NCBI GenBank assembly: GCA_019637855.1
Contig: JAHBUX010000001.1
Coordinates: 705,337-769,336, forward strand
Length of the DNA stretch: 64,000 nt
Reading direction: 5' to 3'
From: Bdellovibrionales bacterium
GTDB taxonomy: Bacteria; Bdellovibrionota; Bdellovibrionia; Bdellovibrionales; UBA1609
Shown here: in pieces, positions 1-64,000 of the stretch
Numbering within the stretch: position 1 is the stretch's first letter
Layout of the letters: each line of letters begins with the position of its first letter
Notes under the pieces: generated by a model
Told to the model about the DNA's origin: nothing
Databases searched by the model: none
Seen by the model: the letters and a program-made list of their open reading frames with translations, nothing else
Position numbers and translations under genes: made by a program

Positions 1-52
1 GTCGGTATCGGAACGACAGTAAATTTTCCCTCGCCCCTAAAGTTTTCGGACG

Positions 53-631
53 TTAGTCCGGGAGAGCGGCATAGACGGCGTAGTGGGTGGAACCGCTATC
101 ATAGAGCCAGCCATAGCCGGGGACGCTGGCGGTGAAGCGGTAGACCCCCGGGCCGTCTGGCTGCCAAGTCAGAATGCTCACTGCCGAGAGGACCTGAGGT
201 TGGCTGCCGTCAGGAATGGATTTATAGGCGGCTTCTTTCGCCGCCCAAAGATAGGCGACCTGGGGGGCAGCCGCGATCTCACTGGCAGTGCACATTCTTT
301 CAATCACGCCCTGAGTGATGCGAGCGGCGGTTTCAATATCTAAACCTACCGAAACAGGATGTCTGTCGCCGATCGCATGTGGGGCGTCTGCCAAAGCAAC
401 CCAGCCGCCCTCGCTTGTGGCGTGTGAAATACTGATCGACCAACCATTCACCCTGGGCCGTTTGTGCAGATTGAGCAACGTTTCGCGATCTTCGGAGGCG
501 GGTTCTAGCGCTTCAACCAGCGACTGGCGTATCAGCAGGCGAGATTGCGGACCATGGGCGCCCCATGCCGCTTCGCTCTTGTATTTGAGGCCGGGAATTT
601 TCTCGGCTATTCGGCGAAGGCCTGAGGCCAT
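53..631 (-). CDS. 4'-phosphopantetheinyl transferase superfamily protein
   Basis: This 192-residue protein probably moves the phosphopantetheine arm of CoA onto a conserved serine of acyl or peptidyl carrier proteins. The family's two core motifs are visible: G-L-D-I-E (about residues 96-100, metal-binding Asp) and W-A-A-K-E-A-A-Y-K (about 128-136). A basic N-terminal part precedes an S-I-S-H-A stretch, as in the Sfp/EntD branch; AcpS proteins are shorter. The start lies inside the end of nadA (25-base overlap), so it is probably the last gene of the dnaX-recR-mglA-nadA run. The carrier protein it serves cannot be told from sequence; no PKS or NRPS gene lies in the window. The stop codon sits in the loop of a 5-bp hairpin (47-60), without a T-run. 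Confidence 0.82.
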   Translation of the reverse strand: MASGLRRIAEKIPGLKYKSEAAWGAHGPQSRLLIRQSLVEALEPASEDRETLLNLHKRPRVNGWSISISHATSEGGWVALADAPHAIGDRHPVSVGLDIETAARITQGVIERMCTASEIAAAPQVAYLWAAKEAAYKSIPDGSQPQVLSAVSILTWQPDGPGVYRFTASVPGYGWLYDSGSTHYAVYAALPD

Positions 632-1575
632 GTCACCTGCTCTCCGCGCGTGATCGCCAGCATACGGGTCAGGCTAGCACGCGCTTTTTCGATCAAGGCT
701 GGGGCGAGCTCCACTTGCGGCTGCATATCCTGTAGCGCCTGCGCAACTTTCTCCAGCGTGTTCAATTTCATGTAAGGACACTCGTTACAGGCGCACGCGC
801 CTTGGGCCGGTGCTTGCAACAAGAGGGCATCGGGACGGGCTTTTTGCATTTGGTGAAAAATGCCATGCTCGGTGGCCACGATAAACTCGTTCACTTCACG
901 GTTGTTAGCCACCTCGTCGAGTAGTCGTTTGGTGGAGCCGATCACATCGGCATATTGCAAGACAGTTTCGTCGCACTCGGGGTGCGCCAGTACCAAGGCT
1001 TTCGGATGTTGCGATTTCAGTTCAAACAGGCGGCGCGCGGAAAACAGGATATGCACTTCGCAAGCGCCTGGCCACAGAATCATTTCGCGATCGAGTTTCT
1101 TGCTCAGGTAACGGCCGAGATTGCGATCGGGGCCAAATAAAATGCGGCGGTTTTTGGGGATCGCACCAATGATTTTTTCCGAGTTGCTCGAAGTTACGCA
1201 CACGTCGGTGATGCTCTTCACTTCGGCGCTGCTGTTGACGTAGGTCACGCAAATCGCATCGGGATACTGCCGTCGCCAGGCTAGATACTTTTCATAAGGT
1301 GAATGTTGAACCAGCGAGCAACCGGCATCCAAGTCGGGCAGCAAAACAGCTTTGTCGGGAGAGAGAATCTTTACGCTCTCGCCCATGAACACCACACCCG
1401 CCATCAGGATCACTGGGTTTGTGGCTTGCTCTCCCCATTGCGCGAGCGCCAGGCTGTCTCCGACGTGATCGGCGATGTCCTGGATCGGACCATCCTCGTA
1501 GTAATGCGCCAGAATCAAAGCGTTACGCTCTTTCTTCAGACGGCGAATACGATCTTTCACGTCTTCCATGCCCAT
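607..1575 (-). CDS. nadA: Quinolinate synthase
   Basis: NadA condenses iminoaspartate with dihydroxyacetone phosphate to quinolinate in de novo NAD synthesis, using a [4Fe-4S] cluster in the cytoplasm. The 322-residue length is usual for the family. The N-terminal A-H-Y-Y-E stretch (about 23-27) is characteristic. Cluster cysteines are placed as expected: C86 (D-A-G-C-S), C172 (P-G-A-C-E) and a C-A-C-N-E-C-P motif at 261-266. Two in-frame ATGs (1575 and 1569) compete for the start and neither has a strong Shine-Dalgarno sequence. nadB and nadC are not in the window, so the gene is separated from its pathway partners; it follows mglA by 35 bases and probably shares its transcript. Confidence 0.96.
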   Translation of the reverse strand: MGMEDVKDRIRRLKKERNALILAHYYEDGPIQDIADHVGDSLALAQWGEQATNPVILMAGVVFMGESVKILSPDKAVLLPDLDAGCSLVQHSPYEKYLAWRRQYPDAICVTYVNSSAEVKSITDVCVTSSNSEKIIGAIPKNRRILFGPDRNLGRYLSKKLDREMILWPGACEVHILFSARRLFELKSQHPKALVLAHPECDETVLQYADVIGSTKRLLDEVANNREVNEFIVATEHGIFHQMQKARPDALLLQAPAQGACACNECPYMKLNTLEKVAQALQDMQPQVELAPALIEKARASLTRMLAITRGEQVTWPQAFAE

Positions 1576-1610
1576 CCGTATAGCACATTTCAGGTTTTAA
1601 AAGGAATACG

Positions 1611-2201
1611 TTAGAGATCGCCGCCCTTAAGGACGTTGATAATAGCTTTGGAGACTGTACGCAGCGATTCGAATACACCTTTGCCCTCTGAAGCGGTGCT
1701 TTCAAAGTCGACCGAGTTGTATTTATTCAAAGCGGCGCGCATTTCGGCAAGGGGAACGGCGTTGGGTAAATCACGCTTGTTATATTGAATGACCAGCGGG
1801 ATATCTTTGATGTCGTAGCCCTGCTGTTCCAGGTTTTTCTTTAGGTTTTCCATGGATTGAATATTCTCTTCCATGCGTTCGGCTTGCGAATCGGCGACGA
1901 ACACCACGCCATCCAAGCCCTTAAGGATCAGCTTGCGGGAGGGCTCGTAAACCACCTGACCAGGGACCGTGTACAAATGAAAGCGGGTCTTAAAGCCACG
2001 GATTTCACCCACGTTTAAGGGTAAGAAATCGAAGAACAAAGTGCGTTCCACATCGCCGGGCATGCTGAACAGATCGGATTTTTCCGGGCCGGCCGTCTTT
2101 TGATAGACCCATTGCAGATTGGTGGTTTTGCCGCCCAAAGAAGGTCCGTAGTAGACGATCTTGCAGTGGATCTCTTTGGCGTTGTAGTTAATGAACGACA
2201 T
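1611..2201 (-). CDS. mglA: MglA-type small Ras-like GTPase
   Basis: A 196-residue cytoplasmic GTPase of the MglA family, which sets cell polarity and gliding in Myxococcus and prey invasion in Bdellovibrio (established for those organisms). Visible motifs: P-loop G-P-S-L-G-G-K-T-T (19-27), the MglA-typical T-V-P-G-Q (78-82) where Ras has D-x-x-G, the stretch K-L-I-L-K-G-L-D-G-V-V-F-V-A-D-S (about 90-105), and N-K-R-D (141-144) for guanine recognition. No mglB gene for a Roadblock-type GTPase-activating partner lies beside it; the neighbours are recR (10 bases upstream) and nadA. Placement in a replication/repair operon suggests constitutive expression. The T-V-P-G-Q motif separates it from Arf/Rab-like bacterial GTPases. 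Confidence 0.93.
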   Translation of the reverse strand: MSFINYNAKEIHCKIVYYGPSLGGKTTNLQWVYQKTAGPEKSDLFSMPGDVERTLFFDFLPLNVGEIRGFKTRFHLYTVPGQVVYEPSRKLILKGLDGVVFVADSQAERMEENIQSMENLKKNLEQQGYDIKDIPLVIQYNKRDLPNAVPLAEMRAALNKYNSVDFESTASEGKGVFESLRTVSKAIINVLKGGDL

Positions 2202-2211
2202 TTCTTTAACC

Positions 2212-2829
2212 CTAAACCTGAACGCGGTTTTCGATCGCGCGTCCCAGTGTCCGATAATCTATGTAGTCTATGTCCCCACCAATGGGCACCCCGTGAGCGA
2301 TACGGGATGTCTTGATATTCATGTCTTTTAGGATTTTTGCCAAGTAAAGAACGGTGGTGTCGCCCTCCAAATCGGCATCGAGGGCTAAAATGACTTCAGT
2401 GACCCGAATTTCACCCTCAGGTCCAGGACTCAAGCGATCCAGAAGGGCTTGAATTTTCAGGTCTTGTGGGCTGATTCCGTCTAATGGAGAGATCGCTCCG
2501 TGCAACACATGATAGCGCCCGCGAAACACGCCTGACGACTCGATGCGCTCAATATCGGCCGGATCCTCCACTACGCAGATCGAATCTTGGGCCCGCATCA
2601 TGTCTTTGCAAAAGTGGCAGACATCCTGCTCTTCAGTGAACGAAAAGCATTCGGGGCACTCGTGGATTTTCTCTTTAACACCCTTTAGGGCTTCGCGTAG
2701 GGCCTGCACGAAATCATCAGGTGAGCGCAGGATATGATAGGCCAGCCGCGCCGCCGTCTTGGGGCCGACTCCGGGGAGTCGGCTAAGTTCGTGCACCAAC
2801 TGATTAAGAGACGGAATCTTTTGTAACAT
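2212..2829 (-). CDS. recR: Recombination mediator protein RecR
   Basis: RecR works with RecO (and RecF) to load RecA on SSB-coated single-stranded gaps. The 205-residue size is typical. In order: an N-terminal helix-hairpin-helix with L-P-G-V-G-P-K-T-A (about 18-26), a four-cysteine zinc finger C-P-E-C ... C-H-F-C (about 58-74), and a Toprim domain with V-V-E-D-P-A-D and L-A-L-D-A-D-L-E-G-D. The C-terminal part ends in the usual G-G-D-I-D-Y-I-D-Y region. It sits 12 bases after ybaB, which follows dnaX; dnaX-ybaB-recR is a widely conserved block in bacteria. Confidence 0.97.
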   Translation of the reverse strand: MLQKIPSLNQLVHELSRLPGVGPKTAARLAYHILRSPDDFVQALREALKGVKEKIHECPECFSFTEEQDVCHFCKDMMRAQDSICVVEDPADIERIESSGVFRGRYHVLHGAISPLDGISPQDLKIQALLDRLSPGPEGEIRVTEVILALDADLEGDTTVLYLAKILKDMNIKTSRIAHGVPIGGDIDYIDYRTLGRAIENRVQV

Positions 2830-2841
2830 GACTGCCTGAGA

Positions 2842-3162
2842 TTAGAACATTCCCGGCATCGAAAATCCACCCGTGATCTTGGCCATTTCGGAATCGGACG
2901 TGGTTTTGACCACTCGGATGGCCTCATTCACCGCGGTGGCTACGAGGTCCTGCAGCATCTCTTTGTCGCTCATTACGTCGGCTTGAATATCCACGCTCTT
3001 GACCTTGTAGTCGCCCATCATCACGATCTTTACGGCGTTACCACCCGAGGTGGCTTCAAATTCACGTGCGGCCAATTCCTCTTGCGCCTTTTTCATGCGC
3101 GTTTGCATCTGGTTGGCCTGTCTCATGAGAGCTTGCATGCCCCCGCCGCCCATACCTTTCAT
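2842..3162 (-). CDS. ybaB: YbaB/EbfC-family nucleoid-associated protein
   Basis: A 106-residue DNA-binding protein of the YbaB/EbfC family, small homodimers that coat DNA. It has the family architecture: a glycine/methionine-rich N-terminus, a long amphipathic helix rich in Q, M and K (about 10-30), then V-K-I-V-M-M-G-D-Y-K-V and a C-terminal helical part ending in a G/M/P-rich tail (G-G-F-S-M-P-G-M-F). The start has a clear AAGGAG about 8 bases upstream. It lies between dnaX (11 bases) and recR (12 bases), the usual place for this gene. Its role in recombination or transcription is family knowledge, not readable here. Confidence 0.95.
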   Translation of the reverse strand: MKGMGGGGMQALMRQANQMQTRMKKAQEELAAREFEATSGGNAVKIVMMGDYKVKSVDIQADVMSDKEMLQDLVATAVNEAIRVVKTTSDSEMAKITGGFSMPGMF

Positions 3163-3173
3163 CGCTAAACTCC

Positions 3174-4883
3174 TTATTTTGCGCGATCCCCAAGGGGGAT
3201 TTCTTTTATGGATTTGATTTCGGTTTTAAAAACACTCTGGGTGGATTGCACAAGAGGGTGTGCTTCCACCGCCTTGCGAATCGCCGCCTTCTGGTCTTCT
3301 TCGGCCTTCTCGCTCAGCGCCTTGGGTGTGATCGTCGGCGTACCCCCACCGATGTCAGTTGTACCTGGTTCGCTCAGCTGCACCTCGAGTGCGTGGCCTG
3401 AGCCCCAGTAGCTGTTCATGTAGTTGACGACCTTTTTCTTAAAGTCGGGCTGGTTCATTTTGTCGAAGAGGAATTTATGTTTGCCCGAAATGCCAAGGGT
3501 CACGTTCTTGCCGTCCATGCGCAGGATAAAGCAGTTTTCCAACTGAGCGCCAACCAGGCCGTTCACTTCTTTGACTTTCTCAACCAACTCTTTAAAGCGG
3601 ATTTCAACGGGAGAATTGGTGGAAATAGGTCGCGCAGGTGTCGGCGGCGGTGTCGCTGCTATCGTTGAGACCGTTGCTGCCGAAGTCACCGCTGTTGCCG
3701 GTGCAGGGCGACGTGCTTGTTGTACATTGTTAGATGGCGCGCTTGTGACCGCAACTGTCGGGCGCGCGACTGTCGGCTGGCCCTGCACAAAAGCGATGCG
3801 CGGAGCGGTTGTCATGCGCATCAGAACCATTTCTAAAACGAGTAGGGTATCCGAAGCTCGAGCTAAATCCTGCGCGCCTTTCAAAGCCATGTCGAACAAC
3901 AGGTGCAAATCCTCTGAAGTCAGAGTGGTGCACATGCGCATCAGCGTGTCTTTCTCTGAGTCGGGCAGATCGACAAGAGCCGTGTTCGAACTGAGTTTGA
4001 GCAAAAGAGTGTTGCGAATCTGCTCCATCAGATCGAGCAGCAAAAGCTTTGGGTCGCCACCACTCTGATGCAAGCCTTTGAGGCCTTCAATCACGCGCTG
4101 AATTTCACCGGCGCAGATAGCGGCCAAAAGATCATTCAACAAGCCGCGATCGGTGAGGCCCAGTGTGCTAACTACCAAATCGCGGCGCAAATTTCCGGCG
4201 GTGAAGTTGATCACCTGGTCAAGCAAGCTTTGGGCGTCACGCATCGAACCGTCACCTTGACGAGCGATGGTCCACAGAGCCTCAGCCTCGAATTGCACCT
4301 GATCACGTTCGCAGATCAGCTGCAGGTGCTGAGCGATCACACGCGTAGGAATACGGCGAAAATCAAAACGCTGACAGCGCGACAAAATTGTATTGGGAAT
4401 CTTATGCGCTTCAGTGGTCGCCATGACGAAATAGACATGGGCCGGCGGTTCTTCCAAAGTCTTCAACAAGGCATTGAAGGCGCTGGTCGACAGCATATGC
4501 ACTTCATCGATGATGTACATTTTGAATTTGCCCGAAGAAGGCAAGTAACCGACGGTGTCGCGCAATTCACGGATAGCATCCACGCCGTTATTGGAGGCGC
4601 CGTCGATCTCAACCACGTTGACCGAACGGCCGGCGGTGATCTCTTCACACTCGCTGCACTGATTGCACGGAACAAAGTCGACGGCGTTTGGACAGCGCAA
4701 AGCTTTGGCCAGAATGCGGGCAGTGGAGGTTTTTCCGGTGCCGCGCGGGCCGGTCAGCAATAGAGCGTGGTGCAAGCGATCGTTTTTCAGAGCGTTGAGC
4801 AGAGTGGTGCGCACATGGTCTTGGCCGACCAATCCGGTGAAATCCTGCGGTCTCCATCTGCGGGCGATCACTTCGTAGGACAT
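3174..4883 (-). CDS. dnaX: DNA polymerase III subunit gamma/tau
   Basis: DnaX is the AAA+ clamp-loader ATPase that opens the beta clamp. The 569-residue protein starts M-S-Y-E-V-I-A-R-R-W-R-P, the typical N-terminus. Walker A G-P-R-G-T-G-K-T (about 44-51), a four-cysteine zinc module between about 63 and 78, Walker B with D-E-V-H, and sensor region L-S-R-C-Q-R-F follow. After about residue 370 comes a low-complexity Pro/Ala/Thr/Val linker and a C-terminal tau domain. I chose the ATG at 4883 because GGAG lies 7 bases upstream; an in-frame ATG at 4931 would reach into the SRP RNA gene. I saw no A-run frameshift site, but this was not searched exhaustively. Confidence 0.96.
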   Translation of the reverse strand: MSYEVIARRWRPQDFTGLVGQDHVRTTLLNALKNDRLHHALLLTGPRGTGKTSTARILAKALRCPNAVDFVPCNQCSECEEITAGRSVNVVEIDGASNNGVDAIRELRDTVGYLPSSGKFKMYIIDEVHMLSTSAFNALLKTLEEPPAHVYFVMATTEAHKIPNTILSRCQRFDFRRIPTRVIAQHLQLICERDQVQFEAEALWTIARQGDGSMRDAQSLLDQVINFTAGNLRRDLVVSTLGLTDRGLLNDLLAAICAGEIQRVIEGLKGLHQSGGDPKLLLLDLMEQIRNTLLLKLSSNTALVDLPDSEKDTLMRMCTTLTSEDLHLLFDMALKGAQDLARASDTLLVLEMVLMRMTTAPRIAFVQGQPTVARPTVAVTSAPSNNVQQARRPAPATAVTSAATVSTIAATPPPTPARPISTNSPVEIRFKELVEKVKEVNGLVGAQLENCFILRMDGKNVTLGISGKHKFLFDKMNQPDFKKKVVNYMNSYWGSGHALEVQLSEPGTTDIGGGTPTITPKALSEKAEEDQKAAIRKAVEAHPLVQSTQSVFKTEIKSIKEIPLGDRAK

Positions 4884-4917
4884 GTAACTCCGTTTAACAA
4901 ACCCGAAGCCAAAAGCG

Positions 4918-5012
4918 GCCGGGCGATCCATATCACATAGAGTTCCTATTACCGTTGCTTCCTTCCGGACCTGGCGGGATTCATAGGAACCGCTATTGTA
5001 TGGGACCCGGCC
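4918..5012 (-). ncRNA. ffs: Signal recognition particle 4.5S RNA (small bacterial SRP RNA)
   Basis: On the minus strand this stretch carries the invariant SRP domain IV hairpin: CCAGGTCCGGAAGGAAGCA, with the GGAA tetraloop and the asymmetric loop that binds Ffh. Flanking bases pair (GGTTCCTAT with ATAGGAAC), and the ends pair through GCCGGG (complement of 5006-5011) with CCCGGC (complement of 4918-4923), giving one rod of about 95 nt. That is the short SRP RNA without an Alu domain. The 5' end is placed by the terminal helix and is approximate. It lies directly upstream of dnaX on the same strand, a neighbourhood also known from Bacillus subtilis. TATGTT just upstream could be its -10 box. 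Confidence 0.93.
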
Positions 5013-5060
5013 ATAACATAGATAGCAGCGATGGTTTTCGCGTGCTGGAGATGGGGAGTC

Positions 5061-5132
5061 AACCCCCCTGTGGACACAGGAGGGTTTAGGCTGGAATCCG
5101 CACCTGACGCGGGCTTTAACCGCAGCGGTTAA
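5061..5132. repeat. Two inverted repeats between srkA and the SRP RNA gene
   Basis: The 148 bases between ffs and srkA (both minus strand) hold two hairpins. One has 11-bp arms with a single mismatch (5061-5071 and 5076-5086). The other is a perfect 8-bp palindrome, TTAACCGC-A-GCGGTTAA (5116-5132). Neither is followed by a clear T-run on the minus strand, so calling them a terminator of srkA is tentative; they could also be protein-binding sites upstream of ffs. I see no gene here. Confidence 0.4.
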
Positions 5133-5160
5133 GCGCCGCGCTATGAATTATTGGACTTTC

Positions 5161-6177
5161 TCAATTGAGACGGTGAAGAACTTTTTCGAGTGCTTGCAGT
5201 TCCTCGAACCAATAGGCATCCGTACCAAAGTTAGGAAACAGAAGCGGAAACGAAGGGTCGTTCCACCGTCTTGCGATCCAGGCGGCATAGTGGACAATGC
5301 GTAAGCCGCGCAGAGGTTCCATCAGGTGGAGCTCGTTTTCGTCGAAATCCCTGAGTTCCGTATAGCCGGCGAGGAAGGCATCAATCTCTTCCCCCACGTC
5401 CTCTTCGTCGTGACGAAACAGCATCCATAGATCCTGAGCCAGAGGACCCATGCCGAAGTCGTCGAAGTCGATGAGAAAAAACTCTTTCGGCTTTCCCGGC
5501 TCATCGGTTTGCAAAACGTTGCCGCGATGACAGTCGCCGTGAATGCGTTGAAACCGTTTGGGCTCGAGCTCGTCGTCGAGGAATTCAAGAATGCCCTCGG
5601 CCGCATCGAGATAACGGTCACGCATATCGGGATTGATCAGGGGTTTGAGAATTTCTAGGGCTGGATAACCCATATGTTCCGGATCGATAACTGGACGTTC
5701 GTGAGTTTTCTTAGCGGCGCCCACATTGTGTAGGCGGGCTAGAACGCGGCCCAGACGAGTGAGATCGTCGCTGTTGAATTCTTGCGGCATGCGCGCGCGG
5801 GCTTTCGGAAAGAGCGCACACCACAACCCGCCGTGCAGAGACAAAGTGTCGCCGTTTTTCTGCCGGAGTGGGGCGATGGCGCTCACTCCGTTCGAAATCA
5901 GCTCCTGTAGAAAAGAATGCTCTTCACGAATGGCCGCTTCCGACCAGCGTCCGGGCCGGTAAAATTTAGCGATCACCTGATCGGATGCTGTCATAGCTTG
6001 TCCGGGTTGCGTTCCTCCGGGCTCTGTACGCAGTGAATACACGCGATTTTCGTAGGAGTTGAGTTGCAGATACTCCCCGGTCGTGCGCCAGCCGCAGGAC
6101 TCCACCGCATTCAGAACGAAGTCCGGCGTGAGTTGGTAAAACAAGTTTTGGCTGTTGCCGGTCGGCCCGCGTTCCAT
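5161..6177 (-). CDS. srkA: SrkA/RdoA-type stress response Ser/Thr kinase
   Basis: A 338-residue cytoplasmic protein kinase of the SrkA (YihE/RdoA) family, which has an aminoglycoside-phosphotransferase-like fold and protects against envelope and oxidative stress in E. coli. Visible: the N-terminal stretch Y-E-N-R-V-Y-S, the catalytic loop H-G-D-C-H-R-G-N-V, and the metal-binding I-D-F-D-D-F-G-M-G-P followed by Q-D-L-W-M-L. Length matches the family. The start has AAGGAG about 9 bases upstream. It is divergent from the YgjP-like gene, with only 21 bases between start codons, so each promoter must lie inside the other gene. In E. coli srkA is followed by dsbA; that is not the case here. Confidence 0.9.
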   Translation of the reverse strand: MERGPTGNSQNLFYQLTPDFVLNAVESCGWRTTGEYLQLNSYENRVYSLRTEPGGTQPGQAMTASDQVIAKFYRPGRWSEAAIREEHSFLQELISNGVSAIAPLRQKNGDTLSLHGGLWCALFPKARARMPQEFNSDDLTRLGRVLARLHNVGAAKKTHERPVIDPEHMGYPALEILKPLINPDMRDRYLDAAEGILEFLDDELEPKRFQRIHGDCHRGNVLQTDEPGKPKEFFLIDFDDFGMGPLAQDLWMLFRHDEEDVGEEIDAFLAGYTELRDFDENELHLMEPLRGLRIVHYAAWIARRWNDPSFPLLFPNFGTDAYWFEELQALEKVLHRLN

Positions 6178-6198
6178 TTACATTCTCCTTCAAGCATC

Positions 6199-6924
6199 AT
6201 GCGCGAAGTCACTCAGTTTGCCAATTACCACCTGGAGATCTGGCGCCGCCCGCGCCAACGCAATATGCACCTGACGGTTAGACCCGATGGGCGCGTGCGT
6301 GTCACGTGCAACAAGCGTTGCGCGAAGCGCGAGATACTGGCGTTCGTCGAAGACAGCCGACTTTTCATTGAAAAGCGCACCTTGGAACTCGAGGCCATGC
6401 GTAAACGCTTTCCTCCCAAGCAGATGTTGAGCGGTGAGACATTTCTGTTCTTCGGAAGGGCTTTGCCTTTGCAGGTAGTATGGACCTGGAGTGAGCGCTG
6501 CGCGGTCACGATCAACGACAGCGGCTTGGAGATGACAGCGCCCTTGTCATCGACCCGCGAGGCCCGCGCCAAGGCCATGCGTTTGTTCTACAAGAAACAA
6601 GCGCGGCTGCATCTGGCAGAACGGGTGAAGCTGTTTTCGGAAAAAATGAATCTGTTTCCGAAACAGGTTTCTGTGCGCGGTCAGATCACGCGCTGGGGCA
6701 GCTGTTCGGCCCGCGGTGAGATCAGTTTGAATATGAAGCTGATGTGCGCGCCAGAAGCGGTGATCGACTATGTTGTCATTCATGAGCTGGCTCATATCCA
6801 GCACTTGAATCACTCTCCGCGCTTTTGGAACCTAGTGGGCCAGCACTTTCCTGGTTACGGCGAAGCCAAAGCCTGGCTGAAGAGCAACCAGGCGGAAATC
6901 GCGGTTCAGTTCGACCGTAGATAA
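6199..6924 (+). CDS. YgjP/SprT-like zinc metallopeptidase (DUF45, M48-like)
   Basis: A 241-residue predicted metal-dependent hydrolase of the YgjP family. The catalytic H-E-L-A-H motif (V-I-H-E-L-A-H-I) is followed by H-L-N-H-S-P-R-F-W, giving the third ligand. It is preceded by W-G-S-C-S-A-R-G-E-I-S-L-N, the conserved strand before the helix. The start at 6199 is chosen because the family's usual N-terminus follows and because it does not overlap srkA; its ribosome site is weak. No signal peptide or membrane segment is seen, so it is probably cytoplasmic. The substrate of these proteins is unknown. The gene ends 2 bases before the convergent panD stop. Confidence 0.85.
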   Translation: MREVTQFANYHLEIWRRPRQRNMHLTVRPDGRVRVTCNKRCAKREILAFVEDSRLFIEKRTLELEAMRKRFPPKQMLSGETFLFFGRALPLQVVWTWSERCAVTINDSGLEMTAPLSSTREARAKAMRLFYKKQARLHLAERVKLFSEKMNLFPKQVSVRGQITRWGSCSARGEISLNMKLMCAPEAVIDYVVIHELAHIQHLNHSPRFWNLVGQHFPGYGEAKAWLKSNQAEIAVQFDRR

Positions 6925-6926
6925 TT

Positions 6927-7298
6927 TTACAGACGTCCTTCGTACTTGTTGTGGATTTTCTTGATGTCGTTCTTATCATCGACCATCACAAGCTGCGGTT
7001 TATGCGCGAAGGCTTCCTCTTGTTCCATATCGCAGTACGAAGCAATGATCACCAAATCGCCCTTGTGCACTCGCCGGGCGGCCGCACCATTCAGGCAGAT
7101 CTCTCCGGCTTTGCCGTGGATGACGTAGGTGGCGAAGCGCTCACCGTTGTTGCAGTTGTAGATCTCAACCCGTTCAAAAGGAATCAGCCGGGCCGCTTCA
7201 CATAGTACGGGATCAATCGAGACCGAGCCTTCGTAGTTAAGGTCGGCATCGGTGACTGTGGCACGATGGATTTTGGATTTAAGCATGTTGATACGCAT
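6927..7298 (-). CDS. panD: Aspartate 1-decarboxylase
   Basis: PanD makes beta-alanine from L-aspartate, the amine half of pantothenate. The protein is 123 residues, as usual. The N-terminus [12 protein letters not shown] is diagnostic, and the self-cleavage site is visible as E-G-S at 23-25: cutting between G24 and S25 gives the pyruvoyl group. [13 protein letters not shown] and G-A-A-A-R follow as in active enzymes. A second ATG four codons in (7286) is an alternative start. It is the last gene of the CoA-precursor operon, 14 bases after coaX. Confidence 0.97.
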
Positions 7299-7312
7299 TT
7301 TGTTTAAGCTCC

Positions 7313-8083
7313 TTATGTGTTCATCATCAAAGCCTGGTGCAGTCCTGTGAGCACCAGGTCGGGGTTTTCTTCATCGAAAATTCCAGCACTGTTAAACAAC
7401 GAGGCGATCCCACCGGTTCCGATTACTTTCGGCATCTCACCGCCGAAGGCCTCTTTGGCAATCCGACTGCCGATCTCTTTCACTTGTCCTATCGTTCCGA
7501 AATATAAACCGGATTGAATGCTCTCCACCGTTGTTTTGGCCAGGCAATCCGTATGCGGCAGAATTTCCACGGCCGGCAAACGCGAAGTGCGTGACTCAAG
7601 GGCCTCCATCGAAATCCTGAGGCCTGCGGTGATCACGCCGCCCAGATAGTCTTTCTCTTTGGTGACGGCGCAATAGGTGGTGGCGGTGCCGAAGTCGATG
7701 ATCAGCAGATTCTGATTGGGATAGAGATGTGTGCCCGCAATCGCGTTGGCGATGCGATCGGCGCCCACTTCGAGCGGATTTTTGTAGCGTACGCGCAATC
7801 CGGTTTTCACTCCGGCCTGTAGCACAAACGGATTCAGCTGGAAGTACTTCAAGCAGGCATTTTTCACCGAGTGCAAAACTTCGGGTACAACTGTGCATAG
7901 GGCGATTTTCTTCACGCTGCGCGGATCGATGTCGTTTTCGCGTAAAACTGAGCGCAGAAAAACACCGATCTCGTCGCTCGATGCACCAGTGCGGCTGTTA
8001 CGACGAAAACGCAGACGAATCTGCCCGTCATCGAACACGCCGCCGAAGATTTGTGTGTTCCCCACGTCAAGACATAAGATCAT
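7313..8083 (-). CDS. coaX: Type III pantothenate kinase
   Basis: CoaX phosphorylates pantothenate, the first step from pantothenate to CoA. This type is not feedback-inhibited by CoA and needs a monovalent cation. The 256-residue protein shows the acetate/sugar-kinase fold motifs: L-D-V-G-N-T (phosphate 1, residues 5-10), G-A-D-R-I (about 108), D-F-G-T-A-T-T (about 130), and G-T-G-G near the end. Its start overlaps the end of coaBC by 17 bases, so translation is likely coupled. No birA lies beside it, although coaX often follows birA in other genomes. Confidence 0.96.
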
Positions 8084-9302
8084 GGGCTCTCTCCTTTGCC
8101 GCTGAAAGGCGCATGTGCAGCGCCTCCGCCAATTCCTCTAGATTTTGAAACGGCCACACGCCCTGGCGCGTGACCAACCGACCGGGGTGCCGCCGGCGAT
8201 CTTTACTGACCTGCGCCCAATCATTGGCCACCACGGCATCCACGTTTTCATTGATCAGGCTTTCGGCGCGGCGCTCGGTTTCAGCTTCCGTCGCATTGAG
8301 CGTGAGTTTGAAGCCGATCACTTGCAGGCCCGGCCGGCGCGAATAGCGCTTGAGCTTAGGTAAGAGTTTCGCATTGGGCTTGAGTCGCAAAGTGAGATCG
8401 CCTTCGCTGCTCAGCTTAATTTCGTTGTTCGGATGCTCTATGGAATAGTCGCTGACCGCGGCCGCATGGATCACCCCGTCGTAATCGCGCTGATCCAATT
8501 CCGTTTTTAGCTTGCGATCCAGGTCTGTGTAGTCCGTAAAGCTCACGGTGTGAGCGGTTTGCGTTGGGCGCATGGCACCCTGGCCGTGCAAGTAGGTGAC
8601 TTGCCAACCGCGAGCGCTGAGCTGATCGGCCAGTGCCGCTCCTGTTTGGCCAGTGCTGACGTTGGAGATAAAACGGATGCCGTCGATGGCTTCACGTGTG
8701 GCGCCTGCGGTGATCAGCACGCGCCCGGCCCGAGAGCCAGTCGCTTCACGGCGAGTTTCGCGGGCGACGTTGGACTCGAACAACGTTTTAAGAATATCCT
8801 CCGGCTCCAACAGACGCCCTTCCCCCGTTTCGCCACAGGCCAGAGCGCCGGGAGTGGTTGTGGCCACGCGAAATCCGCGCGCTTTCAATGTGCGCAGATT
8901 GTCTTGAGTGGCTGTTGCATTAAGCATCACCGTATTCATTGCGGGAAAAATGTGGAACGGTTTGTTCATTGGCCAAGCGAGCGTCAGTGCTCCGACCAGA
9001 TCTTCGGCCATTCCATGCGCTATCTTCGCCAGCGTATTGGCGCTGGCGGGACATAGCACTGCCATATCGGCCCAACGGGTCAGATGGATATGCTCCATGG
9101 CGCGGCCCTGTTCCCATAAATTCGTAAGTGGCGCACGACCGGTCAGGCCTTCCAGTGTGGCCGGGCCAATAAAATGGAGAGCGCTTGCAGTTAGCACGGG
9201 CTGCACCTCATGCCCCTCTTGCACCAGGCGCGAAATCGCTTGGCAGGCTTTGAAAGCCGCAATGGAACCTGACATCATAAAGAGGATTTTAGACTTGGAC
9301 AT
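8067..9302 (-). CDS. coaBC: Bifunctional phosphopantothenoylcysteine decarboxylase / phosphopantothenate-cysteine ligase
   Basis: CoaBC joins cysteine to 4'-phosphopantothenate (CoaB half) and decarboxylates the product (CoaC half, FMN). The 411-residue length is normal. CoaC half: the active-site H-I-H-L-T-R-W-A-D stretch (about 72-80), [14 protein letters not shown] (the last residue is usually Trp) and A-C-G-E-T-G-E-G-R with the catalytic Cys. CoaB half: [17 protein letters not shown] and A-A-V-S-D-Y. The usual S-S-G-K reads S-T-G-Q here, a mild divergence. It overlaps panC by 14 bases and coaX by 17 bases. Confidence 0.95.
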
Positions 9303-10041
9303 TGTCGATCAACCTCACGCCACCTAAAAAGGCTGCGGCAAATCTACGGCCGCGTTTTTCTTCGACGTAGTCCACGCGAAATCCGGCTTCTTGCAATTGG
9401 TGCCGAGCTTCTTCCACAGTCGCGGCGGAAGTTAACGTGCGATAAAGCAAAGGAGCCTTTTCGCGCTCGGCCGGGGTCAGCAAAATATTTCGCGAACTCA
9501 TGGCTAAGCCATCCGCTTCGCGCACCGTGGGGCAGGGCACAACTTCGATTGGTAAAAAGAACGCGCGTGCCATATCTTGAATCAGGGTCAGTTGTTGAAA
9601 ATCCTTTTCACCGAAGTAGGACCGATCGGGACGTGCCAGCTGAAACAGCTTCATCACCACAGTCAACACACCTTCAAAGTGGCCGGGACGAGTAGCGCCG
9701 CACAGTTCGCGGCTAAAGTCCTTTTCGCGGATCTCGAAGCGATAGGCGTCGTTATAAATTTCTTTTGCTTGCGGCAAGAACACGGCGTCGGCACCCGCTG
9801 CCTTTAGCAGCTCCAGATCGCGCTCGAGGGTGCGCGGATATTTTTCCAAATCTTTCGGGTCATTGAACTGCGTTGGGTTGACAAAAATACTGACTAAGAT
9901 CTGATCGCACTCCTTTGCTGCGCGCTCCACTAGTGCCAGGTGCCCGGCGTGCAAAGCTCCCATCGTGGGAACGAAGCCCACTCTTCCCGGAGCCTTGTCG
10001 CGCCAGGTGGAAAGTTCTGCGATGAGGTCCAAACGTTTCAC
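9289..10041 (-). CDS. panC: Pantothenate synthetase (pantoate-beta-alanine ligase)
   Basis: PanC condenses pantoate with beta-alanine using ATP. Motifs: P-T-M-G-A-L-H-A-G-H (about 25-34, the HIGH-like nucleotide site), F-V-N-P-T-Q-F, F-G-E-K-D-F-Q-Q-L, and the KMSKS-like M-S-S-R-N. At 250 residues it is about 30 shorter than common PanC proteins (about 280), the C-terminal domain being compact. The start overlaps the panB stop by four bases (ATGA), and the end overlaps coaBC by 14 bases. All core ligands are present, so I expect an active enzyme. Confidence 0.96.
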   Translation of the reverse strand: MKRLDLIAELSTWRDKAPGRVGFVPTMGALHAGHLALVERAAKECDQILVSIFVNPTQFNDPKDLEKYPRTLERDLELLKAAGADAVFLPQAKEIYNDAYRFEIREKDFSRELCGATRPGHFEGVLTVVMKLFQLARPDRSYFGEKDFQQLTLIQDMARAFFLPIEVVPCPTVREADGLAMSSRNILLTPAEREKAPLLYRTLTSAATVEEARHQLQEAGFRVDYVEEKRGRRFAAAFLGGVRLIDNVQV

Positions 10042-10829
10042 TCGTAAGTCTCCTTTTCCGAGGGAAAGCGGCCGCTGACCACGTCTTCACGAAAATTCTC
10101 AACCGCCTGGCGCATGAGTTCGGCGCCATTCATATAGTTGCGTACGAACTTGGGCTTGAACCCAGTTGTAAAGCCCAAAAGATCGTGCAGCACCAAAACC
10201 TGTCCATCACAGCCGAGGCCGGCACCGATGCCGATGGTGGGAATCGAAAGTGTCGAAGTGATTTCAGCGGCAAGAGTTTGCGGAACGCATTCGAGAACGA
10301 TGGCAAAACAGCCGGCCTGTTCCAGCCCACGCGCTTGCTCAAGAATGTGCCGGCGCTGCTCATCGCTACGGCCCTGCACGCGAAAACCACCAAAGGCGTG
10401 CACGAACTGTGGCGTTAAACCCAAGTGGCCCACCACAGGAACACCTGACTTGGCCAAATGGGCGACTAGTTCGTGATTGTGCTGGTCATAACCTTCCAGT
10501 TTCACGGCCTGCGCCCCGGCTTGCATCAGCTTCTGAACCGCTTCCAAGTTGCTTTTCAAATCTGAGCGAAAAGCTAAAAAGGGAAGGTCAGCCACGATGA
10601 ACTTTTTAGGCGCGCCTCGGTGCACAGCTGCTACCTGTGGAACCATCATCTCCATAGTGACGGGAATGGTGTCTTCGAGGCCATGCATCACCATGCCTGA
10701 GCTATCGCCGACCAAAAGCATATCGACGCCGGTGTCGTTGAGGATCTTGGCCGACCAAGCGTCGTAGCAAGTGACCATGGTTAAGCGGCGGCGTTGCTTT
10801 TTCCATTCGGGCAATTCAAGGATGTTCAT
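10038..10829 (-). CDS. panB: 3-methyl-2-oxobutanoate hydroxymethyltransferase
   Basis: PanB adds a hydroxymethyl group from methylene-tetrahydrofolate to 2-oxoisovalerate, giving ketopantoate. The 263-residue TIM-barrel protein shows V-T-C-Y-D-A-W-S-A (about 19-27), L-L-V-G-D-S-S-G-M-V with the metal-binding Asp, V-K-L-E-G, G-H-L-G-L-T-P-Q and I-G-I-G-A-G-L-G-C-D-G-Q. The start shares ATGA with the end of the upstream DUF2520-type gene, which fits stepwise production and reduction of ketopantoate from one transcript. Confidence 0.97.
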   Translation of the reverse strand: MNILELPEWKKQRRRLTMVTCYDAWSAKILNDTGVDMLLVGDSSGMVMHGLEDTIPVTMEMMVPQVAAVHRGAPKKFIVADLPFLAFRSDLKSNLEAVQKLMQAGAQAVKLEGYDQHNHELVAHLAKSGVPVVGHLGLTPQFVHAFGGFRVQGRSDEQRRHILEQARGLEQAGCFAIVLECVPQTLAAEITSTLSIPTIGIGAGLGCDGQVLVLHDLLGFTTGFKPKFVRNYMNGAELMRQAVENFREDVVSGRFPSEKETYE

Positions 10830-11587
10830 AGCAGATTCTCCGGGACGGGATGGCCAGTGTGTTCAGCGATTTCTAAATATTGACGATAGGCTTGCAGCAA
10901 TTCGGGGCGCCGGGCGAGCGACTCGAGGTGGGTTTTCACCACCTCCCAATCGCCGCGTGCTACGGGACCGGTGAAACTGGTCTCGGCGAACTGGCTGGAG
11001 TTCGCCACCACTTGGTGTAAAAACGGCGCGAGCAAATGGCGGGGCAGATTGAGCGTGCGTTCGAATTCATCCCCGATCTGCTTCCAAAGCAGGAATGTTG
11101 AGTTTCCCGCCAATGAACACAGAGCGTGGTAGTAGGCGCGTTGACCGGCGGCGAGCGCAAAGTGCGGATTGTTCAAACCCGGTAGCAGTGCCGAGAAGCT
11201 GTGTCCTTCTTCGATAATAAAAGGAATGCTCCGGTACCAATCGAGTGACTCTAGATTTTCACCAAACGTCATCAGTGGGTGAGCGCTTACAGCTTCGGGA
11301 ATGCGCACGGCGCCGCTGAAGTGCACCGCCGTGTGAGCCGGAGTCACTCGCTGCGCCAACTTTTGAATGGCCGCATCTTTTACCGCCAGTAACACATGGC
11401 TACTGGATTGGAGCACGCGGTTTAGGCGAGCCTCAGCGTCCACGTCGGAATATGTATTGAATGAGGGATCTCCATTGCGCGACCATAACTGCACGGGCAA
11501 ATTTAGGCTTTGTAAGTAGAAGCTGAAATGCCGGCTTAGGCGGCCGGAACCCAATAGGGCATAGGATTTGAAAGCGCTCTGACTCAT
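10826..11587 (-). CDS. panG: Rossmann/DUF2520 protein, probable PanG-type ketopantoate reductase
   Basis: A 253-residue NAD(P)-binding protein. The N-terminus has the Rossmann turn L-L-G-S-G-R-L-S-R-H (about 10-19), then A-V-K-D-A-A-I and H-F-S-G-A-V; the C-terminal half is all-helical, as in DUF2520 proteins. No panE homologue lies in the operon. From memory (not checked), this family includes PanG, a ketopantoate reductase described in Francisella. The position directly before panB, with a 4-base overlap, supports that role here but does not prove it. The start at 11587 is taken because it has an AGGACAGG stretch upstream; longer in-frame starts would cross the divergent gene. It is the first gene of the operon, so the promoter should lie in 11588-11705. 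Confidence 0.7.
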   Translation of the reverse strand: MSQSAFKSYALLGSGRLSRHFSFYLQSLNLPVQLWSRNGDPSFNTYSDVDAEARLNRVLQSSSHVLLAVKDAAIQKLAQRVTPAHTAVHFSGAVRIPEAVSAHPLMTFGENLESLDWYRSIPFIIEEGHSFSALLPGLNNPHFALAAGQRAYYHALCSLAGNSTFLLWKQIGDEFERTLNLPRHLLAPFLHQVVANSSQFAETSFTGPVARGDWEVVKTHLESLARRPELLQAYRQYLEIAEHTGHPVPENLL

Positions 11588-11705
11588 GTTTGGTACCTGT
11601 CCTTCGGGATCAAGTCCGTTTGCACCAAATCTGCGCTGTGGGCTGGGGGTTGTCAATGACACCAAGCATTGACCGGCGTGGTGATCCGGGTTTACGGTGG
11701 TGTTT

Positions 11706-12425
11706 ATGCAGCGTTGGATCTGGTTTCTTGTCGCCGCCCTAGTTTCCACGGGAGTTTACTTCACGATCCGTTATGGATTGCGGCCTAAACCTATCCCGGT
11801 GATGAACCCCACGCAGTTTACTGATCTTGAGCAGATTGGCGTCGTTATTTATAAACGGTTGCGCCACGATATTCGCGCCGAGCGCTTGGTGGTTTTAGGT
11901 ACCACGTCAGATATGCCGCAGGATTCGAAGCTGTGGACGGGCTTTTTTAAAGCGGCCGCCGCTGACAAGGAAAAGATCGTATTCTTTCCGCGCAAAGATA
12001 TTGCTCAGGTTCCTGAGATCGAGAATTTGGAAATCATCCCTTTCGATGAAGCTTCTGTGCAAAATGGACAGTTTTTTAAACTGATTCAAGAGCGCATGAA
12101 GGCGGGGCAATTGATCATTGTGCATGGACTTACTAATGAGGTTTCGCATTTGATCAACGGTTCGTTGTCGCGTCAGTTGGACCGTGTGGTTCAGCATCCC
12201 GTGCTATCGATATCGTCTCTGCGTTTTGCTTTGAAGCAAGAGGACCGCGATTCTTTGCAGACGCTGTGCTTGGATACCAATCCTACCGGTGAGAATAAGC
12301 TGGCATGTGCAGGTCAGAAAGTCGCGCGCAAATATCTGCGCAAGAATTTGGATGCTGCAAAAATTTGGGCGGTCATGGAACGACACGGGTTGAAAGAGTA
12401 TCTTGTGTTTGTGAATACGCCTTAG
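11706..12425 (+). CDS. Membrane-anchored hypothetical protein
   Basis: A protein of about 239 residues that I do not recognise. It starts with R-W-I-W-F-L-V-A-A-L-V-S-T-G-V-Y-F, a single signal-anchor or uncleaved signal, followed by a soluble domain with alternating alpha/beta character (V-V-L-G-T-T-S, L-I-I-V-H-G-L-T-N-E) that looks like a Rossmann-like fold facing the periplasm. Two cysteines near the C-terminus (C-L-D-T-N-P-T and A-C-A-G-Q) could form a disulfide. A GTG three codons upstream (11697) is an alternative start. The gene is divergent from the pan/coa operon; nothing links it functionally to CoA synthesis. Confidence 0.7.
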   Translation: MQRWIWFLVAALVSTGVYFTIRYGLRPKPIPVMNPTQFTDLEQIGVVIYKRLRHDIRAERLVVLGTTSDMPQDSKLWTGFFKAAAADKEKIVFFPRKDIAQVPEIENLEIIPFDEASVQNGQFFKLIQERMKAGQLIIVHGLTNEVSHLINGSLSRQLDRVVQHPVLSISSLRFALKQEDRDSLQTLCLDTNPTGENKLACAGQKVARKYLRKNLDAAKIWAVMERHGLKEYLVFVNTP

Positions 12426-12429
12426 TTTT

Positions 12430-12527
12430 GGGCCTAGACGATACGTATATTGGAGATGGGCGGGGCGTTGTCCGAGGGACGGATTCTCGGACGCCAATTC
12501 AACCACGTTTCCGGAAATGTTAGGCCC
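12430..12527. repeat. Nested inverted repeats between convergent genes
   Basis: The roughly 100 bases between the convergent genes ending at 12425 and 12527 can fold. An outer pair GGGCCTA (12430-12436) and TAGGCCC (12521-12527) encloses a perfect 7-bp hairpin GTCCGAG (12470-12476) / CTCGGAC (12486-12492). No T-run follows, so a classic intrinsic terminator is not clear; it may still end transcription in both directions. Confidence 0.35.
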
Positions 12528-13906
12528 TACCTTTCAACAAGGTCGTGGGCCATTGGTCTTCGGGGGGAACGGAAGTAGGTGCGGGGGCTTGTGGCCAGCA
12601 TTTCGCTGAGCTTGGCCATGTAGATGCAGGCGAAGCGGTCGACCTGGTAGGCAAAGTAGCTTTCTTCAATGCCGGTACGCATGACTTCGCCCCAGTAGGG
12701 ATTGTACATCTGCTGCTGCTGCTTGATCAGTGGAGAGATTTGCTTGTCGAGCTCCGAAATTTCGCCGAGCAGCTTGCGAATGGTTTCGTCGTGCTCATGT
12801 GTGCCTTGCTCCACTTGCGCCGAGATCATTTCGTCCAACTTGATTTCGAGCGGGAACTTTTGCTCCATCAAACCGTTGATTCTATCCAAAATCGGCAGAG
12901 ATTTTTTCTCCTGCGCCAGTTCGTCTTCAAGCTCCTCGACCACTAGGGCGGTTCGCCAAGCGCAGTCTTTTTTCAAACGCAAAATATCGCCATAAATATG
13001 ATCGCCGATGTAGAGAATCTCGTCAGGCGCCACATCCAAGTCGGAAGTGAACACGTTGGCCGAGCCGCCCTGATAAATTCCCGGCACCAGTTTGGCGTCC
13101 ATATTGGTCATAAAGCCCGTAGTCGGATCGATCTTCAAGAAGCGCTGTTTACCCATAAAGAAACTGGGCTTGGCCGACAAAGTGATCACGTAGTCGAACA
13201 AATCCTGCCAACCCTTATGCTCTTTTACAAATGGCGTGATGGTGTGGTCCAGCAGCAGCTTGGTATAGCTGAAGTCCGAGTTGGTCACCACAAACAGCTT
13301 CTTGCCGTGTTTCTTGTAGCGCTCAAGGCCCGCCACCGTGGCGGCGTCTTTTAGGATGTATTTGTCGAGATTCTTACGAACTTCGTCTTTCAGTGAACCG
13401 TCGCGATGAGCACGGTCCAAAACCGTGGTGACGTCGTCGGCGATGCGCGAATAGTCGGGCAGAGCGACGCCCTCCGGCGAATCTTTTAGGTCCACCAGTT
13501 GCATAAACAGCCCGGCAAAAGCGATCGAGAACGAAGTGTCGATGGCCAAATAATTTGGATCGCGTAGATCGATGTACACGGATTTGTACAGTCGAGTTTG
13601 CTCGCGATAGTCGATGGGCCGGCAACCATGATAGGACACGCGAATAGCGGAGTAACGGCTCAGTTTTAAAACATTGCCTTTGTCTTTATCGATCACCAGG
13701 CCACGAATGGCGCGATCGTAAGAGAAGCTTAAGTTCAAAATGGTGCTGGGATAGTTCATATCCTTCACCAGCTTTTCGATCATAATCCGATGAGCCAGCT
13801 CTTCGAAGGCGGCACTGTTGTAGCGCACCAACGTGTGGTCCATATCGAAACCGAGATAGCGAATGCGTTTCAAATTCAAGGTGCGGTTTACAAAAACCTT
13901 AGCCAT
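12527..13906 (-). CDS. HAD-IG family cytosolic 5'-nucleotidase
   Basis: A 459-residue HAD-superfamily nucleotidase of the HAD-IG (cN-II-like) group, which hydrolyses purine monophosphates such as IMP and GMP. Motif I is G-F-D-M-D-H-T-L-V-R-Y (about 19-29), with nucleophile and acid Asp separated by one residue. Motif II Thr/Ser is in F-V-V-T-N-S-D-F-S, and motif IV acids are in Y-I-G-D-H-I-Y-G-D. A long coiled-coil-prone C-terminal part (about 345-420, rich in E, L, K, Q) follows. The start shares TAATG with the rhodanese stop. Nucleotide salvage would suit a cell living on other cells' nucleic acids (inference). Confidence 0.9.
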   Translation of the reverse strand: MAKVFVNRTLNLKRIRYLGFDMDHTLVRYNSAAFEELAHRIMIEKLVKDMNYPSTILNLSFSYDRAIRGLVIDKDKGNVLKLSRYSAIRVSYHGCRPIDYREQTRLYKSVYIDLRDPNYLAIDTSFSIAFAGLFMQLVDLKDSPEGVALPDYSRIADDVTTVLDRAHRDGSLKDEVRKNLDKYILKDAATVAGLERYKKHGKKLFVVTNSDFSYTKLLLDHTITPFVKEHKGWQDLFDYVITLSAKPSFFMGKQRFLKIDPTTGFMTNMDAKLVPGIYQGGSANVFTSDLDVAPDEILYIGDHIYGDILRLKKDCAWRTALVVEELEDELAQEKKSLPILDRINGLMEQKFPLEIKLDEMISAQVEQGTHEHDETIRKLLGEISELDKQISPLIKQQQQMYNPYWGEVMRTGIEESYFAYQVDRFACIYMAKLSEMLATSPRTYFRSPRRPMAHDLVER

Positions 13907-14280
13907 TATTCGTTTCTACCTTCTACGACCAGATCCAGCTCGTTCCACAGGATCATGCCGCCCTTCATGTTGAACACGTGATCAAAACCATTGTCCTTGG
14001 CGAAAGCCGCTGCCCGCGCCGAACGTGCGCCGCTACGGCACACAAAGACCACGGTGTCGTCTTTGGACAGCTCAGCGAGGCGTTCGGGTAAAGTGTCGAG
14101 CACAATCAATTCCGCACCGCCGACATGGCCCAGCTCGCCGGTATATTCATCCGGGCGACGCACATCTACGATTTTCACAAAAGAGCGTTTTTCAAAGAGC
14201 TCTTTAGGGTCGATATCTTCAACCCCAGCTATATCTGGATTGCCTTGCCGGCTGTTAAAATGCACTTTTTGATTCGCCAC
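13906..14280 (-). CDS. Rhodanese-like domain protein
   Basis: A 124-residue single-domain rhodanese. The active-site loop is V-F-V-C-R-S-G-A-R-S with Cys at about 81; the N-terminal substrate motif V-D-V-R-R-P-D-E-Y (about 38-46) and C-terminal M-K-G-G-M-I-L-W are also typical. Such proteins carry persulfide sulfur; the acceptor is unknown. I place the start at a GTG (14280) because GGGAGG lies six bases upstream; an ATG at 14292 would leave no ribosome site. No signal peptide is present. It is coupled to the 5'-nucleotidase gene by a one-base overlap. Confidence 0.88.
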   Translation of the reverse strand: MANQKVHFNSRQGNPDIAGVEDIDPKELFEKRSFVKIVDVRRPDEYTGELGHVGGAELIVLDTLPERLAELSKDDTVVFVCRSGARSARAAAFAKDNGFDHVFNMKGGMILWNELDLVVEGRNE

Positions 14281-14400
14281 GGGACCTCCCAAAACCGCAC
14301 CAGGTTATAGCCAAGAGCAAACCCTGTCACGACGCTTTACAAGGCCCCGAAAGCATGGTTCTTTTGTTGAATTCAAATACCGCCCGGAGGTCACGAATAA

Positions 14401-15465
14401 ATGGAGCCCACCATGGAATCCAAAACTGTACTGGATAACCCGATCGGCCTAGATGGCATCGAATTCATTGAGTACGCTTCGCCCGATCCAGCCGCCCTAG
14501 AGCAACTGTTCTTCAAAATGGGTTTCCAGAAGATCGGCCAGCATAAACGCAAGGCCGTGACCCTGTACCGCCAAAATCATGTCAATTTCATTATCAATAG
14601 CGAACCAGGCACCTTCGCCGCCAAGTTTGCCAAGCAGCATGGCCCCTCGATCTGTGCTACGGGTTTTCGCGTGAAGAGTGCGCAGCGCGCCTTGGATCAA
14701 GTGGTTCAGCGCGGTGGTCGCCCGATCGAGATCAAAGCCGATCAGGCCAGTCATTCCTTTCCGGCGATTTACGGCATTGGTGACAGCGCGATTTACTTCG
14801 TCGATCGTTACCGCGCCCCGGTGCACTTCGATGACGACTTCCGTTATCTGCAGCCCGAGCGTTTTCCCAAGGGTCGGGGTTTGACCACGATTGATCACCT
14901 TACCAACAACGTCCCCAAGGGTGAGTTGGATAAGTGGGTGGATTTCTACACTAAGCTGTTCAACTTCCACGAAGTGCGCCACTTCGATATCAAAGGCAAG
15001 AAGACGGGCCTGACATCCAAAGCCATGCGCTCGCCGTGCCGTAAAATCACAATTCCGATCAACGAGCCCACCGAGGGCAAGTCGCAGATTCAAGAGTACT
15101 TGGATGAATACCGTGGGTCTGGCATTCAGCATTTGGCGTTTGGAACGGGCGATATCATCGGTAGTGTGAAGGGACTAGTCGATGCCGGCATCAAATTCTT
15201 GGATGCTCCGCCGGATACCTATTACGAAGCTGTTCCAGGTCGCGTTCCGAATGTGACTGAGGACATGCAGGTCATCAAAGACTTGTCGGTGTTGGTTGAC
15301 GGTGATGACAGCGGCTATCTGCTGCAGATTTTCACGCAAAACCTTATCGGACCGATTTTCTTTGAGATCATTCAGCGTCGCGGGCATGACGGCTTCGGCG
15401 ATGGCAACTTCCAAGCGCTGTTCGAAGCAATTGAACGCGATCAACAACGCAGAGGTTATTTGTAA
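14401..15465 (+). CDS. hppD: 4-hydroxyphenylpyruvate dioxygenase
   Basis: HPPD converts 4-hydroxyphenylpyruvate to homogentisate, the second step of tyrosine breakdown, with non-haem iron. The 354-residue protein has two vicinal-oxygen-chelate halves. Iron ligands are visible as H166 (T-I-D-H-L-T-N-N-V), H244 (I-Q-H-L-A-F) and E322 (F-F-E-I-I-Q-R-R-G). The C-terminus G-F-G-D-G-N-F-Q-A-L-F is the characteristic gating helix. GGAGG lies 10 bases before the ATG at 14401; another ATG four codons in (14413) is possible. It is followed after one base by homogentisate dioxygenase, forming a degradation operon with ribD. Confidence 0.97.
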   Translation: MEPTMESKTVLDNPIGLDGIEFIEYASPDPAALEQLFFKMGFQKIGQHKRKAVTLYRQNHVNFIINSEPGTFAAKFAKQHGPSICATGFRVKSAQRALDQVVQRGGRPIEIKADQASHSFPAIYGIGDSAIYFVDRYRAPVHFDDDFRYLQPERFPKGRGLTTIDHLTNNVPKGELDKWVDFYTKLFNFHEVRHFDIKGKKTGLTSKAMRSPCRKITIPINEPTEGKSQIQEYLDEYRGSGIQHLAFGTGDIIGSVKGLVDAGIKFLDAPPDTYYEAVPGRVPNVTEDMQVIKDLSVLVDGDDSGYLLQIFTQNLIGPIFFEIIQRRGHDGFGDGNFQALFEAIERDQQRRGYL

Positions 15466-15466
15466 T

Positions 15467-16576
15467 ATGCATTTGTTCTTTCAGGGCCTCTTCACCAAGC
15501 AAGCGCACAAGGCAATTCCTGACGGTTGTTACGAGGAAGAGCAGGGCCTGAAAGGTTTCTTTGGTCCCGTGTCCCATCTGATCAAGCGCCAACCCAGCAC
15601 GCGTTGGACCAAGATCGATGGGCCACTCCGGCCGCACATGTTCGACCCCGTAAAGCTGTCTGAGAAGGGCGGCGAAGGGGCGCAGCGTCTGCTGTACAAC
15701 GCCAATCTCAATATCTCTTTGCTGTGGCTGCAACCTAAACCTGAGCATCGTACGCGTGGTTTTCGTAATGGTGACGGCGACGTTCTGTATTTCTGTCATC
15801 AGGGTGCCGGCGAAGTGTGGAGTGAATACGGAATGTTGAAGTACCGCCAGGGCGAGTACATCAACATTCCCAAATGTCTGACCCACAGCCTGATTCCCTC
15901 CGAGCCGTCGGTATTCTTGGCGATTGAAAACTGCACCAGTCACTATGAAGAGCCTGAGCGTGGCTTGGTCGGTCGCCATGCACTATATGATTCCGCGGCG
16001 TTGGGGCGTCCAGACTTGGAGGCACAAAATGCCCGCGTGGCCGAAACCAAAGCCGAAGTGAAAGAGATCCTGGTTAAACGCTTGGATCAGATCACGCGCT
16101 TTGAGTACGACGCTCATTACTATGACACTTTAGGCTGGAAGGGCGATCTGTATCCCTACACTTTGCACACTGATAACATCATGCCGTTGATGAGTCATCG
16201 CGCCCACCTTCCTCCCAGCGCTCATACTACGTTTGTGGCGCGTGATTTCGTGGTGTGTACCTTCTTGCCGCGCCCGTTGGAAACTGACAAGGACGCTTTG
16301 AAAGTTCCGTTCTACCACCAAAACATCGATTATGATGAGGTGCTGTTCTATCACGCGGGGGATTTTTTCTCGCGTGATAACCTGCACGCTGGAATGATGA
16401 GCTTGCATCCGATGGGCTTTCCGCACGGTCCGCATCCCAAGGCGATGAAGAGCGTTGCCAACAAGACGGAGACCAATGAAGTCGCCGTGATGATTGATTC
16501 GCGCTGGCCTCTGAATATCGATCCAGCCCTTGAAAGCGTCGAGCTCAAAGACTACTGGAAATCCTGGAGAGGCTGA
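15467..16576 (+). CDS. hmgA: Homogentisate 1,2-dioxygenase
   Basis: HmgA opens the ring of homogentisate to maleylacetoacetate using Fe(II). The 369-residue protein has a cupin-type core; Y-D-E-V-L-F-Y-H and S-L-H-P-M-G-F-P-H-G-P-H-P carry the expected Glu and His ligands near the C-terminus. It is shorter than the approximately 430-residue proteobacterial or mammalian enzymes, resembling a compact bacterial branch. The start at 15467, one base after the hppD stop, is supported by the next residues M-H-L-F-F-Q-G; upstream in-frame codons lie inside hppD. Later steps (maleylacetoacetate isomerase, fumarylacetoacetase) are not in the window. Confidence 0.9.
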   Translation: MHLFFQGLFTKQAHKAIPDGCYEEEQGLKGFFGPVSHLIKRQPSTRWTKIDGPLRPHMFDPVKLSEKGGEGAQRLLYNANLNISLLWLQPKPEHRTRGFRNGDGDVLYFCHQGAGEVWSEYGMLKYRQGEYINIPKCLTHSLIPSEPSVFLAIENCTSHYEEPERGLVGRHALYDSAALGRPDLEAQNARVAETKAEVKEILVKRLDQITRFEYDAHYYDTLGWKGDLYPYTLHTDNIMPLMSHRAHLPPSAHTTFVARDFVVCTFLPRPLETDKDALKVPFYHQNIDYDEVLFYHAGDFFSRDNLHAGMMSLHPMGFPHGPHPKAMKSVANKTETNEVAVMIDSRWPLNIDPALESVELKDYWKSWRG

Positions 16577-17703
16577 TGAAACTCACTCCCAAGGCCGCTA
16601 TGCTTGCGGCCATCGAGGAGGGGAAAAAGGGCTCGGGCTTTGTCTCGCCCAACCCGCTTGTCGGCTGCGTGATCTTGGATCGCGATTATAATTTTTTGGC
16701 TAAGGGCTATCATGCCAGGCTTGGCGAACTGCATGCCGAAACCCATGCTCTAAAATCCGTCACCGATACATCACGTCTTAAAGGTGCGCACATGTACGTG
16801 ACGCTGGAGCCGTGCGCACATGAAGGGCGCCAACCTTCTTGCGCAAAGACGTTGGCGACTCTTCCGTTGAAGTCCGTGACCTACGGTTTGCCTGATCCCA
16901 ATCCCAAAGTTTCAGGCCGGGGGGTTGAAATTCTTCGCGCGGCAGGCCTTGAGGTTGTGCGGTTCGCGGAATTGCAAAATGAGCTCGAAGAGTTGGCAGA
17001 GATTTTTTTGATGAACATGCGCGAAGGTCGACCGTTCGTCAGCGTAAAAGTGGCCTCTTCGCTGGATGGTCAAGTGGCGCTGGCTGATGGTAGCAGTCAG
17101 TGGATCACGAGTGAGGCCTCGCGCGGCCATGTGCAATCCTTGCGCGGATTTCACGATGCGGTGTTGACCGGCGCGGGCACTTTTCACGGCGACAATCCGC
17201 GCTTAAACTCGCGCGACTCGCGCTTCGCAGATAAGCGTTTGCCGGTAATCCTGCTTGATCCCGATGGGTCATGTGTCGCGGCTTTGCCAGGTTCGGCCTT
17301 GTTGCAAGTGCGACCGGCCGCCGATGTGTTCTTGGTTACCAAGCCGGGAGTGAAAGTCTTAAGCGGTGTCACGCATATCGAGCTTTCTATGCGAGACGGT
17401 GAGTTTGATTTGCGTGCGCTCGTGAGCCTTTTGCCGGCGTACGGCGTTCACTCGGTCTTCGTCGAAGCGGGTGCAACCACTGTCTCTGCCTTTCTACGTC
17501 AGCGTCTGTGCGATCGCCTCTACGTTTTTATGGCGCCGAAAATTCTCGGCAAAGGTCTCGGTTGGACTTCCGCACTGCAGATCCCCTCACTGGAACAAGC
17601 TGTACGTCTGGAAAATCTGCGCGTCGAACCTTTGGGCGAGGACTTTTTGTTCACGGGCCGCACGATCTTCTCTACGAGGACACTTCCAAAGTCCTTGGGT
17701 TAA
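16576..17703 (+). CDS. ribD: Bifunctional riboflavin biosynthesis deaminase/reductase
   Basis: RibD deaminates the pyrimidine from GTP cyclohydrolase II and then reduces its ribose side chain. The 375-residue protein has an N-terminal zinc deaminase with H-A-E-T-H-A (about 54-59) and P-C-A-H-E-G-R-Q-P-S-C-A-K (about 78-90), then a reductase domain starting at V-K-V-A-S-S-L-D-G-Q and containing I-T-S-E-A-S-R and L-T-G-A-G-T. Its ATG overlaps the hmgA stop (TGATG). Other rib genes are absent here, so the link to tyrosine degradation is positional only. A short hairpin (17746-17760) without a T-run follows. Confidence 0.95.
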   Translation: MKLTPKAAMLAAIEEGKKGSGFVSPNPLVGCVILDRDYNFLAKGYHARLGELHAETHALKSVTDTSRLKGAHMYVTLEPCAHEGRQPSCAKTLATLPLKSVTYGLPDPNPKVSGRGVEILRAAGLEVVRFAELQNELEELAEIFLMNMREGRPFVSVKVASSLDGQVALADGSSQWITSEASRGHVQSLRGFHDAVLTGAGTFHGDNPRLNSRDSRFADKRLPVILLDPDGSCVAALPGSALLQVRPAADVFLVTKPGVKVLSGVTHIELSMRDGEFDLRALVSLLPAYGVHSVFVEAGATTVSAFLRQRLCDRLYVFMAPKILGKGLGWTSALQIPSLEQAVRLENLRVEPLGEDFLFTGRTIFSTRTLPKSLG

Positions 17704-17771
17704 AAGTCTTGAGACGTTCTAAATTCGTCGAATGACTGAAAAATTCGGCGACTCTCGCCGATAAAACAAAT

Positions 17772-19613
17772 ATGAACCAGTTCAAAATACGCTTCTCGTT
17801 GAGATACAAACTCTTGCTGATGCTGATCACGTTGCCACTAATCAGTCTTGGTTTATATCTGATGATGGCCACCGACCTGTTTCAAGCCGACAAAGTTGCT
17901 TACGTTTACGATTCTAGCGCGACGGTGAGTCGCGGCCTGTCCACACAAATGCGCATGGAGACCGAAAACGCTTACGCGGCTATGCGCACCGTTGTTGAGA
18001 ATTTTGATTTTGCCTCCAATGATTTCAATGCTGTCGCCAAAGATCTCTTTGCGAAAAACAAACGCATGTACGCGGTACTGTTGTTCCGCCGCAATGACGG
18101 TGGCGAGTACATACGTGTGGGACAGTTGGCCAAAGAGGAATCGACGGCGCAGAATTTCACCGCCAATGTGGACTTGTTGACGCGCCTGCGGGATAGCGCC
18201 GTTAAGAATACGGTGTTCGTCGGAGAGAACATCGAAGCACCGGGGGCCATCAGCGCCAGCTTCCGATTAGGTAATAGAGAAGAGCTCAATCACATGGTGG
18301 TTATGGGGCTCTATCAAGCCAAGGACCTGCTCGATACGTTCTCGGCGCGTGGCATGTATTCGAGTTTCGTGGTCACGCGTTCGGGACAAATCGCCATCGG
18401 CGCGATGGATGTGGTCGGCACCGACTTAGACGTTTTGCGCACGGTTTTGAAGGCGAACAGTAAAGAAGGCACGGCCGAAACGCGTTTGTCTGATGGCCAA
18501 GCCTACTTGATTTCCTATTCCGATGTGGAGTTGGGCGACCTGACTGTGATTTCCAAGGTCGATAAGAAGAAGGCGCTTAAGGCGGTCGAAGTTCTGGTGA
18601 TTAAGTCTTTGCTCTTTTTCGCCGCTCTTTTGGCCTCGACATTGTTGATTAGCGTGTTTGCTTCCAATGCGATGACGTCGACTTTGCGCGAGCTGCTGGA
18701 TGCGACCTCCAAGATCGCTTCCGGTGACTTCAATGTGAAGATCAAAGCCCGTTCTAAAGATGAAGTGGGCGGTTTGGCTGAAAATTTCAACTGGATGGCA
18801 GGTGAGGTGTCGCGTCTGATGAATGCGACTGCGGAAAAGGCCCGCATGGAAAGCGAGCTTTCGACCGTTCGCACCGTGCAGGAGACGCTTTTCCCCCCGG
18901 CCAGCAGTCAGTTTGGTCCAATCCGTATCCGTGGCCATTTTGAGCCGGCCTCGGAGTGCGGTGGCGATTGGTGGAACTATTCGCGTAGTGGCAATAAGAT
19001 TTTCCTGTGGATTGGCGATGCCACTGGCCACGGCGCACCTGCGGCTCTTATCACGAGTGCTGCGCGCTCGGCTGCGGCAGTGATCGAGTCCCTGCCAGAC
19101 GTGACGCCCGGTAAAGCTTTGAGCATTCTCAATCGCGCCATTCATCAGACCTCTAAAGGTCAGATTATGATGACGTTCTTTATCGCTTGCATCGATCTGG
19201 ATGCGAACACTTTTAGCTATGCGAGCGCCAGCCACGACCCGCCCTACTTGTTGCGTAAAAATCCTGCGGCCGAAAAGCTGTCGAAAAAAGATTTGGTGCC
19301 ACTCAATGAAGTCAATGGACCGCGTTTAGGAGACCAGAAGGACTTCCAATATCCTGAGACCACCATTGCCTTTGAACCCGGCGACCTACTGTTCTTATAT
19401 ACCGACGGAATTCTCGATGTGGAAGATCCCAAGGGTAAAAAATGGGGGGAACGCGCGTTCTTGAAATGCCTGATCGACAGCGCCAACAACGGCGCTGACG
19501 TCGAAGTGAAGCTCGAAGCCATTCGCGCTCAGATCGAGACCTATCGCTCTGGCTCCAGCTTGATTGATGACGTCACTATGGTGATGTGCGAGTATGAGAA
19601 GAGGGCTGCTTGA
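17772..19613 (+). CDS. Membrane sensor PP2C phosphatase (extracytoplasmic sensor-HAMP-SpoIIE)
   Basis: A 613-residue RsbU/SpoIIE-type serine phosphatase, expected to dephosphorylate a STAS partner. Order: transmembrane helix about 13-33, periplasmic Cache-like sensor 35-270, second helix about 277-297, HAMP 298-350, short coiled coil, PP2C domain 365-610. Metal-site motifs are intact: E-C-G-G-D-W-W (395-401), G-D-A-T-G-H-G (415-421), Y-T-D-G-I-L-D (543-549) and D-D-V-T-M-V (599-604). It opens a six-gene set with a GHKL ATPase and a STAS protein, so the likely substrate lies two genes downstream. Its start sits after a 6-bp hairpin (17746-17760). Confidence 0.9.
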   Translation: MNQFKIRFSLRYKLLLMLITLPLISLGLYLMMATDLFQADKVAYVYDSSATVSRGLSTQMRMETENAYAAMRTVVENFDFASNDFNAVAKDLFAKNKRMYAVLLFRRNDGGEYIRVGQLAKEESTAQNFTANVDLLTRLRDSAVKNTVFVGENIEAPGAISASFRLGNREELNHMVVMGLYQAKDLLDTFSARGMYSSFVVTRSGQIAIGAMDVVGTDLDVLRTVLKANSKEGTAETRLSDGQAYLISYSDVELGDLTVISKVDKKKALKAVEVLVIKSLLFFAALLASTLLISVFASNAMTSTLRELLDATSKIASGDFNVKIKARSKDEVGGLAENFNWMAGEVSRLMNATAEKARMESELSTVRTVQETLFPPASSQFGPIRIRGHFEPASECGGDWWNYSRSGNKIFLWIGDATGHGAPAALITSAARSAAAVIESLPDVTPGKALSILNRAIHQTSKGQIMMTFFIACIDLDANTFSYASASHDPPYLLRKNPAAEKLSKKDLVPLNEVNGPRLGDQKDFQYPETTIAFEPGDLLFLYTDGILDVEDPKGKKWGERAFLKCLIDSANNGADVEVKLEAIRAQIETYRSGSSLIDDVTMVMCEYEKRAA

Positions 19614-20455
19614 CGTCTGCCCGCAAGCTAAACCCTTCACCATCTTGGACTCTCGATCTTAAGAACCCCAAAGGTTCAAAGGTCGATGCTCAGTGCATTG
19701 GCTTGGGTGATGGCTTGCAACCCGAACAGGTGATAGATCACGCCCTGACCTTGGGCCTACAGCATGTCTTGCAGGAAAAAGGTTTCGAGTTTGAAAAAGA
19801 AATGCGCTCGGCTAACGTCTTGATTCAATCGCCGGAGAGCTTCCGAAACTTTCCCATCGCGAGCATCCTGGCGCCGGAAGACTTAAGTCGAGTTTCTGAA
19901 GAGGCGCTCACCGAAGTTGATGAGCGCTTTCATTCCTCCGGAGAGAAACGCGGTATTCTCGAGGCCGTAACTAAATCCATGGAATCAAAAGGTCTTTCAC
20001 AAACTATGGTAGAAGATGTTCTGTCGGTGGCCGATGAGCTTTTTACCAATGCTGTCTTCAATGCTCCATTCGTGGATATGAAGACGCAGGTAAATCCGGG
20101 GGTCAACCGCCATGACACAGAAGTGCGTTTTGAAGGCGACAAGTACGGCCGCCTTTTTCTGGCGCACGATGAATCTCGTTTGGTCATTGGTGTAGAGGAT
20201 CCGTTCGGTAGCCTAAATCTGCGACGCTACATGAGTAAGATCAAGGACACTTATTTACGAGGTCCCGGCGCGACAATGAATTTCGGTCCTGGTGGAGCTG
20301 GGCTCGGCAGTTATATAATTTTTAATGCAGGATCGAGTTTGTACTTCGGAGTATGGCCAGGCAGCGCGACCATTCTCTGTTGTGTAATCCCGCTTGGGAT
20401 GAGTTACCGCAAGCGCGTACAACTACCAAAACATCTGCATTGGATACAGCGTTGA
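19610..20455 (+). CDS. GHKL ATPase, probable anti-sigma/serine-kinase-like switch protein
   Basis: A 281-residue cytoplasmic protein with a C-terminal GHKL (histidine-kinase-like) ATPase domain: N box A-D-E-L-F-T-N-A-V-F-N (141-151), G1-like V-E-D-P-F-G-S (195-201) and G2 G-P-G-G-A-G-L-G (226-233). No H-box or dimerisation domain is seen, as in RsbW/SpoIIAB kinases that phosphorylate STAS proteins. The roughly 110-residue N-terminal part is unfamiliar and makes it twice the size of RsbW. It starts with TTG overlapping the phosphatase stop (TTGA). Position between phosphatase and STAS genes supports partner switching; whether it has kinase activity or only binds the STAS protein is unknown. 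Confidence 0.75.
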   Translation: MTSARKLNPSPSWTLDLKNPKGSKVDAQCIGLGDGLQPEQVIDHALTLGLQHVLQEKGFEFEKEMRSANVLIQSPESFRNFPIASILAPEDLSRVSEEALTEVDERFHSSGEKRGILEAVTKSMESKGLSQTMVEDVLSVADELFTNAVFNAPFVDMKTQVNPGVNRHDTEVRFEGDKYGRLFLAHDESRLVIGVEDPFGSLNLRRYMSKIKDTYLRGPGATMNFGPGGAGLGSYIIFNAGSSLYFGVWPGSATILCCVIPLGMSYRKRVQLPKHLHWIQR

Positions 20456-20465
20456 GGAGGTCAGA

Positions 20466-20933
20466 ATGAGTTTTACAGTCAGCAAAAAGCAGGAAGGCAG
20501 CAATACCGTCCTGGAAGTGGCGGGCAATGTGGATGAGGACGCTAACTTCGCTCCTCCGGATTTGGCCGGAGCGAGTTCTGTGATTTTGGATTTGGAAAAG
20601 GTGACCGCCATCAACTCGGTGGGCATCCGTGAATGGATCAAATGGGTGAAGTCGTTTCCTGCAGCCGCGTTGGCCGTGCGCAAATGCCCGAAGATTATTG
20701 TTGATCAGATCAATATGGTTGCAGGCTTTTTGCCCGCAGGCACCAAAGTGATGAGCTTTTACGTTCCGTACTACGCCGACACTTCTGGCAACGAGAAGAT
20801 GGTGTTGTTTGAGAACGGTAAAGAGTTCAAGGATGGTAAGGTGACCGCACCGGCCGAAGTAAAAGACGATTCTGGCGAAGTGATGGAAATGGACGTCATC
20901 GAGGCTAAGTACTTTAAATTTTTGAATGGTTGA
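20466..20933 (+). CDS. STAS-domain protein (anti-anti-sigma-like)
   Basis: A 155-residue protein with a STAS-like fold in its first about 95 residues: V-I-L-D-L-E-K-V-T-A-I-N-S-V-G-I (39-54) matches the D-L-S-x-V-x-F-M-D-S-S-G-L segment of SpoIIAA. S51 therefore falls near the position phosphorylated in partner switching. The C-terminal 55 residues form an acidic extension not found in RsbV-type proteins. GAGGAGG precedes the ATG closely. The gene lies between the GHKL protein and the CheA-like kinase, and its end overlaps the latter's start by 8 bases. I expect it to be the shared substrate of the phosphatase and the GHKL protein. Confidence 0.75.
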   Translation: MSFTVSKKQEGSNTVLEVAGNVDEDANFAPPDLAGASSVILDLEKVTAINSVGIREWIKWVKSFPAAALAVRKCPKIIVDQINMVAGFLPAGTKVMSFYVPYYADTSGNEKMVLFENGKEFKDGKVTAPAEVKDDSGEVMEMDVIEAKYFKFLNG

Positions 20934-22821
20934 TTTCAGCGTTTTTGACTCTATTTTGGATGCGGCTTTCGTTGTCGATCAAGACGGCAAGATCGTCTAT
21001 TGCAACGACGCCGGCGCCACCTTCGTACAGTCGTCGATTCGGCGTTTGGTGGGCAAAGCGTTGCTCTCCGACCTGATCACGGTTACGGAAGCGGGAATTC
21101 TACCGTTCAATGACAGTTCGCAAGGGCGCACATCCCCCACGCCGTTCATTGAAACCGAGTTCAGTGTTCCCAAGGCCGCTAAATCCGGCAAAGCCCAATT
21201 GGCTGTGCGGCCGATCGAAGGTGGACACTGGGTTTTCTTCGTGCGTGATGTTTCACTCGAAGAAGCTTTGCATTCGAAATATCGTTCTGAGCTGGCGCAA
21301 AAAGAGGACTACGCCCGTAACCTCGAAAAGCTGGTCGAAGCCCGTACCGCCGAATTGAGGGATGTGAATCAAACTTTGAATGCGATTCTGGACTCACTAG
21401 GCCAGGGTTTTTTCACATTCAATGCGGCCGGTGACTGTGGCAATGTGTACACCAAAGCTTGCGAAGTGATTCTTGAGGGCGTGCCCAAAGAGCGCAAAGC
21501 GTGGGACGTGCTGGGTGTGCGGGGCGGTGATCAAGATCAGTTCCGCAAGTGGATGGAAACCATGTTCTCAGAGCTCTTGCCTTTTGAGGACTTGAAGGGC
21601 CTTGGGCCAAATATCTTTCCGCACTCTCAATCTAAGCATGTTGTTTTGGAATACTATCCGATCCGCCGCGAAGAGAACGCCATTCGCGACATCGTAGTTG
21701 TTGCCACAGATAAAACGGCCGAGCGTCAGGCGCAAATCGCTTTGGAGACCGAGCGCCAATTCGCCTCGATGGTCGTTAAGTACATGAAGAACAAAGAGCA
21801 GTTCTTGCAGTTCCTGGCTTCCGTGCGTCAGTCGATTGCGCAGTTGAAGGCCTTGACTCAAAAGTCGTTGGACGACAAAGCCATCAACGAATCATTTCGC
21901 ATCTTGCACACTCTCGAAGGTGAGGCCGGCACGTTCTCGTTGCGCGAGCTCCGTGCATCTTCACGTGTCAGCCAGCATGTGCTTGAACCTTATAAGGGTC
22001 AAAGTACGATGCCAGATCCCGCCAAGGCGGAGTATGTTCAATCACTGAACGCGATCGAAGTCGGTTTCGAAAACTTTTTGGTTGAGAACAAAGGGATCTT
22101 TAAAATTTCCGAAGGCGAGGCCGCCCGCGTGGTTGAAGTGCCTGCCGATTCGGTTGCTCAGTTTATGGCTGAGTTGCAGCGTACTTCGGGAGCAGCCCTT
22201 TTGCTCCGCCGTTACCAGGAGCTGTTCTTACGCGTGCCTCTGGAAGATCGCTTGAAGTACTTCGACGGGCTGATTCAGTCCGTGGCCGAGCGCTTGAACA
22301 AAAAGGTGAAGCCGCTGCAGATTGATAGCGCGGACCTGCGTATCTATCCAGAACCCTACCAGAAGTTTTTCTCGGCACTGGTACATGCCTTCCGCAACGC
22401 TGTTGACCATGGCTTGGAAGAACCGGAAGAGCGCGAGTGGGGCGGCAAAGATCCCGCCGGACAAATTCGCGTCCATGCACGTTTGAGTGAGGGTCGCTTG
22501 CAGATGACGGTGAGTGATGATGGCAAAGGTATTGATCCGGCAGTTATTCGTACCAAGTTGAAGGAAAAGTTCCCCGATCGTGATTTCAGCGCGCAGTCGG
22601 ATGCCGAGATCATCCAGAATGTGTGCATGCCCGGTTTTTCGTCGAGGGATGCCGTGGGTGAGTTTTCTGGACGTGGGGTGGGACTTGATGCCCTCCGCGA
22701 AGAAGTGTTGAAGCTGGGCGGTAGCCTCGTTCTAAAATCAGAAGTGGGGAAAGGTACGACCATTGAGATCGGTCTGCCCGAACTCGGTTTTGATTCCGCT
22801 ACTGTGTTGAGGAGTGCGTAG
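20926..22821 (+). CDS. CheA-like hybrid sensor kinase (two PAS, coiled coil, HPt, HATPase)
   Basis: A 631-residue cytoplasmic kinase. Order: PAS-like domain 1-108, coiled coil 110-150, second PAS-like domain 150-262, HPt domain about 285-395 with the phospho-acceptor H328 in L-H-T-L-E-G-E-A-G-T-F (as in CheA P1), then a CheA-type ATPase 440-620 with N box H-A-F-R-N-A-V-D-H-G-L-E (487-498), D-D-G-K-G-I (531-536) and S-G-R-G-V-G-L-D (581-588). It lacks the CheW-like P5 domain and any membrane segment. The CheY-like gene follows without a gap and is the obvious phosphate acceptor. What the PAS domains sense is unknown. Confidence 0.88.
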   Translation: MVDFSVFDSILDAAFVVDQDGKIVYCNDAGATFVQSSIRRLVGKALLSDLITVTEAGILPFNDSSQGRTSPTPFIETEFSVPKAAKSGKAQLAVRPIEGGHWVFFVRDVSLEEALHSKYRSELAQKEDYARNLEKLVEARTAELRDVNQTLNAILDSLGQGFFTFNAAGDCGNVYTKACEVILEGVPKERKAWDVLGVRGGDQDQFRKWMETMFSELLPFEDLKGLGPNIFPHSQSKHVVLEYYPIRREENAIRDIVVVATDKTAERQAQIALETERQFASMVVKYMKNKEQFLQFLASVRQSIAQLKALTQKSLDDKAINESFRILHTLEGEAGTFSLRELRASSRVSQHVLEPYKGQSTMPDPAKAEYVQSLNAIEVGFENFLVENKGIFKISEGEAARVVEVPADSVAQFMAELQRTSGAALLLRRYQELFLRVPLEDRLKYFDGLIQSVAERLNKKVKPLQIDSADLRIYPEPYQKFFSALVHAFRNAVDHGLEEPEEREWGGKDPAGQIRVHARLSEGRLQMTVSDDGKGIDPAVIRTKLKEKFPDRDFSAQSDAEIIQNVCMPGFSSRDAVGEFSGRGVGLDALREEVLKLGGSLVLKSEVGKGTTIEIGLPELGFDSATVLRSA

Positions 22822-23238
22822 ATGTTCGCCAAGGAAACGCATGTTTTGGTCGTCGATGATTCGTTGAACATTCGCCGTATCGTGGTGGATTCTTTACAAC
22901 GCTTAGGATTTCAGAAGGTCACGACTGCCGAAGACGCTGTGGAAGCGCTCGGCAAACTGAAGTTCTTCGCCAAAACTCCTCACGCCATCGGTTTGGTACT
23001 AAGCGATTTGAACATGCCCGGACCAAGCGGTTTGGATTTCCTCAAACAAGTGCGTTCCGAAAAAGACTTTATCACATTGCCTTTCGTCCTGGTCACCACG
23101 GAGTCTGAAAAAGGCGCTGTGATTGAAGCTGCCGCCGCCGGCGTGAGTGGTTACGTGGTGAAACCGTTCAACCTTGAAACACTGACCAAGAAAATCAAAG
23201 ATGCTTGGCGTAAACATAACCCGGATGCCGCGGGCTAG
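22822..23238 (+). CDS. CheY-like stand-alone response regulator
   Basis: A 138-residue receiver domain with no output domain. The acid pocket D12/D13, phospho-acceptor D62 (S-D-L-N-M-P-G), T92/T93 and K114 (V-K-P-F) are all present, so it should be phosphorylatable. The start directly follows the stop of the CheA-like kinase (TAG then ATG), so the pair is translated together and is probably a cognate kinase/regulator pair. As in CheY, it must act through protein contacts: a flagellar or motility target, or the other cassette proteins, are possible. Confidence 0.9.
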   Translation: MFAKETHVLVVDDSLNIRRIVVDSLQRLGFQKVTTAEDAVEALGKLKFFAKTPHAIGLVLSDLNMPGPSGLDFLKQVRSEKDFITLPFVLVTTESEKGAVIEAAAAGVSGYVVKPFNLETLTKKIKDAWRKHNPDAAG

Positions 23239-23305
23239 CTCGTTTTGAGTTCAACTGGCCGATAGTCGGTCGTGTTCTTTCCCTATTATTCCGATAAGTT
23301 AATCG

Positions 23306-25237
23306 ATGAGAAACGTCATAAAGGTCCTTATCGTCGACGATGACAAATCCAGCGCTACGCTGTTGAGTGAAGTCGTTAAACGATTGGGGTTTAAACCTAT
23401 TATTGCGATGAAAGCCACCGACGGTTTGAACGTGGCTAAATTGCAAACTGTGCACGCGGCGATTATTGACGTGTTGTTGCCGAAAATCGGTGGCGTGGAC
23501 TTGGCGCTGGAATTCCGCAAAACCAAGTTCGCCGAAAATCCCATCATCTTTGTCAGCGGTGTATTCAAAGACAAAAACTTCGCCACGGAATCTATCAGGA
23601 AGACGGGTGCGCTCGAATTCCTATTCAAACCGTTCAATGCGGAAGAACTGCAGACCGCTTTAAGTAATGCTCTGGCCAGCCAAATGGTGACCGAGAAAAT
23701 GACGGCCCAGTCGTTGCTCGTGCGTCGTTTGGATTCAACACGCGACAAAGCCAAAGCCATTGAGCATTTGGAGCAGGTGCGAGGCCTGGAATTCCCTTTC
23801 GTACTCAGCATTTTGTTGGATGCCGGCCTTTCCGGTCACCTGAACATCGTAAACGATGCGGGCGAGATCTTCGGCGTGACTTTCTCTAAAGGTACAATCG
23901 CCGAAGTGGACAGCACTGAATCTCAGGTGACAGGCGTTCTCGCTCTTATCAAGAACGGCTTTATGACCCAGGAGGACTTTGATGCGTTCCAAACGGAAGC
24001 GTCTAAAAAGCTCCCGCTGGATCGTCTGGTGCAAGAGGGTTTGGTCAGTCCACACGCGGTCGCAGTCGCCAAGCATGAGCAGATCTTGCACGATTTCAAA
24101 TCGATTTGCGCTTCACAAACTATGCAGGTGAATTTTGTTCCGCAGGAAGATTCCGAAACGCCGCCCAAGCACGCCGTGAAAATGAAAGAGCTTTTGCGCA
24201 TCATGGCTTCGGCTATGGATGAATTTTTCCCAGCCTCTTATTTGGCCGAGTTTTATTCCGTAGTGAAGGCGTCCCCCATGCACTTGGCGCGCACCCCGGA
24301 TCAAGTCGCTCCGATTTGGGAGTCGAAACTGTTTTCTCCGCTCACGGCGTTGCGCCAGGCGGTTGAAGAGGGTGGAACTCTAGAGACTGTGCTTGCGGCT
24401 CATCCGAAGATGATCGCGCAGGTCTATCAGTGTTTGCACTATCTTGTGCTCAGTCGCAATGTGGTGTTCGATGATGTTCAGCGCACGAAGAGTCTCAACA
24501 CCATGTTGGAACGCTATCAGCAGCTGTTAGATCAGATCAGTGGTAAAACACCCGACAAGGTGTTCGAATATTTCGGTGGCGGCGAACGCCCTGCGCCCTC
24601 CGCTGTTTTGCGGATGTGGGATCAATATCAGAAGTCCAACAGCCCGGATCAGTTGCCCAAAGACGCCACGCAAGAGCTACGCGATCTTTGCCAACGTTGC
24701 TACGATATTTTCGAAGGTGCTAAGGATGTGATGGCTGATGAGCAGAAGCGTGCGGCACTTTTCGAATCGCTCAAGGTCGAAGGTCATGCACGTCATAAAA
24801 AATCCAATGAGATGGCCGCTCAAGCCCTTGAGCTGCTGCGCAAAGGACAGTTCGAAAAAGCGATAGCCATCTGTAAAGAAGCGATGGCTGTGCAATCGAC
24901 GTCTTTGACATTCTTGATTCAAACATGGGCCCAGGTGAAAGGTGGCGTGGTCACGCAAAAGCCTCAGCTGCTCGAGTTGGTGAAGAAGCTTGACGGTATG
25001 GCGCCAGACGATCGCAAATCGACTTACTGGTATATGACCATGGGACTCTTGAAGAAGGCCTTGTTGGATGTATCCGCCATTTCCATGTTTGAAAAGGTGA
25101 TCGAAATGGATTCAACCTTTATGGAAGCGCGCCGCGAGTTGAACTCCATCAGCCAGACCAACACACGCAAGGTCGATATTCTAAACGGGGATATCTCGGC
25201 CGTGGTCAGTCAGCTCTTTCGTACCAAAGCCAAGTGA
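23306..25237 (+). CDS. Receiver-PATAN-helical repeat effector protein
   Basis: A 643-residue protein. Residues 1-125 are a receiver with D11-D13, phospho-site D55 (I-I-D-V-L-L-P) and F-K-P-F. About 148-290 resemble a DUF4388/PATAN module (S-G-H-L-N-I, V-T-F-S-K-G-T-I-A-E-V-D), a protein-interaction domain common in response regulators of gliding and predatory bacteria. The remainder is helical, with TPR-like repeats near 500-640 (A-L-E-L-L-R-K-G-Q-F-E-K-A-I-A-I-C). No DNA-binding domain is seen, so the output is probably protein contact. It lies 67 bases after the CheY-like gene; its last 57 bases overlap the convergent trmJ gene. Confidence 0.8.
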   Translation: MRNVIKVLIVDDDKSSATLLSEVVKRLGFKPIIAMKATDGLNVAKLQTVHAAIIDVLLPKIGGVDLALEFRKTKFAENPIIFVSGVFKDKNFATESIRKTGALEFLFKPFNAEELQTALSNALASQMVTEKMTAQSLLVRRLDSTRDKAKAIEHLEQVRGLEFPFVLSILLDAGLSGHLNIVNDAGEIFGVTFSKGTIAEVDSTESQVTGVLALIKNGFMTQEDFDAFQTEASKKLPLDRLVQEGLVSPHAVAVAKHEQILHDFKSICASQTMQVNFVPQEDSETPPKHAVKMKELLRIMASAMDEFFPASYLAEFYSVVKASPMHLARTPDQVAPIWESKLFSPLTALRQAVEEGGTLETVLAAHPKMIAQVYQCLHYLVLSRNVVFDDVQRTKSLNTMLERYQQLLDQISGKTPDKVFEYFGGGERPAPSAVLRMWDQYQKSNSPDQLPKDATQELRDLCQRCYDIFEGAKDVMADEQKRAALFESLKVEGHARHKKSNEMAAQALELLRKGQFEKAIAICKEAMAVQSTSLTFLIQTWAQVKGGVVTQKPQLLELVKKLDGMAPDDRKSTYWYMTMGLLKKALLDVSAISMFEKVIEMDSTFMEARRELNSISQTNTRKVDILNGDISAVVSQLFRTKAK

Positions 25238-25945
25238 CTTCAACTTCCTGATGTTCTGCTGCAGGACTGCTTCCAACACCTGAATTTCGTGTTGCGTGGG
25301 CAGGTTTTGCAAAAACAAACGGCGTAGCGTGAGAAATGCGCTAGCGCGACGGGCATTCACGTCAAAACCCATGGCGGTAAGCCACTCTTTGATCAACTCA
25401 TCGGGAAAGTACAGCGGCTGCACGGCCGGTGCATTTTCGTCCGTGACTTGAGCAGGAAGTTCCGTTGGCGGGAATTGGTCGCGAACCACATAAAGAGCCA
25501 AGAGCACGGCCTGTGCGAGATTCAAACTGCCGAACTCGCCGTACACCGGCAGATGGCAGGCAAAGTTCACATGCGCCAGATCGCTGCTATCGAGCCCATC
25601 GGACTCGGGCCCAAAGATCAGATAAAGATTTTTGAAGCTTTGTGGATCGACGGCCGACAATTGCTCTTTAAGAGGCAGCACTTTGCGGTTGCCGCCGCCG
25701 CGGCGGGTGAGAGCGATACGTAAACCATCACCTTCGCTGGCGTAAAATTCAGCCCAACTGGCGTAAACGGTCATGGTGCGCAGCTGATCTTGTGCTCCCG
25801 CCGCCAACTGCCGGGCCTTCGAATTGATCTCGCAGCGTGGATCGATCAGAATCAGGCGCCCGCCGCCCATATTGGCCACGGCTCGCGCGGCTGCGCCAAT
25901 ATTGCCGGAGGTTTCCGAACGCACTAAGATAGTGTGAATGTTCAT
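25181..25945 (-). CDS. trmJ: TrmJ-type tRNA/rRNA 2'-O-methyltransferase (SpoU/TrmH family)
   Basis: A 254-residue SPOUT methyltransferase. Motif 1 is N-I-G-A-A-A-R-A-V (about 15-23) with the catalytic-type Asn and Arg; motif 2 is I-F-G-P-E-S-D-G-L (about 117-125); motif 3 S-L-N-L-A-Q-A-V closes the trefoil knot. The domain order and length fit TrmJ, which methylates position 32 of the tRNA anticodon loop; other SpoU targets cannot be excluded. The start shares ATGA with the end of the aromatic hydroxylase gene. Its 3' end overlaps the convergent receiver-PATAN gene by 57 bases. Confidence 0.88.
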   Translation of the reverse strand: MNIHTILVRSETSGNIGAAARAVANMGGGRLILIDPRCEINSKARQLAAGAQDQLRTMTVYASWAEFYASEGDGLRIALTRRGGGNRKVLPLKEQLSAVDPQSFKNLYLIFGPESDGLDSSDLAHVNFACHLPVYGEFGSLNLAQAVLLALYVVRDQFPPTELPAQVTDENAPAVQPLYFPDELIKEWLTAMGFDVNARRASAFLTLRRLFLQNLPTQHEIQVLEAVLQQNIRKLKSLGFGTKELTDHGRDIPV

Positions 25946-27696
25946 AGCCGCCGCTCAGCCAGTTCCACACCGTCGGCGACGGATTGGCGGGTGGTCTCCG
26001 ATGCGAAATGGTCGGGATTTAAACGCGTTCGCAGCTCTGTGCGTTCGGAGTCGGGAAGTCCCAACGTGTAGCTGAGCTCTAAGAGTTCCACGCCTGGAAG
26101 CCATTCTTCGGTCGACGTGCTCATAAAATCTTTAACGAGCTTGCGGAATTCGGTGACACTGCCGGCACCAGGCTTGTTGCGCTCCCGCAGATTGCGTAAA
26201 TCCTGAAACATCGCGTGGCGTTTCCGTTCTGCAGATGGGAAAGTTTTTGCCGGAACCAAGCGTGCCGCAAAATCTTCGTTCGCTTGCCCGTAGTGCGAGC
26301 GGTCAGCTGGGCCACCAAACACCGATTCCACTTCCGCGCCCACAGCCATATCGTATTCGCCCCAGGCGGGGTCAAAAAGCAGCTTAGAGCCCAGGGTCAC
26401 TTTGCAGTCGCGCCAAGTGATCAGCAAAAGAGTTCGGCCTTTGTACAGCCAGTCCTTTACATAGCCCTCAACCACCACGCCGGATTGAAACTGCAAGCGC
26501 GCCTTCTCTCCTCGGCGAATCCCCAGACGATCCAAATCCAGTGTGGTCATCAGATAGGGACTGCTCTCTTCGCCGGCAAGCAATCCCAGCGGGCAGGAAA
26601 ATCCGTGCGGATGGCGGGCGGTGCCGTGCCCGTCCAACTGCTCGTACTCGAAGGAGAGCTGCGAAGGCCCATCGAATTGGAGATAAGCGGGAAGACCATC
26701 CGCAGTAAGGACAAAGCTCTTCAACACTCCAGAGACTTGAAGCCCCGAATCCAATTGCGCCGTATTGACGGTGGCCGCTTCGCGCGCACGCGCGAGGCCG
26801 AAGACACCCCCACGGCGATAGGCCAACTGAACCGCCAGTTGCTCAAGGACTTCACCGAGATGGGCGAAGCTATCTGTAACAAAGAGTTGAGGCTGCGGTT
26901 CGGTGATATCGTAAGTGAAATTCACGCAATCGACGGTCAGCGGAATTTTTTTAACCTTAGGATCCAGACATTCGCGCGATTCGCCCACGGAGGACAGCAA
27001 GCCTGCACCGAAAATGCGCGGTTGCTTGATATCGCCAATAAGGCCGTACTCCGCCGTCCACCAGTTCATGCGTGACAACAAGGCGGCTTCGGAAACCCCA
27101 CGCATGCTGGCGTTGATCTCATTCAAACGCTTTTCGGCGCGTGTGATCTCTTCGACACTTGAACGTGGATCCTCTTTGATATCGCTCAGAATACGAATAG
27201 CTTCGTATTGATCCATGTCTTCTTTGCTGATGATCGAGTGGCGCGCCACTTCCCCGTACTGGCGCAGATAAGTGGCGTATTCCGGATGTACCAAAATCGG
27301 TGCGTGACCGGCGGCTTCATGAACAATATCGGGGGCCGGAGTGTATTGCAGATGCGCGAGAGTGCGCATGTCACTCGCAATAGGCAACACACCGATAGCT
27401 TGAAATTCCATAAAGGCGGCGGGAGGAATAAAGCCGCTGACGGGGACCGCACCCCAGCCAAATCGTTCGAGGTGTTGATCGATGCTTTCAATGTTCGGAA
27501 TACGATCGACGCTAATGCCGGTCTTCTCTAAACCGCTCAGGTAACTTTCATGCGCATGCTTAGTCAGAAAGCTTTTCAGCTGCCGCATGATATAGCGCCA
27601 TACCGCTTGGTCTTCGGGAGTGTAGCGCGCGTAGTTCTGATCCACGATGTACTTACGCAGGTGGATCGGCACTTTGGCGTGCGTACTCTCGGTCAT
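25942..27696 (-). CDS. Aromatic amino acid (phenylalanine) hydroxylase with long C-terminal extension
   Basis: A 584-residue tetrahydropterin-dependent hydroxylase, most likely making tyrosine from phenylalanine. The catalytic domain is in the first about 310 residues: iron ligands H126 and H131 (V-H-E-A-A-G-H-A-P) and the Glu in W-T-A-E-Y-G-L-I-G. Typical bacterial PhhA proteins have 260-300 residues; here about 270 more follow, including beta-rich parts (V-V-V-E-G-Y-V-K-D-W-L-Y-K-G-R-T-L) and a helical end. I do not recognise that extension. The start at 27696 shares ATGA with the hldD stop. It would feed the HPPD/HmgA route 10 kb away. No pterin-recycling dehydratase is adjacent. Confidence 0.88.
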   Translation of the reverse strand: MTESTHAKVPIHLRKYIVDQNYARYTPEDQAVWRYIMRQLKSFLTKHAHESYLSGLEKTGISVDRIPNIESIDQHLERFGWGAVPVSGFIPPAAFMEFQAIGVLPIASDMRTLAHLQYTPAPDIVHEAAGHAPILVHPEYATYLRQYGEVARHSIISKEDMDQYEAIRILSDIKEDPRSSVEEITRAEKRLNEINASMRGVSEAALLSRMNWWTAEYGLIGDIKQPRIFGAGLLSSVGESRECLDPKVKKIPLTVDCVNFTYDITEPQPQLFVTDSFAHLGEVLEQLAVQLAYRRGGVFGLARAREAATVNTAQLDSGLQVSGVLKSFVLTADGLPAYLQFDGPSQLSFEYEQLDGHGTARHPHGFSCPLGLLAGEESSPYLMTTLDLDRLGIRRGEKARLQFQSGVVVEGYVKDWLYKGRTLLLITWRDCKVTLGSKLLFDPAWGEYDMAVGAEVESVFGGPADRSHYGQANEDFAARLVPAKTFPSAERKRHAMFQDLRNLRERNKPGAGSVTEFRKLVKDFMSTSTEEWLPGVELLELSYTLGLPDSERTELRTRLNPDHFASETTRQSVADGVELAERRL

Positions 27697-28661
27697 AGGT
27701 AGGGGTCTTTCTGCGCCAGGTGCTGAGTGACGTAGTCTGTGATGCCTTTGTCGAGAGGCCATTGTGGAGAAGAGAGTTTTTGCGCCAGCAGGCGGTCCAT
27801 CTTGGCTTCGGTAAAATACTGGTATTGGTCGCGGATATTGGCCGGCACTTCGATCCAATCGATATTCAGTGCCTGGCCCATGCTGGCAAAAGTCGCGCGG
27901 GCTAAATCCAGCCAGCTGCGAGCTTTGCCGTAACCCATATTGTATATACCTGACTGCACGGATGGAGTGCTCATCATCTCGCGCATCCAGCGCGTGATGT
28001 CTTTGACATAAACGAAGTCGCGCAGCTGCTCACCATCTTTATACAAAGGATTGTACGATTTAAACAATTTCAAGCGGCCAGTGGCTTGAATCTGATTGTA
28101 GGCCTTGAAAGCCACGCTGCTCATATCACCTTTGTGATACTCGTTCGGTCCATACACGTTGAAGAAACGTAAGCCATACCAGCGCGGCGGTGTATTCTTT
28201 TGTGCCAAGGCCCAGATATCAAACTTCAATTTGGACCAGCCGTACAGGTTCAACGGCGTGAACTCCGCTGGCGAGGTGGCATCGTCAAACCCCTTTTTTC
28301 CATCGCCGTAGGTGGCGCCGCTGGAGGCATAGATCAAAGGTTTCTTGTGACGGGCGCAGAAGTCCCAAACTTTCTGTGAATACTCCACGTTGTTGCGCTG
28401 AAGATAGGCTTCGTCGGTCTCGGTGGTGGAGGAGCAGGCGCCCATATGGTAGACGCCTTTGATCTCGGCCGCGTGTCTTTCCATAAAAAGAAAGAGCGCA
28501 TCGGCTTTAACGAACTCGCGGTATTTGCGCTTTTTCAACAAAGCGCCGCGCTCACCGGGTGGGACGTGATCACAGATCACAATATCGGTTTCACCCTGTT
28601 CATTCAGCTCCCAAACAAGAGCGCTGCCTATAAAGCCCGTCGCACCGGTGACAATCCACAT
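27693..28661 (-). CDS. hldD: ADP-L-glycero-D-manno-heptose 6-epimerase
   Basis: HldD (RfaD) epimerises ADP-heptose for the LPS inner core. The 322-residue extended SDR protein has T-G-A-T-G-F-I-G-S (about 5-13) for NADP, the family-typical H-M-G-A-C-S-S-T-T-E (about 72-81) and a Y-G-W-S-K catalytic Tyr/Lys pair. R-F-F-N-V-Y-G-P-N-E-Y-H-K-G and K-D-I-T-R-W also fit. Its presence shows the cell makes heptose-containing LPS. It lies alone with the hydroxylase and trmJ downstream; hldE and other core genes are not here. Confidence 0.94.
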   Translation of the reverse strand: MWIVTGATGFIGSALVWELNEQGETDIVICDHVPPGERGALLKKRKYREFVKADALFLFMERHAAEIKGVYHMGACSSTTETDEAYLQRNNVEYSQKVWDFCARHKKPLIYASSGATYGDGKKGFDDATSPAEFTPLNLYGWSKLKFDIWALAQKNTPPRWYGLRFFNVYGPNEYHKGDMSSVAFKAYNQIQATGRLKLFKSYNPLYKDGEQLRDFVYVKDITRWMREMMSTPSVQSGIYNMGYGKARSWLDLARATFASMGQALNIDWIEVPANIRDQYQYFTEAKMDRLLAQKLSSPQWPLDKGITDYVTQHLAQKDPYL

Positions 28662-28726
28662 AGCCCTTGAAAATAAGGGTTTTGCGGGCCGACAACAAGG
28701 CCAAAATAGGCGTCTTTAAAGGAAAA

Positions 28727-30562
28727 TCAGATGTCTTCGCGATAGCCGTGAACGACGGAGAGGAATGAACGCACCAGCGGCTTCATTGACAGAGATTCGC
28801 CCGTGCCCACGCCTTGAAAGTCGGGATTGAGCGTTTGCGCCGCCGTCAGCTCTTCAATAGCCGCTTGAATTTCCGCGTCGGAAAGTCCGCGTCGGCGATA
28901 GCGCAAGATCTCGTCGACGATATGAATCAACGCATTGCCCGTGATCCGGCTATCGTGATTGATGCGGGCTGAGCGCGAGTGCAACGACCTGACGGTCTTC
29001 TCCCAAGTCACCGGCCCGCTTACGCGACGGACCACTTTCAAGTAGAGATTTTGCCATTGCGCGATCTTCTGACGCAGGCGCCGTGTCAGTTTGCGGTCTT
29101 TGCGCGCCGCTTGCGACGAGAGAATCCAATCAAAAAACTCTTCCGCTTCCACCGGAATGACACCGTCCATCGGCAAGCCATCCAGGTACTCAGCCATGCT
29201 CGAAAGTGCGACGCGCATATTGAAGATCGCAGGGCGATGAACGCCATCGGCCACTTTGCGCAACTTGCGATAGGTCTTTATGCGCTCGAACTCGGAGTGC
29301 GCGTTGTACAAAGCCTGCACGTCACGACGATGTTTGTGCATCAAGATTCGGCGCAGAGGCTCGGCAAAGCCGACCTGGTAGAGGAAGCGTTCCAGGCAGA
29401 ACGTATCGAAGTGACGATCAAACGCTTTGAGGTGCGCACTCTTCGAATATTGCTTCCATGTTTTTTTCACGCCGGTTTGCGCGTAGTCCACCAATTGCAC
29501 GAAGGTTTGCACCATGTCGCGTGCCTTCAAACGCTGCTCATTCAAATTGGTCGAAAAACGCTCGACATCGTCATAGCGATATTGATCGTGGCGCAGGCCG
29601 AACTGGCGGACGCTACCGTAGTCAATGATGCCGGCGTCAGCCAACACATTGTCGCCGTCCCAATCCAACCACGCGAATATGTAATCGCGTTCCAGCAAAG
29701 CGGCAAAACGCGCGAACGAACGCGTCACTTCTTCTAATAGGTGAGTGTAACGATCTTTGTCGTCGGGGCGGATCGGCCACACCTTATTGGTGAACTGGCG
29801 ATCGATCAGATAGTCCAAAGAGCGTTTCAACGGTTCAATCTTACCTTGCTTCAAATACAAGAACAGGTGAGCGGGGCGAATCAGATTAGGAGCCGCGCGA
29901 ACGCCGATACCAACACCTTTTCCCAGATCGATGATGGCCAACACGCGCTCGGTCGGTATGCCGTTGCGGTGAAACACTTCCGCCAGAATCGCCGCTCCAA
30001 AGAGCTCATCGATTTCGGCCATTCCGCAACCATAGCCATGATCGGTATTGCCGGACTTCAAAGGTTGACCGGCTTCCACGGCTCCGGGTGCTAAAGCGGT
30101 GACGCCAGTTCCGCGGCTGGAGATATCCCAGAAGCGACCTTTGTTGAAGACGATGCCGTTCCAAATACAGCGGCCGTCCCCACTTGTGCGACCAGTTTTG
30201 TCCGAGTGCTGCAACTGCAAATAGCGCGTGGCCATGTATTTGTTGGGCTTGATGGAAGAGCGCGCGAAGCGGGCGCCATTCTGCACGTCGTATTCATTGA
30301 TGATGCGCACGCAGAAAGTTTCCAAAACTTTTTCGCTCAGCTTTTTGTTCATGCGATTGGGGTGTGATTTGGCAATTAGTCCCATGTCTTTAGCGAGATC
30401 GAAATTGAAGTAGGAAACTTTACCGCCGGAAAGCTGGCGTACGGGGTATAGAATAGAGCCTTCGGGAACCTTCTCGGCCCATGGATGTAGGCCGTTCATC
30501 TGTTCGAACGCGCCGTACTCTTCTTCACTTGTTAACTTACGGAAACTCTTAACAGCTTTCAT
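28727..30562 (-). CDS. Divergent SelO/YdiU-like pseudokinase (possible protein AMPylase)
   Basis: A 611-residue protein. I aligned it by eye to SelO: S-G-D-G-R (about 127), W-D-I-S-S-R-G-T-G where SelO has L-K-G-A-G, an E-containing helix before G-I-P-T-E-R-V-L-A-I-I (SelO G-I-P-T-T-R-A-L), G-V-R-A-A-P-N-L-I-R for M-R-V-A-P-S-H-L-R, W-D-G-D-N-V-L for N-T-D-N-M, and I-I-D-Y-G for L-D-Y-G. The order matches throughout, so SelO kinship is probable. SelO attaches AMP to redox proteins. Here the ATP-contacting Lys appears replaced by Arg, and the protein is about 130 residues longer than E. coli YdiU. It follows a peroxiredoxin and an ATP-grasp-like gene on the same strand. Activity is uncertain. 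Confidence 0.6.
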   Translation of the reverse strand: MKAVKSFRKLTSEEEYGAFEQMNGLHPWAEKVPEGSILYPVRQLSGGKVSYFNFDLAKDMGLIAKSHPNRMNKKLSEKVLETFCVRIINEYDVQNGARFARSSIKPNKYMATRYLQLQHSDKTGRTSGDGRCIWNGIVFNKGRFWDISSRGTGVTALAPGAVEAGQPLKSGNTDHGYGCGMAEIDELFGAAILAEVFHRNGIPTERVLAIIDLGKGVGIGVRAAPNLIRPAHLFLYLKQGKIEPLKRSLDYLIDRQFTNKVWPIRPDDKDRYTHLLEEVTRSFARFAALLERDYIFAWLDWDGDNVLADAGIIDYGSVRQFGLRHDQYRYDDVERFSTNLNEQRLKARDMVQTFVQLVDYAQTGVKKTWKQYSKSAHLKAFDRHFDTFCLERFLYQVGFAEPLRRILMHKHRRDVQALYNAHSEFERIKTYRKLRKVADGVHRPAIFNMRVALSSMAEYLDGLPMDGVIPVEAEEFFDWILSSQAARKDRKLTRRLRQKIAQWQNLYLKVVRRVSGPVTWEKTVRSLHSRSARINHDSRITGNALIHIVDEILRYRRRGLSDAEIQAAIEELTAAQTLNPDFQGVGTGESLSMKPLVRSFLSVVHGYREDI

Positions 30563-30617
30563 AACCAGCTCAATTCTTTATCGGCCGGTTCGCTCTCGAG
30601 GTTTAGCTTTTGAGACA

Positions 30618-31808
30618 CTAGAACTGGACGGAAGTAAAGCCGCCCATGGGAGATGAGAAGTTAGTGACTTGCCCTTGATAGATGCGCGCACAGACCAGCT
30701 GAATGCGATCTTGATAGACATAGAAACGAACGTCAAATTTCCAGTTATTTAGCACACTTCGCTCGTCGTCGGTGGGCACCTTCTGAGCCGGCTGAAAGCG
30801 CTGGATAAGGATGTCATCGGCCATTAAACGCTCGAACACTTTGCGCGACACACTTTCGCCGCGATAGACGGATTTTCCGCCATAGGAACGCTTGGGCTTG
30901 AAAAACAATCCGCGACGTTGAGCCCAGATCTCGTCCACCGAGCCGAAGGCGGACTTCTCGAAAGTGGGAATCAGGATGCGCAAGATGGCCTCTTTGTCCT
31001 GTTCTGAGGCGCCCGCCTTTTCGAGAAAACCGGGCTCCGTGAGTTGCACCAGGCGTTGTTTGTCGGCCAAACGCCAATATTCTTTCGGATTGGGAGAGAC
31101 ACTGACGCCACCCAAGGCATAGGCCTCACGCAAAGCTTGATGCTGAGATTCTTCTAAATAAAAATCAGTGAGACGGTTGTAGACCAGATTGACCGGCATG
31201 CCGCCTGCGGTTTTCAACTGTCCGCCATCGAGTACAAAATCTTTGCCGTCGCAAAATTCAGCCTGCCAACCCAGTCCCCGGAACCAATCCCGGTACATCA
31301 GAAACTCAAGATACATTTTCTGACCGACGATATCGTCGTCCGTGATGGCGACTTGGGGTGGAGAGCTCAAGCCCGAAAGGCGCAACTCATTTTCAAAACT
31401 CGCGCGTAGGTCTTGCAGCGGTTGATAGCGATCCAGAGGGATCTGTTTGTGCACCATCTCCATCAAAGAAGACAGCATAAAGCCCGAAGCGTTGGTGTTG
31501 ATCTCGACTAAGAAGCACTCGCCGGCTTCATTGGTGTGAAAATCATAGGCCATCAAGACCGAATCATTTCTGATCGGCAGGCCCGCCATTCCGGCTTCGT
31601 CTTCCAATAAAGACTGGTAGGCCGGTTGGCGCGAAACGCGGAACAAGGCCTCGATCGCAGCTTGAGCATGGTTATACACGCTCTTCGGCAAACGCAACTC
31701 GAGCGGTGAAATCAAATGATCCCAAGCCACTTCGGGCAATTCGCTTAAGCCCGCAAAGGTTTTGCGGGCCAGCCCATCTAAATTTTTATAGAAATGGTTG
31801 TAAGACAA
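30618..31808 (-). CDS. ATP-grasp-like protein of unknown substrate
   Basis: A 396-residue cytoplasmic protein. Features point to an ATP-grasp fold: an acid-rich segment C-F-L-V-E-I-N-T-N-A-S-G near 103-114, the phosphate-loop-like F-F-K-P-K-R-S-Y-G-G-K-S (about 299-310) and a late F-D-V-R-F-Y-V-Y strand. E-I-N-T-N resembles the Mg-binding E-x-N of ATP-grasp ligases but lies before the glycine loop, as expected for a circularly permuted member. I cannot name the product. The start is a TTG directly after the peroxiredoxin stop, without a clear ribosome site, so translation probably depends on that gene. The SelO-like gene follows after 55 bases. Confidence 0.6.
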   Translation of the reverse strand: MSYNHFYKNLDGLARKTFAGLSELPEVAWDHLISPLELRLPKSVYNHAQAAIEALFRVSRQPAYQSLLEDEAGMAGLPIRNDSVLMAYDFHTNEAGECFLVEINTNASGFMLSSLMEMVHKQIPLDRYQPLQDLRASFENELRLSGLSSPPQVAITDDDIVGQKMYLEFLMYRDWFRGLGWQAEFCDGKDFVLDGGQLKTAGGMPVNLVYNRLTDFYLEESQHQALREAYALGGVSVSPNPKEYWRLADKQRLVQLTEPGFLEKAGASEQDKEAILRILIPTFEKSAFGSVDEIWAQRRGLFFKPKRSYGGKSVYRGESVSRKVFERLMADDILIQRFQPAQKVPTDDERSVLNNWKFDVRFYVYQDRIQLVCARIYQGQVTNFSSPMGGFTSVQF

Positions 31809-32333
31809 TTATTTGGCGGCGACGAACTTCTCGCCTTTTTTCCAACCGGCACCGCACAGTTCGCCGCTCTTCAGACCTTGCACTACGCGCAGGATTTCTT
31901 TGGAGTCGCGTCCCACGTTCAGATTGTGGATGCCCATGTATTGGATACGGCCTTCAGGATCGATCACGAAAGTGCCGCGAGTGGCAATGCCTTTGTCTTC
32001 CAGCAATACGCCGAAATCACGGGCCACACGTTTAGTGACGTCACCCACCAGCGGGTAACCCAAGTTGCCCAGATCATCTTTGATCCAACGACGGTGCGAA
32101 TGCACGCTGTCGACTGAGCAGCCGATCACTTCGGCGCCCTCAGCCTTGAAATCTTTGAGCGAATCACGGAACTGCGTCAGTTCGGTGGGGCAAACGAATG
32201 TGAAATCGAGAGGGTAGAAGAATAAGACCACCCATTTGCCTTTGTAATCGGCCAAGTTGATATCTTTGAAATCACCACCGTCCACTACGGCTTGAGCAAC
32301 AAATTGCGGGGCGGGTTGACCAATCATCGGCAT
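31809..32333 (-). CDS. Typical 2-Cys peroxiredoxin (AhpC/TSA)
   Basis: A 174-residue thiol peroxidase reducing H2O2 and organic peroxides. The peroxidatic cysteine is C48 in D-F-T-F-V-C-P-T-E, and the resolving cysteine C160 in E-L-C-G-A-G-W. The reductant is probably thioredoxin: no ahpF is near, and trxB lies at 56293. The ATG at 32333 has AAGGAG about 8 bases upstream; an in-frame ATG 13 codons earlier lacks one. It heads an apparent operon with the ATP-grasp-like and SelO-like genes, which suggests a redox role for them. Divergent xthA shares the control region 32334-32417. Confidence 0.94.
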   Translation of the reverse strand: MPMIGQPAPQFVAQAVVDGGDFKDINLADYKGKWVVLFFYPLDFTFVCPTELTQFRDSLKDFKAEGAEVIGCSVDSVHSHRRWIKDDLGNLGYPLVGDVTKRVARDFGVLLEDKGIATRGTFVIDPEGRIQYMGIHNLNVGRDSKEILRVVQGLKSGELCGAGWKKGEKFVAAK

Positions 32334-32417
32334 TGTATAACTCCTTTTGGCTAGAAAACTATGAAGTGCCATAGATTCGCTCCGGCATCAAGGTGGAGTG
32401 GAAGAAGGAGTGTGTAA

Positions 32418-33185
32418 GTGAAGATCATCACCTGGAATGTGAATGGCATTCGCTCTGTCGTACAAAAAGGTTTTTACGAGTTTATCGAGCGCGAAAACCC
32501 CGACATCCTCTGCCTGCAAGAGACCAAGGCCCATCCGGATCAGCTCGAAGACGCTCTGAGAGCTCCGCTCGGGTGGAACACGTTCTGGTCAGCCGCCCAA
32601 CGCCCGGGCTACTCCGGAACAGCTACTTGGAGTCGCGAAGCTCCCGCGCAAGTGACACACGGCTTCGGGGTGCCTAGATTTGACGCGGAAGGGCGGTTAG
32701 TGGTCTCACGCTTTAAGGATTTCGTGCTCTATAACTGCTACTTCCCCAATGGCGGAATGGGGCCAGAGCGCCACGAATTCAAACAAGAATTTTTGAAGCG
32801 CTTTGGCCATCACCTGCAGCGGCAAGTGCAAGCGGGCGAGAACGTGATCGTGGTGGGCGACTACAATGTCGCCTACTTGGATATCGACGTTTATGATCCG
32901 AAGGCGCTGGCGAAGGAGACCGGTTTTTTGCCTGAAGAGAGGCAGTGGATGACGTCCTTTCTGGAGGGGGGATTTATCGATGGCTATCGTTATTTTCATC
33001 CGCAGGAGAAGCACCGCTACACCTGGTGGGCTTATTTCCAAAATGCGCGCCCAGGCAATCGTGGTTGGCGTATTGATCATATTTGCGTTTCACGTAGCTT
33101 AGAAAAGAGAATGAAGTCAGTGCAGATCTTGGATCAGCAACAGGGCAGCGATCATTGCCCCGTGGTGATGGAGATAGATATTTGA
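32418..33185 (+). CDS. xthA: Exodeoxyribonuclease III / AP endonuclease
   Basis: XthA cuts DNA at abasic sites and degrades 3' ends in base-excision repair. The 255-residue endonuclease/exonuclease/phosphatase-fold protein begins M-K-I-I-T-W-N-V-N-G and shows C-L-Q-E-T-K (catalytic Glu), V-V-G-D-Y-N-V-A (Asp-Asn), W-R-I-D-H-I-C-V-S and a final G-S-D-H-C-P-V (catalytic Asp-His). It starts with GTG behind AAGGAG. Divergence from the peroxiredoxin gene would suit shared induction by oxidative stress. Its stop overlaps the TTG start of the SH3 protein. Confidence 0.96.
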   Translation: MKIITWNVNGIRSVVQKGFYEFIERENPDILCLQETKAHPDQLEDALRAPLGWNTFWSAAQRPGYSGTATWSREAPAQVTHGFGVPRFDAEGRLVVSRFKDFVLYNCYFPNGGMGPERHEFKQEFLKRFGHHLQRQVQAGENVIVVGDYNVAYLDIDVYDPKALAKETGFLPEERQWMTSFLEGGFIDGYRYFHPQEKHRYTWWAYFQNARPGNRGWRIDHICVSRSLEKRMKSVQILDQQQGSDHCPVVMEIDI

Positions 33186-33640
33186 AGTGGTGGCTAGGGC
33201 TCTTACTTATTCTGTTTTCTTGCCCGCTCTTCGCGCAGCCGATGTGCGCCCGCGGCAATGTCACACTTCGTAAAGGTCCTGGCACTCAGCATGCGGTGAG
33301 TTGGAAGGTCAGCAAGAACATGCCTTTTCTGCGTCTCGAGCGGAAAAAAGGCTGGCTAAAACTGCAGGATTTGGAGGGCGAAGTGCACTGGGCGAGGGCC
33401 TCCGATCTGACTTCGAAAACTCGCTGTGTGGTCGTGAAAACCAATGTGGCTGCCCTTCACAAGGAACCCAGCCAAAACTCGCCGGCCACCGATTTGAAAA
33501 CTTTGGACCGCTATACCCCCCTTAGACGGCTCGACGACAATCGCGAATGGCTGCAGGTCGAAGACGAGGCTGGTCGAAAGGCTTGGATTCATGAATCCCA
33601 GGTCTGGAAACCGGTTGTTGTTAACTCCTTCTCTTTTTAA
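33182..33640 (+). CDS. Exported bacterial SH3-domain protein
   Basis: A 152-residue protein with a signal peptide (K-W-W-L-G-L-L-L-I-L-F-S-C-P-L-F-A-Q, cleavage probably after A-Q or near residue 19) and two SH3b-like repeats: N-V-T-L-R-K-G-P-G-T with G-W-L-K-L-Q (about 25-65), and N-V-A-A-L-H-K-E-P-S with E-W-L-Q-V-E and K-A-W-I-H (about 83-140). Such domains bind peptidoglycan or proteins in the periplasm. The TTG at 33182 overlaps the xthA stop (TTGA) and places the basic residue at the very N-terminus; an upstream TTG at 33155 is possible but would bury the signal. Specific function unknown. Confidence 0.8.
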   Translation: MKWWLGLLLILFSCPLFAQPMCARGNVTLRKGPGTQHAVSWKVSKNMPFLRLERKKGWLKLQDLEGEVHWARASDLTSKTRCVVVKTNVAALHKEPSQNSPATDLKTLDRYTPLRRLDDNREWLQVEDEAGRKAWIHESQVWKPVVVNSFSF

Positions 33641-33779
33641 CTTTACTGTCTCATTTCGATAATTTACAGTGTCCCCGCTAGAACGCTTCGCAGGGATGCT
33701 TTAAACTATTTCCTTCTTCTCGAAGAGGCATTTTTGAAGCGCCGCGCATCCTGATTGTAAGATGGTTTAAGAAAACCTC

Positions 33780-33808
33780 TTGCAAAAGGAACACGGTTAA
33801 TGTGTAAA
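33780..33808 (+). promoter_or_regulatory. Candidate sigma70-type promoter of the DksA-like gene
   Basis: TTGCAA (33780-33785) and TGTAAA (33803-33808) are spaced by 17 bases, a fair match to -35 and -10 boxes. A start near 33815 would leave a leader of about 75 bases. It lies in the 251-base gap before the DksA-like gene; nothing else gene-like is seen in that gap. Confidence 0.35.
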
Positions 33809-33816
33809 TAGTTCAG

Positions 33817-33855
33817 TTCCAAATTGGCACTGCAGGGGAAGCGGCCAATTGGGAA
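33817..33855 (+). promoter_or_regulatory. Leader hairpin upstream of the DksA-like gene
   Basis: TTCCAAATTGGC (33817-33828) pairs with GCCAATTGGGAA (33844-33855) with one mismatch, enclosing a 15-base loop. It lies right after the candidate promoter and about 20 bases before a G-rich ribosome site (GGGGGGGAA). No T-run follows, so it is not a simple terminator. It could be an operator dyad or an RNA stem affecting translation or stability. Confidence 0.45.
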
Positions 33856-33891
33856 AGTCAGACGGAAAAACATGTTGGGGGGGAATTTAAC

Positions 33892-34263
33892 ATGTCATTG
33901 CCGCGTGAACTCGTTGAGAAGTGCAGAACCAAACTCATTTCGGCCAAGGCGGAACTGTTGAACCGCGTACGTGAGAGCCGCAATGACCTGTACAATAGCG
34001 AAGATGCCAAAGGTGGCGATGAGGGTGATCAAACCCTGCGGGCGCTGGCCGAAAGCGAATTTCTGAGCATGCATGAGCGCCTGCGTAAGCAATTGATGGA
34101 AATTGAATCGGCTTTGGGCCGCATCGAAAAAGGCCTGTACGGAATCTGCGAAGAGACCGAAGAGCCGATCGAACCTGAGCGTCTGTTGGCCATTCCATGG
34201 ACCCGCCTGAGCATCGAGGGCGCTGAGATCCGCGAGAGTATTGGCAAAAAATACGCCCGCTAG
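33892..34263 (+). CDS. DksA/TraR-family protein with degenerate zinc finger
   Basis: A 123-residue protein of the DksA/TraR family, which enters the RNA polymerase secondary channel and helps (p)ppGpp control transcription. The coiled coil runs about 5-80, with the tip motif D-E-G-D-Q-T (43-48) matching D-x-x-D-x-A apart from the last residue. The globular part keeps G-L-Y-G-I-C ... P-E-R-L-x-A-I-P, but of the four zinc-site positions only C86 is Cys; the others read T89, S107 and G110. It therefore probably does not bind zinc; zinc-independent DksA paralogues are known. The gene is monocistronic behind a long leader; its stop is one base from the convergent agmatinase stop. Confidence 0.88.
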   Translation: MSLPRELVEKCRTKLISAKAELLNRVRESRNDLYNSEDAKGGDEGDQTLRALAESEFLSMHERLRKQLMEIESALGRIEKGLYGICEETEEPIEPERLLAIPWTRLSIEGAEIRESIGKKYAR

Positions 34264-34264
34264 T

Positions 34265-35302
34265 TTAAATGCGCGGCTGGCTGTGAACGGCCCAGCCGCA
34301 CATCTTATATAATAGACGTGCACCGACGTTGCCGTCCCACTCGTCGCTCTCGCCAGGAGCGACTTCATTCAGATCAAAACCGATGATTTTCTTGCCGCTC
34401 TTGACCAGATGGCGCATCAGGTAATTGGCCTGATCAAAGGTCAATCCACCAGGCACCGGTGTGCCGGTGTGCGGGCAGTATTCGGGTGAAAGTCCATCGA
34501 TGTCGAAGCTGATATAGATCTGCTCGGGTAGTTGAGCCGCGATGTCTTTGCAGATATCGGCCCAGGTACGTCCTTCGAACATTTCGCGCTTGAGGTTGAG
34601 GTCAAAGAAGGTCTCGATATCCCCGCGCTCTTCGATCTGCGCAAACTCCTCCTGGCTGAAATCCCGAATCGCCACTTGCACCAACTTGCTTGGCCGCCAA
34701 GGGGCATTCATTACGTTGTTCATGATCGAGGCGTGACTGCGTTGAAAGCCTTGATACTGAAAGCGCAAGTCGGCGTGTGCATCCACATGCAGAACTCCGA
34801 CCTTGCCGGATGTAGCTTCACTCACCGCGCGGATATTGCCTTCGGGCGAAGAGTGATCGCCACCGAGTACCGCAGGTATCTGTCCACGTTTCAGAATATC
34901 CTTAGCCTGCATGTAAACCCACTCGCTCATACGCGAACAGCCGGTGTTGATCTCCGCCAATGTGCGCTGCATCTCGTGATTTAAGTGGCCATGATCTTCG
35001 AGGTGCGTGCGCACCTCCAGCGCTTTCGGTTTTAGCTGCGCGTTCAGCTCGGCGATCTCCTCCGGGATTGCAAGGAGGTGATAACCGCTCTCATAGGCCT
35101 TGCCGAGCTCCAGATCAAAGAGGTCAATCTGTGGGGAGGCTTTCAAAACTGCTTCAGGTCCCATTGCGGCACCACTTCCGTAAGAAGTCGTTACCTCCCA
35201 GGGCACCGGGATAAGCACAACGCGTGCGGTTTCGCGTTCGGAGGGGATACCGAATAGTCCGACTGAATAGGAGGCTGTTCCACTAGGGTCAAAGTCGCTC
35301 AT
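34265..35302 (-). CDS. speB: Agmatinase/arginase-family ureohydrolase
   Basis: A 345-residue ureohydrolase. Manganese ligands are visible: G-G-D-H-S-S-P-E-G, V-D-A-H-A-D-L-R and S-F-D-I-D-G-L-S-P. The family also includes arginase, formiminoglutamase and guanidinobutyrase, so the substrate is not fixed by these motifs. Agmatine is favoured because arginine decarboxylase and a deoxyhypusine-synthase-like gene lie within 9 kb; together they would run arginine to agmatine to putrescine. The protein is somewhat longer than E. coli SpeB (306). It ends one base from the convergent DksA-like gene. Confidence 0.85.
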   Translation of the reverse strand: MSDFDPSGTASYSVGLFGIPSERETARVVLIPVPWEVTTSYGSGAAMGPEAVLKASPQIDLFDLELGKAYESGYHLLAIPEEIAELNAQLKPKALEVRTHLEDHGHLNHEMQRTLAEINTGCSRMSEWVYMQAKDILKRGQIPAVLGGDHSSPEGNIRAVSEATSGKVGVLHVDAHADLRFQYQGFQRSHASIMNNVMNAPWRPSKLVQVAIRDFSQEEFAQIEERGDIETFFDLNLKREMFEGRTWADICKDIAAQLPEQIYISFDIDGLSPEYCPHTGTPVPGGLTFDQANYLMRHLVKSGKKIIGFDLNEVAPGESDEWDGNVGARLLYKMCGWAVHSQPRI

Positions 35303-35432
35303 TGTTCGAGTTCTCCTCTTGATAAATCCATCGACTTGTATAAAGTGAGGCGGCTAAAAAGCAAGACCCGATTTATGCGTCGCGTTTTTTGGACGAACAA
35401 CGAACAACATAAATATATTAGGAGAGGCTTCT

Positions 35433-37085
35433 ATGATTCGCTCCGTGTTGATCACGTCGATCATTGCCATGGCAACCACTGCTGCAGCTGCGGTTGCTCC
35501 GATGAAAGTCACCCCACTGGGAAAAGCGGACGCTAAGGTTGGCGGCACTCTGAACCGCAACTTGAGTGGCGAACCCGAGAACTTCAATCCGATTTCAGCC
35601 AACGACGGTTACTCCCGCGATGTTTACGAAAACGTGGTTCAAGGTCTGTTGCGCGTCAATGCGGACACTTACAAATTCGAACCTGAGCTGGCCGAAAGCT
35701 ACGAAGTATCGAAAGATTTTTTGACCTTCACCTTTAAACTTAACAAGAACGCCAAGTGGGCCGACGGCAAACCGGTCACATCGGAAGATGTGAAGTTCAG
35801 TGTCGAAGCGATTCGCGACCCTGCTTTCCAAGCTTCGCATCGTGTGCCGTACTTCGAAGATGTGGTTTCGATCGAAACCCCCGATCCGCACACGGTGATC
35901 TTCAAAATGAAGAAGAAATACTTTAAAAATCTGGAAGTGATCGGCAGCGCCGGCTTCAATCCGATTTTACCCAAGCACATCTATGGCGATCCTAAGAAGA
36001 AATTCGAAGGTGCGCCCATCTTCGGTTCAGGCCCCTACAAAGTGGAAGTCTACAATCGCGGCAAAAATATCCAGCTGGTACGCAATCCGGACTTCTGGGC
36101 CAAAGATATGCCGAGCTTCAACGCCACTGGTAAATTTGAGCGTCTCAATTTCCGTTTTATCAAAGAAGAGAACCTGCAGCTCGAAATGGCCAAGAAAGGT
36201 CAGATTGACTACGTCGAGCCAGTTCGTGCTGAATCCTTCGAGAAAAAAGCTGTGGGTGAGCCTTTCGGCACCACCGTTAAAAAGATGCAGGTGGAAAATA
36301 AGCGTCCCAAGAACTACGGCTTTGTGGCGTGGAATTTCAAAAATCCGATCTTCGCCGATCGCGACACCCGTATGGCGCTCTCGCACCTGTTCAATCGCGA
36401 CGTGCTGATCGAAAAATTCATGTTCAACAAAGTGGTTAAAGGCATTGGCCCCGTCTATTACAAAAGCGACTTCATGCCGAAAGACCTGAAGCCAGTGGAG
36501 TTCAGCACCGAAAAAGCCAAGGCACTGTTGGCTAAAGCCGGCTGGACCGACAAAGACAAGAACGGCATTTTGGAAAAGACCATCAACGGTCAGCCGAGAG
36601 AGTTCCGCTTCACGCTTCTCTTGCCAAATCGTGACGTTGAAAAGTACTTCACGATGTACAAAGAGGACCTGAAGAAGGCCGGTATTGATATGGAAATCAA
36701 ACTTATTGAGTGGAACACATTCACCAAGCTGCTCGAAGAACAGAAGTTTGATGCTGTGACTTTGAGCTGGGGTGGCGGTTCGCCCGAGGACGATCTCAAG
36801 CAGATCTGGCACTCGGAGAGCGCGCGCATGGGCGGCTCTAACTTTATCTCCTACTCCAACAAAGAGGTCGATAAGGCTATCGACAGCGCTCGTGGCGAAA
36901 TGAACGAGGCCAAGCGTGCGAAACTGTGGCAGAAGGCCGTGCGTTTGATAGCTGAAGACGCTCCTTACACCTTCTTGTTCAACAACAAGTACGACCTTTT
37001 CTTGCTGAACAGCAAAGTGGGTTATGACAAACCGACCTACAACTATGGCTTCAGCTACGAGTACTGGTATCCGAACTCCATTTAA
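35433..37085 (+). CDS. Periplasmic peptide-binding protein of an ABC importer (family 5, YejA-like)
   Basis: A 550-residue solute-binding protein. A signal peptide (about 1-20, I-R-S-V-L-I-T-S-I-I-A-M-A-T-T-A-A-A-A) leads into a family 5 fold: N-L-S-G-E-P-E-N-F-N-P-I, V-Y-E-N-V-V-Q-G-L-L, L-A-E-S-Y-E-V-S, F-K-L-N-K-N-A-K-W-A-D-G-K-P and, late, I-W-H-S-E-S. Size and motifs suit YejA-type oligopeptide binding. AGGAGAGG precedes the ATG. Two permease genes follow, the first after 69 bases, but no ATPase gene. Peptide is the likely ligand; nickel or sugar ligands occur in the family and cannot be excluded. Confidence 0.93.
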   Translation: MIRSVLITSIIAMATTAAAAVAPMKVTPLGKADAKVGGTLNRNLSGEPENFNPISANDGYSRDVYENVVQGLLRVNADTYKFEPELAESYEVSKDFLTFTFKLNKNAKWADGKPVTSEDVKFSVEAIRDPAFQASHRVPYFEDVVSIETPDPHTVIFKMKKKYFKNLEVIGSAGFNPILPKHIYGDPKKKFEGAPIFGSGPYKVEVYNRGKNIQLVRNPDFWAKDMPSFNATGKFERLNFRFIKEENLQLEMAKKGQIDYVEPVRAESFEKKAVGEPFGTTVKKMQVENKRPKNYGFVAWNFKNPIFADRDTRMALSHLFNRDVLIEKFMFNKVVKGIGPVYYKSDFMPKDLKPVEFSTEKAKALLAKAGWTDKDKNGILEKTINGQPREFRFTLLLPNRDVEKYFTMYKEDLKKAGIDMEIKLIEWNTFTKLLEEQKFDAVTLSWGGGSPEDDLKQIWHSESARMGGSNFISYSNKEVDKAIDSARGEMNEAKRAKLWQKAVRLIAEDAPYTFLFNNKYDLFLLNSKVGYDKPTYNYGFSYEYWYPNSI

Positions 37086-37154
37086 TCCTGACCTTTTTGA
37101 GGGCGCGCAGTTTTAGGCTGTGCGCTCGTTGTCCCGTTTTTTCAAAGGCCGACG

Positions 37155-38165
37155 ATGTTAAAGTACACTTTCCAACGCTTACTCTGGATGCTGCCGACTC
37201 TGTTCGGCATCACGGTGATTTGCTTTATCATCATCAACCTGGCGCCTGGCGGCCCGGTTGAGCAAGCTTTGAGCAAAATGCGTTTCGGTGCGAGTGGTAG
37301 CGGCGGTAGCTCGATCGGTGTTTCCGAAGAAGTGATGGACGCGCTTAAGAAACAGTATGGTTTCGATAAGCCGGCTTACATGCGCTACTTGATTTGGTTG
37401 AAGAACTTGAGCACGGCCGACTTTGGCGAAAGCTTCGTCTATAAGATGCCCGTCATTGATGTGATCCTGGACAAACTGCCCATCTCTTTGCAGTTCGGGA
37501 TTGCGTCTCTAATTCTGATCTACTTGATCAGTGTTCCCGTGGGAATAATGAAGGCGGTGAGGGACGGCACCCAGTTCGACTTATGGAGTAGTGTCGTGCT
37601 GATGGTGATGTACTCCATACCGCCGCTGATCTTAGGCATTCTGATGCGGGTGTTTTTCGCCGGCAATACGTTCTTGGATATTTTCCCTCTAGGTGAGCTG
37701 TACTCCGACAACTACTATTCGCTGGATCTATGGGGCAAAATCTTGGATCGTGCTCACCACTTTGTTTTGCCGCTGATCTGCTATGTGGTTAATGGTTTTA
37801 CGGTTCTGGTCTTTTTGATGAAAAACTCCTTAATGGAAGAAATTCGTCTGGACTACGTGCGTACTGCGCGCGCCAAAGGTTTGGATGAGCGCACCGTGGT
37901 TTACAAGCATGCTCTTCGCAATGCCTTGATCCCGATTCTTACCGGTTTGGGCAGTTTCTTAACGGTGTTCTTTGCCGGCTCGATCATTATTGAGCAGGTG
38001 TTCAACATCGATGGCATGGGCCTGCTGAGTTTGAAGTCCATTTTCTCACGCGACTACAATGTGATTATGGCACTGATCTTTATTCAGGCCCTATTGTCGA
38101 TGGTGGGACGCCTAATTTCTGATGTCACGTATGTGTTGGTTGACCCAAGGATTGATTTCCAATGA
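37155..38165 (+). CDS. Peptide ABC transporter permease, YejB/DppB type
   Basis: A 336-residue inner-membrane permease with about six transmembrane helices. It begins with the typical L-K-Y-T-F-Q-R-L-L-W-M-L-P-T-L-F-G-I-T segment and carries the EAA-like loop D-Y-V-R-T-A-R-A-K-G-L-D-E-R that docks the ATPase, and the usual C-terminal V-L-V-D-P-R-I. The region near residue 40-60 holds a G/S-rich insert (G-A-S-G-S-G-G-S-S), as in YejB. It overlaps the next permease by four bases (ATGA). Confidence 0.93.
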   Translation: MLKYTFQRLLWMLPTLFGITVICFIIINLAPGGPVEQALSKMRFGASGSGGSSIGVSEEVMDALKKQYGFDKPAYMRYLIWLKNLSTADFGESFVYKMPVIDVILDKLPISLQFGIASLILIYLISVPVGIMKAVRDGTQFDLWSSVVLMVMYSIPPLILGILMRVFFAGNTFLDIFPLGELYSDNYYSLDLWGKILDRAHHFVLPLICYVVNGFTVLVFLMKNSLMEEIRLDYVRTARAKGLDERTVVYKHALRNALIPILTGLGSFLTVFFAGSIIIEQVFNIDGMGLLSLKSIFSRDYNVIMALIFIQALLSMVGRLISDVTYVLVDPRIDFQ

Positions 38166-39190
38166 TTGAGCGGCTGTTTAAAAACGAACTCAGTCTTAAA
38201 CGTTATCGTCGGTTTTGTAGCATCAAGCGCGCGGTGGCTTCCGTTTGGATCATCCTATTCTTGCTGTTTCTGAGCTGTACGGCCGAGATATGGGCCAATA
38301 ACAAACCGCTCTTGATGAAGTACAACGGCTCGCTCTATACGCCTGTGCTGAGAGATTACTACCCGACAGAGTTCGGGCAAGACGGTTTGATCACGGACTA
38401 TCGCACTTTGGATCTTAAGGCTGAGGGCAACTGGGCGATCTGGCCCATCGTGCGCTGGGACCCTTACGAGTCCAATGCTTCGCTAGCCACCTATCCGGCT
38501 CCGCCGAGTAGCGAAAACTACTTTGGTGTGGATGATCGTGGCCGCGATGTGATGGCTCGCTTGATCTATGGCTTTCGCTACAGCATGGGCTTTTCTTTGG
38601 CCGTGTGGTTCTTTGCTTTCTTAGTGGGCACGATTGCCGGTGCGATTATGGGTTACTGGGGTGGCCGCACCGATCTCTTTGGCCAACGTGTGGTCGAAGT
38701 GTTCGATTCACTTCCTTATGTTTTGATGCTTCTGACTTTGATTGCGATGCTTGGCGCCACTTTGTGGTTACTCGTGGCATTCTCTGTCTTCTTGGGTTGG
38801 ATGCGTATTTCGACCTATATGCGGGCCGAGTTCTTGAAGCTGCGTAAGCGTGAATTTGTCGAAGCCGCCAAAGCTCAAGGGGTGGGTACGATGCGGATTT
38901 TGTTCCGCCACATTCTACCCAATGGATTGAGCCCTTTAATCACGTTTTCGCCGGCTGAGATCGCCGGTTACATCTACACTTTAGCTATCTTGGATTACCT
39001 AGGTATGGGGCTGCCGCCGCCGACACCGTCTTGGGGCGAACTTTTGCAGCAGGCGCAGAATTACTTCACCATCGCTTGGTGGTTGGCAGTGTATCCTTCG
39101 GCTGCGATCATTGTCTCGCTGACGGCGCTCACCTTTATCGGTGAGGGTATTCGCGAAGCCTACGATCCACGCAAAGCCGCTAAGGCCTAG
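38162..39190 (+). CDS. Peptide ABC transporter permease, YejE/DppC type
   Basis: A 342-residue permease forming the second membrane subunit. It has an N-terminal helix (about 25-47), a periplasmic stretch of about 80 residues with F-G-V-D-D-R-G-R-D-V-M-A-R, and five further helices. The ATPase-docking loop is F-V-E-A-A-K-A-Q-G-V-G, followed by H-I-L-P-N. The large extracytoplasmic insert before D-D-R-G-R is typical of YejE. No ATP-binding gene follows: the next gene, three bases on, encodes a thiol protein. The dual ATPase at 59442 could serve both importers (inference). Confidence 0.93.
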   Translation: MIERLFKNELSLKRYRRFCSIKRAVASVWIILFLLFLSCTAEIWANNKPLLMKYNGSLYTPVLRDYYPTEFGQDGLITDYRTLDLKAEGNWAIWPIVRWDPYESNASLATYPAPPSSENYFGVDDRGRDVMARLIYGFRYSMGFSLAVWFFAFLVGTIAGAIMGYWGGRTDLFGQRVVEVFDSLPYVLMLLTLIAMLGATLWLLVAFSVFLGWMRISTYMRAEFLKLRKREFVEAAKAQGVGTMRILFRHILPNGLSPLITFSPAEIAGYIYTLAILDYLGMGLPPPTPSWGELLQQAQNYFTIAWWLAVYPSAAIIVSLTALTFIGEGIREAYDPRKAAKA

Positions 39191-39193
39191 TCT

Positions 39194-39559
39194 ATGGCGA
39201 TTAAGGTTTACGAGTACAAGAACTGTAGCACCTGTCAGAAAGCTCTGAAGTTTCTCGATGCTAAAAAAGTAAAGTACGAGCGGCTACCCATCGTGGACCA
39301 GCCGCCCACGTTGACTGAGCTTAAACGCATGCTGGAGTGGTTGAAGGCGGACGGCCTGACTTTTAAAAACCTATTCAACACCTCTGGGCAGATGTATCGA
39401 GAGCTCGGTGTTTCAGAAAAACTCAAAGCCGGCATGACCGAGGCCGAAGCGCTGAAGCTTCTGGCTGCCCACGGTAAGCTGATCAAACGTCCCTTTGTTC
39501 TCAGTGATAAGGGCGGAACCGTCGGATTCAAAGCCGATGTGTGGTCCAAGCTCTTATAG
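39194..39559 (+). CDS. ArsC/Spx/YffB-family thioredoxin-fold protein
   Basis: A 121-residue protein with a C11-x-x-C14 motif (Y-K-N-C-S-T-C-Q-K-A) and the family's later R-P-F-V-L region near residue 96. Members include arsenate reductases, the Spx and MgsR regulators and YffB. Nothing here indicates arsenic metabolism (no arsB, arsR or acr3). The second Cys suggests a redox-active thiol pair as in Spx/MgsR-like proteins. It starts three bases after the permease gene and may be cotranscribed with the peptide importer. Confidence 0.85.
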   Translation: MAIKVYEYKNCSTCQKALKFLDAKKVKYERLPIVDQPPTLTELKRMLEWLKADGLTFKNLFNTSGQMYRELGVSEKLKAGMTEAEALKLLAAHGKLIKRPFVLSDKGGTVGFKADVWSKLL

Positions 39560-39696
39560 CCTTCCCACTCACGTGGAACAGATCTTGTAAACTTCCATCA
39601 CCAAACGTTTAGGAACAACGTACTGCTCGGCGCACGGATAGGGATGTCCAATGTGTAACCAGCCCGAGTCGATTTTTCATGGTATGGAGGCACTCC

Positions 39697-40821
39697 GTGT
39701 TTTCTCGTCTTCTGATATTGGGTCTGATCTTGTCCGGCGCAAACGCCTTGGCCCAATCACGAATCGATGTGTTCCGTTGGCGGGTGAATGGCACGTTTGA
39801 CGTGCAGGCTCACTTTGACGGTGCACGAGTGTCGTTCTCCGACAAAGACCAAGTCCTCGATGAATCAAAAGGTGAAAAGCCTGGCCTGCTGGAATTCGAC
39901 GGTTCGGCCACCGTTCGTAAGGCGCCTTATACTGGTCATATCAAGAGCTATCGCGGTTTCGTTTCTATTATAGTTTCTAAAGACGGTGGCGAATTCGGTC
40001 AGCTCTTTATGCTCGAAAGAAAGAACAGCGCTTTCGAGCAAATGAACGCAGCTCCGATCCTGGGCCGTGTGGAAGTGATGCCCGAAGACTTGGGTTACGC
40101 CTTAAAACGTTTCTCAGAATTGAAGAGGATCGACGGTAAAGAACCATCCTTCGCTTTTCGTACGATGGTGTCCTACTTTGAAAACTGGCCCGAAAGAAAG
40201 CTCGATGCCTTTGCAGACGACGTCGAAAAAGGTGTTGAAGTCGTTAAAGTCGTACCCAAACCCGATAGTAAAATGAATGTGCAGGCCGGTCCGAATATCA
40301 AGCCGTTGCCGTCTCGCCAAGCCGAGCAGGCCTTGCCGTCCATGGGGCCCAACGGAGCTCCTCCGATGTTCGATCAAAACGGCATGCCGATGGATCCGAA
40401 TGTAGATCCGAACTACGCACAAGGTTACCCCGGCTATCAGCCGCCGCAGCAACCACAGGTGCGTAGACGACGTCAGCCCCCGCCACAGGGGCCAATGCAG
40501 ATTGCTCCGCAGTGGGGACAGCAACCTGGTTACGATCCGTCGATGTACCCTCCGCAGTCTCAGCAGCCGCCGCGCCGCCAACGTCAACAGCAACCCAACA
40601 CGCAGGCCATCCGTCCTCCGGCCGACATTCCCAGCAATGCGCCGAGCTGGGTGCGTCAGCAGGTTCAAGAAAATCAGCGGCGTACGACCACAACCAATCC
40701 TGGCAACAACGTTCGTAAAAGGCCGCGCAATCAAGATGCTTCCGCTAACGGTCAGCCGCGCTATGACGACACGACTCCTTCGGTACAGCCGCCGCGCAAA
40801 AAACTTTTCGGACTGTTCTAA
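39697..40821 (+). CDS. Exported protein with Pro/Gln/Arg-rich disordered tail
   Basis: A protein of about 374 residues with no family I recognise. A signal peptide (F-S-R-L-L-I-L-G-L-I-L-S-G-A-N-A-L-A, about 2-19) precedes a globular part (20-190) rich in beta strands. From about 215 the sequence becomes low-complexity, dominated by P, Q, G and later R (for example Q-P-P-Q-Q-P-Q and R-R-R-R-Q-P-P-P-Q), basic and surely disordered, ending K-K-L-F-G-L-F. GTG at 39697 is chosen because TGGAGG lies six bases upstream and the signal peptide begins there; an ATG six codons earlier (39679) is the alternative. Such a tail could bind wall or surface polymers. A 50-residue membrane peptide follows. Confidence 0.75.
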   Translation: MFSRLLILGLILSGANALAQSRIDVFRWRVNGTFDVQAHFDGARVSFSDKDQVLDESKGEKPGLLEFDGSATVRKAPYTGHIKSYRGFVSIIVSKDGGEFGQLFMLERKNSAFEQMNAAPILGRVEVMPEDLGYALKRFSELKRIDGKEPSFAFRTMVSYFENWPERKLDAFADDVEKGVEVVKVVPKPDSKMNVQAGPNIKPLPSRQAEQALPSMGPNGAPPMFDQNGMPMDPNVDPNYAQGYPGYQPPQQPQVRRRRQPPPQGPMQIAPQWGQQPGYDPSMYPPQSQQPPRRQRQQQPNTQAIRPPADIPSNAPSWVRQQVQENQRRTTTTNPGNNVRKRPRNQDASANGQPRYDDTTPSVQPPRKKLFGLF

Positions 40822-40833
40822 GAGGATAACGTT

Positions 40834-40986
40834 ATGGGTGAAAACCTAGGTCTTATCGGATTGATTCTCTTCACGCTGGTGATCGCCAGCGTGTTCTATT
40901 ACTTGAGTGGTCAGTATGTGATCGCTCTCGCTTTGTTGATTGGTCTGTTCCCGGTAGTTATGTCGGCGGCTAGCAAGAAAAGATAG
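40834..40986 (+). CDS. 50-residue small membrane protein
   Basis: ATG at 40834, stop TAG at 40984-40986, with AGAGGA eight bases upstream. The peptide has two hydrophobic stretches: L-G-L-I-G-L-I-L-F-T-L-V-I-A-S-V-F (about 5-21) and V-I-A-L-A-L-L-I-G-L-F-P-V-V-M (about 29-43), joined by a short S-G-Q turn and ended by a basic S-K-K-R. That is a plausible two-helix hairpin with both ends in the cytoplasm. The gene starts 12 bases after the Pro/Gln-rich protein's stop, probably in the same transcript. No function can be given. Confidence 0.6.
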   Translation: MGENLGLIGLILFTLVIASVFYYLSGQYVIALALLIGLFPVVMSAASKKR

Positions 40987-41042
40987 TTGCCGAGGGTCTC
41001 ACGACCCCCGACGCGCTGCTTGCCAAAAAGGAAGCTGGTACC

Positions 41043-42017
41043 TTACCAACCTAAAACGTAGCCGAACACTAGTGGGGCGACGATGGAAGCGTCGCTCTCG
41101 ATGATGTGGCGCTTGGACGTTTTGTCCAACTTACCCCAGGTGATCTTTTCGTTGGGGACTGCACCGGAATAGGAGCCGTAAGAGGTCGTCGAATCGCTGA
41201 TTTGACAGAAGTAAGCCCACTTCGGAGTGTCGCGCTCCATATCTTGTTCCAACATCGGAACCACACAGATCGGGAAGTCACCAGCGATGCCGCCACCGAT
41301 TTGGAAGAAGCCAATGCCTTGTTTGCATTCAGCCTTCATATACCAATTGGCCAGCTCAACCATGTATTCAGGGCCTGTCTTCAGGCAGTCGCGCTTGATT
41401 TTGTTCTGCATCATGCGGCCGGCGAAGATATTGCCAAGAGTGGAGTCTTCCCAGCCCGGGACCACCATGGGCAGGTTCTTTTCGGCCGCGGCCAAGAGCC
41501 ACGAATTTTTAGGATCGATTTGGTAGTTAGCCTTCAGCGCGCCTTCGCGCAGCACTTGATAGAAGTACTCGTGCGGGAAGTAGCGTTCGCCTTTTTCAGA
41601 GGCGCGCTCCCAAGCGGCCAACACCGGCTTCTCTAAGCGGCGGATGGCTTGCTCTTCAGGAATGCAGGTGTCCGTCACGCGGTTCAAGTGCCGCGCCAAC
41701 AGATCCATTTCCTGATCGGGTGTGAGTTCGCGGTAATTGGGAATGCGCACGTAATCTTCATGCGCTACCAAATTGAAAACGTCTTCTTCCAAGTTCGCGC
41801 CGGTACAGGAGATCGCATGAATTTTGTCGTTTCGGATCATCTCAGCCAACGACAGGCCCAGTTCGGCCGAGCTCATCGCGCCCGCCAGCGTGACCATCAT
41901 CTTACCGCCGCTTTCGACGTGAACCTTGTAGCCTTCGGCCGCGTCCTTCAAAGCCGCAGCATTGAAGTGCCGATAATGCTTATTGATGAACTGTGTGATC
42001 GGTCCCGTTTGTGCCAT
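41043..42017 (-). CDS. Deoxyhypusine synthase-like protein (bacterial branch)
   Basis: A 324-residue NAD-binding enzyme homologous to deoxyhypusine synthase. Visible: T-L-A-G-A-M-S-S-A (43-51), H-A-I-S-C-T-G-A-N-L-E-E-D (67-79), Q-I-G-G-G-I-A-G-D-F and the active-site W294-G295-K296, whose Lys forms the covalent aminobutyl intermediate in eukaryotic enzymes. D-S-T-T-S-Y-G-S-Y-S-G also fits. Bacteria lack eIF5A, so the acceptor must differ; a homospermidine-synthase-like role on polyamines is plausible. AAGGAG precedes the ATG. The gene overlaps speA by 38 bases on the same strand, which strongly suggests a polyamine substrate. Confidence 0.9.
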   Translation of the reverse strand: MAQTGPITQFINKHYRHFNAAALKDAAEGYKVHVESGGKMMVTLAGAMSSAELGLSLAEMIRNDKIHAISCTGANLEEDVFNLVAHEDYVRIPNYRELTPDQEMDLLARHLNRVTDTCIPEEQAIRRLEKPVLAAWERASEKGERYFPHEYFYQVLREGALKANYQIDPKNSWLLAAAEKNLPMVVPGWEDSTLGNIFAGRMMQNKIKRDCLKTGPEYMVELANWYMKAECKQGIGFFQIGGGIAGDFPICVVPMLEQDMERDTPKWAYFCQISDSTTSYGSYSGAVPNEKITWGKLDKTSKRHIIESDASIVAPLVFGYVLGW

Positions 42018-43956
42018 GGCTGAGCTCCTTTTTTTGCGGATAGAACGGCACCGCCGATTCTTCCGTCAAATATGTGTAAGACGACAATCCGCGCTCATAG
42101 TGTTCCAACAGCAAACGGGCTTCTGAACGCGAAATCGTGCCCTTCAAAATGCTGCTTTCGGTGGCCTTGCGAACGCGCTCAAGCAGATCGGCGCGATGGT
42201 ATTCGACGTATTGAAGAACTTCCTTCACATCGTCGCCTTCAACCACGTGATCGATCTGATAGCCGTTTTCAGTCAAAGAAACGTGCACCGCATCGGTGTC
42301 GCCGAACAGGTTGTGCAAATCGCCCAGAATCTCTTGGTAAGCGCCGGTCAAGAAGACCGAAAGATAATAGGGCTGCCCCTGTTTCAACTCATGCACTTCA
42401 AGGTACTTCTGCTCGCCACCGGTTTCGATATCGATAAAGTTGTTGATATGACCGTCGCTATCGCAGGTGAGATCCACCAGAATCGCGCGGCGTTCCGGGC
42501 GTTCGTTCAAGCGATGGATCGGCATGATCGGGAACAGTTGGTCGAGTGCCCAAGAGTCCGGCAGCGATTGGAACACGGAGAAGTTACAGAAATAGATATC
42601 CGACAACTCTTGTTCCAGAGCGTAACGGATCTCTTCCATATCGGGATTCTGCTTGGCGATGGACACCATCTTCGTGGCAATCGCGCGGAACAGATCCTCG
42701 GCTTTCGCTCGTTGCTCCAGCGATAGTACGCCGTAGGTAAAGAGCTGTAACGTGTCGCGCTTCTTTTCAACCAGGTCGTTGTAGTATTCGTTGATGTTCT
42801 TTTCGTTCAACGATCTGTAGATGTCGTTCAGGTCTTGCACCAGGCGCGACTCTTTATCCGCATTGGGTAGTGTGAACTCATTCAGAGCGTTTTCATTGTG
42901 ACCGAGAACATCGAATACCAGCGCGGTTGAGTGCGCAACGAGAGCGCGTCCGCTTTCCGAGATGATATCGGGGTGCGGGATCTTTTTTTCGTCACACACC
43001 GACTGCAGTACGGCTACGATGTCGTTGGCGTACTCTTGCTCGCTATAATTGGTCGAGCTGTCGGAACGACCGCTACCGTCGTAGTCGACGCCAAGACCGC
43101 CGCCCACGTCGATGTACTTGAGATTGGCACCCATGGCATAGATCTCAGTGAAGAAACGAGCACCTTCTTTAATGGCCGCTTTGATGTTTTGAATCGACGG
43201 AATCTGCGAACCGATGTGAAAGTGGATCAGCTGTAGGCAGTCCAGCATGTTCTCGCCGCGCAAGCACTCCACGCCACGTACGATTTCAGACGGCGTGAGG
43301 CCGAATTTCGATTTTGAACCGGAGGTTTCAGCCCAGCGGCCGCTGGACGAAGTCGACAGTTTGGCGCGAAAACCGATCTGCGGGCGGATCGAAAGCCGCT
43401 TAGAAGCGTTGATGATCATTTGCAATTCGCTGAAGCGATCGACCACGATGATGGTGTTGCGGCCGAGCTTTTGCGCGATCAGCGCCATCTCAATGTACTC
43501 TTGATCTTTAAAACCGTTGCACACGATCAAAGCGTTCGGAGTGTCCATCTGAGCCAATGAAATCAGCAGCTCAGGCTTAGAGCCGGCCTCCAGACCCATG
43601 CGATGAAACTGACCGAACTCGAGAATCTCTTCGACCAAATGCTTCTGCTGGTTCACCTTGATCGGATAAACGCCGCGATAGACGCCGGTGTACTTAGCCT
43701 CTTCAATGGCGCGCGAGAAACAACCCGCCAACAGCTCGATGCGCGATTTGATGATGTCAGGGAAGCGCAAGAGAATCGGCATGCGAATACCGCGCTCTTG
43801 TAAATCCTGTACGAGGTTGTGGAGATCGAGACCCGGGCCGGTGGTGCCGGCGGGCTTCACTTCAACATTGCCTTGCTCATTGATGCGAAAGAAATTGGCG
43901 CCCCAATAGTTGATGCCGTAAAGATCTGCGGCTTTGCGGGTGTTCCATTCACTCAT
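41980..43956 (-). CDS. speA: Biosynthetic arginine decarboxylase
   Basis: SpeA makes agmatine from arginine (PLP, Mg). The protein of about 658 residues is the usual length. Motifs: G-V-Y-P-I-K-V-N-Q-Q with the PLP Lys (about 105), H-F-H-I-G-S-Q-I-P, D-V-G-G-G-L-G-V-D-Y-D-G, and V-C-N-G-F-K-D. The late D-L-T-C-D-S-D-G region carries the second active-site Cys. The ATG at 43956 has GAGGGA upstream; an in-frame ATG at 43983 overlapping the leuS stop (ATGA) is the alternative. Downstream lies the DHS-like gene, upstream leuS, forming one probable operon. Confidence 0.96.
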   Translation of the reverse strand: MSEWNTRKAADLYGINYWGANFFRINEQGNVEVKPAGTTGPGLDLHNLVQDLQERGIRMPILLRFPDIIKSRIELLAGCFSRAIEEAKYTGVYRGVYPIKVNQQKHLVEEILEFGQFHRMGLEAGSKPELLISLAQMDTPNALIVCNGFKDQEYIEMALIAQKLGRNTIIVVDRFSELQMIINASKRLSIRPQIGFRAKLSTSSSGRWAETSGSKSKFGLTPSEIVRGVECLRGENMLDCLQLIHFHIGSQIPSIQNIKAAIKEGARFFTEIYAMGANLKYIDVGGGLGVDYDGSGRSDSSTNYSEQEYANDIVAVLQSVCDEKKIPHPDIISESGRALVAHSTALVFDVLGHNENALNEFTLPNADKESRLVQDLNDIYRSLNEKNINEYYNDLVEKKRDTLQLFTYGVLSLEQRAKAEDLFRAIATKMVSIAKQNPDMEEIRYALEQELSDIYFCNFSVFQSLPDSWALDQLFPIMPIHRLNERPERRAILVDLTCDSDGHINNFIDIETGGEQKYLEVHELKQGQPYYLSVFLTGAYQEILGDLHNLFGDTDAVHVSLTENGYQIDHVVEGDDVKEVLQYVEYHRADLLERVRKATESSILKGTISRSEARLLLEHYERGLSSYTYLTEESAVPFYPQKKELSHGTNGTDHTVHQ

Positions 43957-43979
43957 TGCTCGACTTCCCTCACTCATGG

Positions 43980-46394
43980 TCATTTGACGATAATGTTCAG
44001 AATCTTACCGGGCTTATAGATAACCTTTGCAACACTTTTTCCATCAATCGCATTTTTCACAGTGTTCAGCTGCTGTGCTGCGGCCATAGCTTCGGCCTCC
44101 GTGGCATTAATGCTGATTTCCAAAGTGCCGCGAGTTTTGCCTAACACTTGAACTGCCATGGTCACCACGTCGTCCTGCACAAGGCTAGCGTCGTAGGAGG
44201 GCCATGGAGCCAGCGACACAAAGCCCTGGCCACCCAGGCGTTGCCACAGCTCTTCGGCCATATGCGGTGCCAAAGGTGCTAAGAGCTGTACCAGCGGCTT
44301 GAGAACCGGTGCTGGCTTCACGCCCAGGCTGTACAGTTCGTTGACCAAAATCATCATGGCGCTGATGGCCGTGTTGAAGCTCATCGCTTCGAGATCGTCG
44401 CCGACCTTCTTGATGGTTTTTTGCAACAGCTTGTTGAGGGCTTCTGGCACTTCATTGCTGAGACCATGATTGTTGCCATTCTCGTCCACCACCAAGCGCC
44501 ACACACGGTCCAAAAAGCGATGCACGCCTTCGATACCTTTAGTGGCCCACGGTTTGTCTTTGTCGAAGGGGCCTAGAAAACAAATGTAGAGGCGAACGGC
44601 GTCAGCACCATATTCAGCCCGCACCTCATCGCAATTGACCACATTGCCGCGTGACTTCGACATGCGTTGACCGTCGGTGCCCATAATTACGCCTTGGTGA
44701 GCGAGCTTTTTGATAGGTTCGTCGTGGCTGACCAAGCCCGCATCAAACAGCACCTTCTGCCAAAAGCGCGCGTAGAGCAGGTGACCTACCGTATGTTCGG
44801 TGCCACCCACGTAAAGATCGACCGGCATCCAGTACTTCTGCTTGGCGAAATCACAGAACGTGTCGGGATTCTTGGGATCGGCATAGCGCAAGAAGTACCA
44901 GCTCGAAGCCGCGGAACCCGGCATGGTGTCGGTTTCGCGACGGCCATCGTTGCCGTCTTGATCAGTGTAGTCCACGAAGGATTTCACGCGGGCCAGAGGC
45001 GGCTCACCCTTTTCGGTGGGTTCGTAATCAGCCACATTGGGAAGTACCACGGGCAACTCATTGACCGGCACGCCACGCATGGTGCCATCGGACATGGTCA
45101 CGATCGGAAACGGCTCGCCCCAGTAACGTTGGCGCGAAAACAACCAGTCACGCAGTTTGTATTGCACTTGGCGTTCGCCGATCTTGCGCTGTTCAAGCGT
45201 GTGCAGCATTTTTTGAACGGCCTCGGATTTCGACAGACCATTTAAGAAATCCGAGTTCACCAGTTTGCCGTCGCCTTCAAACGGCAAATCTGTCTCGCTT
45301 TCCAGCACGCGTTGGATCGGTAGATTGTACTGAGTGGCGAAAGCGAAATCGCGGCTGTCATGTCCCGGTACGGCCATGATGGCGCCCGTGCCGTAATCCA
45401 TCAAAACATAGTCGGCAACCCACACGGGAATACGGGCGCGCGGATCGTCGGCGGGGAGCAGGGGATTAAGTGCAAAAGCTCCAGTGAAAACTCCGGTTTT
45501 ATCGGTGGCGGCTTTGCGATCGAGCTCGCTCTTGCGGGCGGAGGCATCCACGTAGGCGTCAACATCCGCCCGATGTTCCGCGGTGGAAATATGCTTCACC
45601 AGCGGGTGCTCAGGGGCCACCACCATAAAGGTCACGCCGAAAAGCGTGTCAGGACGGGTCGTGAAAACTTCGAGTCCTTCTTTGTGCCCGGCCAGGGGGA
45701 ACTTCAAGCGCGCGCCTTCGCTTTTGCCGATCCAGTTGCGTTGACCTTCTTTGGTGCGTTCGGGCCAATCGATACGATCCAGCCCTTCCAGCAGGCGCTC
45801 GGCGTAGTCGGTGATCTTGAGCATCCACTGCTTCATCGGCACACGCACCACCGGGTGACCGCCGCGCTCGCTCTTACCGTCAACCACCTCTTCGTTGGCC
45901 AAGACGGTGCGTAAAGCTGGGCACCAGTTCACAGGCACTTCTTTTTGGTAGGCCAAGCCTTTTTCAAACAGTTTGAGAAAAATGAACTGGGTCCATTTGT
46001 AGTACTCGGGCTCACAGGTGGAGATCTCGCGGTCCCAATCGAACGAAAAGCCGTAGCCTTTCAGTTGGCGGCGAAAGTTTTCGACGGCAATGGCGGTCGT
46101 CTCTGCCGGGTGAATGCCGGTTTGAATGGCGTATTGCTCGGCCGGCAAGCCAAAGGCGTCGTAGCCCATGGGGTGCAGAACTTGAAAACCCTTTGCCCGC
46201 TTGTAGCGCGAAACAATGTCGGTGGGTGTGTATGAGGCCAAGTGGCCAACATGCAGACCTGCGCCCGATGGATAAGGGAACATATCGAGAGCGTAATATT
46301 TGGGTTTGCCGGTATCTTCGCCAGTACGGAAGGCTTTAGCCTTGTCCCAGGCGGATTGCCACTTTTGATCTATATCATTGTGAGGGTACGACAT
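43980..46394 (-). CDS. leuS: Leucyl-tRNA synthetase
   Basis: LeuS charges tRNA-Leu. The 804-residue class Ia synthetase shows the HIGH region (Y-P-S-G-A-G-L-H-V-G-H-L, about 39-50), the CP1 editing domain with T-T-R-P-D-T-L-F-G (about 250-258) and M-S-K-S-R-G-N (about 575-581). Length is normal for bacterial LeuS. It is divergent from the oligopeptidase gene (79 bases apart) and heads the leuS-speA-DHS run. No leader peptide or T-box was seen in the short upstream gap. Confidence 0.98.
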   Translation of the reverse strand: MSYPHNDIDQKWQSAWDKAKAFRTGEDTGKPKYYALDMFPYPSGAGLHVGHLASYTPTDIVSRYKRAKGFQVLHPMGYDAFGLPAEQYAIQTGIHPAETTAIAVENFRRQLKGYGFSFDWDREISTCEPEYYKWTQFIFLKLFEKGLAYQKEVPVNWCPALRTVLANEEVVDGKSERGGHPVVRVPMKQWMLKITDYAERLLEGLDRIDWPERTKEGQRNWIGKSEGARLKFPLAGHKEGLEVFTTRPDTLFGVTFMVVAPEHPLVKHISTAEHRADVDAYVDASARKSELDRKAATDKTGVFTGAFALNPLLPADDPRARIPVWVADYVLMDYGTGAIMAVPGHDSRDFAFATQYNLPIQRVLESETDLPFEGDGKLVNSDFLNGLSKSEAVQKMLHTLEQRKIGERQVQYKLRDWLFSRQRYWGEPFPIVTMSDGTMRGVPVNELPVVLPNVADYEPTEKGEPPLARVKSFVDYTDQDGNDGRRETDTMPGSAASSWYFLRYADPKNPDTFCDFAKQKYWMPVDLYVGGTEHTVGHLLYARFWQKVLFDAGLVSHDEPIKKLAHQGVIMGTDGQRMSKSRGNVVNCDEVRAEYGADAVRLYICFLGPFDKDKPWATKGIEGVHRFLDRVWRLVVDENGNNHGLSNEVPEALNKLLQKTIKKVGDDLEAMSFNTAISAMMILVNELYSLGVKPAPVLKPLVQLLAPLAPHMAEELWQRLGGQGFVSLAPWPSYDASLVQDDVVTMAVQVLGKTRGTLEISINATEAEAMAAAQQLNTVKNAIDGKSVAKVIYKPGKILNIIVK

Positions 46395-46473
46395 TGGCTG
46401 ATCGGATAATGTAGACGCCGCCTGGAGTCAACAAATTGACTTAGAAATCGGTGCCGCCGAGGATCTCGGGATC

Positions 46474-48594
46474 ATGAGACAACTCGCCATCGTCATCTTG
46501 TTCATCGCCTCTGTTCTCTTTGGCTACTCTTCCGTATCTCAGCAGAAAGGACCGCTTATGTTCAAACCCGCCGCCAAGAAACCTCACAAATTGGAGATTC
46601 ACGGTGACGTTCGCATCGATGATTACTTCTGGATGCGTGAGCGGGACACTCCGCCGGTGATGGAGTTTTTGAAACAGGAAAACCTGCGTACTCGCGAGGC
46701 GCTGGCGCCGGTCGCGGCATTGGAAGAGAAGCTCTACAAAGAGATGCGTTCGCGCATCAAAGAGGACGACTCTTCAGTACCTGTGTATGACCAGGGCTAC
46801 TACTACTATTGGCGCTATCAGGCCGGTCAGGAATATCCGCTTCATTGCCGTAAGAAGGGCGCGCTGACGGCTCCAGAGGAGATCATTCTGGACGAGAACG
46901 CGGCCGCCAAAGGCTATAAGTATTTCGATGTGGGCAGCGTGGAGGTCTCTGCCAATCAGCAGTTGCTGGGTTATGCGGTGGACAGTGTTGGCCGTCGTAT
47001 CAACGACATCTACTTCAAAGACCTCGTCAGCGGAAAGATGCTGACCGACAAGATCGACGATGTCACGCCGAACTTCATTATCGCGCCCGACAACAAAACG
47101 GTGTTTTACGTGCGCCAGGATCCGGAAACTCTGCGTTCGTATCAGCTTTTCCGCTATGAGATTGGCAGCGGAAAGCCAGGCGAGTTGGTGTATGAGGAAA
47201 AAGACACGACCTACAATATCGGCGTGGAGCTCACCAAATCGCAGAAGTACATTTTTCTGCAGATCGAAAAGCGCGATTCGAGTGAGTATCGCATTTTGGA
47301 GGCGAACAACCCACGTGGCCAATTTGAAGTCTTTTTGCCGCGTGAACTGAACCACGAATATTCGATGGATGATGGCGGCGATCGTTTTTATATTCTCACC
47401 AACTGGAACGCCCGTAATTTCCGCTTGATGGAAGCGCCGCCGACCGCGCGTTCGAGGACGCAGTGGAAAGAGGTGGTGGCGCACAATCCGAAAGTGCTTC
47501 TGGATGGCGCCGATGTGTACCAGGACTTCGTGGTTTTGAGTGAGCGCGAGAATGGCTTGACTCAGCTCAAGGTGCTAGCGCGCCATACCGGTGGTCACAC
47601 GCGCACATTGAAATTCCCGGATGCGGCTTATGAGGTGAATGGCATTGCCTTGCCTGACTATAAGAGCCCGGTTTTCCGTTTCAACTATCAGTCGTTGGTG
47701 GTACCGCCCTCGGTTTTGGAAGAGAATTTCGCCACTGAAAAACGCGAGACTCTAAAGACACGAGAAGTGCCGAACTACGACCCGAATCTGTATGAAACCC
47801 GTCGCATTTGGGCCTCGGCTCCCGATGGTGTTTTGGTACCGATCTCATTGGTTATGCGCAAAGATACGGAACTCAACGGCAAAAATCCGGCGCTGCTTTA
47901 CGGCTATGGTTCCTACGGTTACAGCATGGAGCCCACGTTCCGTAGCACAGCGGTGAGCTTGATGGATCGCGGCTTCGTATTCGCCGTGGCGCACATTCGC
48001 GGGGGCTCTGAAATGGGCCGCGATTGGTATGAGCAAGGGCGACTGTCGCACAAGATGAACACCTTCACAGACTTTATCGCTTGTGCCGAAAAGCTGATCA
48101 AAGATGGATACACTTCGGAAAAACATCTGCACATCATGGGCGGAAGCGCCGGTGGCTTGTTGATGGGTGCGGTGATCAATCTGCGACCGGATTTGTTTAA
48201 GAGTGCGATCGCGGCGGTGCCGTTTGTTGATGTGCTGACGACGATGCTGGATGAATCAATTCCGCTCACTACGGGCGAGTATCGTGAATGGGGCAATCCG
48301 AATATCAAAGAGCAGTATCAGGACATGCGCAAATACTCGCCCTACGACAATATCGAGAAGAAGGCTTATCCCAATCTTCTGGTCACCACGGGCTATCACG
48401 ATTCGCAAGTGCAGTACTGGGAGCCGGCCAAATGGGTGGCTAAGTTAAGAGATCTTAAAACCGACGACAATTTGCTGTTGATGTACACTGAACTTGAGGC
48501 TGGTCACTCCGGGGCTTCAGGCCGGTTTGAAGCCCTCAAGACCTTGGCAAAAGAGTACGCATTTATTCTAATGTTAGAAGGGGTCAAGGATTAG
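46474..48594 (+). CDS. ptrB: Oligopeptidase B-type S9 serine peptidase, exported
   Basis: A 706-residue prolyl-oligopeptidase-family enzyme cutting small peptides, in the B type after Arg/Lys. The N-terminal beta-propeller part starts with P-H-K-L-E-I-H-G-D-V-R-I-D-D-Y-F-W-M-R. The catalytic Ser is in G-G-S-A-G-G-L-L-M-G; R-G-G-S-E-M-G-R-D-W-Y precedes it and E-A-G-H-S-G-A-S-G-R supplies the His. Unlike cytosolic OpdB, it has a leading hydrophobic stretch (L-A-I-V-I-L-F-I-A-S-V-L-F-G-Y), so it is probably periplasmic. With the peptide importers it would help digest external or prey protein. The next gene begins directly at its stop. Confidence 0.92.
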   Translation: MRQLAIVILFIASVLFGYSSVSQQKGPLMFKPAAKKPHKLEIHGDVRIDDYFWMRERDTPPVMEFLKQENLRTREALAPVAALEEKLYKEMRSRIKEDDSSVPVYDQGYYYYWRYQAGQEYPLHCRKKGALTAPEEIILDENAAAKGYKYFDVGSVEVSANQQLLGYAVDSVGRRINDIYFKDLVSGKMLTDKIDDVTPNFIIAPDNKTVFYVRQDPETLRSYQLFRYEIGSGKPGELVYEEKDTTYNIGVELTKSQKYIFLQIEKRDSSEYRILEANNPRGQFEVFLPRELNHEYSMDDGGDRFYILTNWNARNFRLMEAPPTARSRTQWKEVVAHNPKVLLDGADVYQDFVVLSERENGLTQLKVLARHTGGHTRTLKFPDAAYEVNGIALPDYKSPVFRFNYQSLVVPPSVLEENFATEKRETLKTREVPNYDPNLYETRRIWASAPDGVLVPISLVMRKDTELNGKNPALLYGYGSYGYSMEPTFRSTAVSLMDRGFVFAVAHIRGGSEMGRDWYEQGRLSHKMNTFTDFIACAEKLIKDGYTSEKHLHIMGGSAGGLLMGAVINLRPDLFKSAIAAVPFVDVLTTMLDESIPLTTGEYREWGNPNIKEQYQDMRKYSPYDNIEKKAYPNLLVTTGYHDSQVQYWEPAKWVAKLRDLKTDDNLLLMYTELEAGHSGASGRFEALKTLAKEYAFILMLEGVKD

Positions 48595-49548
48595 GTGAAT
48601 GTGATTGTGAGTCCAGTCGACAACAAAAAGCGCAAGATTCTCGTTGTCGACGACGACGAAACGTCGCGTTCTTTGGTGAGCAAAGCCCTCGAGTACGAGG
48701 GCTATCAAGTGCGCCAAGCCGAAAGTGGTTTGGTGGCACTGAAGGTGATCGAGGACTGGACGCCTCATTTGATTCTGCTCGACGTGAACATGCCAGGTTT
48801 GAACGGTTTGGAGACTTTGGCCAAGCTGCGCGTGAAGGATGAATACGTCTCGGTGATGTTCGTCTCAGCCAATTCCAAGACCGAGGATGTGATTCGCGGT
48901 TTGGATGCGGGCGCCGACGACTATGTGTGCAAGCCCTTCGAGGTGCTTGAGCTGTTGTCGCGTGTGCGTTCGCAGTTGCGCATCAAAGATCTGCACGACA
49001 GTTTGAAAAAGGCGAACGATCGTTTGAAAGAGCTGGTGGATATTGATGACCTGACTGGGTTGTTCAATATGCGGTCTTTATATAAGCGTTTGGATTTTGA
49101 ACTGGATCGGGCTCGTCGCTATAACCGTTCGGTGTGTGTGATCATGATGGACTTGGATCATTTCAAGCGGGTCAATGATCAGCACGATCATCTATTTGGC
49201 AGTTATGTGATTGGCGATGTGGGGCGCATGATTCGCGAGAATATCCGCAAAGTGGACTTTGCCGCGCGCTATGGTGGCGATGAATTCCTGGTGGTGTTGA
49301 CCGAGATCGCTTTAGAAGGTGCGGTCACGTTTGCCAATCGCTTGCGCGGCAAGATCGAAGAGTCCACGTTCAAGAACGAATTCTATGAGATGGATCTGAC
49401 CGCCAGTCTCGGCTTAGCCATTACCAATCCGAATCATGTCGATGTCGACGCGCGCTCACTCGTGCGTTACGCCGACCGCGCGCTGTACAACGCTAAGGAA
49501 AAGGGCCGTAACCGCGTGGAAGTTTTCGATTTCGGTACGGTGAAGTAG
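48595..49548 (+). CDS. Response regulator with GGDEF diguanylate cyclase output
   Basis: A 317-residue PleD/WspR-like protein. The receiver (13-135) has D19-D21, phospho-site D63 (L-L-D-V-N-M-P) and C-K-P-F. A coiled coil (about 130-150) leads to a GGDEF domain (150-317) with intact G-G-D-E-F at 227-231 and an I-site R-K-V-D (218-221) five residues before it, so c-di-GMP synthesis with product inhibition is expected. Translation starts with GTG immediately after the oligopeptidase stop; further in-frame GTGs at 48601 and 48607 are possible. The cognate kinase is not adjacent. Confidence 0.94.
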   Translation: MNVIVSPVDNKKRKILVVDDDETSRSLVSKALEYEGYQVRQAESGLVALKVIEDWTPHLILLDVNMPGLNGLETLAKLRVKDEYVSVMFVSANSKTEDVIRGLDAGADDYVCKPFEVLELLSRVRSQLRIKDLHDSLKKANDRLKELVDIDDLTGLFNMRSLYKRLDFELDRARRYNRSVCVIMMDLDHFKRVNDQHDHLFGSYVIGDVGRMIRENIRKVDFAARYGGDEFLVVLTEIALEGAVTFANRLRGKIEESTFKNEFYEMDLTASLGLAITNPNHVDVDARSLVRYADRALYNAKEKGRNRVEVFDFGTVK

Positions 49549-49558
49549 TTGGAGCCTA

Positions 49559-49598
49559 GTCAGCAAGGCTGCGGTTTTCTGTGGCCTTAGCAGCTGAC
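49559..49598 (+). repeat. Imperfect inverted repeat after the diguanylate cyclase gene
   Basis: GTCAGC-AAGGC (49559-49569) pairs with GCCTT-A-GCAGCTGAC (49584-49598), with a small bulge and a 14-base loop. It lies 11 bases after the stop codon and before the large palindrome. It may be a first stem of a tandem termination region; there is no T-run directly behind it. Confidence 0.4.
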
Positions 49599-49630
49599 CT
49601 CAAAGACAAATTGCCGAAAAGCTTGAGCGA

Positions 49631-49697
49631 TCCCCAGATCGAATAAAACACGAGCACTTCCGCAGCGGAAGTGCTCGTGTTTTATTCGATCTGGGGA
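49631..49697. terminator. Perfect 67-nt palindrome (33-bp arms), probable bidirectional terminator
   Basis: Bases 49631-49663 are the exact reverse complement of 49665-49697, with a single A at 49664 between them. The inner stem (ACACGAGCACTTCCGC and its complement) is followed on both strands by TTTTATT, so it can act as an intrinsic terminator for the diguanylate cyclase gene (plus) and for the peptide-binding protein gene (minus). The arms run 10 bases beyond the T-run, further than a terminator needs. The match stops sharply at both edges. Confidence 0.75.
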
Positions 49698-49699
49698 AG

Positions 49700-49868
49700 G
49701 GAAGAGTTCGTCTAAGCGGGCCACCAGCTTGGGACGACGATCTGTTCCGCGCCCTTCGAAATGATGGCCTTGAAATCGGAGGGAAAGGCGAATGTCGCAC
49801 AGATCTAAACCGAAATGTTTTGGCCAGGTGAACGAGTGTACCCTTAAGCCAAAACGTTTCTTAGCCAT
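49700..49868 (-). pseudogene. Possible remnant of a YcaO-like gene
   Basis: Within the 334-base gap 49549-49882, the minus strand codes from ATG 49868 for about 56 plausible residues before running into the palindrome; the frame stays open to 49587. The segment F-E-G-R-G-T-D-R-R-P-K-L-V-A-R-L-D-E-L-F resembles, by eye, the first ATP-binding stretch of YcaO proteins (G-x-G-T-D ... A-x-x-E). YcaO proteins have about 400 residues, so this would be an N-terminal stump. It lies directly downstream of a lone peptide-binding protein gene. The match is weak; a small unrelated gene or chance are alternatives. Confidence 0.25.
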
Positions 49869-49882
49869 ATCGATCCAGGGGT

Positions 49883-51316
49883 CTACTTGCGATAGACTTT
49901 CCACATTGGTGTCCCGGCAAAGAATTTAGAAATATCCATACGGACCGGCGGTCGCGCGACAGCAAAATAGCTGGAGAGATATAGAGGAATGACATCACCG
50001 TTCATTAGAAGAGCTTTATGTAGCTCACGCAGCTTTGGAAGACGCTTCGATTTGTCTCCCATCTTCATATAGTCGTTGATCCAGCGAACTCCAGATTCGT
50101 AGCGGCCGAATGCGCCCATGGTGAAGTAGTAGTGCACCATCGTAAGGCTTTCATAAAATGACGTATCGCCAGGGAGAATCGTAACATCTGGTTGTTCAGC
50201 AATCGGTCGAGAGAAAGGTAGCTTAGTTATGCGTTCCACTTTCAGCCAGGGGAGCGTCGCTAAAGCATCTTTTAGGTCATCATAGAGACTTGCGCCCACA
50301 GCGAGCTTAATCTCTCTCCTAGGAGGATTGTGCGCGAGATGTGAAGAAAGAAGTGTTTCATAGGCTTCGACATTCTCTCTATCAAGTGCGCCATCGCTTT
50401 GTAGTGGAAAAATCTGACTGAAGTCAGCGCCGTTTTCTTTGTTTTTACGGTTCTGCACCGCCTTGCGAATGTGTGCGCCTACCGTCAGGCGATCCGCAGT
50501 TGTGAGATGGCGATGTCCTTTGAGTGTGAAGGCAACTGAAACCAGGCGTATAGGATGTGACTGGTGGACGCTGAGCTGCATTTCAAAGCGCTTGAGATCG
50601 GAAACCGTTATACCTGCTGATGTAGGCATAAAGTCGACTTTTCCTTCGGCAAAAGCATTCGCGCTGTCGGGGCCGGTTTGCGTAGGTACTATCTGAATCT
50701 GTGAGAAGTGCTCTGTTGACGAGCGGAAATGATTTGGATTGATCTTCCAAAGCGAAGAGCCAACCGAATCTGCGCTGTCCACGTAGTAGAGACCCGAGGT
50801 ATTTCGGTGATCTATTACGTCCCAGGAAGGGCTGTTTAGATCCATCGCTCTCTTGGGAATAATCGACATGTCGACACTAGCAAGCAGAAGGATCAGAAAT
50901 GTGCTTTTGGCCGGCTCGGAGGGCGTAAGCACGATCTTTTCACCTGATATCTTAAGTCCATCACATAGTAGAGGTTTTGTAGTGTCGTATTGTGTGCAAA
51001 GAAACTCGCGCAGGTTTCCGTGCGTGGATTTTCCGTTCTTAATAATTCGTAGTAGGGAATAGTAGACATCTTCAGCCCCGATAGAGTGACCATCAATGGT
51101 CTTCAGTGGTTTAAGGGTGAAGGTAAACGATTTGCCATCCCAAGAGAATTCAGACGCTAACTCGCCTTGCATCTGGCCATCGTCGTCGATGCTGATCAGG
51201 CGAGAGTAAAGGTTGCGCGAGAGGTGGGCGTCGACCGTCGAAACTACGGCCTGTGGATCGAACGATGTGATCGCAGAGGATACATTCAATCCCGTTTTGA
51301 GGGTATCGTCGCTCAT
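49883..51316 (-). CDS. Lone peptide-binding-protein-like gene (ABC family 5 SBP)
   Basis: About 477 residues of a family 5 solute-binding fold: T-G-L-N-V-S-S-A-I-T-S-F-D-P-Q, L-Y-S-R-L-I-S-I-D, L-A-S-E-F-S-W-D-G-K-S-F-T-F-T-L, A-E-D-V-Y-Y-S-L. No permease or ATPase gene is nearby. The start is puzzling. AAGGAG lies seven bases before the ATG at 51316, but that product has no signal peptide. In-frame codons upstream to 51526, inside ggt, encode a hydrophobic signal-like stretch (V-V-G-L-A-V-L-F-F-F-C-A-I-T-I-S) and a Cys at its end. Codon use looks more A/T-rich than the neighbours. It could be a cytoplasmic SgrR-like peptide sensor or an anchored binding protein. Confidence 0.75.
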   Translation of the reverse strand: MSDDTLKTGLNVSSAITSFDPQAVVSTVDAHLSRNLYSRLISIDDDGQMQGELASEFSWDGKSFTFTLKPLKTIDGHSIGAEDVYYSLLRIIKNGKSTHGNLREFLCTQYDTTKPLLCDGLKISGEKIVLTPSEPAKSTFLILLLASVDMSIIPKRAMDLNSPSWDVIDHRNTSGLYYVDSADSVGSSLWKINPNHFRSSTEHFSQIQIVPTQTGPDSANAFAEGKVDFMPTSAGITVSDLKRFEMQLSVHQSHPIRLVSVAFTLKGHRHLTTADRLTVGAHIRKAVQNRKNKENGADFSQIFPLQSDGALDRENVEAYETLLSSHLAHNPPRREIKLAVGASLYDDLKDALATLPWLKVERITKLPFSRPIAEQPDVTILPGDTSFYESLTMVHYYFTMGAFGRYESGVRWINDYMKMGDKSKRLPKLRELHKALLMNGDVIPLYLSSYFAVARPPVRMDISKFFAGTPMWKVYRK

Positions 51317-51479
51317 CGAGATCTCCTTGTCCGAAGGGCGTAGTATTTTCGAACAGCTCGCTTTTCCATAAGATATAGTGATTGCGCAAAAGAAAAATAG
51401 GACCGCTAAGCCTACGACATAGCGGACATATCTGGTGGGAGGGCATTCTGCCCGCAGCGGTCTCGCGAACGCCGCCCAA

Positions 51480-53126
51480 TTAAATCCCGCCAGCAGCCCC
51501 TTCCCCACGCGAATCAAAAGCCGCATCCAAAATGCCATCGGGCCTCAGACGCACGACGTACACTTTCCCCATCCAGCCCTCTTGAATTCTGTGGCCGCGA
51601 GCTTTCAAACCTTCGATCACTTCGGGTGAGAAACGTCCGCGATCGACAAATAAAACATTCGGCAGAAACTGGTGGTGCACACGTGGGGCCTGCACGGCCA
51701 TGTCGGGATCTATGCCGCGACCAATGATGCGATAAAGTGCCTGCAGAACGCTGGTGATAATGCGTGGTCCACCGGGCGCGCCGATGGCCATCACGATCTT
51801 GCCGTCTTTTTCTACCAACGTAGGACTCATGCTCGACAGAGGGCGTTTGCCGGGCTCGACTTCGTTGCCCGGGCCCTGCACCAAACCATACATATTGCTT
51901 TCGCCCGGACGGGTAGTGAAGTCATCCATCTCGTTGTTCAAAGCAATATGGTAGCGGGGAGTGACTACACCCGATCCGTAGTTTCCATTCAATGTCACCG
52001 TTAGTGCTACGGCGTGCCCTTCGGCATCCATCACCGAATAGTGCGTGGTCTGCGCGGACTCTTTGATCTCCTCAGGCTTCAACGGTGCCAGTGCTACGGC
52101 TTTGTTTTTCACCGTCTTGCTTAACCCGTCTATGTAGGAATCAGATGTGAGAAACGCCATCGGATTTTTATGAAAGTCGGGATCACCCAACAGCGCTCGC
52201 CCGCGAAACACGCGGGCTTCGATTTCGCCCAACAGATGAAATTCGTCGACTGACAAGGCGGCTGTGTCCTTAACGCCCAATTTTTCGATCAGACGCAAGG
52301 CCGAGAGAATCAATACACCACCTGAGCTCGGCGGTGGCATCAGATACACTTTATGACCGTCGTACTGCGTGGTGAGTGGTTCCAGCCAGCGTACTTTGTA
52401 GGCTTTTAAATCCGTCAAAGTCATTTTGCCGCCCGCCTCTTGTACCGCCTGCACGACGTCCGCAGCGACAGCCCCTTCGTAAAAACCTTTGAGATTTTTT
52501 GTACGGAACTCAGCCAAAGCCTTACCCAGCAAAGGCTGCCGCAAAACCTCGCCAGGTTTGTAAGCCACGCCACCGGGACGCACAAACGCGAGTATACCGG
52601 CTTTGTTGAAGCGCTCGCGCTCACCATCGGTTTTCAGAGTCCATTCACCCGAAACAGCAAAACCATTCTTTGCCAGCAACTCGGCTTCACGAAACAAATC
52701 AGCCCACTTCAACTTGCCGTACTTTTGATGAAGCGCCCACAATCCTGCCGGAAATCCCGGGACACCCACCGCGTGACCGCCGGTTTGCGAAGCCTCTTTG
52801 TCCAATTTCAAGTAGTAGTCTTTCGAAGTCGCGGCCGGAGCAGTCTCGCGAAAGTCGAGGGCTTGCACGCCCTCTTTCATTTTCACCAGAGCAAAACCGC
52901 CGCCTCCAAGGGCTGCGAAATAGGGTGAAGTTACACTCAGGGTCAGCCCAACGGCGACAGCCACATCCATCACATTCCCGCCACGGGCGGCGACTTTGCG
53001 CCCGACTTCGACGGCATAGGGTGAGGGTGCGGAGATCATCAGTTTATGGCCGGAGGTCGGCATGGCGTTGGCCGTAGTCCATGAAATCAATGCCAAAACT
53101 GGGAAAACGGCGTGTAACAGGCGCAT
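51480..53126 (-). CDS. ggt: Gamma-glutamyltranspeptidase
   Basis: GGT hydrolyses or transfers the gamma-glutamyl group of glutathione and related peptides in the periplasm. The 548-residue precursor has a signal peptide (R-L-L-H-A-V-F-P-V-L-A-L-I-S-W-T-T-A-N-A, about 2-21) and cleaves itself before the catalytic Thr in Q-T-T-H-Y-S-V; F-R-E-T-A-P and G-S-G-V-V-T-P, and later R-P-L-S-S-M-S-P-T-L, are conserved. AAGGAGG lies directly before the ATG at 53126. It would release glutamate and Cys-Gly from glutathione, in line with the peptide-utilising neighbours. Confidence 0.96.
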   Translation of the reverse strand: MRLLHAVFPVLALISWTTANAMPTSGHKLMISAPSPYAVEVGRKVAARGGNVMDVAVAVGLTLSVTSPYFAALGGGGFALVKMKEGVQALDFRETAPAATSKDYYLKLDKEASQTGGHAVGVPGFPAGLWALHQKYGKLKWADLFREAELLAKNGFAVSGEWTLKTDGERERFNKAGILAFVRPGGVAYKPGEVLRQPLLGKALAEFRTKNLKGFYEGAVAADVVQAVQEAGGKMTLTDLKAYKVRWLEPLTTQYDGHKVYLMPPPSSGGVLILSALRLIEKLGVKDTAALSVDEFHLLGEIEARVFRGRALLGDPDFHKNPMAFLTSDSYIDGLSKTVKNKAVALAPLKPEEIKESAQTTHYSVMDAEGHAVALTVTLNGNYGSGVVTPRYHIALNNEMDDFTTRPGESNMYGLVQGPGNEVEPGKRPLSSMSPTLVEKDGKIVMAIGAPGGPRIITSVLQALYRIIGRGIDPDMAVQAPRVHHQFLPNVLFVDRGRFSPEVIEGLKARGHRIQEGWMGKVYVVRLRPDGILDAAFDSRGEGAAGGI

Positions 53127-53202
53127 GTGGGACCTCCTTGAATGGAGATTCCTTCTCTCAAAATTGGCATAGGTCCGCAACCTGTGGTAATCCCGACTCC
53201 AT

Positions 53203-53898
53203 ATGTCGAAAAGCGGACAATTGCGGCTCGCCCGCACTCGGACCATTCCGATTCCCAATGAATATATTCTCGCCCTGCACGGCGAGTACGGTGACTGGTG
53301 CTACGACGAAGAGCGCACGCCGGAATTGCGCGGCCAGTGGCGCAAAGAGGCTTTTCGGGTGCCAGAGACCGCGCCACTCGACTTCGAGATCGGCACCGGT
53401 AACGGTCTGCATTTCGCCCATCACGCCATTAAGCACCCAGAGCGTTGCTTGCTCGGCATCGAGCTTAAATACAAACCGTTGATTCAATCCATTCGTCGCG
53501 CTCGTCGCGGTGGTGCGATCAACGCTCGTATTTCGCGTTTCAACGCCTACATGATCGAGCAGATGTTCACACCCGGTGAAATCAACGATGTGTTTATTTT
53601 CTTTCCCGACCCGTGGGAGAAACTGCGCCAACAAAAGCACCGCTTAGTGCAAGATGATTTTTTGCTTAAGCTTTTTGAAGCCCAACGTCCTGGCTCGCGT
53701 CTGATCTTTAAAACTGACAGCCAAGATTATTTTCAGTGGGCGCTCACGCGCTTTCAGCGCAGTCCTTATAAAGTTCTGGGCCACACCGTTGATTTGCACA
53801 AATCTGAATTTGCACCGGACAACTTTGTGACCCAGTTCGAAAGCCTGTTCATCCGCCAAGGATTAAACATCGGCTATGCCTGTATGGAGCGGGTTTAG
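53203..53898 (+). CDS. trmB: tRNA (guanine-N7-)-methyltransferase
   Basis: TrmB methylates G46 in the tRNA variable loop using SAM. The 231-residue protein shows F-E-I-G-T-G-N-G-L-H (about 64-73, SAM motif I), L-G-I-E-L-K-Y-K (about 87-94) and the signature F-F-P-D-P-W (about 130-135) followed by K-x-x-Q-x-K-H-R-L. D-F-E-I and T-D-S-Q-D-Y also fit. It is divergent from ggt and its end overlaps the convergent lipoprotein gene by four bases. Confidence 0.95.
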   Translation: MSKSGQLRLARTRTIPIPNEYILALHGEYGDWCYDEERTPELRGQWRKEAFRVPETAPLDFEIGTGNGLHFAHHAIKHPERCLLGIELKYKPLIQSIRRARRGGAINARISRFNAYMIEQMFTPGEINDVFIFFPDPWEKLRQQKHRLVQDDFLLKLFEAQRPGSRLIFKTDSQDYFQWALTRFQRSPYKVLGHTVDLHKSEFAPDNFVTQFESLFIRQGLNIGYACMERV

Positions 53899-55235
53899 AG
53901 AAACCCGCACGATTTGGAGTCACCACGAACCGTGTATTGACCCGGATCAAAGCCAGGTTCTCTCTGGGCAAGGCTACGCGGCAGATCTCTCACCACGATT
54001 TCGCCGTCGGGTTTCAATTGGGGATCGATAGAGATAAAGTGAATGGACTCTTTTACCGCTACGCTATGGCCCTGCCGCATGCCAAGTCCACAGCCAATAG
54101 AACTTGGATAGGTGATTTGCACAGGAATATCTACGTAGCGTCCTGCAGGCACGATGATATCTACCGATTTTCCCGGCACTTCATTGCGATCGAATAGGCC
54201 AATATGTGCAAGTCCGAGACCTTCTACGTCCACGTAGGACTTTTGCCACCCGGAGATCGATTTCGAATTGCCCGGCCCGCGGGTTTGCACGGGTAAGACT
54301 GCGAAGACGGTAACTGCGACATCATAGAGCTTATGTACAATCCGCACGGAGCGATCGGCGGGATCGGGATTGTGAATGCGGATGCGATTCATAACAAAAG
54401 TTCTAGCACCGATGTTCGGATCCTTCTCGGTCGGAAAGCTTTCTGCGACCATCGGATGGAGTGGGAAGCGAAGGGCTAGCAAGCTGCTGAGGCCTTCGAT
54501 CTCGTTGTTGTTGCGAATCACCACTCGACACTTTTGTGTCGGTCGTTTGAAAATCGCAGAGGTATCTCGCAAATCGGCCGGGACGGGGTTGCTGAGGTCA
54601 AAGGCTGAGAAAGGTAAACCACCGCGGATCTCTTTTGCCGCAAAAGTCAGGTCTTCGCACTGAAGTGAGGCCTGTAGCGGATTGTTATTCGGAAGACGCA
54701 CAAACACTTTCTCGAGATTGTCGATGCTGAGCGGACCTTCCTTCTCACCATCCCGAGCCACGCGAATGTCGGTGGGATTTTCATCCTGCAGGCGAATATT
54801 TCTGAAATTGTAAACGTGATTGGAGCCTGCGCGGTTGTACAGGCGCACTTCAAAAGCGCATGTTGTAGACTCTTCCCGGAGATTCTTCGTTAAGATTTCC
54901 TCGTGCACCAAGCGAAATACCGAAAGCGGTTTGTCGCCGCGAAAGGTGGTGTCCGCCGTGTATGGCCCGTCTTTGTCGTTGCGGCAGTTGGAGTTGATCT
55001 GCACCTTCGCGGCTGCAGACGCCGAGAAGTCGAAAGCATCGCGCAGATCCAGATCGGTAAGCGAGACATGATTCTCCTTACTCAACTGCAAACTACTATC
55101 TGTCTTCACAATACGTGGCGGTTTGGCCTGATAGGAATCTTTGATCACCTTGGTCTTGTTGTCCGGGCTACAAGATACGAGTCCGGCGGACATACAGATT
55201 CCGGACAAAATGAGTGTGAGAAGCGATTTAAACAT
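53895..55235 (-). CDS. Large hypothetical lipoprotein
   Basis: A 446-residue exported lipoprotein: the signal L-T-L-I-L-S-G-I-C-M-S-A-G ends in the lipobox L-V-S-C with the lipidated Cys at 22. The next residues S-P-D-N contain no Asp at +2, so sorting to the outer membrane is likely by E. coli rules. The mature part is beta-rich with several Cys and charged loops (C-R-N-D-K-D-G, S-C-G-F-L at the end). I recognise no family. Base composition appears slightly more A/T-rich than the surroundings. It is a single gene facing away from the ferredoxin region. Confidence 0.75.
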   Translation of the reverse strand: MFKSLLTLILSGICMSAGLVSCSPDNKTKVIKDSYQAKPPRIVKTDSSLQLSKENHVSLTDLDLRDAFDFSASAAAKVQINSNCRNDKDGPYTADTTFRGDKPLSVFRLVHEEILTKNLREESTTCAFEVRLYNRAGSNHVYNFRNIRLQDENPTDIRVARDGEKEGPLSIDNLEKVFVRLPNNNPLQASLQCEDLTFAAKEIRGGLPFSAFDLSNPVPADLRDTSAIFKRPTQKCRVVIRNNNEIEGLSSLLALRFPLHPMVAESFPTEKDPNIGARTFVMNRIRIHNPDPADRSVRIVHKLYDVAVTVFAVLPVQTRGPGNSKSISGWQKSYVDVEGLGLAHIGLFDRNEVPGKSVDIIVPAGRYVDIPVQITYPSSIGCGLGMRQGHSVAVKESIHFISIDPQLKPDGEIVVRDLPRSLAQREPGFDPGQYTVRGDSKSCGFL

Positions 55236-55276
55236 GTTTCCTCCTTAGTGCGGAGGAGCTATCGCAAAGCGTGTGC

Positions 55277-55570
55277 CTACCAGTAAGAGGTATCCACGGT
55301 GATGTCGCCGAGCACTTGCGTTTGGCAGGAAATGCGGATGCCCTTTTCAATGCGCAAGCGATCGCGCAGCATTTGTTCCACTGAATTGATCGGAGAAAGA
55401 TTTTCACTGCCCTTCAAAATCTGAATGCGGCAGCGAGCGCAAACACCATCGCCCTGACAAGAGCTGGCCACTGGCAGGCCCGCGGCGCGCAGAGCATCCA
55501 TCAGAATGGCGCCGCTTTCGACCTCAATAGGAGCGTGGTTTTTAACGAACGAAATGGTCGGCATTGTCAT
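55277..55570 (-). CDS. [2Fe-2S] ferredoxin
   Basis: A 97-residue plant/adrenodoxin-type ferredoxin. The cluster cysteines are C38, C44 and C47 (S-C-Q-G-D-G-V-C-A-R-C) and C82 (R-I-S-C-Q-T). The fold motifs I-S-F-V-K-N-H and L-R-A-A-G-L-P-V-A precede them. It is cytoplasmic and carries single electrons; its reductase and acceptor are not adjacent. An ATG two codons in (55564) is a possible start. It is divergent from the SDR gene with 29 bases between. Confidence 0.93.
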   Translation of the reverse strand: MTMPTISFVKNHAPIEVESGAILMDALRAAGLPVASSCQGDGVCARCRIQILKGSENLSPINSVEQMLRDRLRIEKGIRISCQTQVLGDITVDTSYW

Positions 55571-55599
55571 TAGGCTAGCATGAATGTACCTTTCCGCCC

Positions 55600-56262
55600 A
55601 TGGATCGCGCGGTGATTTTCGGAGCTAGTCGGGGTTTAGGAGCAGAGTTGGCCAAACAGGCCTGCGCTGCCGGTTATCCTGTCCTCGGTTGGGGGCGCAA
55701 AGAGAAAGCTTTGGCCGAGCAGCGTGAACGTGACCCGCTGTTTGAATACCGCGTGGCCGACTTCTCCAAATCCTTCGGACAAGACGAAGCCATTCGTTAC
55801 CTGCTCGGCAGTGAGCCTTTTAGCAAGGTGTTCCTGGTTGTGGGCGGTGGGCCCTATGGCTTGTTTCAGGAGCGCGATTGGCCTTCGCACGAGTGGGCGC
55901 TGCAAGTCTCTTTTATCTTCCAAGCGCGCGTGATTCACGCGCTGCTGGCGGCTCGCCGGCTAGAGCAATTGATCTTGGTCGGCAGTTCGGTGGCCGAGAG
56001 TGCCGCCGATCCGCAAGCCGCCAGTTATTGCGCCGCTAAGCATGCACTGCGCGGATTGTACGCGTCGGTGCGCGCTGAGACCCCGGACTGGGACCTCCGC
56101 CTGTTTTCCCCCGGTTATATGGACACGGAAATGCTGCCGAAAAATGCAGCTGTGCGTAGCAAAGGCGTCTATAGCCCTTCTGTTGTGGCAGGCGAGCTGT
56201 GGACCTGGAGTTTGACCGCTGACTACGGCGGTCATAGGGTGTACCCGCCGCATCCCACCTGA
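55600..56262 (+). CDS. Short-chain dehydrogenase/reductase (SDR)
   Basis: A 220-residue Rossmann oxidoreductase with F-G-A-S-R-G-L-G (7-14) for NAD(P), an N-A-G-like V-V-G-G-G-P at about 83-88, the catalytic Ser in V-G-S-S-V-A and S-Y-C-A-A-K with the Tyr-Lys pair. It is slightly short for the family (about 250). The substrate cannot be inferred. It is divergent from ferredoxin and followed after 30 bases by trxB. Confidence 0.88.
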   Translation: MDRAVIFGASRGLGAELAKQACAAGYPVLGWGRKEKALAEQRERDPLFEYRVADFSKSFGQDEAIRYLLGSEPFSKVFLVVGGGPYGLFQERDWPSHEWALQVSFIFQARVIHALLAARRLEQLILVGSSVAESAADPQAASYCAAKHALRGLYASVRAETPDWDLRLFSPGYMDTEMLPKNAAVRSKGVYSPSVVAGELWTWSLTADYGGHRVYPPHPT

Positions 56263-56292
56263 TATGCTGGCGAGCCCTCTAAGGAGTATTAA

Positions 56293-57231
56293 GTGACTGC
56301 GCAGAAGACAGAAAATGTGATTATTGTTGGCTCTGGCCCGGCCGGCCTGACCGCCGCCATTTACGCGGCTCGCGCCAACCTACAACCGTTGATGATCGAA
56401 GGGTATGAAACTGGCGGCCAGCTCATGACCACGACCGAAGTGGAAAACTATCCCGGCTTCCATCATGGCATTCAAGGCCCTGACTTAATGATTGAGACCC
56501 GCAAGCAAGCGGAGCGCTTCGGCACTCGTTTCATCACTAAAAATGTGACTAAAGTCGATTTCTCCTCGCGTCCGTTTAAGCTGTGGGTCGATCAGGATCT
56601 GTACACGGCCAACGCAGTGATTATCAGCACAGGCGCGACGGCTAAATATTTGGGCTTGGAAAATGAGCGCCGCTTGCTCGGTCGCGGCGTTTCGGCCTGC
56701 GCCACCTGCGATGGAGCGTTCTTTAAAAACCAAGCTGTGGCTGTGATCGGCGGTGGTGATACGGCGATGGAGGAAGCCAACTTCCTCACGCGTTTTGCCA
56801 GCAAAGTGTACTTGATTCACCGTCGGCATGAGTTCCGCGCTTCGAAGATCATGTCAGAGCGAGTTTTGAATAATCCGAAAGTGCAGGTTATCTACGACAC
56901 ACAGTTGATTGATGTGTTGGGTGACAAAGGCGTTAAAGGCGCCCGCTTGCGCAATCTGAAGACCGGTGAAGAGAGCACTCTGGATGTGGAAGGCGTATTT
57001 ATCGCCATTGGCCACAAACCCAATACGGATTTGTTCCAAGGCATTTTGGAAACCAATGACGTTGGATATGTTTTGACCCGCGGTAAGACGACTTACACTT
57101 CGGTGGAAGGCGTATTTGCTGCTGGTGACGTGCAGGATCCGGTTTATCGTCAAGCCATCACTGCGGCCGGCACCGGCTGCATGGCTGCCATCGATGCCGA
57201 ACGCTGGTTGGAACACCAAGGACACAAGTGA
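56293..57231 (+). CDS. trxB: Thioredoxin reductase
   Basis: TrxB reduces thioredoxin with NADPH through FAD. The 312-residue protein shows G-S-G-P-A-G-L-T-A-A (13-22, FAD), the redox pair C136-A-T-C139-D, G-G-G-D-T-A-M-E-E-A (NADPH site) and the C-terminal F-A-A-G-D-V-Q-D. GTG start behind AAGGAG. Probable reductant source for the peroxiredoxin at 31809 through thioredoxin (inference). Its stop overlaps the GTG start of a response regulator, a notable coupling. Confidence 0.96.
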   Translation: MTAQKTENVIIVGSGPAGLTAAIYAARANLQPLMIEGYETGGQLMTTTEVENYPGFHHGIQGPDLMIETRKQAERFGTRFITKNVTKVDFSSRPFKLWVDQDLYTANAVIISTGATAKYLGLENERRLLGRGVSACATCDGAFFKNQAVAVIGGGDTAMEEANFLTRFASKVYLIHRRHEFRASKIMSERVLNNPKVQVIYDTQLIDVLGDKGVKGARLRNLKTGEESTLDVEGVFIAIGHKPNTDLFQGILETNDVGYVLTRGKTTYTSVEGVFAAGDVQDPVYRQAITAAGTGCMAAIDAERWLEHQGHK

Positions 57232-57725
57232 GTCGTAAGATCGACACCAAAGATTTGGTGCAAAAGATCGAGCGCCTGACCAAAGAGCGCATGTCTGAAA
57301 ACCAGGTCGTCTCGATGGACGACCTGCGCCGTTTGAGAGAACGCAAAGTTCTGCGCACAGTCCTATTGATTGAAGACGATGAAACCATCCGCGCCGCTTT
57401 GAAACGCGTGCTTGAGGGCGAAGGCTATCGTGTCTTGGCTGCGGCCGACGGCACTCAGCTGTCCACCGTGCTAGATGATGCGGCTGTTGATCTCATTATG
57501 CTCGACGTGGGCTTGCCGTGGATCAATGGTTTTGAATTGGCCGAGATGATGAAAGCCCATGATGATCTCAAAGATATCCCATTGATCTTTCTTTCCGCCC
57601 GCACCAGCGATGCCGACGTTAAGCGCGGTTTTGAAGTGGGTGCCGACGACTATATTAAAAAGCCGTTTGATCTGGAAAAGGTAAAGCGCACAGTGAACAC
57701 GCTGATTCACTTGGCGCACGACTGA
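57228..57725 (+). CDS. Response regulator receiver protein with N-terminal helical extension
   Basis: A 165-residue protein. The first about 42 residues are a charged helix or coiled coil; then a receiver with E49-D50-D51, phospho-site D93 (M-L-D-V-G-L-P), S/T at S-A-R-T and K-K-P-F. No output domain follows. It shares GTGA with the trxB stop, so the two are translated together. The partner kinase is unknown. The N-terminal helix may mediate oligomerisation or docking. Confidence 0.88.
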   Translation: MSRKIDTKDLVQKIERLTKERMSENQVVSMDDLRRLRERKVLRTVLLIEDDETIRAALKRVLEGEGYRVLAAADGTQLSTVLDDAAVDLIMLDVGLPWINGFELAEMMKAHDDLKDIPLIFLSARTSDADVKRGFEVGADDYIKKPFDLEKVKRTVNTLIHLAHD

Positions 57726-57729
57726 AAAT

Positions 57730-58584
57730 TTAGAAGTAAAATTGCAATGAGAACTCAGGGTGCAGACCGTAGTCATAGCTGGCTGAGGTGTAGGACAGCG
57801 GTTGATCGAATCCCTCCGCCGTTGTGCGCAGGATCTGTTGGTAGTCGATCCGGCGTGTAGGGCTGAACAACGCCTTAGGTGTGCCGGTTACGGATACACC
57901 GGCATGCCAGGACCAGTGTTTGGTGGCGCGGCCGATGGAGGCGCCGCTATGCACATAGAGCAGCGGCTGCACGAAGTCCAAAAGGCCGATCTCACCGAGG
58001 ATAAACCAGCCGTTCACTAAGTCGACCTCGTGCAGAGTGGAAAAGTTCACCTGCGCGCGGCTACGCCCAGGGATGGGACGGCGTAAAGAGAAGGGCATTT
58101 TGTCGTTAAAGTACCAGTTGGTTTGAAAGTTCAAGTGCAACGTGTAGTACGGAGCGAGCTTATAGCTGCGCAAAAGCACCAGCCACATGGCTTCCATATC
58201 ATAGTGGCGCAAGCTGCCGTCGCGGCGCTTGTTATATGTCTTGAAATAAGCGGCTTGAAAACCCCAGCGATCGCCGAATTCGTTTTCGGAGATCTTATAA
58301 CGAAAGCTGCCGTTCGCCATGCCGTAGCTTTCCCACAGCCATACGCTGGATCCGATCGACAGACGTGGCGTTAGACCGCAGGCCGCGAGCTGTAAGCCGA
58401 TGGTGCACTGGCCTTGCTCCAGAAAGTTGGCGGCGGCGGAGAGGTTGTGAGTGAGTCGCGGCGCGTGCGGCGCCACGTGATAGGCCAATGCACTCGCTTG
58501 CGAAGACGGCGCTATGGAGGGAGAGGCCTGAGCCCACGCGAAAGTCGGCAGCAGTACCAATAGTGCGATACAAATGCGCTTCAC
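57730..58584 (-). CDS. Probable outer-membrane beta-barrel protein
   Basis: A 284-residue exported protein with signal peptide K-R-I-C-I-A-L-L-V-L-L-P-T-F-A-W-A-Q (about 2-19). The mature part alternates polar and aromatic residues in strand-like runs and ends H-P-E-F-S-L-Q-F-Y-F, with the C-terminal Phe expected for BAM-inserted barrels. I do not recognise a family. The GTG at 58584 is chosen because TAGGA overlaps the preceding stop codon and the signal starts there; a longer frame would reach into the nucleotidyltransferase gene. Confidence 0.7.
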   Translation of the reverse strand: MKRICIALLVLLPTFAWAQASPSIAPSSQASALAYHVAPHAPRLTHNLSAAANFLEQGQCTIGLQLAACGLTPRLSIGSSVWLWESYGMANGSFRYKISENEFGDRWGFQAAYFKTYNKRRDGSLRHYDMEAMWLVLLRSYKLAPYYTLHLNFQTNWYFNDKMPFSLRRPIPGRSRAQVNFSTLHEVDLVNGWFILGEIGLLDFVQPLLYVHSGASIGRATKHWSWHAGVSVTGTPKALFSPTRRIDYQQILRTTAEGFDQPLSYTSASYDYGLHPEFSLQFYF

Positions 58585-58589
58585 AAATC

Positions 58590-59417
58590 CTACAGTTCTT
58601 GCACCAAGCGCGTGATTTTCTCGCGTGCTAAGGTGCTGGTCTTCCATTCGGGTTTGACCATTTTGTCTATCTCGGCGCGCTGGCGGTTGTGAATCTCAAT
58701 CATCGCAAGATAGGAATTTTTCAAACTTTCGCAGTCGGGGAGCGGAAATGTGGCCTTCATTGACTCGATAAACGACGTGTCGCCGCGCTCCTCGATCCGA
58801 CGGGAGCGGAATATCTCCGAGCCGTTCAGACGAGCATGCCATTTTTCAATGATGGCGCGCAGATCACTCATAAACATGGCGCTATCATAATATTCACCGC
58901 GATTGGTGTGGCTCCATTGATAGTGCATCCAGGTCCAAAAGCGTTCATCTTCGTGCACGACCGCGCTCCATTCTGGCGGCGTGCGATAGGGCTCGTTGAC
59001 GTGACGGATCCATCCGCGCAGCAGGGCTTTTTGATCCCAAGCCAGAACAAAGGGGCCACCGGCTTGCGATGGTAAATCCTCGCGCGTGTAAAAGCAGAGG
59101 TCGACGTGGATATCGGGTTCGAACAAGTAGATCACGAAGTAAGGCTTGATATGATCGGCGTCCATGCGGTGAAACCAGTTCGGCAAGCGCCAGTGGAAAC
59201 GCTGACGCCAGATCTTTTCGCGCATCTCGCGGTTCTCGCAGATAAAGCCTAGGTCCAAATCGCTATGGCGATCCATTTTGCCAGCTGCACCGCTGCCGCT
59301 GACAAACGCGCCGATGATTCCGGGTTGCTGACGAAAGTGCAGGAGGATTTCGGCGCACAGGCCCTCATGGGCCGGCAGCTTGTCCATATGTTGAAACACC
59401 GCAGGGTTCACATCCAT
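58590..59417 (-). CDS. Nucleotidyltransferase-domain protein (polymerase-beta-like)
   Basis: A 275-residue protein with the nucleotidyltransferase signature F-V-S-G-S-G-A-A-G and, 11 residues on, D-L-D-L-G (G-S ... D-x-D, about 39-58), the metal-binding core. D-I-H-V-D-L-C supplies the third acid. The remaining helical part resembles aminoglycoside/streptomycin adenylyltransferase-like proteins of unknown substrate. Antibiotic modification cannot be claimed from this. It sits between the beta-barrel gene and the peptide transporter; the start lies 24 bases upstream of the ABC ATPase stop. Confidence 0.8.
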   Translation of the reverse strand: MDVNPAVFQHMDKLPAHEGLCAEILLHFRQQPGIIGAFVSGSGAAGKMDRHSDLDLGFICENREMREKIWRQRFHWRLPNWFHRMDADHIKPYFVIYLFEPDIHVDLCFYTREDLPSQAGGPFVLAWDQKALLRGWIRHVNEPYRTPPEWSAVVHEDERFWTWMHYQWSHTNRGEYYDSAMFMSDLRAIIEKWHARLNGSEIFRSRRIEERGDTSFIESMKATFPLPDCESLKNSYLAMIEIHNRQRAEIDKMVKPEWKTSTLAREKITRLVQEL

Positions 59418-59441
59418 AAGAAACTCCCCTTAGTCCACGTT

Positions 59442-61163
59442 TTAAGTCAGCAGGTGCTTGGGCATGCCTTTCGGAATCGCACTCAGAAGCTTCTTGGTGT
59501 ACTCGTGCTGAGGATTTTCGTAAATGCCGACGGCATCGTTCATCTCAACGACTTTGCCGTTGTACATCACAGCCACTTCATCGGAGATGAACTTCACCAC
59601 CGCCAAATCGTGCGAAATGAAAACATAAGTTAAGCCCATCTCGTCTTGCAGATCGAGCAGCAGATTCAGAATCTGCGCTTGGATCGACACGTCGAGAGCG
59701 GAAACCGACTCGTCACAAATAATAAACTCTGGCTTCACTGCCAATGCGCGGGCAATACAAATGCGCTGACGTTGACCGCCCGAGAATTCATGCGGATAGC
59801 GGTTCAGCATGTTGTTATCCAAACCGACTTTCTTCATCAACTGGCCGGCCATTTCCAAACGCTCTTGGCGATTGGCGCCCAAGCCGTGAATAATCATTGG
59901 CTCCATCAACGCTGCGCCTACGGTCATACGCGGATTCAGAGAAGCGTAAGGATCTTGGAAAATGATCTGCATCTTGCGGCGCATGGCACGCATAGATTCG
60001 CGGTCCAAAGTGGTGATGTCAGTGCCGTTGTAAATGATCTTGCCGCTGGTCGGCTCCACCAAACGCAAAATCGTGCGACCTAAAGTGGTTTTGCCGCAAC
60101 CGGATTCACCCACCAGGCCCAAAGTGCGCCCTTTGCGCACGTTTAAGCTGACGTCATCCACCGCTTTCACCCAGCTCTTCACGCCGCCAAAGAAACCTTT
60201 TTGCAGCGGGAAGTGTTTCTTCACGTTCTCAATCTGCAGCAGCACCGGCTGATTGTCGGAAACGGCGCGGGTTTGCTTTTGCTGTTTCAGAATTTCAACG
60301 TTGAAGGATTTCTCTTTACCGTCCGGAGTCATGAAATCGCTGACCACCGGGAGGCGTCGCGGATTGCGATCGAGCGACGGGCGGCAAGCCAGAAGTCCCT
60401 TAGTGTAGGGATGTTGCGGCTTTGTGAAGATGGTGGCGGTGTCGCCTTTCTCCACGATATCTCCGCGGTACATCACTACCACTTCGTCGGCGATGTCGGC
60501 GATGACGCCCAGGTCGTGAGTGATGAACAGAATCGACATCTGGTACTTCTTCTGTAGGTCAGCCAGTAGATCCAGAATCTGCTTTTGAATGGTCACATCG
60601 AGAGCAGTGGTCGGTTCGTCGGCAATCAAAACATCCGGTTCACAAGCGATGGCCATTGCGATCATCACACGCTGACGCTGACCACCCGACATTTCATGCG
60701 GGTAGGACTTGATGCGCTCTTTGGGGTTAGGGATACCCACTTGAGTCAGCAGATCGAGAGCTTTGTCCCATGCCGCTTGTTTGGACATCTTCTGGTGCAA
60801 CATAAGAGTTTCCGAGATCTGATCGCCAACGGTGAAGACCGGGTTCAGCGAAGTCATCGGTTCTTGAAAGATCATCGAGATATTGGCGCCCCGGATCGAG
60901 CGCATTTCGGATTCGGTCTGCTTCAGCAGGTCCTTACCGTTGTAGATGATTTGTCCGTTGGTTACGCGGCCCGGAGGATTGGGGATCAAACGCATAACGG
61001 CTAGTGAAGTGACGCTCTTGCCGGAGCCAGATTCACCCACCAAACCGACGGTTTTGCCGCGCGGAATATCGAACGAGATTTTCTTCACCGCATTTACGGT
61101 GCCTTCGTCGGTGCGAAACTCGACGGCGAGATCGCGAACCTGAATGATGGATGAAGATGACAT
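59442..61163 (-). CDS. Dual ATP-binding protein of a peptide ABC importer (YejF/DppDF type)
   Basis: A 573-residue protein with two complete ABC domains. First: Walker A G-E-S-G-S-G-K-S (about 40-47), signature M-S-G-G-Q-R-Q-R-V, Walker B L-I-A-D-E-P-T. Second (from about 305): [18 protein letters not shown] and I-I-C-D-E-S-V-S. Each ends in the oligopeptide-transporter C-terminal region with H-P-Y-T-K and H-E-Y-T-K. The second Walker B has Ser-Val after E rather than Pro-Thr. GGAG precedes the ATG; the permease gene ends 12 bases upstream. Could also power the ATPase-less YejABE set at 35433. Confidence 0.95.
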
Positions 61164-61175
61164 GCTTTTTATCTC

Positions 61176-62048
61176 CTATCGATTCTTCAACTTGGGATCC
61201 AAAGCGTCCCGCAGAGCGTCGTTGAAGAGGGTAAACGCTAGCACTAAGAAAAACATAAATAAAGTCGCGGCCGCTAAGCCCCACCAAACTTCACGGAACA
61301 GCTCCAGTTTGGCGTCACTGATCATCATGCCCCAGCTGGGTGTCCCGGGTGCCACGCCCATGCCGAGGTAGCTCAAGATCACTTCACTTTTAATGGCGGT
61401 CACAAAGCCCAAGCTGAAGTTGATCAGAACCAGGTGGAAGGTGTTGGGCAGGATATGGATAAAGATGCGGCGCAGATGACCAGCACCGAGGGCAGTGGCG
61501 CCTTGCACATATTCACGTTCGCGGTGCTTCATAAATTCGCTGCGAATCACCCGACAGAAGCGAATCCAGCTGGTCAGTCCAATGGCTAAGCAAAGCGTGT
61601 TCAGTCCGGGCCCCATCACGAAAGAAAACGCAACCACTAGTAGAATGTAAGGAATGGTATCCACTGTGGTGTAGAGCCAAACGATCAGATCGTCGATCTT
61701 ACCGCCGAAATACCCAGCCAAGGCGCCGAGGATGGTGCCGATGGCCACGGCCAGTGCGGCTCCGAAAAATCCCACGATCAAAGAAGTAATGGTGCCATGA
61801 GCGGCGCGCGCCATCACGTCGCGACCGAACAGGTCGGTTCCCATCCAGTGTTCGGCGCTGGGTGGCTGGTAGGCCTGTGCGTTGTCGGTGACATTGTAGT
61901 CGGTAAAGATGACGCCGGTGGCGCATAGCAAAGACATGAGTAGGTAAAGCGCGATGATAGTGAAGCAAACCATAGCTAAAGGATCACGGCGCAAACGCAA
62001 GACAGCATCCGCCCACAGACTGCGTCCTTTGTTAGCGATGCTCACCAT
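61176..62048 (-). CDS. Peptide ABC transporter permease, DppC type
   Basis: A 290-residue membrane permease with an N-terminal helix after a short basic leader, H-W-M-G-T-D-L-F-G-R-D-V-M (about 66-78) as in DppC/OppC, and five more helices. The ATPase-docking loop reads Y-V-Q-G-A-T-A-L-G-A followed by H-I-L-P-N. Ends A-L-R-D-A-L-D-P-K. The start overlaps the DppB-type stop by one base (TGATG). Confidence 0.95.
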   Translation of the reverse strand: MVSIANKGRSLWADAVLRLRRDPLAMVCFTIIALYLLMSLLCATGVIFTDYNVTDNAQAYQPPSAEHWMGTDLFGRDVMARAAHGTITSLIVGFFGAALAVAIGTILGALAGYFGGKIDDLIVWLYTTVDTIPYILLVVAFSFVMGPGLNTLCLAIGLTSWIRFCRVIRSEFMKHREREYVQGATALGAGHLRRIFIHILPNTFHLVLINFSLGFVTAIKSEVILSYLGMGVAPGTPSWGMMISDAKLELFREVWWGLAAATLFMFFLVLAFTLFNDALRDALDPKLKNR

Positions 62049-62983
62049 CAGCTCAACCTAATCTTGGGATCGACCAGTGCATACAACACATCACTGATCA
62101 GTTGAAAGACCATGTAGGAGATCGCGCCGATCAGCACCATGGCCTTAATCACCGGAAAGTCGGCCTCTTGAATGGCTTGGTAAATCAGACCGCCAAGACC
62201 GGGAATGCCGAAGAAGGACTCAATCAGGAGCGAGCCGGTGATCAAAAACGGAATTTGCAAAACCACGGCTGTGATAATCGGGACCATACCGTTTTTCAGC
62301 ACGTGTTTGAGCAGGATCTTTGCATTCGAAAGACCCTTCGAACGGGCGGTGCGCACATAGTCTTGAAACATCTCTTCTACAAATACCGTCCGGAAAAACA
62401 AAATGTCAGCGCCCAAAGACAGCGACACCATAATCAAAATGGGTAAAGTGGCGTACTGCCAGCGCCCGTCCCAGCTGGGGTCCCAGCCCGACACTGGAAA
62501 CCATCCTAGCTTGTAAGCCAAAAAATACTGCCCGGCGAGAACGTAAACCACCGAGCTGATGGAAATCAGCCCCAGGCAAGTCACCATCGTGCCTTTGTCG
62601 ATGGCTGTATTGCGCTTGGCCGCCAGTAGAAGCGAAAACGGGATCGTGATCAGCAACGAAAGCACAAAGGCCGGGAACGTCACACTCAAAGAGGGCCCGA
62701 TGCCAGCCCAAATCAGGCCCGAGATCTCTTGGCGCGAGGACCACGAACGACCGAAGTCGAAGGTGGCCAACTGCTTCACCATGTGCAGGTACTGTTCGAG
62801 AAGGGGTTTATCTAAACCCATCTGTTCGCGGATCTGCGCCAGACGTTCAGGTGTCGCATAACGGCCCGCCGCCTGCGCAGCCGGATCACCACCGGCAACG
62901 TTGAACAGCAGAAAGGTGACGAGCGTGATCCCGAACAGAATGGGGATCATATACAGCATCCGTCGCGCGACGTATCTCCACAT
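62048..62983 (-). CDS. Peptide ABC transporter permease, DppB type
   Basis: A 311-residue permease starting with W-R-Y-V-A-R-R-M-L-Y-M-I-P-I-L-F-G-I-T and containing the docking loop D-Y-V-R-T-A-R-S-K-G-L; ends V-D-P-K-I-R-L-S. Six transmembrane helices are expected. Its start overlaps the binding-protein stop by one base (TAATG). It forms a coupled SBP-B-C-ATPase operon. Confidence 0.95.
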   Translation of the reverse strand: MWRYVARRMLYMIPILFGITLVTFLLFNVAGGDPAAQAAGRYATPERLAQIREQMGLDKPLLEQYLHMVKQLATFDFGRSWSSRQEISGLIWAGIGPSLSVTFPAFVLSLLITIPFSLLLAAKRNTAIDKGTMVTCLGLISISSVVYVLAGQYFLAYKLGWFPVSGWDPSWDGRWQYATLPILIMVSLSLGADILFFRTVFVEEMFQDYVRTARSKGLSNAKILLKHVLKNGMVPIITAVVLQIPFLITGSLLIESFFGIPGLGGLIYQAIQEADFPVIKAMVLIGAISYMVFQLISDVLYALVDPKIRLS

Positions 62984-64000
62984 TACAGTTTCGCCTTGAG
63001 CTCAGCCTTCTTGGCTTGATCGACGCGAATGTATTTGTAGCTGTTGCGAATAATATCATGGCGTTTCAAGTTGTTGATCCAGCCCTGATAGATGATGTCG
63101 TTTAAACGGTGTACTGTAGGAATCCAAGGCACGTCTTTGACGAACTGATCGCGCATCTTATGAAAAAGAGCGATGCGTGCAGGGCCGGGCGGGATTTTCT
63201 CCGACTGCTCAAACAAGGCGTCGAACTCTTTGCTGTTGTAGTTGGAGTTGTTGGGGCCCGGTGCGGCGCTCTTGCTATACAAGGTCTGCAGCATATTGCC
63301 CTGATCGGGATAGTCCGCGACCCACGCGATGCCGAACATCTGCGCCTTCTTCTGGTTCAGGCGCTCAATAAACTGGGGCCACGAGCTCGAGATGATGTTC
63401 ACCTGCACGCCAATCTTTTGAAACTGCTGCTGCACGTACTCGCCCATCTGACGATCGGTCGAGCTGCCCGAGATATTGTACTCGATCGCAGGCAAACCTT
63501 TGCCTTCAGGGTAGCCGGCCTTTTTCAGGTGCTCTTTGGCTTTCTCGACATTGAACTCTTTCCACGGATTCACGAACTTCGCATCGTAACCGTCGATGTC
63601 GGGAGAAAGCGGTGACATCGCGATGGTGGCGCGGTCGTTATAAAACTTTTTGCGCGCCGTCTGGCCATCGTAAGCCAGGGACAAAGCGCGACGCAGCTCC
63701 AGGTTTTTGCCCAAGAGCGGATCAGCCATATTGAAGCCGATATAAACGACCTCGAGTGATGGAAAGGTCCATAGCTTCATACCCTTCGACACCATTTCGG
63801 GTTTCAACTTGCCATCGGTGATGGTGTTGTCGAAGTTGTCCTTAGGAATTCCGCCGAAATCCAAAGCGCCTTTCATCAGGTTCAGCCAGCGTGGCTGAGC
63901 TTCGGGGATTTCGTGGAACACAAGCTTATCGGCAAAGGGGAGCGGCTTTCCAGCATCGGCCAACAAACCGGCCTCTTGATCGCCCGGCGCGCCTTCATTC
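62983..64000 (-). CDS. Peptide-binding protein of ABC importer, 3' part (truncated by window edge)
   Basis: The C-terminal about 338 residues of a family 5 solute-binding protein; the frame stays open to the window end, so the start and signal peptide lie outside. Motifs: L-R-R-A-L-S-L-A-Y-D (about 90-100 of the visible part), A-K-E-H-L-K-K-A-G-Y-P-E-G, W-V-A-D-Y-P-D-Q-G and N-Y-N-S-K-E-F-D-A-L-F. This is the binding subunit of the importer encoded downstream. Gly-Pro-rich loops and the W-P-Q-F-I-E-R stretch suit a DppA/OppA-type protein. Confidence 0.94.
   Translation of the reverse strand, partial: NEGAPGDQEAGLLADAGKPLPFADKLVFHEIPEAQPRWLNLMKGALDFGGIPKDNFDNTITDGKLKPEMVSKGMKLWTFPSLEVVYIGFNMADPLLGKNLELRRALSLAYDGQTARKKFYNDRATIAMSPLSPDIDGYDAKFVNPWKEFNVEKAKEHLKKAGYPEGKGLPAIEYNISGSSTDRQMGEYVQQQFQKIGVQVNIISSSWPQFIERLNQKKAQMFGIAWVADYPDQGNMLQTLYSKSAAPGPNNSNYNSKEFDALFEQSEKIPPGPARIALFHKMRDQFVKDVPWIPTVHRLNDIIYQGWINNLKRHDIIRNSYKYIRVDQAKKAELKAKL

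Follow-up and report, generated by a model that had tools for sequence, protein, structure and literature searches.

The 611-residue SelO-like protein encoded in the window (the whole 64,000-nucleotide stretch of Bdellovibrionales DNA analyzed here) has the SelO fold as judged from its structural model, and by sequence it belongs to a separate family, distinct from SelO. The family is widespread across the phylum to which Bdellovibrio-like predators belong and is unannotated; a literature search found no paper mentioning SelO together with Bdellovibrio. The known relative, SelO, is an AMP-transfer enzyme with a kinase fold that transfers AMP by means of a flipped ATP, with Lys113 at the gamma-phosphate. 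The family described here has the SelO fold without the Lys113-Glu136 pair, while the remainder of the ATP site is retained.

The model of the protein has a pLDDT of 91.8, its last residues also being modeled with high confidence. In Foldseek, nine PDB entries matched at E ≤ 0.001, each of them a SelO/YdiU structure, with E from 9.6e-13 (9l29) to 7e-10 and TM to target of 0.64–0.74 (0.74 for 6eac), and the next structural matches were ordinary kinases at E of at least 0.03. The first-pass annotation, made by eye, had proposed a divergent SelO-type protein, and the predicted fold with its kinase core agrees with that proposal. An expected match to SelO profiles was found in part: the NCBIfam YdiU model recognized the protein (E 1.6e-7), but PF02696 scored it at 16.9 bits against a cut-off of 22.8 (E 0.003), which is sub-threshold. 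Across the family, PF02696 matched 13 of 32 members at E ≤ 0.1 (best member 4.7e-14), and a family profile search of the PDB recovered SelO at E 1.4e-3; single-protein sequence searches of the PDB gave no match. Full-length members scored at least 427 bits; in these searches no other SelO relative reached 40. A six-frame search of the source genome with the SelO profile found nothing at E ≤ 0.001, and therefore no canonical SelO is recognized in this genome.

Table 1. Features of the three-gene stretch, in window coordinates; residue counts refer to 118 aligned SelO-like members.
Feature	Position	Strand	Remarks
SelO-like protein	28727..30562	-	611 aa
Fixed C-terminal tail E-D-I	28730..28738	-	family end [E/D]-x-[I/L/V/F]
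D314-Y-G (IDYGS); D314 is the SelO D262 equivalent	29615..29623	-	Asp 118/118
D304-N305 (DGDN), SelO D252-N253 equivalents	29648..29653	-	118/118
R222 to R229, SelO Arg176 and Arg183 equivalents with the residues between	29876..29899	-	both Arg 118/118
R150, SelO Lys113 position (SSRGTG vs LKGxG)	30113..30115	-	R 89, C 23, S 6, K 0 of 118
ATP-grasp ligase, glutathione synthetase / glutathionylspermidine synthetase fold (predicted)	30618..31808	-	396 aa, TTG start
E102-I-N104 of LVEINTNAS, putative metal-site motif	31497..31505	-	E and N invariant
2-Cys peroxiredoxin (AhpC/TSA)	31809..32333	-	alternative upstream ATG start at 32372

In SelO, the gamma-phosphate is held by Lys113, which is supported by Glu136, and also by Arg176 and Arg183, and Mg is bound by Asn253 and Asp262 (PMC8097203). 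Residues at these positions were counted in 118 SelO-like members aligned with canonical SelO proteins of the same phylum (Table 1); the members share kinship, so that 118 of 118 does not amount to 118 independent cases. The Lys of the SelO K-G-A-G motif had been read as Arg, and the Asp-Asn and I-D-Y-G metal sites as retained; the alignment bears out both readings, with R150 at the former position and D304-N305 and D314 invariant. At the Glu136 position, assigned by sequence alignment and not from model coordinates, A, T, S, C or G is found, and E in none of the 118. Nearby position 186 is acidic (E in 112, D in 6 of 118), and from the alignment this residue could stand in for Glu136.

The exact C-terminus is [E/D]-x-[I/L/V/F] in 112 of the 118 members (about 3% by chance for each row, the rows being related and not independent), where canonical SelO of the same phylum ends in CGT. 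The Cys-x-x-Cys/Sec tail motif of SelO, as described in PMC3281104, was not found in the family. The Cys tail is reported as needed for NAD hydrolysis by SelO (PMC13391479), and the SelO-like family is without it. In sum of likeness, the family shares with SelO/YdiU (PF02696) the fold along the whole domain, the GDGR motif, the R176, R183, D252, N253 and D262 equivalents and the possession of a conserved C-terminal tail, but it lacks Lys113, Glu136 and the Cys/Sec tail, and its proteins are longer, with a larger C-terminal part. Because the window protein falls short of the PF02696 cut-off and has neither the Lys-Glu pair nor the Cys/Sec tail, it is not to be filed as SelO proper.

A single-copy, full-length SelO-like gene was present in 92 of the 192 Bdellovibrionota genomes sampled, with 39–57% identity to the query (the query itself excepted), and most members have about 600–660 aa. 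A search of genome contigs turned up 261 relatives and 80 of these were retained, mostly from Bdellovibrionota. The few labeled Nitrospirota, Omnitrophota, Fibrobacterota or Thiogranum are all from metagenome bins, where misbinning is possible; in a sample of 198 genomes from the phylum of one such out-of-phylum carrier (L173), the gene occurred in 2 only.

A second divergent SelO family is found in the same phylum. Its members at L181 (688-3063, +), L182 (4687-7029, +) and L183 (4458-6812, -) have an apparent signal peptide, as seen by eye, and a C-terminal cytidylyltransferase-like (NadD-like) domain (PF01467, E 2e-12 to 4e-14); SelO was recognized in L181 (E 4e-16) and L182 (1e-12). The Lys of KGxGxT is kept in these proteins, and the catalytic TDN is replaced by GN. 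Shorter relatives of this apparently secreted family, without the nucleotidyltransferase domain, are encoded at L184 (3135-4928, -) and L187 (3596-5659, -), and gave no Pfam match at E ≤ 0.01.

The best supported reading of the SelO-like protein, held with middling confidence on its sequence and model, is an active SelO-fold nucleotidyltransferase whose phosphate site has been rebuilt. NTP would be bound in the flipped SelO orientation, R222 and R229 would take over from Lys113 and Glu136 at the buried phosphate, with R150 assisting in the Bdellovibrionia branch, and Mg would be bound by N305 and D314. NMP would be transferred to a protein or peptide, and the E-x-I tail would lie near the active site, as reported for the SelO tail. 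Of this reading, the SelO fold, the residue pattern, the distribution and the fixed C-terminal tail are observed, while the activity, the orientation of the nucleotide and the place of the tail are inferred. The loss of the gamma-phosphate Lys of SelO counts against it; Cys or Ser is found there in about a quarter of members, and therefore nucleotide binding may differ.

The genomic partner of the gene is lineage-specific, being an S51 peptidase in Bacteriovoracia and some others, with nothing fixed in Bdellovibrionales. In Bacteriovoracia, and in a small number of other families, the S51 gene is located downstream of the SelO-like gene as a translationally coupled partner, with neither ligase nor peroxiredoxin beside it, and the start-stop overlap is 4 nt (NTGA) in 19 of 19 junctions read. 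The S51 subfamily, defined by high-scoring matches (>200 bits), was found only in genomes having the SelO-like gene (53/53). In 42 of these 53 genomes the peptidase gene comes next downstream, no more than 89 nt from the match; in the rest it is divergent within about 110 nt (2 genomes), divergent at 2.5 kb (1) or on another contig (8). Outside the order, 47 genomes had both genes, none S51 only, 3 the SelO-like gene only and 88 neither, counts that are not corrected for descent. With S51 peptidases (PepE, Lmo0363, cyanophycinase) the subfamily shares a profile match (E 7e-22 to 7e-4) and the GLSAG and PH motifs, but it stands as a subfamily of its own, the examined member falling far short of the scores that the NCBIfam models of PepE and cyanophycinase require.

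The window's own genome has no S51. It was also absent from six of eight out-of-phylum carriers, one more having a weak match only, and S51 was rejected as a universal partner, since any match, one of them weak, was present in only two of the eight. Given these absences, the peptidase says little about function in the window's lineage. One Bdellovibrionales genome (L095; G112, family f7) carries a SelO-like gene that is of Bacteriovoracia type in the tree, together with an S51 neighbor, and the two were possibly transferred jointly as a unit.

A serious rival, ranked below the nucleotidyltransferase and rather unlikely, holds that a carboxylate, at a peptide end or on an acidic side chain, is turned by the enzyme into an acyl-nucleotide and then handed on to an amine or alcohol, with S51 cleaving or editing the product. 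What speaks for it is that the coupled partner, of the PepE/cyanophycinase type, is a peptidase, and that MchC/MceJ, a distant SelO relative, takes part in peptide modification, being needed to attach a siderophore to microcin (PMC3281104). The conserved C-terminal tail of the family is acidic, and a pseudokinase, SidJ, is a kinase-fold glutamylase (PMC6858067). The MchC/MceJ microcin maturation proteins are likewise very divergent SelO-fold proteins, a likeness known here from the literature, but in the microcin cluster they have an HlyC-like acyltransferase partner. Beside the SelO-like gene neither a precursor peptide nor an acyltransferase was recognized, and S51 is missing in many carriers, the source genome included.

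It is improbable that the protein has lost catalysis and serves as a SelO-fold scaffold or as a sensor of nucleotides: the Lys-Glu pair is missing from all 118 members, which would suit such a role, but in the same 118 both Arg and the three metal-site residues are invariant, as an inactive pocket would not require.

The peroxiredoxin, ATP-grasp-like and SelO-like genes were described in the first-pass annotation as lying on one strand, 0 and 55 bases apart, and the ORF coordinates confirm this, the TTG start of the ligase standing directly behind the peroxiredoxin stop. The SelO-like and ATP-grasp-like ORFs are not due to chance, because full-length relatives of both occur across the phylum. 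Phage or plasmid origin was rejected, as searches gave no matches. The order xth - Prx - ligase - SelO-like - hldD - phenylalanine hydroxylase - SpoU (window 25181-33185 and many other loci) is kept across Bdellovibrionales, with unrelated functions. The surrounding genes, for exonuclease III, heptose epimerase, phenylalanine hydroxylase and SpoU methylase, are thus functionally mixed yet conserved in order, and synteny therefore accounts for much of the adjacency. Tight pairs within the block are Prx-ligase, hldD-PheH and PheH-SpoU.

The peroxiredoxin is, by sequence, an ordinary AhpC/TSA protein, as had been proposed (AhpC-TSA domain E 6.5e-43, 146 bits against a cut-off of 26), with an FVCPTE motif. 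The model of the middle gene's product (pLDDT 92.0) shows an ATP-grasp ligase folded like glutathione synthetase, which upholds the earlier assignment. Its structural matches (E 2e-14 to 1e-11, 13–16% identity) are glutathione and homoglutathione synthetases (3kaj_B, E 2.2e-14), glutathionylspermidine synthetase and YjfC/YgiC. A Pfam search of the 396-aa protein gave no significant match, PF03917 matched 2 of 21 family members (best E 0.003), the window protein not among them, and a PDB profile search found nothing meaningful. With eukaryotic-type glutathione synthetase, glutathionylspermidine synthetase and YgiC/YjfC the ligase has in common the fold, the E-x-N motif and a Gly-rich FKP...G.K motif, but it is only 13–16% identical to them and the window protein is unrecognized by Pfam models. 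Its LVEINTNAS segment, a putative metal-site motif, resembles IEINT of eukaryotic glutathione synthetase. More distant copies of the ligase occur away from the SelO-like gene in Bacteriovoracia genomes (L193, L194, L099).

Enzymes of the glutathione synthetase fold also join quite other carboxylates (PMC12568646), and YjfC/YgiC are reported, in work cited there, as peptide-spermidine ligases. Glutathione biosynthesis fits the fold of the ligase, but searches of the source genome for a glutamate-cysteine ligase came up empty (no PF04107 or PF04262 match), and therefore the enzyme probably does not use gamma-Glu-Cys of the cell's own making; glutathione synthesis from the cell's own precursor is unlikely. 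PF02955 had many matches at middling scores in the source genome, which look like RimK-type cross-matches.

In genomes of the order, presence of the ligase is unrelated to presence of the SelO-like gene (38 genomes with both, 11 with ligase only, 4 with SelO-like gene only, 1 with neither; Fisher P=1). The two are immediate neighbors in 24 of the 45 loci with both, and are otherwise separated by other, often opposite-strand, genes; several genomes have the ligase at the same place and no SelO-like gene. The idea of a functional operon of these two genes is weakened by the independent occurrence and the split loci. Peroxiredoxin and ligase adjoin in 24 of 24 loci holding both (median gap 2 nt), and the peroxiredoxin is missing from many loci. 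Ligase and peroxiredoxin form a tight pair of their own, which lies beside the SelO-like gene mainly through inherited gene order. It is thus highly improbable that the three genes work together as a single redox-linked modification system in which the peroxiredoxin receives AMP, as first suggested: their shared strand and close spacing, the constant Prx-ligase pairing, the glutathione synthetase fold and the role of canonical SelO in redox control (PMC8097203) would fit it, but ligase and SelO-like gene are independent and often parted, a result that under the refuting condition named in the first-pass annotation (genes not co-conserved) counts against the system and not the fold, the peroxiredoxin is often missing, glutamate-cysteine ligase was not found, and sister lineages have a different partner.

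A SelO-derived family with changed chemistry, the Lys-Glu pair being gone and an acidic C-terminal tail standing where SelO has Cys/Sec, in which activated carboxylates would form a peptide or peptide-like bond that the coupled S51 peptidase undoes, is quite unlikely; if true, it would be a writer-eraser pair in predatory bacteria. The S51 coupling in sister lineages gives a first handle on the substrate of the SelO-like protein. A large natural family that has kept the metal site and both Arg, and from which Lys and Glu are gone, offers a direct test of the need for this pair.
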